Shown here piece after piece: positions 1 through 64,000 of a stretch of 64,000 nt of DNA. Where the stretch lies: NCBI GenBank assembly GCA_026418625.1, contig JAOABA010000046.1, positions 1 through 64,000 on the forward strand. The letters run 5' to 3'. Under the pieces are notes generated by a model. The model was not told the DNA's origin. It saw only the letters and a list, made by a program, of their open reading frames with translations, and did not search any database. The stretch is from Candidatus Kapaibacterium sp. (GTDB taxonomy: Bacteria > Bacteroidota > Ignavibacteria > Kapaibacteriales > UBA2268). A program made the position numbers and the translations under genes. Within the stretch, counting starts at the first letter, position 1. Each line of letters opens with the position of its first letter.

Positions 1-1
1 C

Positions 2-1027
2 CCTTCAGAGCATGGATTCGGTCCTTTATTTGTTAGCTGTGGTGAAAGCAGCGCAAAATCAGAAGCACTTGGTCTTAACCCTTATGCTGCTGCTTTGAGC
101 CAACCTAAATGGTTAAAAGCTTTAGGACGATGGTCTTATGAAAATGCAGTTCCATTGCCAAAAGATGCTTATGCTGGAAAAACTGTTATTATAATAGGTG
201 ACGATGATTCCAGTCCCGGTGGTGGTCAAGTAGCTCTTTATATTAGTAATACTGTTGGTGATCTTGATAATGGAAACCTTTATGTAATGTGCCGAGATGA
301 TGGTGACACATCCGAAACAACAATGAAAGTTGGTCAAACATTCAACGTTACATTCAAAAAAATTAATGATATTACACAAGAAGAATTAAATACTCAATCA
401 ACAGCCTTAGGAGCTATCAGATTCGGAAGAACAGAAGATCTTGATTATCAAAAAGGTGGCGGTTCGAATGGTAGAAACATTTATTTCACAACAACTGGTC
501 AGAAAAACTACCCAAGCAGAACAGTTTATGGCAGAGTCTATAGATTAGTTTTGGATGCAAATGATCCTCTCAAAGGTAAATTAGAATGTATTCTTGATGG
601 TGATGACAAAAGCGGACCTGCTAAATTATTCCAAAATCCAGATAATATCTGTGTAACAAGAAATTATGTCTATATTCAAGAAGACCCAAACACTTATGGC
701 GATGAAACTCATGATTCATATATATATCAATACAACATTGCAACCAAAGAAATGAAGATTGTTTGCGAAATCGAACATTATAGAGGTCAAGCAAATCCAA
801 ACAATCCCGGAACTCTTTATGATAAAGCCGATTCCAAAAAGGGAAGTGCTGAATATGGTGCTTTGATTGATGTTTCTGATTTAGTCGGAGTGCCCGATGT
901 TTTCCTTCTTTGTATTCAACCTCATGGATGGAATCACGATAAATATAAAAATCCAGACAAAGGAACTCTTAGACCAACTGAAAATCAAGCAAGTTTGGTA
1001 GTTATTTTAAAAGGTTTACCAAGATAA
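2..1027 (+). CDS. PhoX/DUF839-like protein, 3' part
   Basis: The reading frame is open from base 2 across the left edge, so the gene starts outside the window. The first visible internal TTG (95) is not a credible start because the codons before it continue the same protein. Motifs seen in order are HGFGP at the edge, GRTEDLDY, YFTTTGQ, NPDNICV, YIQED and IQPHGW, spaced as in the beta-propeller proteins of the PhoX/DUF839 family, which include secreted calcium-dependent phosphatases. Export and phosphatase activity cannot be judged because the N-terminus is missing. A hairpin follows the stop. The PhoX family call is fairly secure; the substrate is not known. Confidence 0.72.
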   Translation, partial: PSEHGFGPLFVSCGESSAKSEALGLNPYAAALSQPKWLKALGRWSYENAVPLPKDAYAGKTVIIIGDDDSSPGGGQVALYISNTVGDLDNGNLYVMCRDDGDTSETTMKVGQTFNVTFKKINDITQEELNTQSTALGAIRFGRTEDLDYQKGGGSNGRNIYFTTTGQKNYPSRTVYGRVYRLVLDANDPLKGKLECILDGDDKSGPAKLFQNPDNICVTRNYVYIQEDPNTYGDETHDSYIYQYNIATKEMKIVCEIEHYRGQANPNNPGTLYDKADSKKGSAEYGALIDVSDLVGVPDVFLLCIQPHGWNHDKYKNPDKGTLRPTENQASLVVILKGLPR

Positions 1028-1042
1028 TTTGATAACAAATAT

Positions 1043-1074
1043 GGGGCTGTTCTGTAAATGAATAGCCCCAATTT
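1043..1074 (+). terminator. Rho-independent-like hairpin after the PhoX-like gene
   Basis: GGGGCT (1043-1048) pairs with AGCCCC (1064-1069), extended by TTC/GAA inside a mismatch, and is followed by a short ATTTT tract. The T-run is weak, so termination may be partial. The next gene starts only 11 bases after the stem. Confidence 0.6.
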
Positions 1075-1079
1075 TAAAA

Positions 1080-2273
1080 ATGAAAACATTTCTTTATTTA
1101 TATATTTTTTTTATTTCTTTCAGCTTATTTTCAACTCCACAAATTGCACTTCAGACAGCAAATCGTTGCATAAATTGCCATCTCTCTGAGTCTGGCTCTG
1201 GATTAAGAAATGAGAATGGATGGAGAACAGTTGGAAAATACTCCTTAATTAAACCAGACTGGATTGGTTTAAAAGATTTCTTTGACTTGACTAAACTAAC
1301 TAATTCTGCACTTGATGGGAAACTATATTTCGGTGCTGATATAAGAGCTCAGTATTCAAAAACTTTTAAACCCGGAACCCAAAGAAAATTTTTTGTTAAA
1401 CAGGTAACGGGTTACGTTTCTTATGAAGTAAGCGACTGGCTTTGGCTAGAGGGTGGGTATAATTTTGCTGAAACAAAATATAAAAATCACGGACAACAAA
1501 GCTGGACAGCCGGTGTTGTTCTCGATCCATTTCCAGAAACCCCAAAAGTGAGGATAGGCCATTTTCAACCGGGTTTTGGAATTAGATATGATGACCATAC
1601 AATGCTAATCCGGATGATAGCAAATGAAAATGTTTATGCGAATCCACTTTTTGCGATTGATTTCTCAGATTTTGGGATTGAATTATATAAAGATGTCTAT
1701 AGTCCCTCCCCTGAATGGATTTTTAATCTTTCTGGTGGTGTTTTTAGTTCGAATAATCTTTCAAAAGTAAAAATCAATAGCATTGAAGGAGCCAAGAACT
1801 TAACAGGTGAAAAAAACGCTATTTATGTTCTTAAAGGTATGCTTTCAGAAACGATTGGTATGAGCGATTTTACAAGCTCTTTGGCAGGTATGTCAATACT
1901 AAAAACTACTGATTACACACAATTTAATTATTTTGCAGGGATTAGCTTTTTCAAGAGATTTTCACTGCTTTTTGAATATAGTAAAGGGAATAAGGGTGAT
2001 ATTTTTTCTCTGGAAAATTATCAGGGTATATTAAATGTAAAAATTATTGACCCTGTTTATTTTGAAATTAGAGCTGAGCGAGCAAAATCAAATTACAAGT
2101 CTTTGGAAATTCTAAACACTACTCAACAACTTGTATTCGCTACGCAAATATTTATTCTGCCGTTCATTGAGGTTAAGCAGGAATTTCGTCTGATAGATAC
2201 AGAGCAGAATCCAAGAGAGTTCACCCAGTATAAAGGAGCTTTGTATTACCTTCAATTACATCTGTTCTATTAA
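1080..2273 (+). CDS. Monoheme cytochrome c fused to a putative outer-membrane barrel
   Basis: The 397-aa protein has a hydrophobic signal peptide (about residues 1-18), then a single heme-c motif C30-I-N-C33-H34 followed by a glycine-rich stretch (SGSGLRNENGW). The remaining 340 or so residues alternate polar and aromatic residues in barrel-strand style and end in LHLFY, a C-terminal aromatic typical of outer-membrane barrels. A short monoheme domain in front of a porin is the architecture of Cyc2-type cytochrome-porins and of related envelope proteins with a CxxCH-GxGxR motif. Which subgroup it belongs to cannot be settled by eye. It is followed after 15 bases by a Rieske lipoprotein gene, suggesting a redox pair. 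Electron transfer across the outer membrane is inferred. Confidence 0.6.
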   Translation: MKTFLYLYIFFISFSLFSTPQIALQTANRCINCHLSESGSGLRNENGWRTVGKYSLIKPDWIGLKDFFDLTKLTNSALDGKLYFGADIRAQYSKTFKPGTQRKFFVKQVTGYVSYEVSDWLWLEGGYNFAETKYKNHGQQSWTAGVVLDPFPETPKVRIGHFQPGFGIRYDDHTMLIRMIANENVYANPLFAIDFSDFGIELYKDVYSPSPEWIFNLSGGVFSSNNLSKVKINSIEGAKNLTGEKNAIYVLKGMLSETIGMSDFTSSLAGMSILKTTDYTQFNYFAGISFFKRFSLLFEYSKGNKGDIFSLENYQGILNVKIIDPVYFEIRAERAKSNYKSLEILNTTQQLVFATQIFILPFIEVKQEFRLIDTEQNPREFTQYKGALYYLQLHLFY

Positions 2274-2288
2274 TTAATGAGGTAAAAA

Positions 2289-2792
2289 GTGGAAAACAAA
2301 CAAGAAAGAAGAGAATTCCTCAAAAAAGCAATTGTATTAGCAGGTTCCTCTTTGTGTGCTACTTGTGCACCGGCTTTTTTTTCAGCTTGTGAATATATTC
2401 AGGAAAAGCCTATTCCAACAATGTTTGATAGAGTTAGAGAACATATTGTTGATTTATCTTTATTCCCTGAGTTAAGCGAAATTGGTGGAGCAATTTCAAA
2501 ATCATTTGGTAAACCTTTCGCAGGAAGACCTGTTATTATTATCAGAAAGGCAAAAGAAACAGACGATGATTTCAGTGTTTTTAGCTCTATTTGCCCTCAT
2601 CAAGGTGGAGAGATTTTGCTAAATGATGATAAAGGTAAAAATCACTGGTGCGCAGAGCATTATTCGGAATATGAATTCTTTACTGGAGAAAACCTTAAAC
2701 CCCCAGACTACGAACCGGATTACAAGGAGCCCTTAGTTAAATTGAAATATGAGTATTATCCCGAAGAGAATAAACTCAAGTTTTTCTATTAA
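2289..2792 (+). CDS. Tat-exported Rieske [2Fe-2S] lipoprotein
   Basis: The 167-aa protein starts at GTG, preceded by GAGGT. The N-terminus carries a twin-arginine motif (RREFLKK) and a lipobox-like FSAC with Cys at residue 34, suggesting a folded, membrane-anchored periplasmic protein. The cluster motif is C102-P-H104, sixteen residues, then C121-A-E-H124, matching the Rieske spacing CxH-x16-CxxH. The usual CPCHG form of the second half is replaced by CAEHY. There is no transmembrane helix or other bc1 subunit nearby. The gene is probably co-transcribed with the upstream cytochrome-barrel gene. Its stop codon overlaps the stop of convergent paaJ. Confidence 0.82.
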   Translation: MENKQERREFLKKAIVLAGSSLCATCAPAFFSACEYIQEKPIPTMFDRVREHIVDLSLFPELSEIGGAISKSFGKPFAGRPVIIIRKAKETDDDFSVFSSICPHQGGEILLNDDKGKNHWCAEHYSEYEFFTGENLKPPDYEPDYKEPLVKLKYEYYPEENKLKFFY

Positions 2793-3994
2793 ACTCTTTC
2801 AATTATCGTAGCATATCCCTGACCAACACCTATACACATAGTGCATAGGGCATATTTTCCTTTTCTTAACTCAAGTTCGTACATAGCAGTTACAATTAAT
2901 CTGGCGCCACTCATTCCAAGGGGGTGACCGAGAGCAATTGCACCGCCGTTGGGATTGATTCTTTCGTCAGAATCATCGAGCCCCCATTCTCTTATACAAG
3001 CAAGACCCTGAGCAGCGAATGCTTCATTTAGCTCTATTATGGAAATATCATTAAATTTTAATCCAGCTAATTTCAAAGCTTTCTTCGAGGCTTCAACGGG
3101 TCCAATTCCCATAATTCTTGGTTCAACGCCAACCACTGCAGAGGATACTATTCGGGCTTTTGGTGTCAAATTAAATTTCTTAACTGCTTCTTCAGAAGCC
3201 AAAAGAAGTGATGATGCCCCATCATTAATTCCCGAGGAATTTCCCGCTGTAACAGACCCATTTGGCTTAAAAGCTGGTTTTAGTTTAGATAGTCCTTCAA
3301 TTGTTGTTTCGGGGCGTATGAATTCATCATCGGAAAAAAATAATGGTTCTCCTTTTTTTTGAGGAATTTCAACAGGAACTATCTCCTTTGCAAATCTGCC
3401 ACTTTGAAGAGATTTCGTTGCTTTCATTTGAGAGTGATATGCAAATAAATCCTGATCTTCTCTAGAAATGTTGTATTTTTCGGCAACATTTTCAGCGGTC
3501 TCACCCATAGAATCAACACCGTATTTTTCTTTCATTTTTGGATTGACAAATCGCCAGCCAAGCGTTGTATCATAAATTTGTATGTCACGTCCGAAGGGAG
3601 TCGAGGATTTTCCAAAAACAAATGGGGATCGAGTCATATTTTCAACGCCACCCGCAATAACAAGATTATATTCTTCTGTTTTTATAGCCCTTGAAGCATT
3701 AATGACTGCTGACATTCCGGATGCGCAGAGTCTGTTAATTGTTTCACCGGGAATAGTGAAAGGTAAATCAGCAAGTAATAAAGCCATACGTGCTACATTT
3801 CTATTATCTTCACCGGATTGATTTGCACATCCCAAAATAACATCATCTATAAGATTTTTGTCAATTTCTGGGTTTCTTTCAACAAGCTTTTTAATGACAT
3901 AAGCGGCAAGGTCATCTGTTCTTACGCTTGATAATGCACCGCCATATTTTCCGATGGGTGTCCTTATTCCGTCAATTATATAACAATCTTTCAT
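2789..3994 (-). CDS. paaJ: Acyl-CoA thiolase of phenylacetate degradation (PaaJ/PcaF type)
   Basis: The 401-aa protein is a full-length thiolase. The catalytic cysteine is C90 in RLCASG, the histidine is H357 in ALGHPLG, and the second cysteine is C387 in MCIGVGQG. The N-terminal signature GIRTPIGKYGGALSSVR is characteristic of 3-oxoadipyl-CoA/3-oxo-5,6-dehydrosuberyl-CoA thiolases. In the Paa pathway PaaJ cleaves ring-opened intermediates and finally yields succinyl-CoA and acetyl-CoA. It is the last gene of the minus-strand paa operon, 14 bases after paaI, which supports PaaJ over a generic acetyl-CoA acetyltransferase. Confidence 0.9.
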   Translation of the reverse strand: MKDCYIIDGIRTPIGKYGGALSSVRTDDLAAYVIKKLVERNPEIDKNLIDDVILGCANQSGEDNRNVARMALLLADLPFTIPGETINRLCASGMSAVINASRAIKTEEYNLVIAGGVENMTRSPFVFGKSSTPFGRDIQIYDTTLGWRFVNPKMKEKYGVDSMGETAENVAEKYNISREDQDLFAYHSQMKATKSLQSGRFAKEIVPVEIPQKKGEPLFFSDDEFIRPETTIEGLSKLKPAFKPNGSVTAGNSSGINDGASSLLLASEEAVKKFNLTPKARIVSSAVVGVEPRIMGIGPVEASKKALKLAGLKFNDISIIELNEAFAAQGLACIREWGLDDSDERINPNGGAIALGHPLGMSGARLIVTAMYELELRKGKYALCTMCIGVGQGYATIIERV

Positions 3995-4008
3995 ATTTTT
4001 ATTCTTAT

Positions 4009-4440
4009 TTATAAAACATCTGAATAATCTTTATTAGTTCTGTAAACAGTTCCCCGAAAAAGAGCAACTTTTCTTTTATGTTGATTAAAAATAGTAATAT
4101 CGTAAACTGCTGTATTATTAGTTAAATTTGATTCTTCTGCAATTGCGGTTAAAGTATCACCGGCAAATACAGGTGCAGTGTAGTTTATCAAGGCTTCAAG
4201 GGAAACGGCTCTTCTTCCGTGAGTATTAGAAGCAAAAGCCAAGGCACTATCAGCAAGAGCAAAAGCTATTCCCCCGTGAAGAATATCAAAACCATTCAGC
4301 ATAACATCAGTAATTTCCAATTCAAGGGTAACTTTACCAATTTCGACTGATAGTAATTTTATTCCAAGCCAATTGCTGAATCTGTCATTTTTCAGCATCC
4401 ATTCAACAATTTTTTGTGGGTTTTCAGGGTTCTTCATCAT
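4009..4440 (-). CDS. paaI: PaaI-type acyl-CoA thioesterase
   Basis: The 143-aa hotdog-fold protein carries LHGGIAFALADSALAFASN, the HGG active-site region of PaaI thioesterases, followed by the typical central strand region (ALINYTAPVFAGDTL). PaaI removes CoA from stalled (hydroxy)phenylacetyl-CoA intermediates and so protects the CoA pool. The gene starts 2 bases after the paaH stop, so translation is probably coupled. Two consecutive ATG codons are possible starts; the first is used here. Confidence 0.9.
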   Translation of the reverse strand: MMKNPENPQKIVEWMLKNDRFSNWLGIKLLSVEIGKVTLELEITDVMLNGFDILHGGIAFALADSALAFASNTHGRRAVSLEALINYTAPVFAGDTLTAIAEESNLTNNTAVYDITIFNQHKRKVALFRGTVYRTNKDYSDVL

Positions 4441-4442
4441 TT

Positions 4443-5615
4443 TTAATTATAAAACTTCCAACCTCTATCTGCCATTCTTTTGAGCATAGGGCTAATTCTG
4501 TATCTATCTTCGCCATATTCATCGAAAAGTGCCTGAAGTTGATTTATTACATTGCTAATTCCAATTTCATCAGCCCATTTAAGTAATCCCTTGGGGTAAT
4601 TCACACCTAAAGTCATTGCAAGGTCAATGTCTTCTTTAGTGGCAATTCCGAAAAGAAGTGAATCTGATGCTTCGTTGATTAGTTGAGCTAAAATTCTATT
4701 AAAAATTTTTGTTCCTAATTTTCTATCTGTATTAGGTTTTGGTTGGTTCTCCAAAGAATAATCATAAAAACCTCTTCCAGTTTTTTTACCGAACATTTTT
4801 GCTTCGACAAGTCTTTTTTGAGTAATTGAAGGTTTAAAACGAGGCTCGAAATATGATTGTTCGAAAATTGATTCTGTAACTTTATAATTTACATCGTTTC
4901 CAATTAAATCCATAAGTTCGAAAGGTCCCATCTTGAAACCACCAATTTCTTTCATTGCCCAATCAATAGTGGGTATGTCAGCAATACCCTCATCGAATAT
5001 CCTGAGAGCTTCTGTATAAAAAGGTCTTGCAATTCTATTGACAATGAAACCGGGTGTATCCTTTGCTAAAACCGTGGTCTTGCCCCAGGATTGTAATAGA
5101 GACTTAATATCTGTTAGAATTTTAATATCAGTAAGTAAAGACGGGACAATTTCAACCAATTTCATTACTACGGGAGGATTAAAAAAATGAATGCCTAAAA
5201 ATCTTGAAGGATTTTTCAATGATGATGATAATGAGGCGATTGAAAGAGAAGAAGTGTTTGAACCAATTATACAATCTTCGGGAACAATTTGTTCAAGCTC
5301 TGAATAACATACCTGCTTGATGGTTAAATCCTCAACAATAGCCTCAATCACTAAATTACAAATTCCAAACATCCCTAAATCGGACTCGTAATACATCTTG
5401 GAAGTAACTTCCTGAGGGCTTTTATTTTGTAATTTATTCTTCGAGTGTAAATTTTCGATGGCTTTGATAGATTCATTTTTTGCTTTTTCAAGCACCTGAG
5501 TATTATTATCAAACACTATTACATCGTGTCCATTGATAGCTGATAGCACAGCTATTCCATTACCCATAGTTCCGGCACCCATAATCCCAACTCGTATTTT
5601 ATTTCCTTTTTCCAT
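4443..5615 (-). CDS. paaH: 3-hydroxyacyl-CoA dehydrogenase PaaH
   Basis: The 390-aa protein has an N-terminal Rossmann NAD-binding site (GIMGAGTMGNGIA, residues about 10-22), the HFFNPP region and the GFIVNR motif, followed by two 3HCDH C-terminal domains (GRGFYDY ends the first). Length and layout fit a stand-alone dehydrogenase of the FadB/PaaH family. In phenylacetate breakdown PaaH oxidises 3-hydroxyadipyl-CoA with NAD. It lies between paaG (25-base gap) and paaI. The second C-terminal domain begins near residue 300 (GTKIFNRILAQLINEASD), a duplication common in this family. Confidence 0.9.
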   Translation of the reverse strand: MEKGNKIRVGIMGAGTMGNGIAVLSAINGHDVIVFDNNTQVLEKAKNESIKAIENLHSKNKLQNKSPQEVTSKMYYESDLGMFGICNLVIEAIVEDLTIKQVCYSELEQIVPEDCIIGSNTSSLSIASLSSSLKNPSRFLGIHFFNPPVVMKLVEIVPSLLTDIKILTDIKSLLQSWGKTTVLAKDTPGFIVNRIARPFYTEALRIFDEGIADIPTIDWAMKEIGGFKMGPFELMDLIGNDVNYKVTESIFEQSYFEPRFKPSITQKRLVEAKMFGKKTGRGFYDYSLENQPKPNTDRKLGTKIFNRILAQLINEASDSLLFGIATKEDIDLAMTLGVNYPKGLLKWADEIGISNVINQLQALFDEYGEDRYRISPMLKRMADRGWKFYN

Positions 5616-5640
5616 AAAATTTTCAAATAGTTAAAAAAAT

Positions 5641-6420
5641 TTATTTTCCTTTGAATATTGGTTTCCTTTTTTCAAGAAAAGCATTTACACCTTCTCGATA
5701 ATCTTGAGAATTTCCTGCCAGACATTGAGCATTTTTTTCGGCTTCTAACTGTTCTTCAAAGCTATTTTCGAAAGAGGTATTAAGCAGTTTTTTTGTCAAA
5801 GCCAAGGCTTTTGTTGGCATTTCGCTCAATTTTGCGGAAAATTCTCTAACAAAAACATCAAAATCTTCTTCTTCTGTTGATTTGAAAATCATTCCAAGAT
5901 TTTCAGCATCTGTTGCAGAAAGTTTATTACCCAACATCATTAGAGAGGTCGAGCGGGCTAATCCTATTAATCTTGGTAAAATATAAGTTCCCCCACTATC
6001 CGGGACTAATCCGATTTTACTGAATGCCTGAATGAAATATGCCTCTTTACTCGCTATGACAAAATCGCAACATAATGCAATATTAGCTCCTGCTCCAGCT
6101 GCAACTCCATTAACAGCGGCTATAACCGGTTTTTCCAAATTTCTGATTTTTGTAACAATTGGAATATAGTTTCTTTCAACGATTTCTGATAATTCTGTGT
6201 TCAAATTGATTGCTTCGGATAAGTCTTGCCCAGCAGAAAAGGCTTTTCCAGTTCCAGTAATAATGACTACCCTTACCTCATCATTTTTATTAACCTCATC
6301 CAAAGCATCTTGGAGCTCTTTAGCCATTTGAAAATTAAAACTATTGAGAACTTCGGGTCTGTTTAGTGTTATTTTGGCAATGTTATTTTCTAATGAATAT
6401 GAAATAAATTGATATTCCAT
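5641..6420 (-). CDS. paaG: Ring 1,2-epoxyphenylacetyl-CoA isomerase PaaG
   Basis: This crotonase-fold enzyme has the oxyanion-hole motifs SAGQDLSE and NGVAAGAGAN, the PaaG-typical AFSKIGLVPDSGGT, and the ending DYREGVNAFLEKRKP. It isomerises the ring epoxide to an oxepin-CoA and later moves a double bond in the open chain. The frame is open to 6447, but the ATG at 6420 is preferred because AGGAG lies 8 bases upstream and the longer form would overlap paaD. The product is 259 aa, normal for PaaG. The second pathway crotonase, PaaF, is not next to it. Confidence 0.9.
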   Translation of the reverse strand: MEYQFISYSLENNIAKITLNRPEVLNSFNFQMAKELQDALDEVNKNDEVRVVIITGTGKAFSAGQDLSEAINLNTELSEIVERNYIPIVTKIRNLEKPVIAAVNGVAAGAGANIALCCDFVIASKEAYFIQAFSKIGLVPDSGGTYILPRLIGLARSTSLMMLGNKLSATDAENLGMIFKSTEEEDFDVFVREFSAKLSEMPTKALALTKKLLNTSFENSFEEQLEAEKNAQCLAGNSQDYREGVNAFLEKRKPIFKGK

Positions 6421-6437
6421 TGAAACTCTCCTAAAAG

Positions 6438-6932
6438 TTAATGGCATTTGAAATGTTCAAAGGGTTGTTGACAGTTATTGCAATAATATAAGGATTTACA
6501 AGCAGTCGAACCAAAGAAACTTTTAAGATCAGTATTGCTTGAATCACAAAAAGGGCAATTCACTGTCTGTGTAGTTGAAATGATGTTAAAAATATTATCA
6601 GAAGAATTTTTTACGGGAGGAGCTATTCCATATTTTTTCAACTTTTCTTTAGTTCCCTCGCTAAGCCAGTCTGTTGTCCACGCAGGAGATAGAACTGTTT
6701 CTATTGTTACATCTGAAAACCCTTTTTTCCCAAGAGAAAATAGAATGTCATCTTCAATCTGCCTCATTGCCGGACAACCAGAGTATGTGGGTGTCAATAA
6801 TACCTTGATCTCTCCTTCCTCTATTTTTATATCCCTTATCATACCCATTTCAATGATATTAACCACTGGAATTTCAGGGTCAGAAATTTGTGATAATGTA
6901 TCGAGAACTATTTTCTTAATATCTTCTTTCAT
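6438..6932 (-). CDS. paaD: Phenylacetyl-CoA epoxidase-associated protein PaaD
   Basis: The 164-aa protein has an N-terminal DUF59/MIP18-like domain (ISDPEIPVVNIIEMGMI and TYSGCPAM with its conserved cysteine) and a C-terminal zinc-ribbon-like part (CPFC near residue 135 and CNNC near residue 155, ending FEHFKCH). This two-part layout is that of PaaD, thought to help mature Fe-S clusters of the epoxidase system. It sits between paaC and paaG in the usual order. The reductase PaaE, normally next, is absent here. Confidence 0.88.
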   Translation of the reverse strand: MKEDIKKIVLDTLSQISDPEIPVVNIIEMGMIRDIKIEEGEIKVLLTPTYSGCPAMRQIEDDILFSLGKKGFSDVTIETVLSPAWTTDWLSEGTKEKLKKYGIAPPVKNSSDNIFNIISTTQTVNCPFCDSSNTDLKSFFGSTACKSLYYCNNCQQPFEHFKCH

Positions 6933-6950
6933 ACTTTTAATGAAATTACT

Positions 6951-7727
6951 TTACCATTTTGCTTGTGGAAAAGAACGTGGTAGAATTTGCATTACAGCAA
7001 GAATATAATCAAGATGCTCAGTGTGATTGCCGCTTCTACCACCTGTTTGCATAAAGATTTCATTAGATGGTAATTCGAGTGTAGCTTTTTCAAAAATATC
7101 TTTGATATATATTTTCCATTTATCATAAATGACTGATAAATTAGGGAAATATCCATTTTCAAAAAGCCTTTTACTTAAATCATCCATTTCGAAAAGTTCA
7201 CCCGAAAATCGCCAAAGTTCATTAACAGCCTTGTTCATTCTGTTATGACTTTCTTCTGTTCCGTCTCCTAATCGAATTATCCATTCTGATGAATGTCTTA
7301 AATGATATTTTATTTCTTTATGACTTTTAGCTGCGATTGCTGCAATAGTTGAATCAGCAGAATTTTTCAATTCATCATAAAGGAAATATGAATAAGAATC
7401 AAAGATAAATTGCCTTAAAATTGTAACTGCAAAATCTCCGTTAGGTTGCTCGACCAACTTTGAGTTTCTGAATTCAAGTGAGCTTCTGAAATATGCAAGA
7501 TCATCTTCTGTTCGACCTTTGCCTTCCAATTCACAGGCATATTTGTATAACGAGATTGCTTGTCCAAGTAAATCTAAAGCAATATTAGTCATTGCGATAT
7601 CTTCTTCCAAAATAGGTGCATGACCGCACCATTCTGAAAGTCTCTGACCAAGTATCAGGCAGTCATCGCCCAATCTTAAACATAATTCAAATAAATCATC
7701 TTTTCCGTTGCTAATATTATTAGACAT
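6951..7727 (-). CDS. paaC: Phenylacetyl-CoA epoxidase structural subunit PaaC
   Basis: The 258-aa ferritin-like helical protein has motifs LGQRLSEWCGHAPILEEDIAMTN and EIKYHLRHSSEW plus the C-terminal GGRSGNHTEHLDYIL, characteristic of PaaC. PaaC pairs with PaaA and lacks full catalytic di-iron function while supporting the heterodimer. The start overlaps the paaB stop by 8 bases, indicating translational coupling and a shared transcript. Confidence 0.92.
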   Translation of the reverse strand: MSNNISNGKDDLFELCLRLGDDCLILGQRLSEWCGHAPILEEDIAMTNIALDLLGQAISLYKYACELEGKGRTEDDLAYFRSSLEFRNSKLVEQPNGDFAVTILRQFIFDSYSYFLYDELKNSADSTIAAIAAKSHKEIKYHLRHSSEWIIRLGDGTEESHNRMNKAVNELWRFSGELFEMDDLSKRLFENGYFPNLSVIYDKWKIYIKDIFEKATLELPSNEIFMQTGGRSGNHTEHLDYILAVMQILPRSFPQAKW

Positions 7728-8022
7728 CTAAATTTACTCCTTTTGGGACTTTGTAAAAATGTGGGTAACGATAAATCTTATCATCATTGGGATCGAAAAA
7801 TATCTCATTATCTTCATTTTTTGTTGCAGTTATACATTCAGAGGGAACAACCCAAATACTAACTGCTTTGCCTCTACGGGCGTAAACGTCTCGGGCATTT
7901 TGAAGAGCTAATTCTGCATCTGGAGCGTGAACACTACCTGCATGTTCGTGAGGTGCTCCCGTTTTGACCTGAATGAAAACCTCCCATGGCTTCCATTGAG
8001 TATCATTCATATTTTCATTCAT
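7720..8022 (-). CDS. paaB: Phenylacetyl-CoA epoxidase subunit PaaB
   Basis: The 100-aa protein matches the small PaaB subunit: WEVFIQVKTGAPHEHAGSVHA, then ALQNARDVYARRG and a WVVPSE strand. PaaB bridges PaaAC heterodimers in the epoxidase complex. The ATG at 8022 is chosen over ATG 8010 because AGAGGA lies directly upstream of the first. It is 50 bases downstream of paaA. Confidence 0.92.
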   Translation of the reverse strand: MNENMNDTQWKPWEVFIQVKTGAPHEHAGSVHAPDAELALQNARDVYARRGKAVSIWVVPSECITATKNEDNEIFFDPNDDKIYRYPHFYKVPKGVNLDV

Positions 8023-8072
8023 TAAATCCTCTTTATTTATTGGTCATCATTGATATATTCAGTTGATTTCAA

Positions 8073-9023
8073 TTAATTTATAGATTGTTTTTTCATAGAA
8101 TGAGCAAGAGCAGCTTCTCTGACCCATCTACCTTCTTCGTGAGCCTTAATTCTTGCATCAATTCTTTCTTTATTGCATATTCCTTTGCCATTGATAACAG
8201 CAAAAAACTCTTCCCAATTCAATTTTCCATATTCCCAGTTCTTTGTTTCGGGATTGTATTTTAAGTCGGGATCGGGCAATGTCAAACCTCTTGCATTAGC
8301 CTGCGGAACTGTCATATTGATAAATCTTTGTCTGAGTTGGTCATTAGTTTCAGTCTTAATTTTCCAACGCATTAAAATTTCAGAATTAGGGGATTGGTCA
8401 TCAGGAGGTCCAAACATCATAAGAGATGGAAACCACCAACGATTAACAGCGTCCTGAGCCATCTTTTTTTGTTCAGGAGTTCCTGCACAAAGTTGAGCAA
8501 TCAGTTCATATCCTTGACGATTGTGGAAAGCTTCTTCTTTTGTAATTCTAATCATTGCCCGTGAATAAGGTCCATAAGAGCATTTTGCAAGCATTGTTTG
8601 ATTGACCATAGCTGCACCATCAACAAACCAGCCGATAACACCAATGTCAGCCCAAGTCAGTGTTGGATAGTTAAAGATATTGGAATATTTAGCCTTACCT
8701 TGTAGTAATTGATTGATTAGCTCTCCTCTGTCCACACCAAGAGTTTCAGTGGAATTGTATAAATACAAGCCGTGTCCTGCTTCATCTTGAACTTTGGCTA
8801 AAAGGATTAACTTTCGCCTTAAACTTGGAGCTCGAGTTATCCAGTTTCCTTCGGGAAGCATTCCAACAACCTCGGAGTGAGCGTGCTGCGACATCATTCG
8901 TATCAATTGTTTCCTATAAAGTTCGGGCATCCAATCCTTTGGCTCAATTTTTTCCCCCGCATTTATTTTAGCCTCAAATTCGGCTAATTTTTTTGGATCT
9001 TCATTTTGAATTTCTCTTATCAT
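8073..9023 (-). CDS. paaA: Ring 1,2-phenylacetyl-CoA epoxidase catalytic subunit PaaA
   Basis: The 316-aa catalytic di-iron subunit carries the metal-ligand motifs DEAGHG (about residues 89-94) and EAFHNRQ (about residues 155-161), plus the PaaA-typical [19 protein letters not shown]. It uses O2 and electrons to form the ring epoxide of phenylacetyl-CoA. It is the first gene of the paa operon, so the promoter should lie in the 186-base gap to the divergent transporter gene. I saw no convincing repressor palindrome there. Confidence 0.94.
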
Positions 9024-9170
9024 AACTGAAAAAAAATATTAGAAATAAATAGTCAAATTTCTTACGTATTTTAATTTAATTTAGTGCAATATAATAAAAT
9101 TTTTAGATTGATAAATAATAATATTAGATTAGATTTGTAATTATTTCATTTTTATAAGATTAAAAATTAT

Positions 9171-9178
9171 TATCTTTG
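9171..9178 (+). promoter_or_regulatory. Candidate Bacteroidota -7 box for the ABC transporter gene
   Basis: TATCTTTG matches the TAnnTTTG element 31 bases before the ATG at 9210. No TTTG lies at the expected -33 distance, so this is a half match. It would give a 5' leader of about 25 bases. Confidence 0.45.
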
Positions 9179-9209
9179 CTTGACTGATTACTAAATTAGA
9201 GTAATATTT

Positions 9210-10727
9210 ATGAAAAATTATTTAAAAATTTGTCTGATCTTCCTAATATTTCTTTCTTTCCATGACTATTCTTTTGCTAATAAGAAAATTTTAAGGTGGG
9301 CGGCTGATGCCGAAGGAAACGCTCCTTATATTTTTCAGGATCCTAAAGTTCCAATAAATAATATTGGTTTTGAGGTTGATATCGTGAATGCAATTTGTAA
9401 GGAACTTGATAGAACACCAGTTTTTGTTCAAAATCAGTGGGATGGCTTAATTCCCGGTTTATATCGAAAGGATTATGACATTGCTATAAATGGCTTGGAA
9501 ATTACCGAAGATAGAAAGCAAAAAGTTCTTTTTAGCAAACCATATTACTTAACGTTTGAACAATTAGTTGTTCTGCAAAACGAAAACAGGATTAACAGCC
9601 TTGCTGATCTTGTTGGCAGAAAAGCAGGTGCCTTGAAGAATTCACTGGCAGAACGAATTCTTTTAGCAAAAGGGGGGATTGAAGTTCGAAGCTATGAAGG
9701 CGAAGTTAATGCTTTTCAGGATATGCTTAATGGACGAATTGATGCCTGCCTTGTAGATGCACCTATTGCTCTTTATTATGCTGCTTGGAATCCACAATAC
9801 AAACTTGTAGGTCAACCTATAGGAGAAATCTCTTATGGAATTGCTATTCGAAAAGAAGATACAACTTTGTATAATGATATTAATAGAGCTATTGACAAAA
9901 TTTCTAAATCAGGTGAATTAAGAAAAATATTAGAGCAATGGAATCTTTGGAATTATATGATGGCTATTTATCTTGATGATAAATCGGAATCTAATATTCC
10001 ACCCACTAAATATGAGGCATATCTAGCAGCACAAGGTAGGGAACTTGATTTCTGGGAACAAATGGAAAGATATGTCAGTTTTCTTCCGGTTTTTGGACAG
10101 GCTGCACTCGTAACTTTGGGCTTGTCTGTGGTTTCTATGCTTGTTGCAATAATTTTTGGGTTATTTGTTGCTTTAGTACGTGTTTATGCACCTCCACCTT
10201 TCTCAAAACTTGCAGTTATGTATATAGAAGTTATCAGAGGAACGCCATTATTAATTCAACTTCTAATTATTTTTTATACCCTTCCTACATTTGGAATAAA
10301 CCTGACACCTTTTTGGGCAGCTGTAATTGGACTTGGGCTTAATTATGCTGCTTACGAAGCTGAGAATTACAGAGCAGGGCTTTTTTCCGTTCATAAAGGG
10401 CAGATGGAAGCGGCTATATCTCTCGGAATGACTAAGAGTCAAGCATTAAGACATATTATTCTGCCTCAAGCTCTTAGATTAGTTCTTCCACCTGTTACAA
10501 ATGATTTTATTTCACTTTTGAAGGACTCTTCATTAGTTTCTGTCATTACAATGGTTGAATTAACCAAAGTTTATAACTATATCGCTTCAACCTATTTTGA
10601 TTTCTTTGGCACAGGTATTATTGTTGCTATTATTTACCTCCTTCTTGGATTACCATTTGTTAAATTTTCGAGGATGGCTGAAAAAAAGTTCAACATTGAT
10701 AAGAGTAAGTCAATGATGAATGTTTGA
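9210..10727 (+). CDS. Fused amino-acid ABC transporter binding protein and permease
   Basis: The 505-aa protein has a signal peptide (about residues 1-23), a family 3 periplasmic binding domain (about 28-250; GFEVDIVNAIC, NGLEITEDRKQKVLFSKPY, DACLVDAP) and a HisM/GlnP-type permease domain (about 290-495). The permease part has the ATPase-contact EAA loop (EAAISLGMTKSQALRHIILP) and the GTPLLIQ motif. Such fusions are known in polar amino-acid (GlnPQ-like) importers. Binding residues do not allow one amino acid to be named. No ATPase gene is next to it, so the partner must be encoded elsewhere. An 87-base gap separates it from the next gene. Confidence 0.88.
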   Translation: MKNYLKICLIFLIFLSFHDYSFANKKILRWAADAEGNAPYIFQDPKVPINNIGFEVDIVNAICKELDRTPVFVQNQWDGLIPGLYRKDYDIAINGLEITEDRKQKVLFSKPYYLTFEQLVVLQNENRINSLADLVGRKAGALKNSLAERILLAKGGIEVRSYEGEVNAFQDMLNGRIDACLVDAPIALYYAAWNPQYKLVGQPIGEISYGIAIRKEDTTLYNDINRAIDKISKSGELRKILEQWNLWNYMMAIYLDDKSESNIPPTKYEAYLAAQGRELDFWEQMERYVSFLPVFGQAALVTLGLSVVSMLVAIIFGLFVALVRVYAPPPFSKLAVMYIEVIRGTPLLIQLLIIFYTLPTFGINLTPFWAAVIGLGLNYAAYEAENYRAGLFSVHKGQMEAAISLGMTKSQALRHIILPQALRLVLPPVTNDFISLLKDSSLVSVITMVELTKVYNYIASTYFDFFGTGIIVAIIYLLLGLPFVKFSRMAEKKFNIDKSKSMMNV

Positions 10728-10814
10728 AAAATAAAAGATTACAAATTTTGTCTTATTTGACGATAATTTTCTTTGTTTAATTAATTTCTGATTATTTTAA
10801 TTTTAGGCGAAAAT

Positions 10815-12161
10815 ATGAAGAGATATGTCATTTTTTTGATGCTTTTGTGTCTTGGAGTTGAATTATATGCTCAAAAAATGAAACCACCAAGCGTAAACCC
10901 TAATATCCGAAAGGCAAGATTAGGCTACAATAATATTGAGGAAGCCCTACCTGAAGCTGCTACTTTGAAGAATTTAATTATTATGAATAAAAGACTTAAA
11001 GTAATACCTGAAACCATAAGTGAATTCAAGGAACTTGAATCAATTGACCTAAGTGGTAATCAACTGACAGAGCTTCCGGCTGGCTTCAAGGAGTTAAAAA
11101 AATTACGTGTTGTCATATTAAACCGAAATGCTTTTACCGAGTTTCCTAAAGTTCTTACTGAGCTTGAAAATATTGAAGTTCTTGATTTGTCCAATAACAA
11201 GATTGCTTCAATCAGTAAAGAGATTGAAAATTTGAAAAATTTAAGAAATCTCAAACTTTCAATGAATAAATTAAGCGATATCCCTCCTGAGATTGGAAAA
11301 TTAGCTAATCTCACAGACTTAATTCTTGATGACAATGAATTTGAAACTTTTCCAATTAATATTACTAAATTAAACTCTGTTACTACTCTGGGACTTAGCA
11401 ATAACAAATTAAAAGAATTAAGCCCAGAAATTGGAAAAATGACAAATATTAGAAAATTAAATCTAAAAAACAACAAAATTACCTCAATTCCAAAAGAAAT
11501 TTCTAAAATCAAATCACTCGAATTTCTGGAATTAGAAAATAATTTATTAACAACTTTACCGAATGAATTTGGACAATTGAGTGAATTAAAACAATTATCA
11601 TTAGGAGAAAATGAAATTCTAAAATTGCCCGAAAGTATTGGGCTTCTGACAAAACTTCAAAATCTCGATTTCAGTGATAATCGAGCTGAAAATATACCGG
11701 CTGAAATTGGAAAATTAACCAACTTAGTTCAACTTGAACTAAAAAATTGTATTATAAAATCATTTCCTAAAACTTTCTCTCAACTTGTTAATCTAAAATC
11801 CTTGAATCTAAGCAATTGTGGTTTGACGGAATTTCCGAAAGAAATTACTGATATGAAAATGCTGATAACGTTAGATATTAGCAGAAATAAACTGAAATCA
11901 ATACCTTCAACCATTGAAAAAATGGTTTCATTGCAGACTTTGAAAATGGATAATAACGAAATTGAATCATTACCAAAAGAAATCACCAAACTTCCAGCTC
12001 TAAGGACTATTTTTCTTAATTTTAATAAATTGAAAACTTTACCGGAAGATATAGAAAAAATGCCAGAGCTTAAAGTTCTTCAAATGAGAAAAAACGAATT
12101 CAGTGACGAAGAAAAAGAAGCCATAAAGAATAGGCTTCCAAACGTCAGATTGTCACTATAG
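10815..12161 (+). CDS. Secreted leucine-rich repeat protein, 17 repeats
   Basis: The 448-aa protein has a signal peptide ending near ELYAQ (residue 20), then 17 leucine-rich repeats from about residue 51 to the C-terminus. Sixteen have exactly 23 residues, with the pattern LxxLxLxxNxLxxLPxxIxxLxx. There is no C-terminal sorting domain, lipobox or transmembrane helix, so it is probably periplasmic or released. LRR solenoids bind proteins, but the partner is unknown. An ORF of 150 codons on the other strand is only the repeat pattern read backwards. Confidence 0.85.
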   Translation: MKRYVIFLMLLCLGVELYAQKMKPPSVNPNIRKARLGYNNIEEALPEAATLKNLIIMNKRLKVIPETISEFKELESIDLSGNQLTELPAGFKELKKLRVVILNRNAFTEFPKVLTELENIEVLDLSNNKIASISKEIENLKNLRNLKLSMNKLSDIPPEIGKLANLTDLILDDNEFETFPINITKLNSVTTLGLSNNKLKELSPEIGKMTNIRKLNLKNNKITSIPKEISKIKSLEFLELENNLLTTLPNEFGQLSELKQLSLGENEILKLPESIGLLTKLQNLDFSDNRAENIPAEIGKLTNLVQLELKNCIIKSFPKTFSQLVNLKSLNLSNCGLTEFPKEITDMKMLITLDISRNKLKSIPSTIEKMVSLQTLKMDNNEIESLPKEITKLPALRTIFLNFNKLKTLPEDIEKMPELKVLQMRKNEFSDEEKEAIKNRLPNVRLSL

Positions 12162-12169
12162 ACTGGCAA

Positions 12170-12177
12170 TATTTTTG
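12170..12177 (+). promoter_or_regulatory. Possible -7 box upstream of ppk1
   Basis: TATTTTTG matches TAnnTTTG 37 bases before the ppk1 start, with a TTG 17 bases further upstream. In such AT-rich DNA a chance match is possible. Confidence 0.3.
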
Positions 12178-12213
12178 CTGTAAACAAATTATTTTAATAA
12201 TAATATCTTTAAA

Positions 12214-14343
12214 ATGGAACCGGGTCAGGATGACATATTACTAAAGCCGGGCTTAAAGCTCTTTTTTAATAGGGAATTAAGTCTCATCGAATTTAATAAG
12301 CGTGTTCTTGCTGAAGCTGAATCACCCGAACATCCTCTTTTGGAAAGATTAAAATTTATCTCGATTTTCAGCTCTAATCAAGATGAATTCTTTATGATTA
12401 GAGTTGCTGGGTTGAAGAATCAAAAGCAAGCGGGTGTTGTTGAGCTTTCAACTGATGGAATGACTCCTCAAGAGCAATTGAAGGAAATCAGAAAAAGACT
12501 TATACCCCTTTATGAAAAACAAACCAAGATATTACTTGAAGATATCATTCCTGCATTAGAAAAGGAAGGAGTCTTTTTTCATAACTACCGTGATTTGTCA
12601 GACGAAGAGAAAGAAGAACTTAATAAATTCTTTTGTCAATCAGTATTACCTGTTTTAACTCCTCTTAGTCTCGACCCAGCTCATCCTTTCCCACGACTTA
12701 TTAATCGTAGTCTTAATATTGTTTTTGCAATTAATGATAAACATAAAAAATTTGATGAAAGAAAAATAGCTTTTATTCAATTGCCCTCATTTTTACCAAG
12801 ATTTGTAAGGATTAACAGAAATTCCGGTTATCATTTTGTTTTGATTGAACAAATCATAAAAGCTAAAGCACAAGTTTTGTTCCCGGGTTTAGAGATTATA
12901 ACAGCACATACATTCAGAGTTACACGGGATGCTGACATCGAAATAGCTGAGGATGAAGCTGAAGATTTGTTAGATGAGATTGCTGAGCAAATCAAGCATA
13001 GGAAATGGGGAACGGCTGCAGTCAGACTTGAAGTAAGCGGTAGAATGCCACATTATTTGGTTGAACTACTAAGACAGTCTCTTGAACTTGAAGAAGATGA
13101 TGTTTATATTCTTAACCGTCCCCTGAATTTACCTGATTTTATGCAATTGGTAAAACTGGATATTCGACATTTGAAAGATCCACCTTTTCAAACTCGTATT
13201 CTACCGGAATTACAGGGTGTGAACAAAAATATATTTTCTGCAATCAGCGAAAAGGACTTATTAGTTCATCACCCATTTGATTCTTTTACCAATAGCGTTC
13301 TTAGATTCGTCAACGAAGCAGCGGATGATCCAGATGTTCTTGCTATTAAAATTACTTTATATCGGACAGGCACAAATTCACCAGTAGTTGAAGCACTCAA
13401 AAGGGCTGCTGAAAAAGGGAAAGAAGTAACAGCCTTTGTTGAACTTAAAGCAAGATTTGACGAAGAAAGTAATATTCATTGGGCTCGTGAACTTGAGCAA
13501 GTTGGTGTTCATGTTATCTATGGAATTCTTGGTTTGAAAACCCATTGCAAAGTTCTCTTAGTTGTTCGAAGAGAGCATAATATTTTGAAAACTTACGTTC
13601 ACCTTGCCACTGGTAATTATAATCAAATAACAGCAAGGCTTTACACTGATATCGGTCTTTTTACTGCAAATAGCGAAATAGCATCCGAAGTGATTCATTT
13701 GTTTAACTATTTAACAGGGTATTCCTATTACAAAGAATGGAAACATTTATTGGTTGCTCCGATAAATTTAAGGCAAAGTATAATCAGTCTGATTAACCGA
13801 GAAGCTGAATTGCATACTCCTGACAATCCGGGTTTTATATTTGCAAAGATGAATTCCATAGCCCATGATGAAGTAACAAAAGCTTTATATAGAGCTTCAA
13901 TTAAGGGGGTTAAGATTAACTTAATTGTTCGTGGCGTTTGTTGTTTGAGACCCGGTCTTGAAGGAATTAGCGAAAATATTGAAGTCCGAAGCATATTAGG
14001 CAGATTTCTTGAGCATTCAAGAATTTTTATGTTCAAAAATGCCGGAAATCCTGAATTTTATTTATCAAGTGCAGATTGGATGACCAGAAATCTTCACAGA
14101 CGTGTAGAAGTTGCCTTCCCGGTTTATGATGAAAATATAAAAAAAGAACTTCACGATATATTAAACATTTACTGGAGGGATAACACTAAATCTTGGCGTT
14201 TACTTCCTGATGGTAATTATGAAAAAATTACTCCAAAGAATGGTGCTGCACCTTTTTCGGCTCAGGAATTCCTTCTTAAGCGCATAGAGAAAGCAAGAAA
14301 AAAAATACCACAAAAAATATTGCATTTTTTTAAATCTCAATAA
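12214..14343 (+). CDS. ppk1: Polyphosphate kinase 1
   Basis: The 709-aa protein covers all PPK1 domains. The N-terminal domain carries FFNRELSLIEFNKRVL and SNQDEFFMIRV; the head domain follows; and there are two phospholipase-D-like C-terminal domains. The phosphohistidine is H444 in GLKTHCK, and a second essential histidine is in FLEHSRIF. The enzyme reversibly polymerises ATP gamma-phosphate into polyphosphate at the membrane. Length is normal. No exopolyphosphatase gene is adjacent. The gene is 52 bases after the LRR gene. Confidence 0.96.
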   Translation: MEPGQDDILLKPGLKLFFNRELSLIEFNKRVLAEAESPEHPLLERLKFISIFSSNQDEFFMIRVAGLKNQKQAGVVELSTDGMTPQEQLKEIRKRLIPLYEKQTKILLEDIIPALEKEGVFFHNYRDLSDEEKEELNKFFCQSVLPVLTPLSLDPAHPFPRLINRSLNIVFAINDKHKKFDERKIAFIQLPSFLPRFVRINRNSGYHFVLIEQIIKAKAQVLFPGLEIITAHTFRVTRDADIEIAEDEAEDLLDEIAEQIKHRKWGTAAVRLEVSGRMPHYLVELLRQSLELEEDDVYILNRPLNLPDFMQLVKLDIRHLKDPPFQTRILPELQGVNKNIFSAISEKDLLVHHPFDSFTNSVLRFVNEAADDPDVLAIKITLYRTGTNSPVVEALKRAAEKGKEVTAFVELKARFDEESNIHWARELEQVGVHVIYGILGLKTHCKVLLVVRREHNILKTYVHLATGNYNQITARLYTDIGLFTANSEIASEVIHLFNYLTGYSYYKEWKHLLVAPINLRQSIISLINREAELHTPDNPGFIFAKMNSIAHDEVTKALYRASIKGVKINLIVRGVCCLRPGLEGISENIEVRSILGRFLEHSRIFMFKNAGNPEFYLSSADWMTRNLHRRVEVAFPVYDENIKKELHDILNIYWRDNTKSWRLLPDGNYEKITPKNGAAPFSAQEFLLKRIEKARKKIPQKILHFFKSQ

Positions 14344-14351
14344 TATATTTG
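14344..14351 (+). promoter_or_regulatory. Candidate promoter of the M48 protease pair
   Basis: TATATTTG lies just after the ppk1 stop, 61 bases before the first M48 start. A TTG lies 21 bases upstream, close to the Bacteroidota TTTG-N19-21-TAnnTTTG layout. Confidence 0.45.
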
Positions 14352-14412
14352 CAATGTTACTCAAATATTCTTATTTTTCTTTAATTGTTTAAAATAATTT
14401 ATAAGGATTTTT

Positions 14413-15234
14413 ATGGCTAAAAATGTTATTTTCAGAAAAAAAATAAATCTTTTAATTATTATAATTTCATTTTTCACTTTATATGCCTGTGAAGATGGAA
14501 AAGTTAACATTTTCAGTGTTGAGGACGATGCTAACTTAGGTAAGCAAATTGATGCTGAAATTCGAAGTAAACCCGGTGAATATCCAATATATAATTATTT
14601 TGAGCCAAATCAATATGTTCAAAACATCGTAACAGAAATAATCAATTCACCCTTTGTTAAATATAGATCATATTTTCCATATAAAGTTCAAATCCTTAAC
14701 GATGACAAAGTCGTAAATGCTTTTTGCACTCCGGGTGGTTATATTTATGTTTATACTGGTTTAATCAAATTTCTTGATAATGAAGCGACTCTGGCAGGTG
14801 TTCTCGGGCACGAAATTGCTCACGCAGAAAGAAGGCACGGAACAAATAGAATGACTAAAGCTTATGGCATTCAGGTTCTTTTGAGTATCGCTCTTGGTAA
14901 TAATCCTTCACAAGTTGAGCAGATAGCTGCAAATTTATTTTCAGGTTTGTATTTGATGAAAAACAGTCGAGATGATGAATACGAATCCGATGAATATTCA
15001 TTTAAGTATTTGCAGACCACTCAGTGGTATCCGGGTGCGATAAAATTCTTCTTTGAAAAGGTAAAAAAAGATGAGAGTAGTCCATTCTTTGAAGTTCTTT
15101 TGTCAACCCATCCAATGCCAGAAGATAGGCTTAATGCAATAAATAAAATGATTATTGATAATAAAATTGGTGAACCTAATGAAATGAACCTTCAATCAAT
15201 CAAATACAAGAATTTTCTAAAAAGTTTGCCATAA
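14413..15234 (+). CDS. M48-family metalloprotease lipoprotein, copy 1
   Basis: The 273-aa protein has an N-terminal hydrophobic segment ending in a lipobox-like LYAC. The zinc motif HEIAH is at residues 133-137, followed by the downstream Glu-containing segment DDEYESDEYSF. The order and the NAFCTPGGYIYVYTGL block match small M48 (BepA/LoiP-like) peptidases that act on misfolded outer-membrane proteins. RBS AAGGA precedes the ATG. It is followed 8 bases later by a clear paralogue, so this is a tandem duplication. Confidence 0.88.
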   Translation: MAKNVIFRKKINLLIIIISFFTLYACEDGKVNIFSVEDDANLGKQIDAEIRSKPGEYPIYNYFEPNQYVQNIVTEIINSPFVKYRSYFPYKVQILNDDKVVNAFCTPGGYIYVYTGLIKFLDNEATLAGVLGHEIAHAERRHGTNRMTKAYGIQVLLSIALGNNPSQVEQIAANLFSGLYLMKNSRDDEYESDEYSFKYLQTTQWYPGAIKFFFEKVKKDESSPFFEVLLSTHPMPEDRLNAINKMIIDNKIGEPNEMNLQSIKYKNFLKSLP

Positions 15235-15242
15235 ATTTTAAT

Positions 15243-16109
15243 ATGAATTCTGTTTTTAAAAAAATATTATTCATTTTCTTTGTTGTATTTTTATTCCTTT
15301 CCTGTAGTCAGATTAAAAATATTACTTTTGATGATGTAGTTAAGGTTGGGAAAAAAATTGAGAAAGACACTGCTGTATTAAAGCTTTTTAGTGTTGAAAA
15401 TGATGTAGCACTTGGACAAAAACTCGATGAAGAAATGAAACGAAATCCAAAGGATTATCCTTTTTACATTTATAATCAACCAATTCAATATTTACAGGAC
15501 ATTGTCAATAAAATTATTTCTTCTCCTTTGATAAAATATCGCAATATTTTTAAATATAAGGTTCAGATTATTGCCGATGATAATGTAATAAATGCTTTTT
15601 GCACTCCCGGTGGATATATTTATGTTTATACTGGTTTAATACGTTCGTTGAAGAATGAGGCATCACTTGCAGCAGTTCTTGCACACGAGATAGCCCATGC
15701 AGAGCTTCGTCACGCAAAGAACAGAATGTTAAAAGCTTATGGTGTTGATTTAATCAAAAGCATTATTGTTGGTGAAAATCCAGATAAATTAAAAGAAATG
15801 GCAGGTAATTTCTTTTCTGGGACTTATCTGATGAAAAACAGTCGTGATGATGAATACGAATCTGATGAATATTCTTTTAAATATCTTCAATCAACTCAAT
15901 GGTATCCCGGTGCTATTAAGTATTTTTTTGATGTTATCAAATCCGATGTTAAACCGGATTTTGTCGAACGATTGAAAGATACACATCCTATTCCTCAAGA
16001 AAGAATTGAAAACATAGATAAAATGCTTAAAGATGCTGGTATAAAAAATCCAGATGAAAAGAGCTTAAGAACAATGGAATATAAGTTATTTGTTAAGACT
16101 ATGCCTTAA
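15243..16109 (+). CDS. M48-family metalloprotease lipoprotein, copy 2
   Basis: The 288-aa paralogue of the preceding gene shares the NAFCTPGGYIYVYTGL block, zinc motif H148-E-I-A-H152 and the ligand region DDEYESDEYSFKYL. It begins with a signal and lipobox-like FLSC. It differs by a longer, charged N-terminal spacer. Both copies keep catalytic residues, so neither looks decayed. Both probably work in the periplasm on envelope proteins (family knowledge); the division of labour is unknown. Confidence 0.88.
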   Translation: MNSVFKKILFIFFVVFLFLSCSQIKNITFDDVVKVGKKIEKDTAVLKLFSVENDVALGQKLDEEMKRNPKDYPFYIYNQPIQYLQDIVNKIISSPLIKYRNIFKYKVQIIADDNVINAFCTPGGYIYVYTGLIRSLKNEASLAAVLAHEIAHAELRHAKNRMLKAYGVDLIKSIIVGENPDKLKEMAGNFFSGTYLMKNSRDDEYESDEYSFKYLQSTQWYPGAIKYFFDVIKSDVKPDFVERLKDTHPIPQERIENIDKMLKDAGIKNPDEKSLRTMEYKLFVKTMP

Positions 16110-16129
16110 AAAACCTAAAAACCACTTAA

Positions 16130-16930
16130 ATGACAGCTTTCGAAAAATATTTATATGTAAAAAATATTAATAAATCCATTTTGTGCGTGGGTTTAGACCC
16201 TGTTTTGGAAAAGTTGCCCGTTATTCTGAAAAAAGAAGTTAATTCGATTTATATTTTTTGTAGGGATATTATCGAAGCCACAAAAAATATGGTTTGTGGA
16301 TATAAGTTAAATTTTGCATTTTTCGAACAATTTGGTGTTGAAGGATATGAAATTTTAAAAAGGCTTTTTGATTTAATCCCCAATGATTTGATAAAAATAG
16401 CAGATGCTAAGAGGGCTGACATAGGAAACACTTCAAAAGCCTATGCAAAGTCTATTTTTGATTACTTTATGGCAGATGCGATTACTGTCAATCCTTATAT
16501 GGGTTTCGATTCGCTATCTCCTTTTTTTGATTACAGTGATAAAATTGTCTTCATTTTGGCTTTGACTTCAAACCCGGGTTCTCAAAATTTCCAGAAGAAA
16601 ATTATTAACGAGAAGCCCCTTTACCAATTAGTAATTGAAGACTCAATAAATTGGGGAAATTCAAAAAATACTGGTTTTGTGGTTGGTGCTACTCATCCGA
16701 AAGAACTTGTATTGATAAGAAAAATAGTTCCTGATAATATTCTACTGATACCCGGAATAGGAGCCCAAGGAGGAGACATAGAGGCAATTATTAAAGCTAA
16801 CAATAATGGACCGGCGATAATAAATGTATCAAGATCTGTTATTTTTTCTTCATCGGAAAAGGATTATGCTGAATCAGCTGCACAAGAGGTTAAAAAATTA
16901 AACAAAATTATTAATAATTTTTCTAAATGA
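16130..16930 (+). CDS. pyrF: Orotidine 5'-phosphate decarboxylase
   Basis: The 266-aa protein has the active-site block DAKRADIGNT (K94 region), LCVGLDP at the N-terminus, and TVNPYMG and GATHPKEL further on. Length and motif spacing fit the longer PyrF subgroup (about 270 aa). It makes UMP in the last step of pyrimidine synthesis. No other pyr genes are adjacent. It starts 20 bases after the protease gene and ends 7 bases before ychF, so it may be co-transcribed with both. Confidence 0.94.
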   Translation: MTAFEKYLYVKNINKSILCVGLDPVLEKLPVILKKEVNSIYIFCRDIIEATKNMVCGYKLNFAFFEQFGVEGYEILKRLFDLIPNDLIKIADAKRADIGNTSKAYAKSIFDYFMADAITVNPYMGFDSLSPFFDYSDKIVFILALTSNPGSQNFQKKIINEKPLYQLVIEDSINWGNSKNTGFVVGATHPKELVLIRKIVPDNILLIPGIGAQGGDIEAIIKANNNGPAIINVSRSVIFSSSEKDYAESAAQEVKKLNKIINNFSK

Positions 16931-16937
16931 GGTTTTA

Positions 16938-18023
16938 ATGCAAATAGGAATAGTTGGACTTCCTTATTCTGGTAAAACAACTTTTTTTCAAACCCTAACA
17001 GAAACTCATTTCGACCCTAATGTTTTACAAAAGAAGGATGTTAATCAAGCTATAATTAAGGTCCCCGACGAAAGATTAGATAAATTAACAGAAATATTTA
17101 ACCCAAAAAGGAAAGTAAATGCCACAATAGAAATTGTTGACCTTGTTGGAATCCAAAAACCCGAACCCGGTCATTCAGCATTTACCACACAGTTTTTATC
17201 TAAAGTTAGAACGAATGATGCCTTAATACACGTAGTTCGTGGTTTTGAAGATGAGTCTGTTCCACATATTGAAGGCTCGATTGATTTACTACGGGACATT
17301 AAAACATTCGAAGAAGAGCTAATTTTTTCTGATATGGCTTTTGCCGAATCTAAACTTGAAAAATTAGAAAAAGATATTCAAAAACAAAAAACTAAAGATC
17401 AAGCCATAAAAGAAATTTCTATCATAAAAAAATGGAATGAAGTGCTTAGCGAAGGAAAAGCGCTAAGGGAACTCGAATTCGATCCTGATGAACAGAAACT
17501 AATAAGGAATTATCAATTACTGTCAGCAAAACCACTTCTAATAGCATTAAATCTCAATGAGTCGGATATTCCCCAAAAAGATGAGATTGTAAAAAAAATC
17601 AGCAGCAATTTTAATGGTAAAAACATTAGAATTGAACCTTTTTTTGCAAAAATCGAAATGGAGCTTGCTCAACTTTCTGATGATGAAAAAGCTGTTTTTA
17701 TGGAAGAATATGGTCTGGAAGACTCTGCTATTACAAGACTGATTAAAAGTGCTTATGATTTACTTGGGTTACAATCATTTTTTACTGTTGGTGAGGACGA
17801 ATGTCGCGCTTGGACTATAAAAAAGGGTATGACCGCTCAAGAGTCTGCCGGTGTAATCCATACTGATTTTTATAATAAATTTATTAGAGCTGAAGTTGTT
17901 CATTACAAAGAATTTCTTGAATGCGGTTCTTTTGCTAAATGCAAGGAAAAAGGCTACTTTCGCCTCGAAGGAAAGGAATATATAGTTAAAGATGGTGATA
18001 TTATGCATATAAGACACGGATAA
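16938..18023 (+). CDS. ychF: YchF/Obg-family P-loop protein with altered Walker A
   Basis: The 361-aa protein has the YchF plan: an N-terminal P-loop domain, the VPDERLDKL and ALIHVVRGFED blocks, a helical insert (about residues 130-200), a NLNE nucleotide-specificity motif and a C-terminal TGS-like domain ending GDIMHIRHG. The canonical YchF P-loop GLPNVGKS reads GLPYSGKT here, and the switch region (VDLVGIQKPEPGHS) is shorter and lacks the usual glycine-rich end. It may be a divergent lineage version or a second paralogue. YchF proteins bind ribosomes and hydrolyse ATP or GTP. Confidence 0.85.
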   Translation: MQIGIVGLPYSGKTTFFQTLTETHFDPNVLQKKDVNQAIIKVPDERLDKLTEIFNPKRKVNATIEIVDLVGIQKPEPGHSAFTTQFLSKVRTNDALIHVVRGFEDESVPHIEGSIDLLRDIKTFEEELIFSDMAFAESKLEKLEKDIQKQKTKDQAIKEISIIKKWNEVLSEGKALRELEFDPDEQKLIRNYQLLSAKPLLIALNLNESDIPQKDEIVKKISSNFNGKNIRIEPFFAKIEMELAQLSDDEKAVFMEEYGLEDSAITRLIKSAYDLLGLQSFFTVGEDECRAWTIKKGMTAQESAGVIHTDFYNKFIRAEVVHYKEFLECGSFAKCKEKGYFRLEGKEYIVKDGDIMHIRHG

Positions 18024-18043
18024 TCAATATATTTTTTATAAAT

Positions 18044-19096
18044 ATGCAAGAGTTCTTACTACATAAGATATATGGTCTTCAAGTCTGGCAATATCTTGGA
18101 ATTTTAGGATTCCTTGTTGGTGGTTTTCTTGCCTATAAAATACTTGGTTGGATATTCAACTTCTTCCTACTAAAATTATGCTCTAAGACAAAATACAAAG
18201 AGATTTTCGAGACATACATTAAAACAATCTATAAGTTATCAAGCTTGATTGTTGTTGTGTACTTGATTTATGATAATCTCGAATTTCTTAAATTAGGACG
18301 AGCTTTTAAAAAAACTGCCACAACAGCTTATGAACTCATCGTTCCTTTACTTATATTTGGAATCATCTATAAATTAACTTATGTAGTTTCAGATATTATC
18401 AAACATCTTGCTTCAAAAACCAATACAAAATTTGATAAAAGCTTTGCTTCCTTGGTCAGAAGAACCCTGAAGGTAATAATAATAATAATTGGAATTATTT
18501 ATTTACTTAATTATCTAAAAATTGATATTACACCTGTTATTGCAGGGGTTTCAATCGGAGGTTTAGCAGTTGCTTTAGCGGCACAAGAAACACTCAAGAA
18601 TTTCTTTGGTTCAATTACAATCTATTTAGATAGACCTTTTGAAGTTGGGGATTGGATTATTTCTCCGGGTTTCGAGGGAACTGTTGAGGAAATTGGTTTA
18701 CGTTCAACCAGAATTAGAAGTTTTAATAATTCGCTAATAACTGTGCCAAATGGAAAAATCATTGATGCTGTGATTGATAATATGGGAAAAAGAAATTATC
18801 GCAGATTTCTTCAATTTTTGAGAATTTCCTACGAAACACCCACAACTATCATCGAGGATTTTATTTCAGGAATAAAATCTATTGCAAATGAACATAAATA
18901 TGTTGTAAAGGAAAATATTCAGGTGAGCCTACACGAATTTGCGGAATATTCAATTAATATTAGAATAAATCTATTTTTTAATGTTCCTGATTATCTAACT
19001 GAACTCGAGTTAAGACAGGAACTAATGGAAAAAATCCTTCAACTAGCCGAGAATTTAAAAGTCAACTTCGAAAAAGCAAATAGACTTTTCTCATAG
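18044..19096 (+). CDS. MscS-family small-conductance mechanosensitive channel
   Basis: The 350-aa inner-membrane protein has about four or five N-terminal helices and then the MscS pore and beta domain. The pore helix is the glycine/alanine-rich GVSIGGLAVALAAQETLKN, followed by YLDRPFEVGDWI, GTVEEIGLRSTRIR and VPNGKI. It releases solutes on hypo-osmotic shock. The C-terminal alpha-beta domain is complete. It starts 20 bases after ychF. Confidence 0.92.
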   Translation: MQEFLLHKIYGLQVWQYLGILGFLVGGFLAYKILGWIFNFFLLKLCSKTKYKEIFETYIKTIYKLSSLIVVVYLIYDNLEFLKLGRAFKKTATTAYELIVPLLIFGIIYKLTYVVSDIIKHLASKTNTKFDKSFASLVRRTLKVIIIIIGIIYLLNYLKIDITPVIAGVSIGGLAVALAAQETLKNFFGSITIYLDRPFEVGDWIISPGFEGTVEEIGLRSTRIRSFNNSLITVPNGKIIDAVIDNMGKRNYRRFLQFLRISYETPTTIIEDFISGIKSIANEHKYVVKENIQVSLHEFAEYSINIRINLFFNVPDYLTELELRQELMEKILQLAENLKVNFEKANRLFS

Positions 19097-19202
19097 CAAC
19101 ACCAAAGTTACACTCAATAAAATAATTTATTTAAAGCTGATAAAATTAATATTTTAGTCTAACTAAACTTTTAATTTTTTGTTAATTATTTTAGGATTTG
19201 TT

Positions 19203-19919
19203 ATGTATAACTTTATTAGATACATTTTGCTATGTTTTTCGATTATTTTTTTGTTAATTGAAACATTAAAAGCTGACCATAGAAAATATGTTTGGACATA
19301 TCAATATATGACAATGGATAGAGGTGAAGCTGAATTTGAAAATTATCTTACTTTTTCGACACCAGAGTCAGGTAAATTTGAAAACAATACAACTTTTGAA
19401 AATCAATTTGAAATAGAAATCGGTATGACAGATAATTTTGACTTTGCTATTTATCAGGTTTTTAAGCAAAAACCGGGAGGGAATTTTACTTTCGATTCTT
19501 ATAAACTCAGAGCAAGATATAAACTAATGAAAAAAGATGAATTTTTATTCGATCCATTGATATATGCTGAATACAAAGGTTATCCAGATTTTTCACAACA
19601 TAAATTTGAATTTAAACTTATAATGGCTAAAGATATTGGTCATTTTAATGTTGCTCTAAATCCAATTATTGAGCTTGAGAGTAGTAAAAATTGGAAACCA
19701 TTATTTTTATATTCTATTGGATTAAGCTATGAATTATCTAAATTATTATGTTTAGGAGTTGAATTTAGAGGAAGCGAAAATGGTCACTATGTTGCTCCTG
19801 TGATTTCTCACGGTTCGCCAAAATTATGGATTGCCGCAGCTCCAACTTTTATGCTTGGAGGTATTAAAGCAGGTAATCCTGAATTTCTATTTAGGACAAT
19901 CATAGGTGTAGGAATTTAG
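19203..19919 (+). CDS. Putative outer-membrane barrel protein, function unknown
   Basis: The start is placed at ATG 19203, which has AGGA 7 bases upstream, rather than at an upstream TTG at 19179. The 238-aa product has a signal peptide and then alternating strands rich in F, Y and E (FEIEIGMTDNFDFAIYQVF, YKLRARYKLM), consistent with a barrel of 8-12 strands. It resembles generic DUF-type outer-membrane proteins with no named function. A strong hairpin terminator follows. Confidence 0.6.
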   Translation: MYNFIRYILLCFSIIFLLIETLKADHRKYVWTYQYMTMDRGEAEFENYLTFSTPESGKFENNTTFENQFEIEIGMTDNFDFAIYQVFKQKPGGNFTFDSYKLRARYKLMKKDEFLFDPLIYAEYKGYPDFSQHKFEFKLIMAKDIGHFNVALNPIIELESSKNWKPLFLYSIGLSYELSKLLCLGVEFRGSENGHYVAPVISHGSPKLWIAAAPTFMLGGIKAGNPEFLFRTIIGVGI

Positions 19920-19952
19920 ATTTCTTAATATCTTCTTCGAAATTTGAATTAA

Positions 19953-19990
19953 AAAAGGCTCCTCGAGAAAATCGGGGAGCCTTTTAATTT
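19953..19990. terminator. Bidirectional rho-independent terminator
   Basis: AAAAGGCTCC (19953-19962) pairs perfectly with GGAGCCTTTT (19976-19985) around a 13-base loop. It has A-runs on the left and T-runs on the right. It lies between convergent genes and can serve both. Confidence 0.9.
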
Positions 19991-20004
19991 AAACTTGATT
20001 ATTA

Positions 20005-23000
20005 TTATTTATGAATAATCAATTCTTTAACTTCTTGGAATGGTCCGCTTGACATTCTAACGAAATAAACACCTGAACTAAGTTCATCAACTGGTAAGTT
20101 AACTGAATATTTTCCGGGTTTCATCAATTGTGCAACTGGTGTAGCAACAACTTCACCCTTGGCATTGAATACAACTATTTCAGTCCAACCGTCAAGTGCA
20201 ATTTCAAAGTCTAAGGTTGTTCCGGAAGAACCAACTGGATTTGGAACAATGTTGCCAAATGCATATCGGTTAACTCCGATATCAACTAAACGAATGTCAT
20301 AAACGCAAGTCGGGTTAAGCTTAACTTCGTCATCAGTGTGAGTCATAGCAAGGCACATATTACCCTGAGCTTGAATATTATGCTCTATTTTTGATAAATC
20401 GGGAATATTCTTATCAGGTCTTAAGAGAGAAGCCAATGTGAACCTAAGTAATTCACCTCTATCATTGATGATATAGTTTCCAATAGCTGATAATTTCATA
20501 GTTATCATACCTTTCTTGTCATCAATTGATAGAGTTCCGGGCTTAATCTCAAGCTTGCCTTTGAATGCACTACCTATTTCAATAGTTGATTCAATTACTT
20601 TAAGAATATCGCCGTTGTATTTGATATAAACATCAAGTTCTTTAGCTTTTGCCATACTGATATCATTTGTGCCTTCAAGCTCAATCATTATTGGTATAGG
20701 ATCACCGATTGTGGGCCATACTCTATTAATGTTTGGTTTAATCACAGATATCTTTGTGTTTCTTGTAAAGCTAACAGCTTCGACAACTACTTCAGTAGTA
20801 TCGTAAGGTTTACCTTCGATATTTGTGCTGAATATAACTTTAACTGTTTTTCTACCTACAACAAGTGGCGCATATCCGATTTTTATTATTTTTACTTCAC
20901 CGGATTTCATATCAAATCCTTGAGCATCGTAAGGATTTTCGAAGAATACATCATCTGCGTCGGGTTCGAGTCTTATTGAATTAACTTTGAAATCACCTGA
21001 ACCATAATTTTCGACTCTAACATTTAAAGTAGTATTGGTTCCGATGCAAATTAGTGCTTGATCTCCACTGACTCTCATAAATTGAGAAATTCCATAGCCC
21101 GTCCAGTTGGATGTTACTTCGAATTCGGCATCGCTAACAGTAGTTATTGAGGCAGTAGCAGGACCGATATGAGTAGCAACAAAGTCAGCGTCAAACTCAA
21201 TATATTCGCCGGGTTGTAATGTTACCGGTAGGTTTAAAGCTGCTTTGTTAAATCTAAAGCCTTCGGTTCCATAATTTACTCCATCGGTTGAGATTGCACC
21301 CGGAGGATTAACAATCAAATCAGTTATAGTAACAGCATCTTCCCATTGATATCTTGTATTGGTTATTCTTATGGTTCTTGTTTGTTTCTTAGCAAAATCA
21401 TTAACTATTGTTGTGTCAAAATCATAATCTGATGTTGAGATTACAGGAACAATACCAATACCTTCGAGGACTGACTTAGTTTTGCTATCCGCAGAATTTT
21501 CGAATGCAAATTCAACATAATGCTTTCCAACAACTTTTGGATTGAACACGACTGGTGTGTATAGCTCTTCTTTTGGTTGAAGAACAAGATTTAAATATTT
21601 AGTTCTATCAAATTCAAAAGCTTCAGGATTTTGAGCACCCGGCTGTTGAATAAGACTTGTTACAGAGACCTGTTCAGTTCCAGTATTAATAACAGTCAAT
21701 ATTGGGAAATTGTTATCAGCTGGATATGGTCCGTCATTATTGAAATTAGGTCTGTTAATTCTTCTCTTGCCCCAGTCATAAGAATTTGAAGCAAGTCCGG
21801 GAGCTATACCACAACCAAATATAACACAAATGCTATCAATTTGTCTTGCATCGTTGAAGAATACTATTTGATCGGGGTAATCCCGTTCTGCTGTAGGAGC
21901 AAAATAGACATTAAATATGAATGATTTCTTCGGTTCGATGACAATTGGTGTTGCTAAAAGTCCATTAACATCAACAGGTGGTAAGTCAGTTGAATATACT
22001 GGGTCTGTTGGACCTTTATAACCAGTGATAACGAGATCAACAGAACCTGAGTTTGTTATTGTGAACGGTTTATTAACTGGTGGTCTGTTGATAGTCAAAC
22101 AACCGAAATTAACATCCGTTACCTCTATTACTGGTTCCCCAACTTTTGCTTCGACTCTTGATTTATAGGCAAAGAAGCAAGTATCGCCAATACCAATTGA
22201 ATCTGCGAAGCTACCTTCTTGTGTGGCTGTGAATTCAATTGTAAAGTCAATAGCTTGTTTAGGTCCTAACCAATATGGAAGAACAACATTAGGTGGTAAA
22301 ATTAGTTTAAATCCTTCATTACCGCTTTTTAACTTGATTTCTGTCAACTTAACAGGTGAGGTTTCAGATTCATTAATTGCCTGAAATTGTGCTGATCTCG
22401 TTTCACCAATTTTTAAGGTTCCAAAATTAAATTTGTCAGGTTTAATAGCTAATTTGATAGCTTTATAAAATACTGTTATAGTAGTATCATTACCACGTCT
22501 ATCGGAAAAGACAATAACAGCTTTAGCATCTTTTTCAAGATCAACAACTTTAAGCGACCAATTGGTTGTTCTTGTTTCACCCGGTATGAATTCATCATAA
22601 TCTAAGATATAATTATAGCTTTCGGTAGCATCAAGAACAATCATAGAAAGGTTTGAACGAATTTTTGCATCATCTGGCATATCAGTAACAGTAGCTCCTT
22701 TTACAGTTCCATCACATTGAACAATCCATTTTGGATTTGGTGGAACTGTATCTGGTTTCTCTAAGTCTGCCAAAGCAGCGCTTGTTGGGAAGCCATAAGA
22801 GTCATAACTTGAATATCCAAATGAATAGGCAGCAAATGGTCTTTTTGCTCTGATTTTATAAACACCATCACCGGGAAGAGTAATGGTTTTTAAAGCGTAT
22901 TTTCTTCCTTCTACATTGTAATTAAATAATTCATCAATGCCGGGGAATCTTGATCTCAATGGACGCCAAACAAATTGACCGCCTTGAACCTGAGCAAATT

Positions 23001-24288
23001 CCATATCAATCGGCATCATACCAAGTGAGTCGGCTTCATAAACCAAGTTGATATAGTTTTCAGGGAATGCATCTCCACCCATAATACCGGGAGTGCAGAA
23101 AGTTATTTCTTTTTGGTATTGCTGCAAAGGTGTTATAACCATAACAAATGGGTCACTATTTGGATGGGGATAACCATCTTCCTGAACACCGGTATTATAT
23201 AATGTAACACCTATTGGTTTATCACCAGATATAACTACTGAACGTGGAGTTTGTCCAAGTGGAACCATTCTCATATCCAAGAAAGCTCTTCCTTCAATAC
23301 CGCCAGCATCTGGTAAAAATCCAATCTGTGCACCGTCTTTATAAATTCTAGTATTAGGTTCTTTTGCAAATATCTTTATTGGAGATGAGTGTTTTCTTTT
23401 TGGCACTTTTGGAACGTGGTAATCAGTTCCCCAAGTGAATGTTGGAATGTCCATCTCAACTGTGTAATCGCACCATTGATTACCTGTTGGAATGTTATTA
23501 CATTGATTTCCAGTAACAAGAGCAACAGGTTTGTTTGCAACTACTTTACTTCCAGAAAGTTCAGCTTCATCAGCATCAGTTGAAAACATCCAAACATCGC
23601 CTTTCATAAGAATTGCTTCTTTTGTTTGACCGGGTCTCATACCTCCGGCAGTTCTTGTAACAGAGTTACCACCTAAAGTAAATCTAACTCTTGTATCGTC
23701 ATAAGCTGCAACTATTCCGCAGGTATTGGGAAGTTTGTAATTCCAAACAGCTCGGAACATAGCATCTACCTTATGACCAGCAACAATATATTCTTTGCCA
23801 AGTGAGGAAACGGGTATAGCAAGAAAACCATCGCTAGTATAACGGTATCGGACAACACAATATACCACCATCGGGTCATTGGCATAAACGTGGATGCCTG
23901 ATCCCGGATATACTTGCTCAGGAACGTTTGGATCACGACCTGCTTTAGTATAGGCTTGACCAATGGTTGGTGTTATATTGAATTCTATAACATCGTTTGG
24001 AATTGTCATTCTTGATCTTAAGAAACCTTTTCCGGGAACTTCAACGGTAACTAAAGTTTTAACCGGAGAGGTTACAAAAATCTTGATAAAGTTACTGAAT
24101 CCATAACTTTCATCCTCAAAGCAAGGTGGTATAGTAAACCAGAAATCCTTACCTACGTTGTTTGCTCCAAGCATTTTAGGAAGACTGCTTTTTATATCTT
24201 CCTCATTGACTTCACTTAATGCTATTTTGGGAATAATTATCCCTATGAGCAAAAACATAAAGAGGACTATTCGTAAATTCTTCTTCAT
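20005..24288 (-). CDS. T9SS-secreted surface protein with IgGFc-binding-like and ASH domains
   Basis: The 1427-aa protein starts at ATG 24288, with GGAGGA 4 bases upstream; an in-frame TTG 12 bases earlier lies before that RBS. It has a signal peptide (about residues 1-26). An IgGFc-binding-like N-terminal region follows (about 45-400: GKDFWFTIPP, VYANDPMVVYCV, VAGHKVDAMFR, PKVPKRKHSSPIKIF). Several ASH/choice-of-anchor-D beta domains come next (FNFGTLKIGETRSAQF near 640, then repeats to about 1190), and then a cohesin-like region. The last 80 residues form a T9SS sorting domain (PNPVGSS ... LSSGVYFVRM). Role: a cell-surface or released protein, probably adhesive (inferred). Confidence 0.85.
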   Translation of the reverse strand: MKKNLRIVLFMFLLIGIIIPKIALSEVNEEDIKSSLPKMLGANNVGKDFWFTIPPCFEDESYGFSNFIKIFVTSPVKTLVTVEVPGKGFLRSRMTIPNDVIEFNITPTIGQAYTKAGRDPNVPEQVYPGSGIHVYANDPMVVYCVVRYRYTSDGFLAIPVSSLGKEYIVAGHKVDAMFRAVWNYKLPNTCGIVAAYDDTRVRFTLGGNSVTRTAGGMRPGQTKEAILMKGDVWMFSTDADEAELSGSKVVANKPVALVTGNQCNNIPTGNQWCDYTVEMDIPTFTWGTDYHVPKVPKRKHSSPIKIFAKEPNTRIYKDGAQIGFLPDAGGIEGRAFLDMRMVPLGQTPRSVVISGDKPIGVTLYNTGVQEDGYPHPNSDPFVMVITPLQQYQKEITFCTPGIMGGDAFPENYINLVYEADSLGMMPIDMEFAQVQGGQFVWRPLRSRFPGIDELFNYNVEGRKYALKTITLPGDGVYKIRAKRPFAAYSFGYSSYDSYGFPTSAALADLEKPDTVPPNPKWIVQCDGTVKGATVTDMPDDAKIRSNLSMIVLDATESYNYILDYDEFIPGETRTTNWSLKVVDLEKDAKAVIVFSDRRGNDTTITVFYKAIKLAIKPDKFNFGTLKIGETRSAQFQAINESETSPVKLTEIKLKSGNEGFKLILPPNVVLPYWLGPKQAIDFTIEFTATQEGSFADSIGIGDTCFFAYKSRVEAKVGEPVIEVTDVNFGCLTINRPPVNKPFTITNSGSVDLVITGYKGPTDPVYSTDLPPVDVNGLLATPIVIEPKKSFIFNVYFAPTAERDYPDQIVFFNDARQIDSICVIFGCGIAPGLASNSYDWGKRRINRPNFNNDGPYPADNNFPILTVINTGTEQVSVTSLIQQPGAQNPEAFEFDRTKYLNLVLQPKEELYTPVVFNPKVVGKHYVEFAFENSADSKTKSVLEGIGIVPVISTSDYDFDTTIVNDFAKKQTRTIRITNTRYQWEDAVTITDLIVNPPGAISTDGVNYGTEGFRFNKAALNLPVTLQPGEYIEFDADFVATHIGPATASITTVSDAEFEVTSNWTGYGISQFMRVSGDQALICIGTNTTLNVRVENYGSGDFKVNSIRLEPDADDVFFENPYDAQGFDMKSGEVKIIKIGYAPLVVGRKTVKVIFSTNIEGKPYDTTEVVVEAVSFTRNTKISVIKPNINRVWPTIGDPIPIMIELEGTNDISMAKAKELDVYIKYNGDILKVIESTIEIGSAFKGKLEIKPGTLSIDDKKGMITMKLSAIGNYIINDRGELLRFTLASLLRPDKNIPDLSKIEHNIQAQGNMCLAMTHTDDEVKLNPTCVYDIRLVDIGVNRYAFGNIVPNPVGSSGTTLDFEIALDGWTEIVVFNAKGEVVATPVAQLMKPGKYSVNLPVDELSSGVYFVRMSSGPFQEVKELIIHK

Positions 24289-24342
24289 AAATTCCTCCAA
24301 AAGTTAAATAAAATTAATTGAGTTTTCATAGTTTATTATCGT

Positions 24343-24350
24343 CAAATATA
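24343..24350 (-). promoter_or_regulatory. Candidate -7 box for the 1427-aa T9SS protein
   Basis: On the minus strand TATATTTG matches TAnnTTTG, 55 bases before the ATG at 24288. No TTTG lies at 19-21 bases upstream. Confidence 0.4.
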
Positions 24351-24478
24351 AATAATTTTCTTAACAAATTATTGTATTTTATTGCTAACACCTAAATTTT
24401 TTTATCTAAGTAATAGTATTAACAACTCAAAGTAACGAATGTTACAAAAAAAATAAAAAAATTTAATTTTTTTATTAA

Positions 24479-25669
24479 TCAAATTAAGCCTAAGTCTTTA
24501 CCAGCGATTTTGAAAGCCTCTAAAATCTGCTCAAGATGAATATCTTCGTGAGTTGCCATATAACTTGTTCGCATCATACTCATATTCGGTGGCACTCCCG
24601 GTGGAATAAAAGCATTAACGAACACACCTAAATCAAAAAGTTTCCTCCAAAATAGAAAGGCTTTATCAACATCACCAACAATAACGGGCACTATAGCTGT
24701 TTCGTGCTCAACGATGGTAAATCCTAACTCTTTAAATCCTTTCCTCATTTTATTAGAGTTTGAAATTAGTTTTTCAACTCTCCAAGGTTCTTCTATTAAT
24801 AAATCAAGTGATGCTAAAGCAGCCGCACAAGATGCTGGTGTCGGGCTTGCACTAAAAATAATAGCAGGGGAGTGGTGCTTTAGGTAGTTAGTTACTCTTT
24901 CTGGACCAGCTACAAAGCCGCCAAGTGAGGAAAATGTTTTTGAAAATGTTCCCATTACCAAATCAGTTTCTGCTTCTTTTCCATAATGTGAAGGTGTGCC
25001 ACGACCACCTTTTCCAATAACACCTACAGCGTGAGCATCATCAACAAGAATTCTTGCTCCATATTTTCTTGCTACTTTGATGAGGTTGGGTAAATCTACA
25101 ATTTCTCCAGTAACCGAAAAAACTCCATCAGTAACGATAAATTTTCCAGCTGATTCTGGAATTTTTGAAAGGGTTTTTTCAAGGTCTTCCATATCATTGT
25201 GCTTATACCTTACGAACTCGGCAAAACCTCCTTTAGCCATCATTGCACCGTTGACTATACAGGCGTGATTTTCTTTATCGGAAACCACATAATCACCTTT
25301 TGAAGCGAGAGTAGAAATCACACCGATGGCTGTCTGGTAGCCAGTGCTAAATAATAATACTGATTCGTAGCCGAGAAATTCAGCTAACCTTCGTTCTAAT
25401 TCAATGTGTAAATCAACAGTTCCGGTTAAATATCTCGAGCCTGAACAGCCAGTTCCATATTTTTTTATGGCGTTCATCGAGGCTTCTTTTACTCTTGGGT
25501 GAGCAGTTAAACCCAAATAATTATTTGAGCCGGCCATAATAAATTTTCGTCCTTCTATTCTCACAACGGGTCCCTCATTTTCTTCGATTGCTCTGAAATA
25601 GGGGTATAAACCCATTGCTTTTACTTCGTCGGCTCTGACAAAACTATAACACTTTTCAAATAAATCCAC
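24479..25669 (-). CDS. Serine palmitoyltransferase-like alpha-oxoamine synthase
   Basis: The 396-aa PLP enzyme is of the alpha-oxoamine synthase family. The N-terminal [13 protein letters not shown] and GSNNYLGL with [24 protein letters not shown], and the Schiff-base lysine K244 in [12 protein letters not shown] are visible. The LYPYFR start and the GxGSR substrate loop resemble the bacterial serine palmitoyltransferases of Bacteroidota, which begin sphingolipid synthesis. Glycine C-acetyltransferase (Kbl) and BioF are the alternatives: no biotin or tdh gene is adjacent. SPT is favoured but not proven. Confidence 0.72.
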
Positions 25670-25789
25670 TTATTCTCCAAATAAATTAATAAAGTTGTAA
25701 AAAATATTTTTTAGCAATGACAAATATTATAAAAAATATCAGCATTTCAAAATTTAATATGACTAATTACTTGATTATTATTGATTTTT

Positions 25790-26767
25790 TTATTTGACAT
25801 AATGATAAACGTAGCTTGGTTCAATTGATAATACTTTAAAATTTTCGGGAACACTTATTTCGGGGATTAAAACACCAGTATTATCATTTAATATTTGGTA
25901 ATAATCTAAACTTAAATTAATATCTCTTGGATTAATTTTTGTGATTAAATCTATACCACTTCTTATTGTAACTTTAAATTTGTTTGGAATTAAAATATGG
26001 TTGTCTCCTAAATCTCTTCCTTTTATCGCAATTGGAACATCAAAAAAAGTCATTTCTGCAATTTGTTGAATATCTCCACTGACTTTAACCTCTTTTTGGG
26101 ATAGAGTTATAATGTTCGAAAGAGTATCTTTCAGTGGAACTTCGAATATGAATGGTTCGTCAACTTCAGTGAAGACCCTTTCTTCGGTTGTCCAATACTG
26201 AATCTGATTAATAATTTTTTCATTTCCTTTGATATTAATTATGTCTGGATTTACTTTTAGTTTTCCAATTAATAAAAATCCATCTTTTGGTATGACTTTG
26301 ACTCTCGGTTTGACCTCGATAGAGCTAATGCTGATTTTTCCTAATCTTATTGTTATAGGTGGTGAATTCGTAGAGACCGCCCTTGCATTCCCTAAAAATT
26401 TAACATTATCAATCAAATCATTTCTGGATATTTGATAAATTGTGTCAATATCCTTATTTGATAAATCTATAACTATCTCATAAGTTGGGTTAATGAACAT
26501 AAGGTTAAAAAGTTGCCAACCGTTGCCTTTTACTTCTATTGGGACTTCTTTAATAAATCTTTCCTTGCCAGTTAATTCGATTGACCAATTTTCTGAAGTA
26601 ATTATTTTTAGTGGAATTTTGATTGTAGTATAAAATTCCTGATTCAAATTAGTATAGAACCATAATGCGATAGCGAATAGAAAAGCTCCAATAATAGCTT
26701 TTTTACCTGTAATTTTTGTAAAGCTTTTACCCAAAAAATTCGGTAAAGTATTTTTTTTATTTTCCAC
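25790..26767 (-). CDS. YbbR-domain membrane-anchored protein (CdaR-like)
   Basis: The 325-aa protein has one N-terminal membrane helix (about residues 26-42: AIIGAFLFAIALWFYTN) and then repeated YbbR-type beta domains (IPLKIITSENWSIE, VPIEVKGNGW, VKPRVKVIPKDGF, VPIAIKGRDL). In Firmicutes such proteins (CdaR) regulate the diadenylate cyclase CdaA. No CdaA gene is adjacent here. Its ATG directly follows the dnaG stop with no gap, so it is translationally coupled to dnaG. Confidence 0.82.
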   Translation of the reverse strand: MENKKNTLPNFLGKSFTKITGKKAIIGAFLFAIALWFYTNLNQEFYTTIKIPLKIITSENWSIELTGKERFIKEVPIEVKGNGWQLFNLMFINPTYEIVIDLSNKDIDTIYQISRNDLIDNVKFLGNARAVSTNSPPITIRLGKISISSIEVKPRVKVIPKDGFLLIGKLKVNPDIINIKGNEKIINQIQYWTTEERVFTEVDEPFIFEVPLKDTLSNIITLSQKEVKVSGDIQQIAEMTFFDVPIAIKGRDLGDNHILIPNKFKVTIRSGIDLITKINPRDINLSLDYYQILNDNTGVLIPEISVPENFKVLSIEPSYVYHYVK

Positions 26768-28678
26768 TTAATTCGTTTCGAATATTTTCAAAATTTGTGC
26801 TTTTTTCTTGAACAATTTATCAATATTTTTTAATAATTCTTTTTGCTGTTCAAAGTCAATTTCTTTTATTTTGGATTTTAACTCTTTTAACTCTCTGTCA
26901 ATTCTTATAATTTCCATATTTAGGTAAGCATCAGTCAGTGGTTTAATAGAGTCAGTAGTTTTCAAACCTCTTATATAATCTTTCCAATTCGAACTTGCTT
27001 GTTCATTGATTAAAGCATCCTCTTTCAAGATTAGTTCAAGTAACAGACTTTTTTCAGACTGATTGTAACTATTATCATCGTCATTTTCTAATAATTTTTC
27101 TGTAATTTTCTCTCCAGAGCTAATTATTTGAACTAATATTCTGAAAAGTCTTTCAGCTCTATTCGTAATTAGACCACGTTTCAAAATTTTATATTTTTTA
27201 TCTAATTCGTTTAAAATTTCTGGTTTCTTTAAGATATAATGAAGAATAATTTTTTCTTCAGGTAGTATTTCTTCTTCTATTTCTTTTTTATCAGAATTGG
27301 TTTTTTCAAATGCTTTTGTTTGTTCGCCTTTGTTTTCGGTTCTTTGTAAATTAGTATGAGTCTCTTTGGATTTTTCTTTTGTTTCTAACTTATTTTTTTC
27401 GCTGTAAATAGCTTCTAACTGTTTTTCGGTTAAGTTCAATGAAGAAGCAATCTTGGAAATATAAATATCGTGCTGCAGTCTATCTGGAATTTTTGTAATT
27501 AAATCAAGCAGATATCTTATTAATTCAGCTTTTTCAGTTGGGGAATTAATATTAGTTTGTTTTCTTTTTATTTCAATAATAAATTCAATAAAATCAATAG
27601 CTTCGTCCAGATATTTTGAAAATAGCTGCTTGCCGTGTTTTCTTATTAAACTATCTGGGTCTTCACCTTTTGGAAGAAGGACAATAAAAATTTCGAAACC
27701 CTGCCTGATAGCAAGTTCTAAGCCTCTTTCAGTGGCTTTTATTCCAGCTTCATCAGCATCATAAACGAAATAAATTTTCTTGCAATATGATTTTAAAATT
27801 GTAAGTTGATCATTAGTTAAGGCTGTTCCGCTCGATGAAATACTATTTTTGAAGCCAGCTTGATGAAGCGAAATAACATCAGCATACCCCTCGACCATAA
27901 TTGCATATTTTTTTGAACGAATTTCATTCTTTGCTTGAAACAGCCCGTAAAGAGTTTTGCTTTTATCGTAAACTAAAGTCTGAGGTGTGTTAATATATTT
28001 TGGTTGATCCTTGTCGTCAGTTAGTATTCTTGCTCCGAAGCCAATTACTTTGCCAAATTTGTCCTGAATTGGGAACATAGCCCTGCCTCTGAATCTGTCG
28101 TAATAAGTTCCATTTTCTTCATTTTTAACAAGCAAACCAGATTCAGCAATCAAGGTTTCTTCATAACCCTGTTTCTTCAGAAGTTTAAGAATTTCATCCC
28201 AACTGTTGTTAGAGTAACCAAGGTAAAATTCTTTAATTGTTTCATCTTTATAGCCACGATTATGAAAATAAGCCAGAACGGACTTTCCGGATGTTGTCAT
28301 TAGCATTTTATGATAATGCTCATTAGCTTTTTCTAAAATTTCAAGTATTAAATCTCTTTTCGATAATTGCTCATTATTTTTTTTAGACTTAGTTTCTTCT
28401 AAACGTATACCGGCTTTCGAAGCAAGAATTTTGAGGCTTTCCTGAAAACTATATCCATAATAATCCATCATAAAGGTTAGGGCATTACCGGCTTTTCCGC
28501 ATCCAAAGCATTTATAAATCGATTTTTCGGGAGAAACTGTGAAAGAAGGTGTTTTCTCTTGATGAAAGGGACAAAGTCCAATATAATTTGTCCCTCTTTT
28601 CCTAAGGTCAACAACCTCACCGATTACATCAACAATATCGGTAAGTTCAAGAACCTTATTTTTTATTTCTTCTTTCAT
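26768..28678 (-). CDS. dnaG: DNA primase DnaG
   Basis: The 636-aa protein has the N-terminal CHC2 zinc finger C36-x2-H39-x17-C57-x2-C60, the RNA-polymerase-like core with EGNGTYYDRFRGR, and a Toprim domain (MVEGYADVISLHQAG; YDADEAG). The C-terminal third, including a low-complexity K/E/T stretch around residues 430-470, is the helicase-interaction region and is poorly conserved. It makes RNA primers for replication. It lies in an operon with folB and folK upstream and ybbR downstream. Confidence 0.96.
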   Translation of the reverse strand: MKEEIKNKVLELTDIVDVIGEVVDLRKRGTNYIGLCPFHQEKTPSFTVSPEKSIYKCFGCGKAGNALTFMMDYYGYSFQESLKILASKAGIRLEETKSKKNNEQLSKRDLILEILEKANEHYHKMLMTTSGKSVLAYFHNRGYKDETIKEFYLGYSNNSWDEILKLLKKQGYEETLIAESGLLVKNEENGTYYDRFRGRAMFPIQDKFGKVIGFGARILTDDKDQPKYINTPQTLVYDKSKTLYGLFQAKNEIRSKKYAIMVEGYADVISLHQAGFKNSISSSGTALTNDQLTILKSYCKKIYFVYDADEAGIKATERGLELAIRQGFEIFIVLLPKGEDPDSLIRKHGKQLFSKYLDEAIDFIEFIIEIKRKQTNINSPTEKAELIRYLLDLITKIPDRLQHDIYISKIASSLNLTEKQLEAIYSEKNKLETKEKSKETHTNLQRTENKGEQTKAFEKTNSDKKEIEEEILPEEKIILHYILKKPEILNELDKKYKILKRGLITNRAERLFRILVQIISSGEKITEKLLENDDDNSYNQSEKSLLLELILKEDALINEQASSNWKDYIRGLKTTDSIKPLTDAYLNMEIIRIDRELKELKSKIKEIDFEQQKELLKNIDKLFKKKAQILKIFETN

Positions 28679-28693
28679 TATTAATCATAATTT

Positions 28694-29191
28694 TCAAAGT
28701 TCTAATTTATCAAAAATTAAAACTTGTGATTCATCAGGGCACTTTTTTAGCAATTGTTCAATATTTAAATTATAAACTGGATGAACGAATTCAGGAGTTA
28801 ATTCAAAAATAGGTTCTAAAACAAATTTTCTTAAATGCATTCTTGGATGTGGAATAACTAAATCAGTTTCATCTATAATTTCATTATTGTAAAAAATAAT
28901 ATCTATATCAATTTCTCGCTCGTGCCATTTAGCTCGTTTTTTTCTACCTAAATCAATTTCTATAGCCTTACAGAGTTGCATTAAATCATTTGCTTTAAGT
29001 TCTGTTTTCGCTAAAATACAAAGATTTAAAAATTTTGGCTGATTGATAAAATCAACAGGGTCTGTCTCATATATCGAAGACAGTTTAATATTAGTTAACT
29101 TATTAGACGAAATAAGAGATTCAACAGCTTGTTTCAAATATTTTTTCCTATCACCAATATTTGAGCCAAGTGAGAGAATAACAGATTTCAA
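28694..29191 (-). CDS. folK: 2-amino-4-hydroxy-6-hydroxymethyldihydropteridine pyrophosphokinase
   Basis: The 165-aa HPPK carries LGSNIGDRKKYLKQA at the N-terminus, TDPVDFINQPKFLN, and the metal/ATP block EREIDIDIIFYN followed by PHPRMHLRKFVLEPI. It transfers pyrophosphate in folate synthesis, one step after FolB, whose gene lies 20 bases upstream. Length is normal. No folP in the window. Confidence 0.95.
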   Translation of the reverse strand: MKSVILSLGSNIGDRKKYLKQAVESLISSNKLTNIKLSSIYETDPVDFINQPKFLNLCILAKTELKANDLMQLCKAIEIDLGRKKRAKWHEREIDIDIIFYNNEIIDETDLVIPHPRMHLRKFVLEPIFELTPEFVHPVYNLNIEQLLKKCPDESQVLIFDKLEL

Positions 29192-29211
29192 TTTAATTTA
29201 AATAATTAAAA

Positions 29212-29595
29212 CTATTTACGTGTAATTGATTGTTCAGCTTCGATGTAACTCACGACATTCCTGATTGGAACATTCATTTTCCTTACCCTGACAGTGGCTT
29301 TTTCAATGTTTGGCATTTTTTCCATTACTTGATTTAAGATTTCGTTCGTAATTGTCTCGATAAGGTTGTAAGATTCCTCAGTAATAACATCTTCAATACA
29401 AACCATTGCTTCTTCATAATTAACAGCATAGTTAACGTCATCATTTATGATAGCTTCGGTGGCATTATAATACAAATCCAAGTCAACTTCGTATTTGCCA
29501 CCGAGAACTTGTTCTTCGGATTTTACTCCGTGGTATGCATAAAATACAGCATCTTTGATTGTTAACCTTGTTAGCGATGTTTCTTTCATAATCAT
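29212..29595 (-). CDS. folB: Dihydroneopterin aldolase
   Basis: The 127-aa protein has the FolB features FYAYHGVKSEEQVLGGKYEVDL, then NYEEAMVCIEDVI and the catalytic-region ESYNLIETITNEI. It converts dihydroneopterin to the FolK substrate. The ATG at 29595 overlaps the TGA of the upstream TIG/FGE gene in an ATGA arrangement, indicating translational coupling. A second ATG 6 bases later is an alternative start. Confidence 0.93.
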   Translation of the reverse strand: MIMKETSLTRLTIKDAVFYAYHGVKSEEQVLGGKYEVDLDLYYNATEAIINDDVNYAVNYEEAMVCIEDVITEESYNLIETITNEILNQVMEKMPNIEKATVRVRKMNVPIRNVVSYIEAEQSITRK

Positions 29596-31703
29596 TTATT
29601 TCTTACAACACGAAAACCTAAATTATAATTAAAATTATCACCAGTTGATGGAAATGAATACCTTTTTGCAGGATGACCTTTTGAAGGATCATTTTCAAAG
29701 CAACCACCACGGATTACCCTATGGTTCGAAACTGGTTCTGGTCCCCTTGGATCAACTTCAGGGGAAAAAGTATAATAATCTTCATCATAGAAATCCCAGC
29801 ACCATTCATAGACATTGCCGAACATATCATAAATTCCCCATTCGTTAGCTTTTAATTGTCCGCATTCTTGAGAATGTTTATTAGAATTTATTGAAAACCA
29901 ACCCATTAATAGAATCTCGTCTTCAGTAAAATCAGTCTTTCCAGCTCTTGCTGCGTATTCCCATTCTGCTTCAGTTGGTAGACGATAACCATTAGCATTA
30001 AAATCACAAGTTACTTCCTCTCCATTAATTGTATAGCAGGGTGTAAGTTTCTCTGTTATTGATAGCTTATTACAAAATTCGACAGCTCTAAGGAAAGTAA
30101 CCTGATTTACTGGTTTATAGTCTCCAAGCTCAAAAGTGTGGCTCGGATTGGAATTGTCCATAATCGTTTTCCACTGCAATTGATTAACTTCAAATTTGCT
30201 AATGAAAAACGGTTTTGAAATAGTTACTTTATGCTTTGGATTGTTTTCGTCAGTTCCTCCCATAATAAAACTACCAGCCGGAACCAAAGCTAATGGTAAT
30301 AGCTGAAAACTTCCCTGAACAGTAAAATCTTTTGAGTTGCTGATTTTATTATTAACAACAACTGTTACTTTGATAGTTTTGCCTACAAGCGAACCTTCAG
30401 GAACTTTAACTACGATTTTGGTATTTGTCCATTGGGGATAATCCCAAGCCCTTTGTCCCCCAAAATCAACATAGCTGCTACCTCTTGAGTCGCCAAAGTT
30501 TGTTCCGTAAATGCCAATAGCAGTTCCTATCTGTGCTCTTGAATTATCAAGATAGCTTATTTGAGGATCACCTTCAAATGGGGTAATGGTAATATTGATA
30601 AAATTACTTTGCTTGTTTCCAACAACCACAAACATATTGCCAGACTCAGCTCCCGCTGGAACTTTGACAGTAATTTTAGTATCAGACCATAAACTATATT
30701 CTGTAGCTTTTGTGTCCTTGAATTGAACATAACTTGCACCTTGCACGCTGCCGAATCTTTTTCCTGTGATTGTAATATTATCACCTATTCTTGGTTTATT
30801 ATTATCGACGAGATCGATTTGAGGTGCTTCTTCAGCTTCTTTTATTACCAAATCTACACCATTACTCTTTCGCTTACCAACAACGACAAATACTTTTCCA
30901 GTAGTCGCACCCGGTGGAACTTTAACTTTTATTATATTTTCGGACCATTGGGAATATTCGGTAGCTTTCACACCATTAAATTCGACATAAGATGTGTCTC
31001 TATTAGCACCAAAATTTCTACCATTAACAGTAATAATATCTCCTATACTTGCATTCGAAGTATTTAAATTCTCAATTAAGGGTGGATTAATTCCAATTAT
31101 TAAATCAACCCCATTGCTTGATTTTCCTTCAACCCAAACTACTACTTTTCCCGTCGAAGCTCCATTTGGAATTTTAACAACAATTCTATTATCTGCCCAT
31201 TCAAAATAATTAAAGGCTTTTACACCGTTAAATTCGACATAACTATTGCCACGAGAATTTAGAAAGTTCCTTCCGAAAATAACAATTGATGCTCCAATTT
31301 CGGCTTCTTTCACATCAATTGAATCTATAAAAGGTGCATCAGCTGAAGGGTCAATAATTTCGAAATCTAGTGAATTGCTTATTTTTCCATTAACATTTAC
31401 ATAAACCTTTCCAGTAGTGGTTCCCATTGGAACATAGAGCTTAATAGTAGTTGATGTCCAAGAAATATAATCCATAAATCCCGGTTTGGAACCATTGAAA
31501 TCAACGAAACTATTTCCACGGGCATCTCCAAAGTTTTTACCCTCCAAAGTAATTGCTTGACCAATGATTCCTTTGTTTGGAACTATTGAATTCAAAACAG
31601 GATCTTCGTTTTGATTTATTGGGTTTTCTTTTTCTGAACAAGAATAAATAATCAGAATCTGAGTTATCAGAAATAAGTTAAATAGTATTTTTTTTATTGT
31701 CAT
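29592..31703 (-). CDS. Lipoprotein with five IPT/TIG domains and an FGE-sulfatase-type domain
   Basis: The 703-aa protein starts with a signal and a cysteine (IYSC) suggesting a lipoprotein. Five IPT/TIG repeats of about 80-90 residues follow (roughly residues 35-465), each with the pattern IGxxITIxGxxFGxxRGxSYVxFNG and VKVPxGxxTGKV. The last 230 residues are a formylglycine-generating-enzyme/SUMF1-like domain (VPAGSFIMGG, LPTEAEWEYAARAGK, WCWDFYDEDYY, RVIRGGCFEN, GFRVVR). Bacterial FGE-like domains on surface proteins are often non-catalytic binding modules. There is no sulfatase nearby. It heads a fol/dnaG operon. Confidence 0.87.
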   Translation of the reverse strand: MTIKKILFNLFLITQILIIYSCSEKENPINQNEDPVLNSIVPNKGIIGQAITLEGKNFGDARGNSFVDFNGSKPGFMDYISWTSTTIKLYVPMGTTTGKVYVNVNGKISNSLDFEIIDPSADAPFIDSIDVKEAEIGASIVIFGRNFLNSRGNSYVEFNGVKAFNYFEWADNRIVVKIPNGASTGKVVVWVEGKSSNGVDLIIGINPPLIENLNTSNASIGDIITVNGRNFGANRDTSYVEFNGVKATEYSQWSENIIKVKVPPGATTGKVFVVVGKRKSNGVDLVIKEAEEAPQIDLVDNNKPRIGDNITITGKRFGSVQGASYVQFKDTKATEYSLWSDTKITVKVPAGAESGNMFVVVGNKQSNFINITITPFEGDPQISYLDNSRAQIGTAIGIYGTNFGDSRGSSYVDFGGQRAWDYPQWTNTKIVVKVPEGSLVGKTIKVTVVVNNKISNSKDFTVQGSFQLLPLALVPAGSFIMGGTDENNPKHKVTISKPFFISKFEVNQLQWKTIMDNSNPSHTFELGDYKPVNQVTFLRAVEFCNKLSITEKLTPCYTINGEEVTCDFNANGYRLPTEAEWEYAARAGKTDFTEDEILLMGWFSINSNKHSQECGQLKANEWGIYDMFGNVYEWCWDFYDEDYYTFSPEVDPRGPEPVSNHRVIRGGCFENDPSKGHPAKRYSFPSTGDNFNYNLGFRVVRNK

Positions 31704-31775
31704 CGTAATAGTCCCTCAATTTATTTAAATAATTAAGTATTATCGGAAAAAAAAGAAAAAGTTACATTTTTTTAA

Positions 31776-31895
31776 TTAATCTTCGTCTTTTTTCTTAATT
31801 GTCAGCACCTTAAAAAGACAATAAAAAGTCAATGAACTGACAATTGACCAAGCTATAATCATAAAAATAATTCCTTCTGTTTGTAATCCGTTCAT
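31776..31895 (-). CDS. MetS-like small membrane subunit of an NSS transporter
   Basis: This is a 39-aa ORF (start ATG at 31895, stop at 31776-31778). It starts 2 bases after the symporter stop, and its RBS (AAGGAG) lies within the last symporter codons. It encodes one transmembrane helix (about residues 9-31: IIFMIIAWSIVSSL) followed by a lysine-rich cytoplasmic tail (KKKDED). Small MetS-type subunits with this layout accompany NSS-family methionine/alanine importers. Size, position and topology support the call; the sequence itself is too short to be decisive. Confidence 0.75.
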   Translation of the reverse strand: MNGLQTEGIIFMIIAWSIVSSLTFYCLFKVLTIKKKDED

Positions 31896-31897
31896 AG

Positions 31898-33460
31898 TTA
31901 CTCCTTAATAATACCATTATACTGTGGTTTGTTTTGCTTCCAACCAAAATAAACCAATAAACATAATCCGAAAAAGATAACTAACATAAAAATTCTTGCA
32001 CCCCATAAGTATGGAATATTCTCGGGATTTGCTTTAGTCATTAAAAAAGTTGGTATAGCTTCCTGAATCGTCCAATTAATAAGAATAAATAGTAAATACA
32101 GAGGTGTTACATATTTTATTATGTAGTAAAATACCTTTGGAACTTTAATATCTGCTCCTCGGTTGATTTCAGCCCATCCTTTGTCAATACCCCAAATCCA
32201 AGCAAAAATTATTACTTCAATTAAAGCAACCACTACAAGTCCGAATGTTCCTGCCCAATAATCAAGCTCATCAAGGAAGCCGAATTTGAAAAAGAAAACA
32301 ACAAAGTGAGATGAAATGAATATAAATATACCAACAATGGTGGTTGCCCTGTTGTGGGAGATTTTAAATTGCTCTTTTAGGAATGAAATCAAGGGTTGAA
32401 CCATAGCAACCGATGATGTTATTCCTGCTATGAATAATAAAAAGAACCATATAAATCCAAAGAACTCACCAAAGGGTATCTTCTGGAAAATAATTGGCAT
32501 CGAAACAAAACCCAGGTTGAAAGCACCTCCCTGTGCTATTTCTGTAGTGGTTGTTAATCCAAAGAAAGCAACAGCAACAGGTATAGCGATAGAACCACCA
32601 ATAATCACTTCAACAAACTCATTAATTGAAGCAGTGGCAAGTCCTGAGAGTGCAATATCACTTTTTGCTTTAAGATAACTTGCATAAGCCTGAAGAGTGC
32701 CCATCCCAACACTCAATGTGAAAAATACCTGACCTGCAGCTGCCAGCCAGATTTTTGAGTCGCTCAAAGCTTCAAAATTTGGATTCCATATAAATGCAAA
32801 GCCGTTTTCGACATTCCAATCAGGTTTATTTACAGGGTCTGGTGTTCCTATAAATACAACCCTAATTGCTAATATTATTCCAAATACAAAGAGAGCCGGT
32901 AAGGCGACTTTTGCCAAAAGTTCAATGCCCTTTGAAAGCCCCCTTTTCAATACATAAAAGTTTATTGCTAATGTGATTAAAAGGAAAATATATGATGTCC
33001 AGATATTAGAAAAGAAACCTTCACCTGCACCTTGATAACTCCTGAGGAAACTGCCCATTGATTCAAAAGTTGTCTCCCCGAAATACATTTTAGTCAGTGA
33101 AAAAAAGCTGAATCCAAGCGTCCAGGACTCAATATAGCAGTAATAAATCATAATTATAGTGGAAATGAATAATCCTATGACGCCTAAGTATTTTGCTATT
33201 GGATTTCTCCACATCACATCGAACATTCCGGGAAGACTGCCATGGGAATATTTCCCTCCATTTCTGCCAATTGCCCACTCCACCCACATAAGAGGTATTG
33301 CAAGGAGTATGAAAGCTATGAAATAAGGTATCATAAAGGCGCCACCACCATTTTGAGCTGCTTGAACCGGAAAGCGGATGAAATTTCCAAGACCAACGGC
33401 ATTACCTGCCATTGCCAAAACAAGCCCTATACGTGTTCCCCACTGTTCTCTTTGTGTCAT
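31898..33460 (-). CDS. Sodium-dependent NSS-family (neurotransmitter:sodium symporter) transporter
   Basis: The 520-aa inner-membrane protein has about 12 helices. The first helix carries AMAGNAVGLGNFIRFP, the sodium- and substrate-binding unwound region of NSS proteins, and QNGGGAFMIPYF follows. It is likely an importer of an amino acid coupled to sodium (family knowledge); the substrate cannot be named. It lies just before a 39-aa small membrane protein in an overlapping arrangement and is divergent from the next gene. Confidence 0.92.
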   Translation of the reverse strand: MTQREQWGTRIGLVLAMAGNAVGLGNFIRFPVQAAQNGGGAFMIPYFIAFILLAIPLMWVEWAIGRNGGKYSHGSLPGMFDVMWRNPIAKYLGVIGLFISTIIMIYYCYIESWTLGFSFFSLTKMYFGETTFESMGSFLRSYQGAGEGFFSNIWTSYIFLLITLAINFYVLKRGLSKGIELLAKVALPALFVFGIILAIRVVFIGTPDPVNKPDWNVENGFAFIWNPNFEALSDSKIWLAAAGQVFFTLSVGMGTLQAYASYLKAKSDIALSGLATASINEFVEVIIGGSIAIPVAVAFFGLTTTTEIAQGGAFNLGFVSMPIIFQKIPFGEFFGFIWFFLLFIAGITSSVAMVQPLISFLKEQFKISHNRATTIVGIFIFISSHFVVFFFKFGFLDELDYWAGTFGLVVVALIEVIIFAWIWGIDKGWAEINRGADIKVPKVFYYIIKYVTPLYLLFILINWTIQEAIPTFLMTKANPENIPYLWGARIFMLVIFFGLCLLVYFGWKQNKPQYNGIIKE

Positions 33461-33588
33461 TTTTTCCCAAGAATTTGAAACTTATAAGGACATTTATTCA
33501 GCGTTCAATATAATAAAAAATTTCTTTTTTTTAACCTCATTTTGATTGATTTAACTAAATTGTAATTGATAATTTTTGCAAATAAATT

Positions 33589-35187
33589 ATGAAATTCGGG
33601 TTAAAAGCAATATTAGTTATCTTCTTGACAGCATTTTTTTGTATTTATCCACCTTTGAGAAATTATAAACAGAATGATATCAAAGCTGCTTTTGACTATT
33701 TTGCTGCAGATGCTTTCTACTATTTAAATGTTGCTGATAACTATCAAAAGACTGGTTTCAGCACATACGATGGAATTCATTCAACCAATGGTTTTCATCC
33801 GCTCTGGCAGTATATTCTCAATTTTAGTTTTACAAAAATTGATAATCCTGAAGTTCAAATAAAGTTTGTCTTTTTTTTATCCATATTATTAGTATCTCTT
33901 GGTGCCGTCTTTCTTTCAATTGCATTGTTGAAGTTTTTTGATTCTTTTTCATTATCACTGATAACCATAATCCCCGGTTTTTTGTTTCTTTTATTTTCTT
34001 TTGTTGTGTTTCCATACGGTTCGCCTTGGTCATTTATGAACGGAATGGAAACTCCATTATCAATTTTTCTTTTTGGACTTTTTTTCCTAATTCTTTCTTT
34101 TTCCAAGGACTTAAATTCTCTTGGTCATATTAAATTATTCATACTTTCGGTATTTCTTACATTCATTACTTTTTCAAGACTTGATGATATCTTCTTATTA
34201 GTAGCCTTTTCTATATTACTGATTTTTAAATCTGAAAGAAAGGAAAGATTAAGAAAATCAATAATTTTTCTTGCTTTTCCTTTTACCCTTTTAACAGCAT
34301 ATTTAATCTATAATCTATCTTATTCAGGGTTTTTATTACCTGTTTCGGGTTTGATAAAATCTAATTTCTCTTTTGATAATTTTATTTATACTTTCTCATC
34401 ACTAACCTCTTTTGGAATTAAGGATAATTTTTTCGGAGAACACTCATATTGGCGTGTAATTTTTTTGTGGATACCTCTTTTATTTGCAGCCTATTATTTA
34501 AATAAAAATTTTTCGAAAAGTTCAAATGAGTTTTGGATTTTAATTCCTTTATCATTTTATATAGTTATAAAAGCTCTTTATGATCTCTTTTTTGTAAATT
34601 TTTGGGATCAGGGGCATTGGTATTTTGCATTAAGTATAATAATTACTAATATTCTTATTGGAGAAACTATCCAAAAATTTAAGACTAATAAAATTCCATC
34701 TATCTTAGTTGTCATAAGCGTTTTAATTATCACGATAATCTACGCTAACTTTTTTATGGAAAAATTCAGATTCAAGGAAAATAAATATTATGAATTCTGG
34801 CAAAAGAGACATAAGATTGAAAAACAAATTTCTGAAATTTATGAAGGAAAAGGAATTATAGAGTTTGATGATGGTATTATTGCTTGGTCCCTTAATTATC
34901 CTATTATCAGCGGAACAGGATTAAATCTTGACAAAGAAGCCTTTGAATATTATAAAAAAGGTGAATTCATCGATTTAGCAGTAAAGCGTGCTTATTCGGC
35001 AATGGCATCAGTTCTTTATATTAATCCTCCTAATGAAGCTCTGACAGACTCAGTAAAATTCAACAATTGGATAAAAAATTCCTTTCCGGCTCTAAAAAAA
35101 CAGAACCTTGAAAACTGGAAATTTTCATTAAAATTTTATGATAAAGAGACAAATTTTTATTTAGTTGGAATAGAGGAGAAAAATTAA
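33589..35187 (+). CDS. Polytopic membrane protein, probable GT-C-type glycosyltransferase
   Basis: The 532-aa protein has a first transmembrane helix, then a periplasmic loop with DYFAADAFYYLNVADNYQK and DGIHSTNGFHPLWQY. Acidic residues in the first loop and a TNGFHPLW motif are typical of GT-C-fold lipid-linked-sugar transferases of the PMT/ArnT-like superfamily. About ten more helices follow, and then a soluble C-terminal tail of about 130 residues. Donor and acceptor are unknown. It ends 3 bases before the convergent VWA gene stop. Confidence 0.68.
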   Translation: MKFGLKAILVIFLTAFFCIYPPLRNYKQNDIKAAFDYFAADAFYYLNVADNYQKTGFSTYDGIHSTNGFHPLWQYILNFSFTKIDNPEVQIKFVFFLSILLVSLGAVFLSIALLKFFDSFSLSLITIIPGFLFLLFSFVVFPYGSPWSFMNGMETPLSIFLFGLFFLILSFSKDLNSLGHIKLFILSVFLTFITFSRLDDIFLLVAFSILLIFKSERKERLRKSIIFLAFPFTLLTAYLIYNLSYSGFLLPVSGLIKSNFSFDNFIYTFSSLTSFGIKDNFFGEHSYWRVIFLWIPLLFAAYYLNKNFSKSSNEFWILIPLSFYIVIKALYDLFFVNFWDQGHWYFALSIIITNILIGETIQKFKTNKIPSILVVISVLIITIIYANFFMEKFRFKENKYYEFWQKRHKIEKQISEIYEGKGIIEFDDGIIAWSLNYPIISGTGLNLDKEAFEYYKKGEFIDLAVKRAYSAMASVLYINPPNEALTDSVKFNNWIKNSFPALKKQNLENWKFSLKFYDKETNFYLVGIEEKN

Positions 35188-35190
35188 CAA

Positions 35191-36240
35191 TTATAAATAT
35201 CTCACATATTCACCTAAAACTTTTGAACCTTTAATAATTCTTATTTTCATTTTAGCAGTTCCTTTATATTTATTAAAAATTTCTTGAGGATAACTTATTT
35301 TAACATAATATGAATTTCTTATTGAATAATTAATCTTATTGTATAAATCCTTAAGAGACTGAGGGTCCGAAGATACTATTGACAAACCTCCTGAATTTAA
35401 TGATATTTCTTCAAGAGCCTTACAATCACCTTCAACTGATTCAAAACACACAGAAAATATTGGAATATTATTTATTATTGCTTCATTTATTAACTCATCT
35501 GTTGTATAACCCGGTTGATTGTTTTGTCCATCTGCAAAAGCAATAACAGACCTTATGAAAGTATTTTTATCAATTTGTTTCATATTATTGATTGCATACA
35601 TTATGGAGTTATAAAGAGCTGTTGAACCACGATTGAAAGAATTTTGTGAGACAAATTCGCTTAAGAAAGATTTATCATTTGAAAAACCAGAACTAGGGTC
35701 GTAATCACTACCAAATTTTATTATTTCAGCTATATCTTCAGCCTTAAAAAAACTAATGAAGTTTTGAACAGCTGAGATTAATTCATTTATTGGTATAATT
35801 TCAACGTTAACACCCTGGTTATAATCATTTATGGTATAAAGCATATACATAGACCCGCTAAAATCCAATACCAATGAAGTGGCAATTTTAGATTTTGTTG
35901 TTGAAGAAGCATTAACAAATAAATCTTTAGTACCTAATTTATAAATAGATGAATCTTCTATAAAAATATTTGCGATGAAGTTTTCAGGTTTTATGTCGGT
36001 TATTGAGTCCAAGTTATTTGGCACTATGAACAAAGTACCTTCAATTCTACCAGGTTCTACACTGCTTGTAGATAAATTAATCATAAATTCAGCAGTGTTC
36101 TGTATTTTAAAAGGGTCTACCTGTTCTATTTCGGTGGTTACATTAGTAAACTTTGGAGTATTACAAAATTTTAACAGAAACAAAATAATAATGACGATAA
36201 TAATAATTAAAATAATAACCCAAAAAAATTTCTTTTTCAT
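35191..36240 (-). CDS. Membrane-anchored von Willebrand A domain protein
   Basis: The 349-aa protein has an N-terminal helix (about residues 5-24), then a linker and a VWA domain with MIDAS motif D126-F-S128-G-S130 (LVLDFSGSM), the RGSTALYNSI threonine loop and FADGQNN. This is a complete metal-ion-dependent adhesion site, implying metal-dependent protein binding outside the cytoplasm. No MoxR ATPase or other VWA-operon partner is adjacent. Function unknown. Confidence 0.82.
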   Translation of the reverse strand: MKKKFFWVIILIIIIVIIILFLLKFCNTPKFTNVTTEIEQVDPFKIQNTAEFMINLSTSSVEPGRIEGTLFIVPNNLDSITDIKPENFIANIFIEDSSIYKLGTKDLFVNASSTTKSKIATSLVLDFSGSMYMLYTINDYNQGVNVEIIPINELISAVQNFISFFKAEDIAEIIKFGSDYDPSSGFSNDKSFLSEFVSQNSFNRGSTALYNSIMYAINNMKQIDKNTFIRSVIAFADGQNNQPGYTTDELINEAIINNIPIFSVCFESVEGDCKALEEISLNSGGLSIVSSDPQSLKDLYNKINYSIRNSYYVKISYPQEIFNKYKGTAKMKIRIIKGSKVLGEYVRYL

Positions 36241-36311
36241 TACTATCCTCTAAAATTTTTTTGTAAATTATTCTATATTTAGTAGTAAAAATAGTAAAAT
36301 AACAGAAAAAA

Positions 36312-37652
36312 ATGAAATTTTATATAATTATCTTTTTTCTTTTTTTTAATCTCTCTTTTCTTTATTCCCAAGAAATTAATATCCCCGCTGATACATCTGG
36401 GAAAATATTTGTTATTACAGAGGAATTGTCTAATAAGCTTGGAATCTTCAAAGAATATGAAAATTTTCAGGATGCCAGACTTTTCAAAATTGACGACTCT
36501 AATTATTTTCTTGAAATAAATTACAAAAGTGAAGATTTATTATTAAGAAAAAGAATCAACTATACTAAATCACAACTTGACTCATTCAGGCTCGATTTTT
36601 CAAACAGATTAGCTTTGATGGATTCAATTAAACCCCTTGACCAAAGCGGAAGACTACCTCTTATTGTCTCATCAACGATCCTTGGCTTAGGCTTTTGGGG
36701 TTGGGCTTTGCCAACGATGCTCGAGGTTGATAATGGAGCTGTATTCACAGGTTTATATTTGCTAACAGCTGGAACTTCTTTTGCACTTCCTTACTATTTA
36801 ACTATGAATACTAATATTCCTAAAGCAGTTGGGACTTATACTTCGTTTGGCGGTTTTGCTGGGATTTTTCATGGCTTATTTTTATTTGACCTTGTTAATG
36901 GCGGAATATCTAATGCTCCATCAAGCTCTATTATCGGGACAATGTTATTTTCGAGTCTATCGGAAATGACGGTCAACAATATAATTTCGAGGAAAAATAA
37001 TTTTACAGACGGAAAATCTTCCACTATGATTAGCACCTCTGTTTTTGGAACTTTTCTTGGTTTAGCATTAACAGACTATTTGGCTCTATATGATACCCCA
37101 AGGCTTTGGGCAGGTGTTACTCTTGGAACAAGTATTCTGGGGTATTTGGCAGGTGATTTTCTTAGCAATAGACAAAGCTATTCCGAAGGAGATGCAACTG
37201 TTCTTACTGCTTCGGGACTTCTTGGAGCTGCACTTCCTATTAGTATTGTAGCTTTGACTGATCCATCTGATACTAAACCCTATTCCGCTGCTGGAGCTAT
37301 CGGTGCCTGTCTTGGCTTGTGGTTAGGTGATTTTCTTACTTCTAGTGTTGATTTTGAAAGCTCTCACGGTGATTATATAATGCTTGGAACTTTTGGTGGT
37401 GGTCTGATGGGAGCCGGAATTGGTTTAATTGTTACCTCTTCAGGCAAAAGCAGAAATTCTATACCACTTTTTGCAACAATAGGAGGTATAGCAGGTTTTT
37501 CTACACTTTACTTTAGTTTTAAGGGTAAATCGCCAAAGCCATCTTTCAGTAATATTGATTTTAAGTTCAATCCATTTGCTCTGTATGCCCCATTAATTTT
37601 CAAAAAAGATGATGTTTACACTCCACTTATGCAACTAAAAATGAATTTTTAG
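36312..37652 (+). CDS. Glycine-rich multi-helix envelope protein, unknown
   Basis: I do not recognise this 446-aa protein. It has a signal peptide (MKFYIIIFFLFFNLSFLYSQ), a soluble part to about residue 110, and then about ten hydrophobic glycine- and serine-rich segments that resemble each other (SSTILGLGFWGWALP, TASGLLGAALPISIV, GTFGGGLMGAGIGLIV). It ends in a strand-like MQLKMNF. The segments could be internal repeats of short membrane hairpins. It stands alone between a divergent VWA gene and the ArsR cassette. Confidence 0.5.
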   Translation: MKFYIIIFFLFFNLSFLYSQEINIPADTSGKIFVITEELSNKLGIFKEYENFQDARLFKIDDSNYFLEINYKSEDLLLRKRINYTKSQLDSFRLDFSNRLALMDSIKPLDQSGRLPLIVSSTILGLGFWGWALPTMLEVDNGAVFTGLYLLTAGTSFALPYYLTMNTNIPKAVGTYTSFGGFAGIFHGLFLFDLVNGGISNAPSSSIIGTMLFSSLSEMTVNNIISRKNNFTDGKSSTMISTSVFGTFLGLALTDYLALYDTPRLWAGVTLGTSILGYLAGDFLSNRQSYSEGDATVLTASGLLGAALPISIVALTDPSDTKPYSAAGAIGACLGLWLGDFLTSSVDFESSHGDYIMLGTFGGGLMGAGIGLIVTSSGKSRNSIPLFATIGGIAGFSTLYFSFKGKSPKPSFSNIDFKFNPFALYAPLIFKKDDVYTPLMQLKMNF

Positions 37653-37755
37653 AATCACCTTTTTGAAATTCCTCTTTCTGATTGATAGTTCGTTTGGTTC
37701 GCAGAAAAAGATTTTAAAGATTTTGTGTTATTATATTTTTTTGTTAATTTCGTCA

Positions 37756-37772
37756 ATCATCGAAATGATAAT
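37756..37772. promoter_or_regulatory. Candidate ArsR operator 1
   Basis: The 17-base imperfect palindrome ATCATCGAAATGATAAT lies 9 bases before the arsR start. It shares 15 of 17 bases with the perfect palindrome at 38138-38154. Position over the arsR leader fits autorepression by the encoded ArsR protein (inference). Confidence 0.65.
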
Positions 37773-37781
37773 TAGGACATT

Positions 37782-38126
37782 ATGGAAGAATTGACGAAAA
37801 TATATTCTGCTTTGTCAGACAAAAACAGGCTGAGGATTCTAATACTGCTCTCGAGGAAATCTTTATGTGTTTGTGAACTCCAAGCTATACTAAAAATCTC
37901 TGTTTCAACAGTTTCGAAGCATCTCTCTATTTTAAAAGAAGCAGGCTTCATCATAGACGAGAAGGATGGAAAATGGGTCAATTATAAAATAAATAGACTT
38001 AGCAAAAATCCATTAATCCATCAACTTTTAGCAGCAACAGAGGTTTATTTAAAAGATAATCATATTGTTTTGGATGACCTAAATAAAATAATTGATGTCG
38101 ACAGATATGAAATTTGTAGCAATTAA
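37782..38126 (+). CDS. ArsR/SmtB-family metalloregulator
   Basis: The 114-aa winged-helix repressor has ALSDKNRLRILILL, a C-V-C-E-L metal site (C29, C31) at the start of the alpha-3 region, and the recognition helix region SVSTVSKHLSILKEAGFI. CxC in this place is the trivalent arsenic/antimony or soft-metal site of many ArsR proteins. It heads a cassette with a CSC permease and redox proteins. Two 17-base palindromes flank the gene, which suggests it controls itself and the permease gene. Confidence 0.92.
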   Translation: MEELTKIYSALSDKNRLRILILLSRKSLCVCELQAILKISVSTVSKHLSILKEAGFIIDEKDGKWVNYKINRLSKNPLIHQLLAATEVYLKDNHIVLDDLNKIIDVDRYEICSN

Positions 38127-38137
38127 ATATTTCGCTG

Positions 38138-38154
38138 ATTATCAAAATGATAAT
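38138..38154. promoter_or_regulatory. Candidate ArsR operator 2
   Basis: The perfect 17-base palindrome ATTATCAAAATGATAAT (7-base arms, AAA centre) lies in the 45-base gap between arsR and the permease gene. It is almost identical to the site upstream of arsR. It may allow extra control of the permease segment. Confidence 0.68.
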
Positions 38155-38171
38155 ATGTTAACTTTAGTCTG

Positions 38172-39464
38172 ATGGATTTAAAAAAAGAAATAAAAATATT
38201 TATATATCTCGCTGGTGCCTTTATTCTTTTTTATAACCTGCCAATCGGTAATCAAAGATTTGACGGTGCTATTTTCGAAGCCTTGGAACTGATGAAGTGG
38301 TATGCTCAAGAACATGTGATTCTATGCTTACTCCCTGCTTTCTATATCGCTGGCGCCATTGGTGTCTTTGTTAGTCAGAATTCTGTAATGAAATACCTTG
38401 GACCAAATTCAAATAAAACCTTAGCTTATGGGGTTGGCTCAGTTTCCGGTAGCATTCTTGCAGTATGTTCCTGCACTGTTTTGCCGCTATTTTCAGGTAT
38501 TTATTTAATGGGAGCGGGCTTGGGTCCTGCTATCGCTTTTCTTTACAGCGGTCCAGCAATAAATGTTTTAGCAATTATTTTGTCCGGCAAAGTTTTGGGT
38601 GTTGAAATAGCTTTTGCTCGAGCAATTGGTGCAATTGTTTTTGCTATAGTTATTGGATTGATAATGGCATACATTTTTAGAAAAGAAGAAATTGCCAAAA
38701 TGGAAGCTGCAGCAGGGTTGCCCGACCCAGAAGAGAAAAGACCTCTTTGGAAAACCATTATATTTTTTGCTTTACTCATTGGTATTTTGATATTTTCTAA
38801 TTGGGCTAAACCTGATGTAAATGAAGGATTTTGGTTCTTTATCTTTAGTATAAAATGGTATATTACTGTAGTTTTTTCCATAATTTTTTCAGTCATTTTA
38901 ATTTTCTGGTATAAAGCTAATTGGATTAAAATATTAATTGTCGCTATAATTATAGCTATATCAACATTCTTTTTTCAAAATCCCAGTTTTCCTTTTGCTA
39001 TCGGTGTTCTTGGTTTAACATACGTCACTACGACTGGCAATGAAGAATTGAAGCATTGGTTTGAATCTACTTGGACATTTGCAAAACAGATAACCCCTTT
39101 GTTATTTGCCGGAGTTTTATTTGCTGGATTTATGCTCGGAAGACCGGGGCATGAAGGTATTATTCCCTCCGAATGGATTAATGGTTTGGTTGGAGGAAAT
39201 TCATTAATAGCCAATTTCATCTCTTCTGTTGTTGGTGCTTTTATGTATTTTGCAACCTTAACTGAAATTCCAATAATTCAGGGTTTGATGGGTTCGGGGA
39301 TGGGAAAAGGTCCTGCGCTTGCACTTTTACTTGCTGGTCCGGCACTTTCACTCCCAAGTATGCTTGTCATCAGAAGTGTTATAGGAACAAAGAAAACAAT
39401 TGTATATGTCTTGTTAGTTATATTATTTTCAACTGTTGTTGGTTTTATTTATGGTCTAACTTAA
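38172..39464 (+). CDS. ArsP-like (DUF318) permease
   Basis: The 430-aa protein has about eight to ten helices. The first permease half carries C99-S-C101 followed by TVLPLFSGIYLMGAGLGPAI and FLYSGPAINVLAI; the second half repeats it as YFATLTEIPIIQGLMGSGMG with ALALLLAGPALSLPSMLVI. This inverted double layout is the DUF318/UPF0718 family, which includes the organoarsenical exporter ArsP. The Cys pair in the first half supports soft-metal(loid) handling. The substrate is inferred from context. Confidence 0.82.
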   Translation: MDLKKEIKIFIYLAGAFILFYNLPIGNQRFDGAIFEALELMKWYAQEHVILCLLPAFYIAGAIGVFVSQNSVMKYLGPNSNKTLAYGVGSVSGSILAVCSCTVLPLFSGIYLMGAGLGPAIAFLYSGPAINVLAIILSGKVLGVEIAFARAIGAIVFAIVIGLIMAYIFRKEEIAKMEAAAGLPDPEEKRPLWKTIIFFALLIGILIFSNWAKPDVNEGFWFFIFSIKWYITVVFSIIFSVILIFWYKANWIKILIVAIIIAISTFFFQNPSFPFAIGVLGLTYVTTTGNEELKHWFESTWTFAKQITPLLFAGVLFAGFMLGRPGHEGIIPSEWINGLVGGNSLIANFISSVVGAFMYFATLTEIPIIQGLMGSGMGKGPALALLLAGPALSLPSMLVIRSVIGTKKTIVYVLLVILFSTVVGFIYGLT

Positions 39465-39477
39465 TTAAAGGTAAATT

Positions 39478-39885
39478 ATGAAAAACTTTTTATTATCATT
39501 AATACTTACTATTATATTAACTCAACTTTCATTTGCCAATGAAAACAAAACAAAGATTGATGTCTTGTATTTTCATGCTACAATTCGCTGCCATGCTTGT
39601 TTAACAATTGAAGAATACACTCGAAGCATAGTAAACACAAGATATCAGAAAGAATTACAAGATAGCACGATAACCATTCAATCCATTGATTTCCTTGAAG
39701 AAGGAAATGAACATTTTCAGGATGATTATCAATTTGATACTCAAACCTTGATTTTAAGTAAAAAAGTTGATGGCAAAGAAGTAAAATGGAAAAATTTAAC
39801 CGAAATATGGGATCATTATAGTGATTTTTCAAAATTCGAAAAATACATTACTGAAGAAATAAATAAATTTTTAAAAGAATTATAA
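39478..39885 (+). CDS. Exported thioredoxin-like ArsF-family protein
   Basis: The 135-aa protein has a signal peptide (about residues 1-20) and a short thioredoxin-like domain with redox motif C38-H-A-C41 (RCHACL). It resembles the small proteins annotated as ArsF-like in ArsR/permease/CcdA clusters. It begins 13 bases after the permease gene. Its job is probably periplasmic thiol chemistry, fed by the CcdA-like protein encoded downstream (inference). Confidence 0.7.
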   Translation: MKNFLLSLILTIILTQLSFANENKTKIDVLYFHATIRCHACLTIEEYTRSIVNTRYQKELQDSTITIQSIDFLEEGNEHFQDDYQFDTQTLILSKKVDGKEVKWKNLTEIWDHYSDFSKFEKYITEEINKFLKEL

Positions 39886-39895
39886 AGAGTTAAAA

Positions 39896-40135
39896 ATGAA
39901 TATTAAAATTCTTGGAACTGGCTGTGCTAAGTGTGAAGCACTCGAAAAAAAAGTTCGCCATATTGTTGAGGCTCAAGGTATAAATGCCGAAATATCCAAA
40001 GTTACCGACCTTAAGCAAATAATGAGTTATGGTGTTATGATGACTCCCGGTTTGGTCATTAACGAAAAAGTTGTAAGCTTTGGTTCAATTCCACCCGAAA
40101 GCCAAATATTAAATTGGTTGAAGGAGAATAGTTAA
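39896..40135 (+). CDS. Small thioredoxin-like protein (MTH895/TM0996 type)
   Basis: The 79-aa cytoplasmic protein has the redox motif C10-A-K-C13 within ILGTGCAKCE, the cis-proline region MMTPGLVIN and the VSFGSIP end. This is the family of redox-active disulfide protein 2. Its stop (40133-40135) is directly followed by the next ATG, so translation is coupled. Confidence 0.88.
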   Translation: MNIKILGTGCAKCEALEKKVRHIVEAQGINAEISKVTDLKQIMSYGVMMTPGLVINEKVVSFGSIPPESQILNWLKENS

Positions 40136-40501
40136 ATGAAAAAATATTTCTTATTCCTGACACTTCTTCTTCTTGTCTCTCAGTATGTCTTGGTAGACGC
40201 TCAGGAAAAACCAAAAATTACTTTTATCCAGCTTGGCTCTGTTAATTGTATCCCTTGCAAAAAGATGCAACCAATTATGAGTTCAATCGAAAAAAAATAT
40301 AGCTTCCAAATCAAAGTAATTTTTTACGATGTTTGGAAAAAAGAGCATAAAGACAAAGCAAAACAATATAAAATCAGGTTAATTCCAACTCAGGTTTTTC
40401 TTGACGAAAGAGGAGAGGAAATTCATCGGCACGAGGGCTTCTACCCTGAAGAAGACATTGACAAATTTCTTCAATCCAAGGGTTTAAAACCTAAAAGTTA
40501 A
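40136..40501 (+). CDS. Exported thioredoxin-fold protein
   Basis: The 121-aa protein has a signal peptide (about residues 1-22) and a thioredoxin fold with C38-I-P-C41 and the cis-proline loop RLIPTQVFLDERGEE. It is likely a periplasmic thiol reductase or oxidase. Its ATG immediately follows the stop of the preceding gene. Confidence 0.87.
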   Translation: MKKYFLFLTLLLLVSQYVLVDAQEKPKITFIQLGSVNCIPCKKMQPIMSSIEKKYSFQIKVIFYDVWKKEHKDKAKQYKIRLIPTQVFLDERGEEIHRHEGFYPEEDIDKFLQSKGLKPKS

Positions 40502-40519
40502 TATTAATTTTTTTATATA

Positions 40520-41221
40520 ATGATTGAATCAATATTTACATTCCTGAGCGAATTGCTTTACCAGAATATATGGTTGGCACTTGTATCATCTTTTGCTTGG
40601 GGGATTTTGAGTATTCTGCTCAGTCCCTGTCATTTATCGAGCATACCTTTAATAATTGGCTTTTTGAGTTCACAGGAAGGATTAACTTTAAAAAAATCTA
40701 TCCAGTTATCATTAATTTTTGCGATCGGAATTTTAATTACCATTGCTCTAATTGGTGGAATCACTCTGGCAATGGGAAGACTGATGGGAGATGTAGGTTC
40801 AGTAGGAAATTATATAGTTGCTGCAGTTTTTTTTGTCGTTGGTCTCTATCTTCTTGAGGTTATTGTCTTGCCTTGGGATGGTGCGAAAATAAAAGGGACT
40901 AAAAAAACAGGTTACATTTCTGCATTCATTTTAGGGTTAATTTTTGGCATCGGGCTCGGTCCCTGCACTTTTGCCTTTATGGCACCTATTTTAGCCATTG
41001 TTTTTCAGGTTGCTACAACAGATACTTTTTATGCTGCTGGATTATTAAGTTCATTTTCGTTTGGTCATATAATCCCAATTGTCATTGCCGGCTCTGCGAT
41101 TAACTTGGTTCAGAGGTATCTTAATTGGTCTGAAAGCTCAAAAGCCACTAAGATTCTTAAAAAAGTTTGTGGTGTCTTGGTGATTTTTGGTGGAATTTAT
41201 CTAATTTATACTACTTTTTAA
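40520..41221 (+). CDS. CcdA/DsbD-type transmembrane thiol transporter
   Basis: The 233-aa protein has six helices and two conserved cysteines, C37 in LSPCHLSS and C149 in LGPCTFAF, as in CcdA. These proteins pass reducing power from cytoplasmic thioredoxin to periplasmic partners. It is the last gene of the cassette and suits supply of electrons to the two exported thioredoxin-like proteins encoded just upstream. Confidence 0.9.
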   Translation: MIESIFTFLSELLYQNIWLALVSSFAWGILSILLSPCHLSSIPLIIGFLSSQEGLTLKKSIQLSLIFAIGILITIALIGGITLAMGRLMGDVGSVGNYIVAAVFFVVGLYLLEVIVLPWDGAKIKGTKKTGYISAFILGLIFGIGLGPCTFAFMAPILAIVFQVATTDTFYAAGLLSSFSFGHIIPIVIAGSAINLVQRYLNWSESSKATKILKKVCGVLVIFGGIYLIYTTF

Positions 41222-41426
41222 CCTTTATCAAATTTCTATCATTCATTCATTTAGCAGTTTTCAAATCCCTTTTCACTGAAAATTATTTTTTCTGATAATT
41301 AATTCTAAGCTATTTAATAGAGAAAAATTCGAATATTTGGTTTGAGGGTATTCTTTTGACACTATTAAATCTTAAACTGATATCTATCCCTTTATAAAGA
41401 ATATTAATAAAGAAAATATTATTTTG

Positions 41427-41434
41427 TATATTTG
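41427..41434 (+). promoter_or_regulatory. Candidate -7 box before the BamA-like gene
   Basis: TATATTTG matches TAnnTTTG 31 bases before ATG 41466. It lies inside the longer possible ORF that begins at 41424, which argues for the later start. Confidence 0.45.
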
Positions 41435-41465
41435 TTACCTTGTTTGGTTCCAATCAAGAGTTTTA

Positions 41466-43751
41466 ATGTATAAATTATTTTCTTATATATTAATAATTTT
41501 ATTGTGTTGTATAAATGTATATCCACAGTCAAATGGTTCAAAAACTGAATTAATTCCTTCACCATTTGATAAATCACTTGCTGAAATTGGAAAGATTGAA
41601 TATATTGGAAATAAGACATTCACCGATGAAGAACTGAACAAAATAAATAATTTAAGACCAAGTGAAAGAAATGTTTTCCATAGAATATTTCAATATTATC
41701 TAAATGAAATAAGCCAAAACAGGGCTACTCCACCACCGCTAATTGATGCTTTCAAAATGTCAATTAATACTATGGTGAACGAGTTAAGGTTTTATGAGCC
41801 TATTAGAGTTAAAGATGAAATTGATAAAATTAAAAACTTCTATGAGCAAAAAGGTTTTCACAATGCTTCAGTCAGATATACAATAGAACCTGATTATAAG
41901 AAAATGATTAATATCATTAAGGTTTTTATTGAAGAAAATGATAGATGGAAAATAAGTAATATAAAATATATTGGACTTGATTCACTGCCCGATGATATTA
42001 AGGAAAGAACCAACAAATTAAAATTACTTAAGATAGGCGATTATTTCGATGAGATTATTTTAACTCAGGAAGTTGTTCTCCTTAACAGATTTCTACTTGA
42101 TAACGGATACTTTTATACAAAGTTTGAAATTCCATTGGTTACTATTGATACTTTAAAAAAGCAAGACAGTATAACAATAATATTTCACACAGGCAAAAGA
42201 CAGAGGTTTGGCGAAATTTACATCGTTGATAAAAAGAATGGGCAACAGTCGGTGGGATATAATATGAAATTAGCCCAACTCGAAATCAAGAAGGGTGATT
42301 GGTATAGTTTGAGCAAAATAAACAGAAGTCTTTCCAATTTACTGTCATTAGGAACTTTCGATTTTGTTTCAATTGATACATCAACAGCTGTTTACCCAAA
42401 AACAGACACTTCAATACCATTCAAAGTCGAATTGCAATATCGCAAGCAGCAGGAATATGGTATAGGTATTTTCTCAAATCGAACTGTAATAGATAATTAC
42501 CTGAATGGAGGTATTGAAGCATCTTATATTCACAGAAATATTTTCGGCTCTGCACAAGTGCTAAATCCTTATGCAAGATTTGTCATTCAAAATATGAGTG
42601 AGGCTCTTTATGATAGGAGCAAAGCTCTCTTTGAGTTCCAGATTGGAGTTAATTTTGCTCAACCGCTTTTATGGACAATTGATGTATCGAGGATTGGTTT
42701 AACCGTTCAACCACTCTATTCTGTAAGAACTGTATATAATCAATTAAGAATCAATACCTTCTCTTTGCCGATTAAATTCCCCGTAAGTCAACCAAAATTC
42801 ACATATATCCATAATTTTTCAGTTGATTTTAACTTTGAACGGGAGCTTCCCTTAAATTTTTCTGATGCAAAGAAAAGGATGCTTGAAAATGCAACAACAA
42901 GAGAGGATAGCGTTAGGGTAGAAGAAATTTCAAATATTTATGGTAACCTTGATGAATTCGTCCGAACAAAAAATCCAATTTTCACATCAACTTCATTTGG
43001 TATGTCTCTTATCAGTGATACACGAGACAATCCTTTTTCTCCTAACAGTGGACATTTTGCCATTTATTCCTTTGAACTACCGTTCTCAGCTTTTACTGGT
43101 ACTAACAGCATTCTTGGAAACAATAAATTTCTAAGATTTCAGCTTGCTAATTATTGGTTCTGGGGTTTGAACAACCAATTAGTATTAGCCTTAAAGCAAA
43201 GGGAGGGATTTATTTATTGGTGGAATAAAGCGGAATCTTTTATTCCTTTCGAGAAACAATTTTTTGCTGGGGGGGCTAATAGTGTTCGTGGATGGCCCTC
43301 AAGAAGATTAAGGTACACAAAAAGAGAACTTAATCTAACCGGCTCAGCTTATGATTATGCCGTAAACTTCGTCGGGAATAGTATTCTTATAGAAGGAAGT
43401 CTTGAATTAAGGTATCGTTTTGCTTCAACTGGTTCTGGTTTAATTGCAGAGCAAATAGCAAATTTTGGTATTACCGGTTTTTTGGATTGGGGAAATGCTT
43501 TCAACTGGTTATTGCTCGATGATAACACAAAAGATTATATAGATAAGTATAATTGGTGGGAATTTGGCACTGGTTTGGCTTTGGCTCTTGGCTTGGGTTT
43601 AAGGTATGAAACACCCGTTGGACCATTCAGAATAGATTTTGCATGGCCCCTCTATGATCCCAATCGAAAAAGTAGTGATAAATTCATATTTAATAGGCGA
43701 GATGGTCTTTCAGCGTTTACTTTTCATGTTGGCTTGGGTCACTCATACTGA
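41466..43751 (+). CDS. BamA/TamA-family outer-membrane protein
   Basis: The start at ATG 41466 gives a signal peptide (MYKLFSYILIILLCCINVYPQ) and a 761-aa protein. The N-terminal third contains POTRA-like domains (IGKIEYIGNKTFTDEELN; WKISNIKYIGLDSLPDDIKERT; QRFGEIYIVDKKNG). The barrel part has the BamA signature AGGANSVRGW in the loop 6 region and ends in FHVGLGHSY. It is shorter than typical BamA with five POTRA domains and is more like TamA or Omp85-family paralogues. It is unlinked to the TamB-like gene at 55296. Confidence 0.82.
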   Translation: MYKLFSYILIILLCCINVYPQSNGSKTELIPSPFDKSLAEIGKIEYIGNKTFTDEELNKINNLRPSERNVFHRIFQYYLNEISQNRATPPPLIDAFKMSINTMVNELRFYEPIRVKDEIDKIKNFYEQKGFHNASVRYTIEPDYKKMINIIKVFIEENDRWKISNIKYIGLDSLPDDIKERTNKLKLLKIGDYFDEIILTQEVVLLNRFLLDNGYFYTKFEIPLVTIDTLKKQDSITIIFHTGKRQRFGEIYIVDKKNGQQSVGYNMKLAQLEIKKGDWYSLSKINRSLSNLLSLGTFDFVSIDTSTAVYPKTDTSIPFKVELQYRKQQEYGIGIFSNRTVIDNYLNGGIEASYIHRNIFGSAQVLNPYARFVIQNMSEALYDRSKALFEFQIGVNFAQPLLWTIDVSRIGLTVQPLYSVRTVYNQLRINTFSLPIKFPVSQPKFTYIHNFSVDFNFERELPLNFSDAKKRMLENATTREDSVRVEEISNIYGNLDEFVRTKNPIFTSTSFGMSLISDTRDNPFSPNSGHFAIYSFELPFSAFTGTNSILGNNKFLRFQLANYWFWGLNNQLVLALKQREGFIYWWNKAESFIPFEKQFFAGGANSVRGWPSRRLRYTKRELNLTGSAYDYAVNFVGNSILIEGSLELRYRFASTGSGLIAEQIANFGITGFLDWGNAFNWLLLDDNTKDYIDKYNWWEFGTGLALALGLGLRYETPVGPFRIDFAWPLYDPNRKSSDKFIFNRRDGLSAFTFHVGLGHSY

Positions 43752-43821
43752 TTTATTGAAACATTTTTATCTTTCTGCCGTAACTTATTAATTATAATTT
43801 TAAATGATTTTTGAGGTGAAT

Positions 43822-44724
43822 ATGAAAAAAGAAATGTTATTAGGAATTATAGTTGCTTTTTTATCTTTAAGTCTTTCTTCTTTTGCTTTTCAAGAAGAAG
43901 CCAAGAAAGATTCATCCGATTCTGGCTTTTTTTCTGAATGGTCTGAATGGTATGGAATTAGAACATTATCTAAGTCAGAAAAATCACCTTCCCTTGATTT
44001 TTATTGGGGTTTTTTGCAACCTTCATTTAAGTTACAAAATTATCAGGATAGATTCAGTAAAATTGGTGATTTGTCACTAAAAATTGGTTATTCCAGATTA
44101 ACCACTAAAGAGTTTATAATAAAATATGCACAAGAAGGTGTTCTTTTTCAAGGATTTTCATCAGGATATAATCCGTCATTCGAGAAGAAATCCAATGAAA
44201 TTGAATTATCTGGTTGGAGAGCAGGTTTAGAAAATGCTTCAGGTTATGGCTATGAATTTTCTGATAATTTTAAATTACTTCTATTTAATTCAAACGCTCT
44301 GATTTGGTCGCGTCTTGAATTTAAGGATGGTCAGTTTATGAATGATCCATTGCATATATATGACACATACAACGAATCTATCAGATTCGGTGATAAATTC
44401 GAAGGTGGAATAAAAATACAGCTCTTTAAGCCTCTTGGTGTTTCTGCTTCTTATGAGAGATCAATCATTTTCCCGAGGCATATGTTTTGGTATTGGCTTG
44501 GTAGCGAAGCAATCGAAGCAGTTGGACAAGGTTTGGTTGATGGTTTTGTCCGAGCCGTTATCAAATCAAATTCTGTTGCTGCACCAATCGTTGCTTTTGC
44601 TTTGAAAAACGGATTATCCTATGTTTTATATGAATTAAGGTCTGAAAAAATGAACTGGCCCTTTGATACTGCCGTTCCATTGCATTTCCAGTCATTTAAG
44701 ATTGGTTTATCGTTTATGTTTTAG
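43822..44724 (+). CDS. Exported protein of unknown function
   Basis: The start at ATG 43822 has GAGGTG directly upstream; an earlier ATG at 43804 lacks it. The 300-aa product has a signal peptide (to about residue 23). The remainder is mixed, with barrel-like strands (LDFYWGFLQPSFKLQNY, GGIKIQLFKPLGVSASYER) and an end in FKIGLSFMF. I do not recognise a family. The gene follows the BamA-like gene by 70 bases. Confidence 0.55.
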   Translation: MKKEMLLGIIVAFLSLSLSSFAFQEEAKKDSSDSGFFSEWSEWYGIRTLSKSEKSPSLDFYWGFLQPSFKLQNYQDRFSKIGDLSLKIGYSRLTTKEFIIKYAQEGVLFQGFSSGYNPSFEKKSNEIELSGWRAGLENASGYGYEFSDNFKLLLFNSNALIWSRLEFKDGQFMNDPLHIYDTYNESIRFGDKFEGGIKIQLFKPLGVSASYERSIIFPRHMFWYWLGSEAIEAVGQGLVDGFVRAVIKSNSVAAPIVAFALKNGLSYVLYELRSEKMNWPFDTAVPLHFQSFKIGLSFMF

Positions 44725-44789
44725 TGATTTTAATATAATCCATTATATTCTTTAGAAAAAGAATTTTTCAGTTGAAATATGTGCTTAAA

Positions 44790-44870
44790 GTCATACTGAC
44801 ACACGAAGCTTTGGAGAATCAATTATGAATTGAAATTGATTTTTGCCAAAGCTTCAGTATGACATTTTTT
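44790..44870 (+). terminator. Long inverted repeat acting as a likely terminator, repeat-family derived
   Basis: GTCATACT (from 44790) and GAAGCTTTGG (44805-44814) pair with CCAAAGCTTC (44846-44855) and AGTATGAC (44856-44863), and T-rich DNA follows. The arms resemble the GTCATnCTGAnCGAAG repeat seen at 48711 and 60378. It lies between convergent genes. Confidence 0.55.
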
Positions 44871-44929
44871 TATATTTTAATTTCAATGGAATAATGAGGA
44901 ATAAATTTATATTTATGTAAGAATAGTTT

Positions 44930-46450
44930 TTACTTTGGAAGGATGACAGTGAATGTTGTTCCAACATTTTCCATACTTTCCAAAATAATTCTTCCATTAT
45001 GAGCTTCAACGCATTTTTTTACAATCGAAAGACCAAGACCATATCCATAAATACCATTAGTATTCGAGCCTCGGTAGAAAGTGTCAAATATTTTTTCTTT
45101 ATCCTCGGTTGGAATTCCAATACCTTTATCCATAACTTTAAAAATTACTTCGTTATCATTACCACTGAGTTCAAGTGTTATTTTACTATCCTCATTCGAA
45201 TATTTAATTGCATTTGAAAGAAGATTAGTTATGATAAGAACAACCAAATTTTCATCAACTTTTGCATTCCCACAGCCCCCTTTATAAACAAAATCAATTC
45301 TATCTATCACTCCACGCGCAAGTTGAACATTTTCAATTATTGCTTGAGATAGACTAACTAAATCTATCAATTCTTTCGAAAGTTCAAATTTACCAGCTTC
45401 TAATCTTCCGATTGTCAACACATTCTCCATAAGATGTGTAAGGTTCAGAACTGTTTTTTGAATTCTATCGAAATGTTTTTGTCTTTCTTCTAAGCTCCAA
45501 GTACCTTCATATCTTTTCAATAAGTCAGTCGATAGCATAATAGATGTCAATGGGGTTCTCATTTCGTGAGATATCATCGAAATAAACCTTGTTTTTAATA
45601 TGTTTAAGTCTTTCTCTTTTTCAACAATTAACTCAAGTTCCTTAATAGCTGCCTTTGTTTCGGTAATATTAAGCAACATACATATAATCCAAGGTTCAAG
45701 AGATTCGGAATCAATATATCCTAAGGACATTAAAGCTGACTTTTCGATGTTATTTGTTGATTGTATTTGAATTTCCTTGGTATGAGATTGATTTTCAGTG
45801 TTTAATTGATTAAACAAATCAATAATTACTTGTTTATTTTGAAAATAATCCAAATCATAGAGATTTTTACCGATTATTTGGTCTTTATTTATTTCTAAAA
45901 AATCAAGTAAGCTATTATTTGAATCAATAACCGTAAAATCAGTAGCCCTAAATATTATAATTCCAACCGGACTAAGCTCGAACATCTTAAGAAACCTTAG
46001 TTCTACTTCCTCTAGATATTTTTTTGTTTTTGTGTTTTCGGTTATATCTCGTGATATATCAAGAATATATTTTGGATGGTTGTCAAAGGACTTTATCAAT
46101 ACTTTTTTTGTTTCAAATACTTTAATTTCATTTGATTTTGTTTTATGGAGTTCTTCTTCGATTTCAATTGTCTTTTGTGTATTAAGTAATTTTTGGTCGT
46201 AAGAAGTATAATAATCAGCTAACTCTTTTGAATAAATTTCATAATTAGTTTTTTCTAAAATATCTTCTTTTGAATAACCAATTAGCTTCTGAAAGGTATC
46301 GTTTACGTAAACATATTTTAAAGTTTCTGCATCTTTGAGAATAATAGCATCAGGTAGGGAGTCTAAAATTTTAAAAAAATATAAATCTTCAATTGGAAAT
46401 TCTTTTCCATTGAAAATTAGCCCATCTAAATTTTTTGTAAATAAATTCAA
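44930..46450 (-). CDS. PAS-domain sensor histidine kinase, orphan
   Basis: The 506-aa protein has two PAS domains (about residues 20-135: KILDSLPDAIILKDAE, YVYVNDTFQKLIGYSKEDI; and about 150-260: FLKMFELSPVGIIIF), then a HisKA domain with phospho-acceptor H295 (ISHEMRTPLTS) and an HATPase_c domain (NLLSNAIKYS, DKGIGIPTEDKEKIFDTFYRG, GYGLGLSIVKK). There is no transmembrane helix, so it is probably cytoplasmic. No response regulator gene is adjacent. Confidence 0.92.
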   Translation of the reverse strand: MNLFTKNLDGLIFNGKEFPIEDLYFFKILDSLPDAIILKDAETLKYVYVNDTFQKLIGYSKEDILEKTNYEIYSKELADYYTSYDQKLLNTQKTIEIEEELHKTKSNEIKVFETKKVLIKSFDNHPKYILDISRDITENTKTKKYLEEVELRFLKMFELSPVGIIIFRATDFTVIDSNNSLLDFLEINKDQIIGKNLYDLDYFQNKQVIIDLFNQLNTENQSHTKEIQIQSTNNIEKSALMSLGYIDSESLEPWIICMLLNITETKAAIKELELIVEKEKDLNILKTRFISMISHEMRTPLTSIMLSTDLLKRYEGTWSLEERQKHFDRIQKTVLNLTHLMENVLTIGRLEAGKFELSKELIDLVSLSQAIIENVQLARGVIDRIDFVYKGGCGNAKVDENLVVLIITNLLSNAIKYSNEDSKITLELSGNDNEVIFKVMDKGIGIPTEDKEKIFDTFYRGSNTNGIYGYGLGLSIVKKCVEAHNGRIILESMENVGTTFTVILPK

Positions 46451-46535
46451 ATTATTAACATAATAATTAATTGAGTGTTATAAAATTATCGTTAATAATT
46501 TAAAAATATTTACTTATTTATCCAAGTTTAAATTA

Positions 46536-47231
46536 TTAAAATGAGCGAGTAGCTCCAGTTAAACCAAAATCCAATAATTCAGTAACTATTTTTCCATCAT
46601 CGCTAACAGCTTTGACCATACCATTGATTGGGACATCGCTATGATACCAAGCATCGGTTGTATATTTTCTGCCAAGAACGGTTACTTCAGCTTTAGCTTT
46701 ATATGTTCCATTAAAAGTTCCAGCTGGAACTGTTACTGTGCCTCCGTTAGAACCTGATGTAAGCTTTAAATTTAACGATGATAATGTTTGTTTATACATA
46801 CCCTTTGATAAGCTTAAAACCATTCCATCTATTGATGAAACATTTCCATCTTTATCTTTTATTTTTACCCAAACAATATCAATTTCATCCATATTCTTTG
46901 TTTCATTAGCAGTTTCCAAGCCCTTTATAAGCATTTGATTCCAATTTTCCTCTGATTCTGTAAGTGAATAAAATTCAAAAATCCATCCTCCTTGTTCCTG
47001 ACCTACTATTGATATTTTATTAACTGATTTTTTCCCTTCATTATTGCTTCCTTGCAAAACCCATTGACCAACTTTTAAAGGCATTGGTTTTGAAAAGCTG
47101 CCAGACATTGTGAATGATTTAGATGAACTATTTCCGTAGAAATTATTTATTTTCTGCTGAAGAGCGGGATTTATCGAAGGTCCGCAAGAAACAATTAATA
47201 GCGACAAAAGAACGAGAGCAAGATATTTCAT
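46536..47231 (-). CDS. Putative lipoprotein, unknown
   Basis: The 231-aa protein has a signal peptide with lipobox LIVSC (Cys 16). The rest is a beta-rich domain with GQWVLQG and VTVPAGTFNGTYKAKAEVTVLGRKYTTDAWYHSDVPI, a strand pattern reminiscent of LolA-like or generic outer-membrane lipoproteins. I do not recognise a family. It is downstream of the OmpA-family gene and separated from it by a terminator. Confidence 0.55.
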   Translation of the reverse strand: MKYLALVLLSLLIVSCGPSINPALQQKINNFYGNSSSKSFTMSGSFSKPMPLKVGQWVLQGSNNEGKKSVNKISIVGQEQGGWIFEFYSLTESEENWNQMLIKGLETANETKNMDEIDIVWVKIKDKDGNVSSIDGMVLSLSKGMYKQTLSSLNLKLTSGSNGGTVTVPAGTFNGTYKAKAEVTVLGRKYTTDAWYHSDVPINGMVKAVSDDGKIVTELLDFGLTGATRSF

Positions 47232-47268
47232 AATTACCTCAAATTAAATTATGGAAAATTTAAATTAA

Positions 47269-47276
47269 CAAAAATA
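47269..47276 (-). promoter_or_regulatory. Possible -7 box for the lipoprotein gene
   Basis: Minus-strand TATTTTTG lies 38 bases before the ATG at 47231. A second match (TAATTTTG) lies at 47287-47294. No -33 element, so support is weak. Confidence 0.25.
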
Positions 47277-47309
47277 ATATTTTAATCAAAATTAATTTTT
47301 TATGAAAAT

Positions 47310-47344
47310 AAAAAAAGAGGCTGCCCTGCGAGGAGACAGCCTAC
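47310..47344 (-). terminator. Terminator of the OmpA-family gene
   Basis: Minus strand: AGGCTG (47342-47337) pairs with CAGCCT (47323-47318) around a 13-base loop, then CTTTTTTTA. This is a standard rho-independent terminator. Confidence 0.85.
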
Positions 47345-47362
47345 TTTTATTAAATACTGATA

Positions 47363-48178
47363 TTATTTTGCTCTGAAGAATTCAACTCTTCTGTTTCTTT
47401 GTCTATTTTCATCGGAAGTATTTGGAACCAAAGGTTGGTCAGGTCCCACGCCTTTTGTGGTTAGTCTACTGGCTGCTATACCTCTATCAACAAGCCATTT
47501 TTTAACAGACTCAGCACGGTCAAGAGAAAGTTTAATATTCATTTCTCTATCACCTACATTGTCAGTATGACCAACTATTTCTAATTCCATATTTGGAGCA
47601 GCCTGCAAAGCTTTGAGAGCAAAGTTTAATATCCTTTCAGACTTAGGAGTAATATCAGCTTTACCAGTAACAAATTCGATGCCTTTTAAGATAATTTTTT
47701 CGCCTACTGGTATGCTTAATATATCATCATCTGGATCAAGTGGATTTGCACCGGTTGCAACTTCCACTCCATCTTTGACACCACCGCCATCCGTATCTGG
47801 ATCCAATGGATTAGTCTTGTATTTGTTAACTTCCTCACCATCAAGGAGCCCATCACCGTCAGTATCAGGATTATTTGGATTGGTGCCTAATTCGATTTCT
47901 CTTTTATCCGAAAGACCATCACCATCACTGTCTTTCTCAAATTCAGCTACTGTAAAGTGAACACCTAATCGTGTAACCCAACTTGCATCAAAAATATCAT
48001 CATAGACTGGATTATAATTGTCTGTCAGGGACATATTTGGATAAATGTTAAAATCCAGACCTACGGACTTTGAGAAATTATAAGAAAAACCGATACCAAA
48101 AGGTATGCTTAAAGTAACTCCGCTGTTACTTGAATTAGGATCAGGATTGTTAGGAACATCATTAACATTATAAATCAT
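47363..48178 (-). CDS. OmpA-family protein, C-terminal part (gene interrupted by an in-frame stop)
   Basis: The 271-aa ORF lacks its own signal peptide. It continues in the same frame from an upstream N-terminal part (48278-48541), split only by one TAA at 48278-48280. It contains the end of the barrel (IYNVNDVPNN ... SVGLDFNIYP), calcium-binding thrombospondin type 3 repeats (DSDGDGLSDKREI, DTDGDGLLDGEEV, DTDGGGVKDGVEV) and a complete OmpA peptidoglycan-binding domain (GHTDNVGD; LSLDRAESVKKWL; NRRVEFF). The ATG at 48178 is an internal methionine, so expression as a free protein is doubtful. Confidence 0.75.
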   Translation of the reverse strand: MIYNVNDVPNNPDPNSSNSGVTLSIPFGIGFSYNFSKSVGLDFNIYPNMSLTDNYNPVYDDIFDASWVTRLGVHFTVAEFEKDSDGDGLSDKREIELGTNPNNPDTDGDGLLDGEEVNKYKTNPLDPDTDGGGVKDGVEVATGANPLDPDDDILSIPVGEKIILKGIEFVTGKADITPKSERILNFALKALQAAPNMELEIVGHTDNVGDREMNIKLSLDRAESVKKWLVDRGIAASRLTTKGVGPDQPLVPNTSDENRQRNRRVEFFRAK

Positions 48179-48277
48179 TGCTCCAAGACCACCAAATACA
48201 TAAGGTTGGAATGATTCACTGGCTACATCAATATAATACCTTAATCTTAACTCAATAGGTATATAGGTAGTTGAATA

Positions 48278-48541
48278 TTACGAAAAACCACCAACATTTT
48301 CTGTAGCATTAGAATAGTAAGAAATACTTAACTCCGGTGTAAAATTTTGCATTAATCCATTATTGAATAAGCCATAGATACCGAACAATGGTCCTATTGT
48401 TCTTTCATACCTTTTTGCTTCATTTACTCCTCGAGTTAAACCTGCGCCAATTCCAATTGCTAAGCTTCTGTCCTGAGAAAAACTTTCCAAGGAAAAGCTA
48501 AAAAAAATTATTAATAGAATAAGGTAATTCACCCTTTTCAT
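48278..48541 (-). pseudogene. OmpA-family protein, N-terminal part ended by a TAA
   Basis: The start at ATG 48541 is preceded by AGGTG. It encodes a signal peptide (MKRVNYLILLIIFFSFSLESFSQ) and the first barrel strands (LAIGIGAGLTRGV, PELSISYYSNATENVG), then TAA at 48278-48280. Reading past it in the same frame gives YSTTYIPIELRLRYYIDV and continues without another stop into the OmpA part. The intact gene would encode about 392 residues. A nonsense mutation, an assembly error or recoding could explain it. Confidence 0.78.
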
Positions 48542-48603
48542 AAATGCACCTATAAGTAAATTGAACATATTATAAAGTTGAGTTCAAATTTCAACTAATT
48601 TAA

Positions 48604-48623
48604 TTTAATGCTTAAGCATTAAA
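48604..48623. repeat. Perfect 20-bp palindrome in the OmpA leader
   Basis: TTTAATGCTTAAGCATTAAA is fully self-complementary (48604-48623). It sits at the predicted transcription start downstream of the -7 box at 48629-48636. It may be an operator, or a 5' hairpin of the mRNA. Confidence 0.6.
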
Positions 48624-48628
48624 AAAAA

Positions 48629-48659
48629 CAAATATAGGTATAATAAAAACATATTCAAA
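48629..48659 (-). promoter_or_regulatory. Bacteroidota-type promoter of the OmpA-family gene
   Basis: On the minus strand TTTG (48659-48656), 19 bases, then TATATTTG (48636-48629) gives a full match to the TTTG-N19-TAnnTTTG promoter of Bacteroidota. Transcription would start near 48622, leaving an 80-base leader. It is the best promoter in the window. Confidence 0.7.
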
Positions 48660-48710
48660 AAATATAATTATAAACCCATATTATGCATTAGTGAAAAAAA
48701 ACATTTTAAT

Positions 48711-48783
48711 GTCATGCTGAACGAAGTGAAGCATCTATTTAAGATTTAGTGGATTCTTTCTCACTTCTTTCGTCCTAATGATA
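48711..48783. repeat. Dispersed GTCATGCTGAACGAAG-type inverted repeat
   Basis: GTCATGCTGAACGAAGTGAAGC (48711-48732, continuing ATCT) is followed by an imperfect reverse copy (48751-48783). The same core recurs at 44790 and 60378-60459. It is a non-coding dispersed repeat in the 360-base gap between the OmpA start and the next gene end. That gap otherwise holds only the promoter, a palindrome and a terminator. Confidence 0.65.
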
Positions 48784-48855
48784 GCTGCCATAAGTATTGA
48801 GAATAATTATTAAATTCCTATTACATTTTCTGAGATAAATCTGGAAAGATAAAAA

Positions 48856-48886
48856 AAATCCACCCTCAATATTTGAAGGTGGATTT
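48856..48886. terminator. Terminator of the 1470-aa surface protein gene
   Basis: AAATCCACC (48856-48864) pairs with GGTGGATTT (48878-48886), extended by TCAA/TTGA inside. A T-run follows on the minus strand (AAAAAAAA on the plus strand at 48851-48858). Confidence 0.88.
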
Positions 48887-48908
48887 ATAATTTTAAGTAA
48901 AATTATAT

Positions 48909-51900
48909 TTACTTGTTAAGTATAACTTTTCCGCTTCGTGTGAAAGTGGCTCCGCTTACTTTGTAGATATAAATACCTGATGGCAGATTTGAACCATCAA
49001 TATTAAATTCATAGTAAGTCTGTCCTTCGAGATTACCTCTGAAGATTGTTTGAACTTTTTCGCCAAGTGCATTGAATAATTCAATTGTAACGGGTTGAGA
49101 TTGTCTAACTGCCATCGAGAAGTTTGATTGAAGCTCAAATGGATTCGGATAAGCATCAAATATCTCGACTTCTCCATTCATCTGATATTCAACGTATTCT
49201 TCGTTTTCTCTCTTCCAGTTATTGTTGCAATTGTTACCAAAGCCATATTTTGTGCAGAGATAATCTTTTGTTGATTCCCAAATATTACCATCTGCAGAGT
49301 TATGAACAATGATTTCGCCAATATAACCATCGAAGAACTTACCTGTGCCGCTAAAGCTACCATCGTGGAATCTGGTCCCATCAACTGCTGCACCAATACC
49401 ATTATCACTATTGTCAGTTTTAAGCTCAACAGTTCCAACTCCTTCGTGTCCGCTATTATTCAGATAAACGTCGAATCTATCTGTTCCTGAATTATATCTC
49501 AATCTTGCCATATATGTGGTTTTTCTTGAAATATTGAAGCTTCTGAAGTGTGATTTTCCATTACCCCAAACACCTGCATAAAATTTACCATCTTCGATAT
49601 AGAAATTGACACCGCTTGATGTTCCTCCCATTTCAAAGATTACCATCTTGCATTTGTTAGAGCCTTTACCTTTGTCTTTATCGTCATCATCATCACCATC
49701 ATCTCCACCAGAATTGATTGAGCAAAGGTTGCCACCTTTATAGCTTTCACCTGAGACAACTGTAAAATTACCAACTGTTAAACCGGGACCGATTGGTTGA
49801 GAACAGGATGTATGTATATAATTATAATATATATTATTAACATATATTTTTATTTCAGTTCCCATTTTATTATAGGAGCCTTTTCCGGTAAAGCTGAATG
49901 TTGAATTCTTATATACGTAAGAATTATAAAGTATCTGACCATCCTTTTGAACTATTTTAATGTTTGCTGAGTTTCCGGTATATTTGAGTGTTAATTTGGT
50001 TACACCACCGGAGCATCTTCCGCAATCTTCGTCATCATCCTGTTCGTCTTCGTGTTTGCATTTGCTGTCGTGTTTATGATTATATTCCTTGCAATTGCAT
50101 TTATCTCCAATATTATTCTTTGTAGTAAACACAACGAAGATTGATTTGTCATAATTTGGATTGTTAAGATTTCCTGATGCGTTGGCAACTTTAAGGAAGT
50201 CTGAGTTCTTTTCATTGCAATAATGCTCATTAAAGAATATTCCTCGTTTCTTGGTTGAACCAACCTTTTTTGGAAGTGTATGAGGAATATTATCTTTGTA
50301 TTGCTGTTTTGCATGATTATTATATTGTGTTAAATCCTGCCAAGACCAAGTATTCGGTGGAGATAAGGGTAGTTTTGACCCTTTGCATTTTTGTGATGTA
50401 GTTCCAGCGTCAAGCCATAATACCGGAGAGTTTATGGGATAGTTAAGGACAGTTACAAGAACTGTTACCGAGCTCTGATTTCCGCTGGGGTCTTCAACAC
50501 ACAGATTTACTTCATAAGTTCCGGGTGCATCGAATGTCAGGCTTTCACCGCCATCTTCATCACAGAATGATAAATATACTGTTCCGCTATTGTCAGAACT
50601 TCCATCATCAACATCCTGAGGAGTAATTGTAACAGTGCCGTCTTGACCGAGTTGAACTGTGATATCTTTGCCTTTAGCAATCGGAGGTGTATTGTCTTCA
50701 ACTGTGATTTTTGCATTGTCAGTAGCACAATTATCTGATTCATCACAAACTTTCAATTGAACACTGTAAGTTCCGGGGACTGAGAAGGATAAATTACCAG
50801 CATTTGTTCCCGGTCCATATTCAACACCGTTGTAAATTATTGTGAATGTTAATGTACCGCCGCTATTGTCAGTGCTTCCATCGTCCAAATCTTCAGGGTC
50901 AATAGTTACACTTCCATTTGTTCCTGTTTGAACTGTTATGTTTTGTGCATTCGCATTCGGTTGTGTATTGTCTTCAACTGTGATTGTCACATCTTCGGAA
51001 ATATCGCAATTACCATCTTCTGGGTTGCAAACTTTTAATTTAACCGTATAAGTTCCAATGGCAGTTAAAGTTAAACCATTAGTTGCATCGTATTCTTCAG
51101 GTGTTCCATTATTGTCACTATCATAAAGTATTGTGAAAGTTAGGTCAGAACTACAACTATTTGTAATTAAACATTCAAAATCAAAACTTCCATTATTGAT
51201 TTGAGAGGGGAATACTTTAACTTCACCGTTAGTTCCACCTGAACCAATTTCTACTTCAATATTTTTGGCAAGAGCTACAGGGAAATCAAAAATAAATTGA
51301 CCAACAACATCAGAACCTCTTGTTGGATTTGAAGTGTAATCCATATCATCTGCTATATATTGATCTACTCCATTTGATCCGGTATATGCAGTAAGTTGAT
51401 TTGTTCCAAAATAATAGCTATTATTAACCATAAAAACATTTCCGGTGTAGTCTTCATTTTCATCAATGAAACCTAAGCCGCCGGATGTTGGTATATTAAA
51501 TTGAAAACCGGAAATTTTTGAATCACCAGCAGAGACAGAGGTAATTATAGGTCCTGTTGTTGGGTCGATAATTGGTGTTCCATTTATTCCTTTCAATTCA
51601 ACAGGGTAATAAATGGTGAATTGTTCAGAATAATTAGTATTAGTTTTTACGACTTCAACAACATCTTTTTCATTATCATCGCAAACTGAATGAACAGCTA
51701 ACATTGCATTTGCTATATTGTCAAATTCGGATGCTGGATTGCTATTATCAACTGTGATATTTCTTGTGGAATAATCAGATAAGTCATAAGTGTAAGGTGA
51801 AAAATCAATCTTACCATAAATCATACTTGCGCCGGGAACAACATTAGGATCATAAACATAATCTGGTCCACGATCTAAATTATACTGATATACGGCATCT

Positions 51901-53321
51901 TCATTATAAAATGTTCTTCCACCGTCAAAATTATCACCATCAAAATAGTAAAGGGTATGATCGAATTCTCCCCAAGCATACTGAGGACCGTTAGAATAAT
52001 CGAAGCCGCCTAATTCAAAATCTTCGTTAGGCTCTTCGAAATAGTTTTCCTGAGCACAAAGGGCATAATCAGTGTTATTGAAAATACCAAATCTTGTGTT
52101 GGCATAAATTACATTTCTATACACGACAACTTCATTAAAGTAATTATTATCTCCGATTTCACCCTCGTCGCCCGGGAAAAATGGCTCTCCATTATCTCCA
52201 TTTAACGTGATTGCGTCCATATTGAGATAAAAGTCATTTCCGTTGACATAAATATCATCAACACCACCATAAATGTAAAGACCGGTATGAAGATTTATTG
52301 CTATACTATTACCGATAATATCAATATTTGAAATATTAGAGCTTGAATTATTCAACAAAACAATACCATTGCCGAAAGCTCCTTCCCCAATAGATACTGC
52401 ACCACCAAGCTCAAATTTTAAGTCATAGAAACCAGCATCATAACATACGTTATTTCCGATTAAAGAATTTGTCATTTTTCCTAAAACAACTAAATGGCTC
52501 ATTCTCAAATTGTAAACAAGGTTATATTGAATTGTACAGTCATCAAAACCACTTCCGTTTGCTTCGAACCTAATTGCATCTCCAAGTCCAGAAATACCAT
52601 TGATTTCATTTTCAGTTATTTTAATTTTTGTCCCACTGCCGTCAACAAAGATTCCATGTGTTCCGCCTGTATAGACAATAGGATCTTCATCTTCCTCTTC
52701 ATAAGATAAATCATAGTAAATATTAACAATTGTTCCATCGCCGGTTTGAGGACCAATGTTATTTTGAGTAATTTCAACATTCTCAAGGCCGGGAGCAATG
52801 TAAATAAGGACATTTCTCTTATTATTTTCAGAGAATAGATCTTCTGAAGACCTTTTCAAATTTAGAATTCTTAGGTTCTTGATTGTAACATTTGAATGAT
52901 AAATAGCTATTGTGGGCTCATCACCTTCAAGCCCATGAATTCTCGAAGAATAGCCATATTGGGGTGTAGGATTATCTGGGTCAACTTTTGGATTATTCGG
53001 GCTTGATTCACCGTAAACAAAATCACCTATACCAATAATTTGCAAACTTTTAAATTTCAAATTTGATGAAATAACTATGTTCTCAACGTAGTAAGGGGTA
53101 GAAGTTGTATTTCCTACAACATTAATTATATAGTCTTGATTACTATTAGTGCATTTACTTAATGCTTTTGATATTGTTCTTAACGGTTGGTTAATATTAT
53201 GACCATTATTTCCATCATTACCAGTAGTGCTCACCCAAAGGTTTGTTGCCGCATTCAATGATAATGTTGAGATTATCATTGTTGCGAGAAGAAAAAGTAA
53301 AACAGGCACTCGTTTTAGCAT
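48909..53321 (-). CDS. T9SS-secreted surface protein with beta-helix, HYR-like and LamG-like domains
   Basis: The 1470-aa protein has a signal peptide (about residues 1-24). A right-handed parallel beta-helix follows (about 30-450; many short IxxNxxxN turns), then a variable region. Three HYR/PKD-like repeats lie around residues 680-980 (KNIEVEIGS, QNITVQTGTNGSVTI, KDITVQLGQDGTVTI). A LamG-like part (about 990-1370) is broken by a Cys/His/Asp-rich insert (near 1075-1105) and an Asp/Lys-rich insert (near 1205-1215). The end is a T9SS sorting domain (AYPNPFELQSN ... LPSGIYIYKVSG). It is probably a cell-surface or released protein; the ligand is unknown. Confidence 0.85.
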   Translation of the reverse strand: MLKRVPVLLFLLATMIISTLSLNAATNLWVSTTGNDGNNGHNINQPLRTISKALSKCTNSNQDYIINVVGNTTSTPYYVENIVISSNLKFKSLQIIGIGDFVYGESSPNNPKVDPDNPTPQYGYSSRIHGLEGDEPTIAIYHSNVTIKNLRILNLKRSSEDLFSENNKRNVLIYIAPGLENVEITQNNIGPQTGDGTIVNIYYDLSYEEEDEDPIVYTGGTHGIFVDGSGTKIKITENEINGISGLGDAIRFEANGSGFDDCTIQYNLVYNLRMSHLVVLGKMTNSLIGNNVCYDAGFYDLKFELGGAVSIGEGAFGNGIVLLNNSSSNISNIDIIGNSIAINLHTGLYIYGGVDDIYVNGNDFYLNMDAITLNGDNGEPFFPGDEGEIGDNNYFNEVVVYRNVIYANTRFGIFNNTDYALCAQENYFEEPNEDFELGGFDYSNGPQYAWGEFDHTLYYFDGDNFDGGRTFYNEDAVYQYNLDRGPDYVYDPNVVPGASMIYGKIDFSPYTYDLSDYSTRNITVDNSNPASEFDNIANAMLAVHSVCDDNEKDVVEVVKTNTNYSEQFTIYYPVELKGINGTPIIDPTTGPIITSVSAGDSKISGFQFNIPTSGGLGFIDENEDYTGNVFMVNNSYYFGTNQLTAYTGSNGVDQYIADDMDYTSNPTRGSDVVGQFIFDFPVALAKNIEVEIGSGGTNGEVKVFPSQINNGSFDFECLITNSCSSDLTFTILYDSDNNGTPEEYDATNGLTLTAIGTYTVKLKVCNPEDGNCDISEDVTITVEDNTQPNANAQNITVQTGTNGSVTIDPEDLDDGSTDNSGGTLTFTIIYNGVEYGPGTNAGNLSFSVPGTYSVQLKVCDESDNCATDNAKITVEDNTPPIAKGKDITVQLGQDGTVTITPQDVDDGSSDNSGTVYLSFCDEDGGESLTFDAPGTYEVNLCVEDPSGNQSSVTVLVTVLNYPINSPVLWLDAGTTSQKCKGSKLPLSPPNTWSWQDLTQYNNHAKQQYKDNIPHTLPKKVGSTKKRGIFFNEHYCNEKNSDFLKVANASGNLNNPNYDKSIFVVFTTKNNIGDKCNCKEYNHKHDSKCKHEDEQDDDEDCGRCSGGVTKLTLKYTGNSANIKIVQKDGQILYNSYVYKNSTFSFTGKGSYNKMGTEIKIYVNNIYYNYIHTSCSQPIGPGLTVGNFTVVSGESYKGGNLCSINSGGDDGDDDDDKDKGKGSNKCKMVIFEMGGTSSGVNFYIEDGKFYAGVWGNGKSHFRSFNISRKTTYMARLRYNSGTDRFDVYLNNSGHEGVGTVELKTDNSDNGIGAAVDGTRFHDGSFSGTGKFFDGYIGEIIVHNSADGNIWESTKDYLCTKYGFGNNCNNNWKRENEEYVEYQMNGEVEIFDAYPNPFELQSNFSMAVRQSQPVTIELFNALGEKVQTIFRGNLEGQTYYEFNIDGSNLPSGIYIYKVSGATFTRSGKVILNK

Positions 53322-53370
53322 ATTTGCTCCAAAAAAATAAAAAAATATATTATTTATATTTTAAATCAGA

Positions 53371-53378
53371 CAAAATTA
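53371..53378 (-). promoter_or_regulatory. Candidate -7 box for the 1470-aa protein
   Basis: Minus-strand TAATTTTG matches TAnnTTTG, 50 bases before the ATG at 53321. No -33 match at the normal distance. Confidence 0.35.
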
Positions 53379-53537
53379 AATGTTTCAATAAGGAAAAAAA
53401 AGTTCCAAATACCTCCATTTTTTTTTTAATGGGTATCAAATCAGACTATATGAATACAAATTCATAAGTTAGTTACAAAAATAATTTGGTATTTAGTAGT
53501 TTTTAAAAACTATCGAACATTTCAATAGCTATGAAGA

Positions 53538-55157
53538 TTAATTTGAAGAAATATTTTCAAATTTTTTCATTGGTAGTTTAATTACAAATGTGGAGCCTTT
53601 ATTTAATTCGCTGTTTACTTCAATGAAGCCGTTGTGAGCATCTACTATCCATTTAACAATAGACAATCCCAAACCTGCTCCGTGAGTGGTGCTGGAACGT
53701 GCTTTATCAACTCTGTAAAATCTATCGAAAATGTGTTTGAGCTCATCTTCGGGAATTCCAACTCCTGTGTCGGACACAGAAAGAATTGTGTAGTTTTGAT
53801 TATTAGTCAATTCAATTTTAATTTCACCACCCTGTGGAGTGTATTTTATGGCGTTATCAACAATATTAAGGGCGGCTTGATGTATTCTTGCCGAGTCAAT
53901 ATAAACAAAAATATCATCTTCAATGTTTTTCGAAACTTTAATATCTTTATTTTCAGCTAAAATTTCAGCATCTTCGGCGATATCCTGAATTAAGCGTGAG
54001 AGATTTGCCTTTTCGAAGTTCATATTAATTTGACCTGCTTCAGCTTTCGAAAGCTCCAATAAGGTCTCGACAACATTTGTCAATCTAACTACTTCATCCA
54101 AAGCACTTATGAGAATATCTTCATATTGCTCTTTGCTTTTGTCTGAACGAAGTGCAAGTTCAAGCTCGCCTCGTAAAATTGTTAAAGGTGTTTTCAATTC
54201 ATGGGAGGCATCCGATGTGAAACGCTTTATTTGTGCAAAAGACTTCTCGAGCCTTGAAATCATACTATTAAAAGTTCTTACCAAATGCCCGATCTCGTCC
54301 TTTGTATTTACTTCGGGGATTCTAAGCGAAAGATTTTTTTCAGATATTTCGTCAGCAGCCAAAGTTATCTGATCAACAGTTCTCATTGCCAGCCTCGAAA
54401 GCACCAATCCACCAATAATTGATAAAATTAAAACAAGCGGAAAAGCAAGAATTTGAATAGCGAAGAGTTCGTTAAGGTTTGATTGTATGTCGGACATACT
54501 GTAACCAACTGAGATTATGGCGTGAGGTGTTTTTTTTACCAATAATCTAACTTGCTGTTTTTGAAGATTATAATATGTAAAAACCGAATCAAGTTTATCA
54601 CCGGAACTGTCGTAATCAAAAGTAAGTTTAATGATAGAATCTTTGTCTTGAGGTTTTATAGATAAAGTGTCCTTCGGAGTAACTTTTTTAAAATCAGCCA
54701 AAACCGGCAAGGAGTCCGTCAAAAGGTTTCTTGACCTCCATATTACTTCGTTATTCGTATCAGCGATTTGAATGAAATAGTTTCTTGGGTTAAGCAATAT
54801 ATGCTCATAGACTGATGACCAGACTGCGTCTTGCTTTTCTCCTGCCATAATTTGAGCTTCGAGCGAGGGTCTCAAAGGACCAACAAAGCGGTTTCGTTCG
54901 CTTTCCCTGAAAATAGCGAATTTGTCTTTTCCGGTTCGGTTTAATTTAGCATTGAATGTGTTTTTATTAGTAATCTGATTTTCTGAGATGATATAATCGA
55001 GTGAATTGACAACCTTGACAAGTGAAACATCAAGATTTTCGTGAAGATTTTTCGAGACCGAAAGATATGTGTATGCACCAAAAGCAGACAGTGACAATGC
55101 AACTATTGCACTATACCAGAACGTGAGCCATACCTTTAGTGAAACCTGAGTAGCCAA
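53538..55157 (-). CDS. Membrane sensor histidine kinase with HAMP domain, orphan
   Basis: The 539-aa protein has two membrane helices (about residues 10-30 and 230-252) around a periplasmic sensor domain, then a HAMP domain (about 255-305: RLAMRTVDQITLAADEISEKNLSLRIPE). The HisKA region has H319 (SDASHELKTPLTI), and the HATPase_c domain has NIVDNAIKYTPQGG, DTGVGIPEDELKHIFDRFYRVDKARS and GAGLGLSIVKWI. This is the CusS/QseC-like transmembrane class. No response regulator lies on either side. Confidence 0.93.
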   Translation of the reverse strand: MATQVSLKVWLTFWYSAIVALSLSAFGAYTYLSVSKNLHENLDVSLVKVVNSLDYIISENQITNKNTFNAKLNRTGKDKFAIFRESERNRFVGPLRPSLEAQIMAGEKQDAVWSSVYEHILLNPRNYFIQIADTNNEVIWRSRNLLTDSLPVLADFKKVTPKDTLSIKPQDKDSIIKLTFDYDSSGDKLDSVFTYYNLQKQQVRLLVKKTPHAIISVGYSMSDIQSNLNELFAIQILAFPLVLILSIIGGLVLSRLAMRTVDQITLAADEISEKNLSLRIPEVNTKDEIGHLVRTFNSMISRLEKSFAQIKRFTSDASHELKTPLTILRGELELALRSDKSKEQYEDILISALDEVVRLTNVVETLLELSKAEAGQINMNFEKANLSRLIQDIAEDAEILAENKDIKVSKNIEDDIFVYIDSARIHQAALNIVDNAIKYTPQGGEIKIELTNNQNYTILSVSDTGVGIPEDELKHIFDRFYRVDKARSSTTHGAGLGLSIVKWIVDAHNGFIEVNSELNKGSTFVIKLPMKKFENISSN

Positions 55158-55266
55158 AATTCTAACTTATTGCGTTAACTTATTATAATTTTCTTGTTTT
55201 TAAACGTTTTAAATTATTAACTTATTATTTTTAATTATATCCACAAAATTGATATTTTTTTTATTT

Positions 55267-55274
55267 TAAATTTG
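55267..55274 (+). promoter_or_regulatory. Candidate -7 box for the TamB-like gene
   Basis: TAAATTTG matches TAnnTTTG 21 bases before the TTG start at 55296. It gives a very short leader of about 15 bases. Confidence 0.4.
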
Positions 55275-55295
55275 TGTTTTTAACAATTCAGAGAA

Positions 55296-58200
55296 TTGTC
55301 AGAAAAAAACGTAAATATAGCAAATAAAAAATTGGAAAAAGGCACTTCCAAAAAAATATTTAAAAAAATTTTTAAAACTTTTTTTTGGATTTTTGTTTTT
55401 GTCTTTTTAGCGATTTTCCTTTTCCTACTACTTTATCAATTCTATCCTTTTAGGAAAGTTGTTATAAACACAGCATTAGGCATGGTTAATAATGAACTTA
55501 TTGGAAAAATTGAAGTCAGTGACTTAAAAATAAATATTTTTAAAGGGATTCAAGTTGATGATTTGAAAATTTATGCTGACGGTGATATTTTTGCTGATGT
55601 AAAATCCATACAAATTAAATATGATATCCTGCCACTTTTTAAACAAAGATTAATTCTTGAAAATGTAATAATTGATAATCCTAAGTTTAAATTAATCAGG
55701 AACTTAAGCGATAGCTTATGGAATTTTGAAAAAATTGCTAAGCCAAGCGAAGATACAACTGAAACAGAAACACCAAATTGGATTATTGATTTAAAGAAAT
55801 TCACTTTAAACAATGGAATTGTGTATGTCTATGATTCAACATCTATTAAAAGCAACTCAGGAAAATTTAATCCAACTGATTTAAATATTTCGGACTTGAA
55901 TATAAATCTTAATGGAACTTATAATCTATTCAGTTCAAATATTCAATCAAACATTAATCAATTTTCTTTTGTAGAGAATAACAATAACTTGATTATCAGG
56001 AATATTCAAACTGATATTTCTATTGACACTAATAAAGTTTCAGTCAATAATTTTTCATTATTAACAAAAAATTCAGGATTAAGGTTTTCAAGCGAAATTA
56101 ATAATATAAATATTTTTGGTAATCTTGACAGCCTCGAAGATAAAGCTAATGGCTTTATATCTTTACAAATAGACAGCTTGGATAACTCTGACATTGGCAT
56201 TTTTACAAATACAAAAAGCAATATTCAAACAAAGTTTTCTCTTGTTTCATTAATTGAAGGAGATGCAAAGGAAATAGAAGTTAAAGATTTTAGACTTTCG
56301 AGCGAAAAAACAAATATTAATCTAAAAGGGAAAATTAATAAACCGCTTGACTTTCAGAATTCGAGATTTTCATTGGAACTTGGCGATTCGAAAATAGATT
56401 ATTCTGATTTGGTTTCCAACTTACCTCAAAATATTATTAAACCTATACCAAGATTTAGTAAATTGGCTATTAAAAATCTTACAGCGAGCGGAAACACAAA
56501 GCAAGTTGATGGTTCTTTAGAAATTGAGAGTGATTTAGGAAATGTCAAATCCAGTTTTGCTCTCAATCTTTCAGAAAATTTATCATATACCATCAATCTT
56601 GAAGCAAATACTTTAGATTTAAATAAGTTATCTAATAATGATATTAGCGGACAATTGAATTTAAATGCTTTAATAGTTGGCGAAGGGACTGACCCCAAAA
56701 AAATGAATTCGAATATTAAACTTGATTTAACTGACTCAAGGATTTTGGATTACAACATAAGAAAATTGAATTTGGCTGCAAGTATTCAAAATTCAATTAT
56801 TAATATTGATACTTTGGATCTAAGATTATTTACGAAAGGACAAGATACATTATTAGAAGATAATTTAAAATATTCTGACATTTCAATTAATGGGTTGATT
56901 GATATCAAGGATATGAAAAAGCCAGAATATCAGATAAGCGGAAAATTGCAAAATCTGAATTTAGCACAATTAACAGATAACGATCTCGCACCCCAGGTTT
57001 TCACAAGTAATTTTCACATAAACGCAAGGGGAATTGACCCCGACAGCATTTTCGGATCTTTTTTTACTGAGGTTGAAGAATGTCTTTTTGGTGACCGTGC
57101 TTTGCTCCCTTTCAATTTCTTTGTGAGTTCTGAAATTGATTCAAATGAGGAAAGAAAAATCAACATTGAATCTGATCTAATGAATCTTGATATAAGCGGA
57201 AAATTTAATTTCACTGACTTTGAGGATTTCATCTTAAATAAAGGTATTTATATTGCTGATTACATAACCAGTAAAGTAAATCATCTTGCTTATCAGATAA
57301 ATGATTCAAATAGAAGAAAAGTAAAATCATTTAAGGAAGGAAAATTAAAGTTAATTGGAAAAATTAAAGATATATCCCCTGTGAATATATTCCTTGATGA
57401 TGCAAAAATGTCTCTCAGGGCAGATATTGCTTTGAGTGTTCTATCAGGAAAAGACTCGGCTTTTATATCATTAGATTCTTTGAATTTAATCACATACAGA
57501 TTCAAGAATCCTCAAGCTGATGTTAATATCAACCCTTTAAAAATATCAGCAGATCTGGAATTGATTTTAAGAGATTCTATCCCTATTATCAACTTGTCTA
57601 ATGTTGAGTTAATATCTTCAACCACAAGTTACATTAATGATATATCATTTGAAAAACCCACTGCAAAGGCTTCAATTTCGAATGATAGCACAAAATTTAG
57701 TGCAGTCGTAAGTATGAATAATACGATTAAAACATCTGCTTCGGGTTTGATGACTATTGAACCTGATAGATACAACCTGACATTGAGCGAGGGAAATTTC
57801 AGATTGAATGACTCATTTAGTTGGTCGCTGACAAAACCATTGATTTCTTATCTTGACTCGACAGGCTTCATAATTGAAGAACTTAATTTCAACCGAGAAA
57901 AAAATGAAACCATAAATGTAAAGGGAAAAGTCAATTTAAATCGAGCTGACAGTCTCGAAATAAATATTGTCAATTTCAATTTTGAAGCACTTAAAAAATT
58001 CCTCCCAAAAGAACAAGCTGAATTACTTAACCAGATTAGCGGAAAATTTGAAAAAATAGATGCTTTGATTAACGACAGCCTTTTAAATCCAAATATCATA
58101 TTCGATTTTAAAACATCGGATATAATATTGAATGATTATAATATCGGAGTTTTATCAGGTAAGCTCTTCCATAAAGATGCAATATTAAAAGGACTTTTGG

Positions 58201-59870
58201 AGATAAATTCAAATTCAAACAAAATCCTGACAGCAAAAGTTGATACATTCCCAATTGATTTGTCAATATCTGATGTTAAAGAAAGATTTCATAACAGAAA
58301 TAAAATCTCAGTTGACATAACAGGGAAATCAATTCCTTTGGAAATTGCTGGTCCATTTGTTCCTCAGATTGAAAATTTAAAAGGAACTGCAAATGCAGAG
58401 CTGAAATTCACTGGTTATGCACCAGATAATTTCAGTTTCAATGGCTATCTTGATATTTTAAATTCAAGTTTTCTTGTAACACCAAATAATATGAGATATT
58501 ATGGTGATGGAAGACTTGAGCTATTCTCTGACAGTGTCGTAATTAAAAACTTCAATTTATATAACACTCGGGAGGATTTGGTTGACGGACAATTTCAGAT
58601 TCAAGGGAAAATTAATCTCCTTGATTATCAAATCAATGATTTCGACCTTTATTTCAACACAAAAAGATTCAAGGTTTTAAACCGTGGCTCTATTAAAAAT
58701 ATGCCAACTTTATACGGAGATTTTATTATTTCGACAAGCCCCAACCCATTAAGGCTTTATGGGACAATGAAAACCCCCACCCTTTCAGGCGATATTAACG
58801 TTTTCGGAAGAAGTGAACTCTTTATGCCGCTCACAACCACAAATGTTCAAAGCAGTATGACTGCTGTCCGCTATGAATTTTTGCATAATCCCGGTGTTTC
58901 GAGAGATACATTAAAACAAGAATCTACTAAACAAGAAAAAGAAGAAATCAAATCCGATGAACAAAGAACTACCGAGAAAGAGGTTGGATTTGCAGACTTG
59001 CTTAATTATGATATTTACCTAAGAATTTTAGAGCCTTTCACCGTAACGATGGAACTTAATCAATTGGGTCAGGTATTTGCAATTATTGGAACTCCTGATA
59101 GATTTGTTCCCTTGCATTATGAAGTTTCCCGTGAGGATAGAATTCCAAAATTGAGTGGTAGTCAGCTTGTTTTGAAGGAGGGGTCCAGACTGAAATATTT
59201 TAAAATTTTTGAAACAAGCGGAAATATTTTCTTTCCAACAGGTTCAATTGATGACCCCGGAATTGATTTGACAGCTGTTTACAAAGGTTATTCAATGAAG
59301 GATAATCGTTCCCGCCCTTTTGAAGTAATAATGAAAATAACAGGAACAAAGAACAAACCAGCAATTAAATTTGACTATGTATTAGACGGTAACCCTGCTG
59401 TTGGTGATTCATCAATAGTAAGCCAAGATGCTTTGTTTTTATTGGTAATGGGCAAAACAAAGGCAGAATTTGAAAGTGGTTCACAGAAAGGTATTTTCGA
59501 TTTTGGAGAGCTTGGTTCCTCAGGTTTATCATCATATATATCAAAACTCACTACTGAGTTACTACAAGGAACCGGCGTTATTCAAAATGCTGAAATAAAT
59601 TTTGCATCTGGGTCATTTGAACTGGACAAAGCTGAATTACGCCTAAGCGGTCAGTTATTCGGGAATGTTACTTGGAGAGTCGGTGGAACGATAGCAGATA
59701 TTGCGGCAAATAACGAATTTAGTATTGACATACCACTAAACTTTTTCCAACAAACTGACATTCTAAACAACATTGCTATCCAGCTCACAAGGGCAACTAA
59801 CCTCAACCAAACCATCAGCAGAAATCAAAAGGAATGGGAGGTTAAAATTAAATTTGGAGGTAGTTTTTAG
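55296..59870 (+). CDS. TamB/AsmA-like translocation and assembly protein
   Basis: The 1524-aa protein starts at TTG 55296. The next in-frame methionine is after the membrane helix, so the TTG is accepted although the RBS (AGAGA) is poor. One N-terminal helix lies at about residues 28-47, followed by an AsmA-like N-terminal domain (KIEVSDLKINIFKGIQVDDLK) and a long beta-taco of repeated strands. The C-terminal 300 residues are DUF490/TamB-like (LSGDINVFGRSELFMP, DPGIDLTAVYKG, ELRLSGQLFGNVTWRVGGTIAD). TamB-like proteins bridge inner and outer membranes for lipid or barrel delivery. No TamA gene is adjacent. Confidence 0.85.
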   Translation: MSEKNVNIANKKLEKGTSKKIFKKIFKTFFWIFVFVFLAIFLFLLLYQFYPFRKVVINTALGMVNNELIGKIEVSDLKINIFKGIQVDDLKIYADGDIFADVKSIQIKYDILPLFKQRLILENVIIDNPKFKLIRNLSDSLWNFEKIAKPSEDTTETETPNWIIDLKKFTLNNGIVYVYDSTSIKSNSGKFNPTDLNISDLNINLNGTYNLFSSNIQSNINQFSFVENNNNLIIRNIQTDISIDTNKVSVNNFSLLTKNSGLRFSSEINNINIFGNLDSLEDKANGFISLQIDSLDNSDIGIFTNTKSNIQTKFSLVSLIEGDAKEIEVKDFRLSSEKTNINLKGKINKPLDFQNSRFSLELGDSKIDYSDLVSNLPQNIIKPIPRFSKLAIKNLTASGNTKQVDGSLEIESDLGNVKSSFALNLSENLSYTINLEANTLDLNKLSNNDISGQLNLNALIVGEGTDPKKMNSNIKLDLTDSRILDYNIRKLNLAASIQNSIINIDTLDLRLFTKGQDTLLEDNLKYSDISINGLIDIKDMKKPEYQISGKLQNLNLAQLTDNDLAPQVFTSNFHINARGIDPDSIFGSFFTEVEECLFGDRALLPFNFFVSSEIDSNEERKINIESDLMNLDISGKFNFTDFEDFILNKGIYIADYITSKVNHLAYQINDSNRRKVKSFKEGKLKLIGKIKDISPVNIFLDDAKMSLRADIALSVLSGKDSAFISLDSLNLITYRFKNPQADVNINPLKISADLELILRDSIPIINLSNVELISSTTSYINDISFEKPTAKASISNDSTKFSAVVSMNNTIKTSASGLMTIEPDRYNLTLSEGNFRLNDSFSWSLTKPLISYLDSTGFIIEELNFNREKNETINVKGKVNLNRADSLEINIVNFNFEALKKFLPKEQAELLNQISGKFEKIDALINDSLLNPNIIFDFKTSDIILNDYNIGVLSGKLFHKDAILKGLLEINSNSNKILTAKVDTFPIDLSISDVKERFHNRNKISVDITGKSIPLEIAGPFVPQIENLKGTANAELKFTGYAPDNFSFNGYLDILNSSFLVTPNNMRYYGDGRLELFSDSVVIKNFNLYNTREDLVDGQFQIQGKINLLDYQINDFDLYFNTKRFKVLNRGSIKNMPTLYGDFIISTSPNPLRLYGTMKTPTLSGDINVFGRSELFMPLTTTNVQSSMTAVRYEFLHNPGVSRDTLKQESTKQEKEEIKSDEQRTTEKEVGFADLLNYDIYLRILEPFTVTMELNQLGQVFAIIGTPDRFVPLHYEVSREDRIPKLSGSQLVLKEGSRLKYFKIFETSGNIFFPTGSIDDPGIDLTAVYKGYSMKDNRSRPFEVIMKITGTKNKPAIKFDYVLDGNPAVGDSSIVSQDALFLLVMGKTKAEFESGSQKGIFDFGELGSSGLSSYISKLTTELLQGTGVIQNAEINFASGSFELDKAELRLSGQLFGNVTWRVGGTIADIAANNEFSIDIPLNFFQQTDILNNIAIQLTRATNLNQTISRNQKEWEVKIKFGGSF

Positions 59871-60057
59871 TTTTTTTAAACCTGCCTAAATTATTTTCGT
59901 TTATTTGTAAATCCTTCAAAATCATAAAAATAGATGATTTATAATTGTTATAATTGCTATAATAAAAACAATTTTTTTTGAATATTATAGGTATTGAAAT
60001 ATTCCTTGTTTGATAATGTGATTTTTAAAAAAACAGCACACTGAATTCAGAAATTAA

Positions 60058-60198
60058 AACTTACTTGGTGAGTGTGTTTTATCAGAGAAAATTCATCCGA
60101 TAACTCTGAGTTATCGGATGAATATCGAACATTTGCCATCAGGGCTTTATTATGTCAGTCTTGGTGATGAGCTAGGGAAATTTGTAAAGGTTGAATAG
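60058..60198 (+). pseudogene. Orphan T9SS C-terminal sorting-domain fragment
   Basis: The open frame from base 60058 (just after a TAA at 60055) to the TAG at 60196-60198 encodes a peptide ending NIEHLPSGLYYVSLGDELG then KFVKVE. LPSGLYYV followed by a K-F-V-K-V end is the final strand pair of a T9SS sorting domain. The rest of the cargo gene is gone. An ATG at 60118 exists by chance inside a palindrome and has no good RBS. Confidence 0.72.
60091..60123. repeat. Perfect 33-bp palindrome
   Basis: Arms of 16 bases (ATTCATCCGATAACTC and its exact complement) surround one central T. It lies within the decayed sorting-domain reading frame. There is no T-run, so it is not a typical terminator. It may be a mobile-repeat insertion, a structured RNA or a recombination product. 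Confidence 0.8.
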
Positions 60199-60510
60199 CC
60201 ACTGCTTTCAAGAAGTGGTCTATTATAATAATAATATTTACTCGTGGAACAGATGCCTCTGTCTATTCTTCATCATTCCTGTGCATACAGGAATCTCGTT
60301 TAGCCACAGAGAGTCCAGCATCCACAGGAGTGACATATGGGTGAGAGTCTCCTTTCTCCGAGGGTGTTTCAAAAATAGTCAATCTGAACCGAAGGCGAAG
60401 AATCCATATTACATAAGTCATCGATAAATAATGGACTCTTCACTTCGTTCAGAGTGACCAATAGCCATTTTTCATACAGCCTCTTTCGCAGGAATGACGT
60501 GGGAGTTTAA
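60199..60510. repeat. Cluster of degenerate dispersed-repeat fragments
   Basis: A hairpin covers about 60195-60223. CATTCCTGTGCATACAGGAA at about 60274-60293 is a short palindromic element. GTCAATCTGAACCGAAGGCG (60378-60397, continuing AAGAATCC) is followed by a reverse-oriented copy, GACTCTTCACTTCGTTCAGA with GTGACC (60434-60459), and then CGCAGGAATGACGTGGGAG (about 60488-60506). The shared core GTCAnnCTGAnCGAAGnGAAG also occurs at 44790 and 48711. None of it is coding. Confidence 0.6.
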
Positions 60511-60574
60511 AAAGTTGCTTTATCTATGTGTCTGAAATCAGATTTTTACAATTTTCCAAGTAAGATTATAATCT

Positions 60575-60616
60575 ATAAAAAAATGTCCAACATTTGCGAG
60601 ATGTTGGACATCTTTA
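60575..60616 (-). terminator. Terminator of the OsmC-like gene
   Basis: ATGTCCAACAT (60583-60593) pairs perfectly with ATGTTGGACAT (60601-60611) around a 7-base loop. On the minus strand TTTTTTTATA follows. It lies 42 bases beyond the gene stop. Confidence 0.9.
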
Positions 60617-60653
60617 TATATTCAATATTCTTTTTTAGTAAATAAAGTTACTA

Positions 60654-61073
60654 TTAATAAGCAAAGACTTTTTCTTCAGTCTTTTCTGTAACATAAGTAT
60701 CAAAAGAAGGTGGATTTTCAAGTGCTTTCTTAACAGCACAAAGATTTGCAACGTTGATTAATGCATCTTTATATTTTTCTGGAAATCCAGCAGGAACTTT
60801 TATTTCTAACTCGATCTTTCCAATTCTTCTTTGAATTGGATCATAAATCGGTCTTTGCTCGATTTCTATACCTTCAGGCGAAATGCCTCTACTTTCGCAA
60901 AAGCCTAATACATAGATGCCTGCACAAGTGCCGATAGAAGCAAGAAATAACTCAAAGGGAGCTGGTGCTGTGCCATCTCCGCCGTCAGCTATTCTTTGGT
61001 CAGTGTGAACAACATATCCATTTATGTGTGCATCGACTTTTTTATTACCCGGAAATGTGATTTTTATGCTCAT
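60654..61073 (-). CDS. OsmC-family protein
   Basis: The 139-aa protein has the OsmC/YhfA-like layout: a first cysteine in ASIGTCAGIYVLGF and a second in NLCAVKKAL. The two-cysteine peroxidase site of OsmC/Ohr proteins is thus present. GGDGTAPAPFELFLAS is the typical loop before the first cysteine. Members reduce organic peroxides or act in sulfur and redox stress handling. It is monocistronic, with its own terminator. Confidence 0.9.
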   Translation of the reverse strand: MSIKITFPGNKKVDAHINGYVVHTDQRIADGGDGTAPAPFELFLASIGTCAGIYVLGFCESRGISPEGIEIEQRPIYDPIQRRIGKIELEIKVPAGFPEKYKDALINVANLCAVKKALENPPSFDTYVTEKTEEKVFAY

Positions 61074-61165
61074 AATTATGTCTCCAATATTTATTAAATT
61101 ATATTTTTAAAAATTTATTTATCAAAATCAAACTATATAACTATCTATTCATATAATTATTGTAA

Positions 61166-62206
61166 ATGCGCAGAAAAAGAAAAAAAAGTTGGATTTGGCT
61201 TAAAATATCAATTTTGATCTTCATCTTTGTTCTTGGTTTTAGCTATTTGTTTTATAGAGCATTAGTTAAAAATGTTCCGGGTGAAAAGGAAATTTTTGTA
61301 ACAATTGAAAAAAACTCAAGCGTTAGCCTAATTGTAAAAACATTCAACAAATACGGTATTTTAGAACCGGCTTGGTTATTTACTCCTATTGTAAAAATTT
61401 ATACAGAATTAACAGGAGCAAAAGTTCAATTTGGAAAATATAGATTTACACCAGAAAATACTAACCTTGATATATTAAAAGCAATTTTTTCGGGTAAGCA
61501 ACTCTCAATTGTTCGGGTAGTTTTTCCAGAAGGCATCCAATTGACAGATTTTGCCTCGATAGCTAAACGAAAATTGAATTTAGATTCATCTGAATTTATC
61601 AGGTTATGTTATGATGATAGCTTGATTAAAGGAAATCAAATTGAAGCATCTTCTCTTGAGGGTTATTTAATGCCAGACACTTATGAATTTTTTTGGGAAG
61701 AAAAACCAATAAATGTTATTCATAGACTAATACAGGAACATAAGCGTGTTTGGGACGTAAATTTTAGCGAAAAAGCGAAAAATTCCAAGTTAACAAAACA
61801 TCAGATTTTAACTCTTGCTTCCATTATTGAAGCTGAGACTAGTGTGAAAAGTGAAAGACCCAGAGTTAGCGGGGTATATTACAATCGCTTAAAATTAAAC
61901 TGGAACCTTGAATCTGATCCCACAGTCCAATACGCAATCGGTAAAAGAAAAAGGTTATCTTTTTCGGATTTAGATTTTGATAGTCCTTATAATACATATC
62001 TATACAAAGGTTTACCACCGGGACCGATTAATTCTCCGAGCAAGAGCTCTATATCAGCCGCTTTAAATCCAGAAAATCATAATTATCTTTTTTTTGTAGC
62101 TGTTGGGGACGATAGTGGAGCTCATCAGTTTTCAACAAATTTCAATCAGCACCTAAAATTTAAATCACAATTCAAAAGAAATCAAAGTAAAAATAAATCT
62201 GAATAA
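61166..62206 (+). CDS. mltG: Endolytic murein transglycosylase MltG
   Basis: The 346-aa protein has one N-terminal helix (about residues 10-30), a LysM-like domain (about 40-120) and a YceG catalytic domain with E222 in LASIIEAETS, followed by RVSGVYYNRLKLNW, LESDPTVQYAIG and YNTYLYKGLPPGPI. It cuts nascent glycan strands to set their length. The length is normal. The neighbours are osmC (divergent) and flagellar genes. Confidence 0.94.
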   Translation: MRRKRKKSWIWLKISILIFIFVLGFSYLFYRALVKNVPGEKEIFVTIEKNSSVSLIVKTFNKYGILEPAWLFTPIVKIYTELTGAKVQFGKYRFTPENTNLDILKAIFSGKQLSIVRVVFPEGIQLTDFASIAKRKLNLDSSEFIRLCYDDSLIKGNQIEASSLEGYLMPDTYEFFWEEKPINVIHRLIQEHKRVWDVNFSEKAKNSKLTKHQILTLASIIEAETSVKSERPRVSGVYYNRLKLNWNLESDPTVQYAIGKRKRLSFSDLDFDSPYNTYLYKGLPPGPINSPSKSSISAALNPENHNYLFFVAVGDDSGAHQFSTNFNQHLKFKSQFKRNQSKNKSE

Positions 62207-62412
62207 TATTAACCAATATTAAATTATTGCTAATATTTGCACCATACCTAATTAGTTTATGATAGTTGTTAACTTAACCTTTTTTTCGTAAAGTAAGCGA
62301 ATTCCTGCAATTTCATTAAGTTAAGAAGGAATTTTATAAACAATTCCCTATCTGGCATAGTTTTTTAAAACAGAAACTATTGAGAAGTTTAAAACTTAAT
62401 TTTATTAAATAG

Positions 62413-62434
62413 TTGACGATTATTCTATTGTCAA
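62413..62434. promoter_or_regulatory. Inverted repeat before fliL
   Basis: TTGAC (62413-62417) and GTCAA (62430-62434) form a 5-base inverted repeat with a 12-base spacer, 24 bases before the fliL ATG. It could be an operator or a promoter piece; the first arm also resembles a -35 element. Support is weak. Confidence 0.3.
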
Positions 62435-62458
62435 TTACTAAAATATCAGGAAGATAAT

Positions 62459-63100
62459 ATGGCAAAAGATAAAGAAAAAACAGAAGAAAAGGAAGGGCAG
62501 GAACCTGTAAAACCAGAAACAGAGGCTAAAACAAAAAAATCCGGTGGTTTGAAGTTACCATTTGTTCTTGGCATTATAGCAGGTGTATTGCTTATTCTTA
62601 TCTTAGCGGTTAGATTTCTTTTTCTTCCATATATTGTTGGAAGTATAACTTCTGAAGCTAACGCTGGACAAGCTAAAATTGAAGGTGAAACAAAATCTGA
62701 ACACTCGGATAATCCTTTGAAGGAAGAAATTGAAGTTTTCAAGGCAAATGAGAAGCTTTCAGAGTTTTTTCAAACCGGAAGAATAACGACCAATCCCAAA
62801 CAGTCAACCCAATTTGTTGTCGCTGATTTTGGTATTATTTTCTTCCCGAAAGACGAAGAAAGCCTTAAAGAGCTATATCCCGGTGGCAAAAAAGAAGAAG
62901 GAAGTTCTGCACTACCGCCTACTCTTTCCTCAAGGGTTCGAGGAATTATTAATAGTGTGCTTGGTTCAATGACAGTTGAAGAATTACAAGTCAAAAGAGA
63001 CTCAATTCCAGAGTATGTTATGGCTAATCTTAAGCCATTTTTCAAGGAAAAAAAGTTATTTATTAAAGAAGTAATATTACAGGAATTTATCATACAATAA
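62459..63100 (+). CDS. fliL: Flagellar basal-body protein FliL
   Basis: The 213-aa protein has a charged cytoplasmic tail (about residues 1-30), one helix (about 33-57) and a periplasmic FliL domain ending RVRGIINSVLGSMTVEELQ ... VILQEFIIQ, the typical FliL C-terminus. RBS AGGAAG precedes the ATG at 62459. FliL stabilises stators around the MS ring. The tail is longer and more charged than in many FliL proteins. fliM follows after 12 bases. Confidence 0.82.
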   Translation: MAKDKEKTEEKEGQEPVKPETEAKTKKSGGLKLPFVLGIIAGVLLILILAVRFLFLPYIVGSITSEANAGQAKIEGETKSEHSDNPLKEEIEVFKANEKLSEFFQTGRITTNPKQSTQFVVADFGIIFFPKDEESLKELYPGGKKEEGSSALPPTLSSRVRGIINSVLGSMTVEELQVKRDSIPEYVMANLKPFFKEKKLFIKEVILQEFIIQ

Positions 63101-63112
63101 GTTGGAATAAAA

Positions 63113-64000
63113 ATGGCTGATATTCTATCACAGGCTGAAATAGATTCTTTACTTAGCGAAATGACCTCGGGAACGGTTGACGTTGATGATTTTATCAGCG
63201 GCAAATTAAAAAAATCTGATATTTCGAGTTATGATTTTAGACGACCTAACAGAATATCTAAAAATCAAGTTAGAACATTACAGACTGTTCACGAAAGTTT
63301 CGCAGAAGTTTTTGGATATTATTTGGTTTCAAAACTGCAGACAGTCGTTTCAATTTCTGTTACTTCTGTAGATCAACTTTTTTATTCAGAATTTATCTTA
63401 TCTGTCTCGAATCCAAGTTGCCTTTATGTTTTTGAAATTGATGGAACAGATGGAAATGGTATTCTTGAAATCAGCCCTCAACTTGCTTTAACAATTGTAG
63501 AAAGATTACTTGGGGGGAGTGCTGAAATACAACCAAAACCAAGAACTATTACACCAATCGAACAGGCAGTTGTTCGAGGTATTGTCGAACACGCTTTATC
63601 AGACTTAAGGAATGCCTGGCGTTCAGTAGCAGAACTAAGCTTTAAATATCAGCGACTTGAAATGGAAGCTGATTTTGTGCAGGTGGCTCCTTCATCAGAA
63701 ATTGTTGTTGTTGTATCATTTGATGTAAATATTGGAATACATACTTACCTAATGAATCTATGTTTTCCAACTTTTGCATTGGAAGATGTTTTAGCAAGAT
63801 TGAACAGACAGCAGGTTACTACCTCAGTTATTAGACAGTCCCCAGCGAGAATGAAGGAGAATTATGCAATATTAAGGCAGCAAATGTCAAACACATTTCT
63901 TCCTATTGTTGTCGAACTTGGAAAAGCTGGTATTACAGTTCAGGAACTTTTAGCCCTCAAACCGGGTGATGTTATTAAATTGAGAAAAAAAATAAATCAA
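63113..64000 (+). CDS. fliM: Flagellar motor switch protein FliM, 5' part
   Basis: The first 296 codons of FliM run off the right edge; full-length FliM is about 330 aa. The N-terminal CheY-binding motif appears as LSQAEIDSLLSEM. YDFRRPNRISKNQVRTLQ, LTIVERLLGG and the C-terminal SpoA-like region beginning ILRQQMSNTFLPIVVELG are visible. It forms the C-ring with FliG and FliN. It is the second gene of a flagellar operon that continues outside the window. Confidence 0.93.
   Translation, partial: MADILSQAEIDSLLSEMTSGTVDVDDFISGKLKKSDISSYDFRRPNRISKNQVRTLQTVHESFAEVFGYYLVSKLQTVVSISVTSVDQLFYSEFILSVSNPSCLYVFEIDGTDGNGILEISPQLALTIVERLLGGSAEIQPKPRTITPIEQAVVRGIVEHALSDLRNAWRSVAELSFKYQRLEMEADFVQVAPSSEIVVVVSFDVNIGIHTYLMNLCFPTFALEDVLARLNRQQVTTSVIRQSPARMKENYAILRQQMSNTFLPIVVELGKAGITVQELLALKPGDVIKLRKKINQ

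Follow-up and report, generated by a model that had tools for sequence, protein, structure and literature searches.

The canonical operator of the SmtB/ArsR family is a 12-2-12 inverted repeat, TAxAxTCAAATA xx TATTTGAxTxTA (PMC6555750), and the operators of the SqrR, BigR and YgaV repressors have the form ATTC-N8-GAAT (PMC9774250). In engineered reporters, the background is lowered by a second ArsR site placed behind arsR (PMC3918153, PMC5116461); bioreporters of this kind are those of Stocker et al. (2003) and of Merulla and van der Meer (described in PMC3918153, PMC5116461, PMC10310618). ArsR has been listed among the roadblock proteins (PMC10310618) and, in the lac case, the stalled polymerase is removed mainly by Mfd (PMC4132739). 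No report of a naturally bracketed arsR was found in the open-access literature, most subscription journals being outside the scope of the search.

Here we describe a locus of Candidatus Kapaibacterium sp. in which the layout known from the engineered reporters seems to recur naturally, as judged from sequence. Within the analyzed 64-kb stretch of DNA (hereafter, the window), an arsR gene is flanked by two predicted ArsR operators, O1 and O2. The best reading, to which we assign a probability of about two in three, is that O1 controls initiation, whereas O2 is a promoterless auxiliary operator, i.e., a roadblock, that protects the efflux genes.

The arsR gene and its cassette

The regulator belongs to the ArsR/SmtB family by both profiles used, and no second ArsR homologue was detected in the genome at E <= 0.001. 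It contains a C29-V-C31 pair before the recognition helix, which is kept through its relatives, and lacks the third Cys of the E. coli-type CVCDLC motif, with Gln34 at that position. Cys112, near the C terminus, is common among the close relatives, which combine CVC with a C-terminal R-x-x-I-C motif that includes this residue and also lack the E. coli-type third Cys; this motif is a possible arsenical-binding site of a different kind.

The permease encoded next belongs to the Pfam ArsP_1 family (PF03773), with scores below the NCBIfam equivalog cut-offs for the SO_0444 Cu/Zn efflux transporter (101.8 vs 300) and SaoE (126.7 vs 325). The last gene of the cassette, for the CcdA/DsbD-like membrane protein, is also kept in the cassettes of relatives, and the nearest named relatives are candidate Kapabacteria and Ignavibacteria-type MAGs. 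Upstream of arsR, at 36312-37652, there is an ORF for a 446-aa membrane-protein-like product that matches no Pfam or NCBIfam family; of the compared cassettes, that of the sister species (L032) alone contained a counterpart (84% identity).

Table 1. Features of the arsR locus, with coordinates in the window
Feature	Position	Strand	Sequence or support
-33 element TTTG of the Bacteroidota-type arsR promoter	37722..37725	+	TTTG-N19-TAATTTCG, 9/10 consensus positions
-7 element TAATTTCG, overlapping the left arm of O1	37745..37752	+	9/10 consensus promoter
O1, predicted ArsR operator	37747..37766	.	ATTTCG-TCAATCAT-CGAAAT, perfect 6-8-6 dyad, axis 37756/37757; matrix score 24.8, top in window
Site 1 of the initial annotation (right half of O1 plus flank)	37756..37772	.	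ATCATCGAAATGATAAT
arsR, ArsR/SmtB regulator, 114 aa (CVC at residues 29-31, Cys112)	37782..38126	+	NF033788 84.2 bits (cut-off 55), PF01022 62.3 bits (cut-off 22)
O2, predicted ArsR operator	38129..38148	.	ATTTCG-CTGATTAT-CAAAAT, 5/6 arm pairs, axis 38138/38139; matrix score 22.2, second in window
Site 2 of the initial annotation (right half of O2 plus flank)	38138..38154	.	ATTATCAAAATGATAAT
ArsP_1-family permease, 430 aa	38172..39464	+	PF03773 239 bits
ArsF-family protein	39478..39885	+	NF040494 96.9 bits (cut-off 60)
ArsE/MTH895-family thioredoxin-like protein	39896..40135	+	TIGR00412 105.1 bits (cut-off 62)
Secreted thioredoxin-like protein	40136..40501	+	PF13098 46.8 bits; signal-like N terminus by eye
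CcdA/DsbD-like membrane protein, ArsG-like by position	40520..41221	+	weak DsbD-type matches only

A conserved dyad before and after arsR

The upstream regions of 99 arsR homologues were compared with shuffled sequences in an inverted-repeat test that assumes no motif. Inverted repeats are enriched only at the even spacers 6, 8, 10 and 12: perfect 7+7 repeats occur with spacer 6 in 22 loci, with spacer 8 in 28 and with spacer 10 in 20, against an expectation of approximately 2-3 (3.3 for spacer 8). There is no clear excess at odd spacers, including spacer 3, in these regions. The conserved unit is an even-centred dyad, ATTTCG-N8-CRAAAT, longer than the AAA-centred frame in which the two sites had originally been described. 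In close relatives, it takes the form ATTTCG-N8-CGAAAT, and in many distant ones ATTTGG-N8-CCAAAT (hereafter, the GG type). The arms co-vary across lineages (CG/CG, AG/CT, TG/CA, GG/CC; e.g., ATTTAG/CTAAAT and CGTTTCG/CGAAACG). In the upstream regions of several arsR genes (often in L034, L036, L037, L038, L041 and L044), a third, CRAAATG-like half-site continues the 8-bp period beyond the right arm, which yields two overlapping dyads and possibly accommodates a second, cooperatively binding ArsR dimer; the window contains no such half-site.

A symmetric matrix was built from 20 sites of other genera, with the genus of the window left out. In the scan of the 64 kb, O1 (24.8) and O2 (22.2) are followed by a third place at 11.5, and the best scores across 20 Markov versions of the window range from 9.6 to 18.3. 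O2 begins 3 bp past the arsR stop codon, before the permease gene, and the sister species retains both sites (O1, 23.4; O2, 20.6), with O2 at the same place. In the complete 3.3-Mb genome, the strict pattern ATTTCG-N8-CRAAAT is found at O1, at O2 and in three places inside coding genes, so that no wider regulon emerges from the exact matches. Given their top matrix ranks and the fact that they are the sole intergenic exact matches, O1 and O2 are both very probably operators of the window ArsR.

The second site recurs in other genomes. O2-like dyads are located within 85 bp past the arsR stop codon in 19 of the 97 loci examined; neither of two control segments of equal length gave any (0 of 97 each). 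The half-site type is the same at O1 and O2 in all 10 loci compared (Fisher p 0.005, with related loci counted as independent, as in all our p-values), as expected if one protein reads both. Such sites are present in Bacteroidota (including L124 and L134) and in one Marinimicrobia genome, and those of the GG type in Desulfuromonas, Nitrospirae, Fibrobacter and other MAGs. One locus (L093, 3028-3863) contains two divergently oriented arsR genes; a CG-type operator accompanies one of them and GG-type operators the other, and two identical GG-type copies lie after the second arsR.

A search for O1-O2 pairs that ignored gene positions, run over 395 Bacteroidota genomes, matched five genomes; the reversed control gave no match. 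Besides the window, three of these bracket an arsR, and the next gene, named from its translation and not by family search, is arsC (G393), ACR3 (G374) or ArsP_1 (G239); in the fifth genome (G115), one site alone adjoins an arsR. One Desulfuromonas genome (G440) contains exactly two matches to the strict GG-type pattern, O1 and O2 around arsR, and a similar pair search around this genome recovered three symmetric pairs, all around arsR (G440 and the new G809 and G620); asymmetric matches (G494, G799, G462 and G464) were treated as chance. In three further loci (L046-L048), O2 is followed by a gene for an arsM-like methyltransferase, named by reading. The variety of these next genes (arsC, ACR3, ArsP_1, arsM-like) suggests that O2 goes with arsR and not with any one downstream gene. 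Most loci of the window's own family (L033-L041 and L044) have O1 but no O2, which indicates that the latter is an optional layer rather than an essential one.

Promoter signals and alternative readings

The two sites differ in their promoter signals. Scored against the Bacteroidota promoter consensus, O1 of the window reaches 9/10 and O2 6/10, the latter without a suitably spaced -33 element; no sigma70 site was found at O2 of the window either. By consensus, O2 thus appears to have no promoter of its own. The contrast is sharper for the GG type: its O1 sites have a TTGACA-like -35 element at constant spacing and, within the 8-bp spacer, a TATATT -10 element, whereas the corresponding O2 sites lack both (p about 1e-5). 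Many of these O2 sites have instead a T-run ahead of them, immediately downstream of the arsR stop codon (p 7e-8), and the RNA fold before it is mostly ordinary. Because both contrasts, in promoter signals and in T-runs, were first noticed in the very loci on which they were then scored, and these loci are related, the p-values are indicative. The contrast in promoter signals was repeated in two fresh GG-type loci (G809 and G620). Runs of 7-16 T that lack a terminator hairpin, located directly downstream of the arsR stop codon or a short way past it and ahead of O2, were seen in L139 (G374), L134, L093, L064, L085 and L151. Such runs could aid polymerase release at an occupied O2; there is none before O2 in the window.

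These signals bear directly on how O2 would act. The initial annotation had proposed separate control of regulator and permease, which implies that the permease genes are driven from an independent second promoter that ArsR represses at O2. The low score of O2 in the window and the absence of both promoter elements from the GG-type O2 sites speak against this version, which we consider unlikely, albeit by far the strongest of the alternatives. The left arm of the operator resembles part of the -7 element, so that a weak promoter at O2 is hard to exclude, and O2 of L046-L048 gives an 8/10 Bacteroidota-like match, with TTTG at 20-21 bp, so that a second promoter is possible at some loci. What stands of the proposal is a modified form, differential control through blocked elongation: given that O2 is an operator, it probably functions mainly as a promoterless roadblock, since the absence of a recognizable promoter makes the blocking of elongation likelier than a second regulated promoter. 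Another possibility is that the same ArsR, bound to O1 and O2, bridges them into a repression loop, the axes being 382 bp apart; operator pairs spaced 350-380 bp do recur. This spacing, however, is set by the length of arsR, and O2 stays about equally far from the arsR stop codon (mostly 25-38 bp). Members of the ArsR family act as dimers and, to our knowledge, none is known to form loops, all of which makes a loop improbable.

The remaining alternatives concern the nature of the sites themselves. The two 17-bp sequences originally singled out share 15 of 17 bases, as had been described, and their joint pattern is matched exactly at these two places alone in the window. They had both been called symmetric, which is true of site 2, a perfect 7-3-7 palindrome, and overstated for site 1, in which only 5 of 7 positions pair. 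That the AAA-centred palindromes are the recognition unit is very doubtful despite the symmetry of site 2 and the shared bases: spacer 3 is not enriched in the 99 upstream regions (4 observed vs 3.3 shuffled at arm 7/7), and relatives conserve the left arm ATTTCG, which lies outside the 17 bases. It is hardly more credible that site 2 works at the RNA level, as a hairpin, attenuator or terminator, or that it has no function and arose by chance or duplication. Site 2 is able to form a 7-bp AU hairpin, and an ungapped 15/17 match between the 129 bp upstream of arsR and the 45-bp arsR-permease spacer was reached in 2 of 400 Markov shuffles, close to a chance level of 0.005, so that the similarity of the 17-mers alone is suggestive but not overwhelming. 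Nevertheless, folding at site 2 is ordinary (z -0.47), no terminator was found there, and the site recurs after arsR in other genera and phyla with the same half-site type as O1. The idea that the two sites are probable operators of this ArsR has gained strong support from the comparison, namely from the retention of the motif upstream of homologous arsR genes, its uniqueness in the genome, the agreement of half-sites and the gene-blind pair search, but their boundaries had been misplaced, the centres of the 17-mers lying 7.5 bp downstream of the conserved symmetry axes.

A predicted roadblock and its relation to known systems

We propose that ArsR dimers would bind the even-centred dyad at both sites. 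On O1, a dimer would cover the -7 element and the start region and so repress initiation at arsR (autorepression); on O2, ArsR would most likely act as a roadblock to RNA polymerase that reads through from the O1 promoter. Under leaky transcription, the regulator would then be made, but only small amounts of the permease, ArsF, ArsE and ArsG. Binding of an inducer to Cys29/Cys31, and perhaps to Cys112 as well, would free ArsR from O1 and O2 and thereby open the whole operon; the inducer is probably As(III) or an organoarsenical. More tentatively, a promoterless ArsR operator right after arsR might be a natural inducer-controlled roadblock in several phyla; in many lineages, where a hairpin-free T-run precedes it, ArsR and the T-run together might form a repressor-dependent terminator that separates the regulator from the resistance genes, whichever these are.

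Synthetic biologists added a second ArsR site to tighten arsenic sensors, and the sequences suggest that the same solution exists naturally in many lineages. The locus would provide a natural example in which elongation control by a one-component repressor could be tested. In addition, the comparison supplies an operator consensus for the CVC-type ArsR of Bacteroidota, and the two-site signature might allow metalloid operons to be found from DNA alone.

Among the systems described so far, the engineered arsenic bioreporters resemble the window in that a single repressor has its operator both at the arsR promoter and in the interval that separates arsR from the output gene; a second ArsR-type copy downstream of the promoter and the repressor gene is indeed present here (O2, score 22.2). 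Unlike in the reporters, the layout in the window is natural, belongs to an uncultured member of the Bacteroidota, uses another operator sequence and has a predicted function. As in the canonical 12-2-12 arrangement, O1 is an even-centred inverted repeat that overlaps the promoter of an ArsR-family gene. By eye, however, neither O1 nor O2 shows the TCAAATA-type half-sites directed toward a 2-bp centre: the half-sites of the window are in the reverse orientation, with ATTTCG to the left of an 8-bp spacer and CGAAAT to its right, and a second, promoterless copy follows the gene. The SqrR/BigR/YgaV operators, which are also bound by ArsR-family repressors, are similar in half-site orientation and have the same 8-bp spacing, but the core in the window is TTCG/CGAA instead of ATTC/GAAT, and those regulators sense sulfide species, whereas the window ArsR carries a CVC metalloid-type motif. 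The cassette itself resembles the arsEFG and arsP organoarsenical cassettes in the presence of an ArsP_1 permease, ArsF, ArsE and a CcdA-like membrane protein behind arsR, and differs from them in that its permease falls below the SO_0444 and SaoE equivalog cut-offs.
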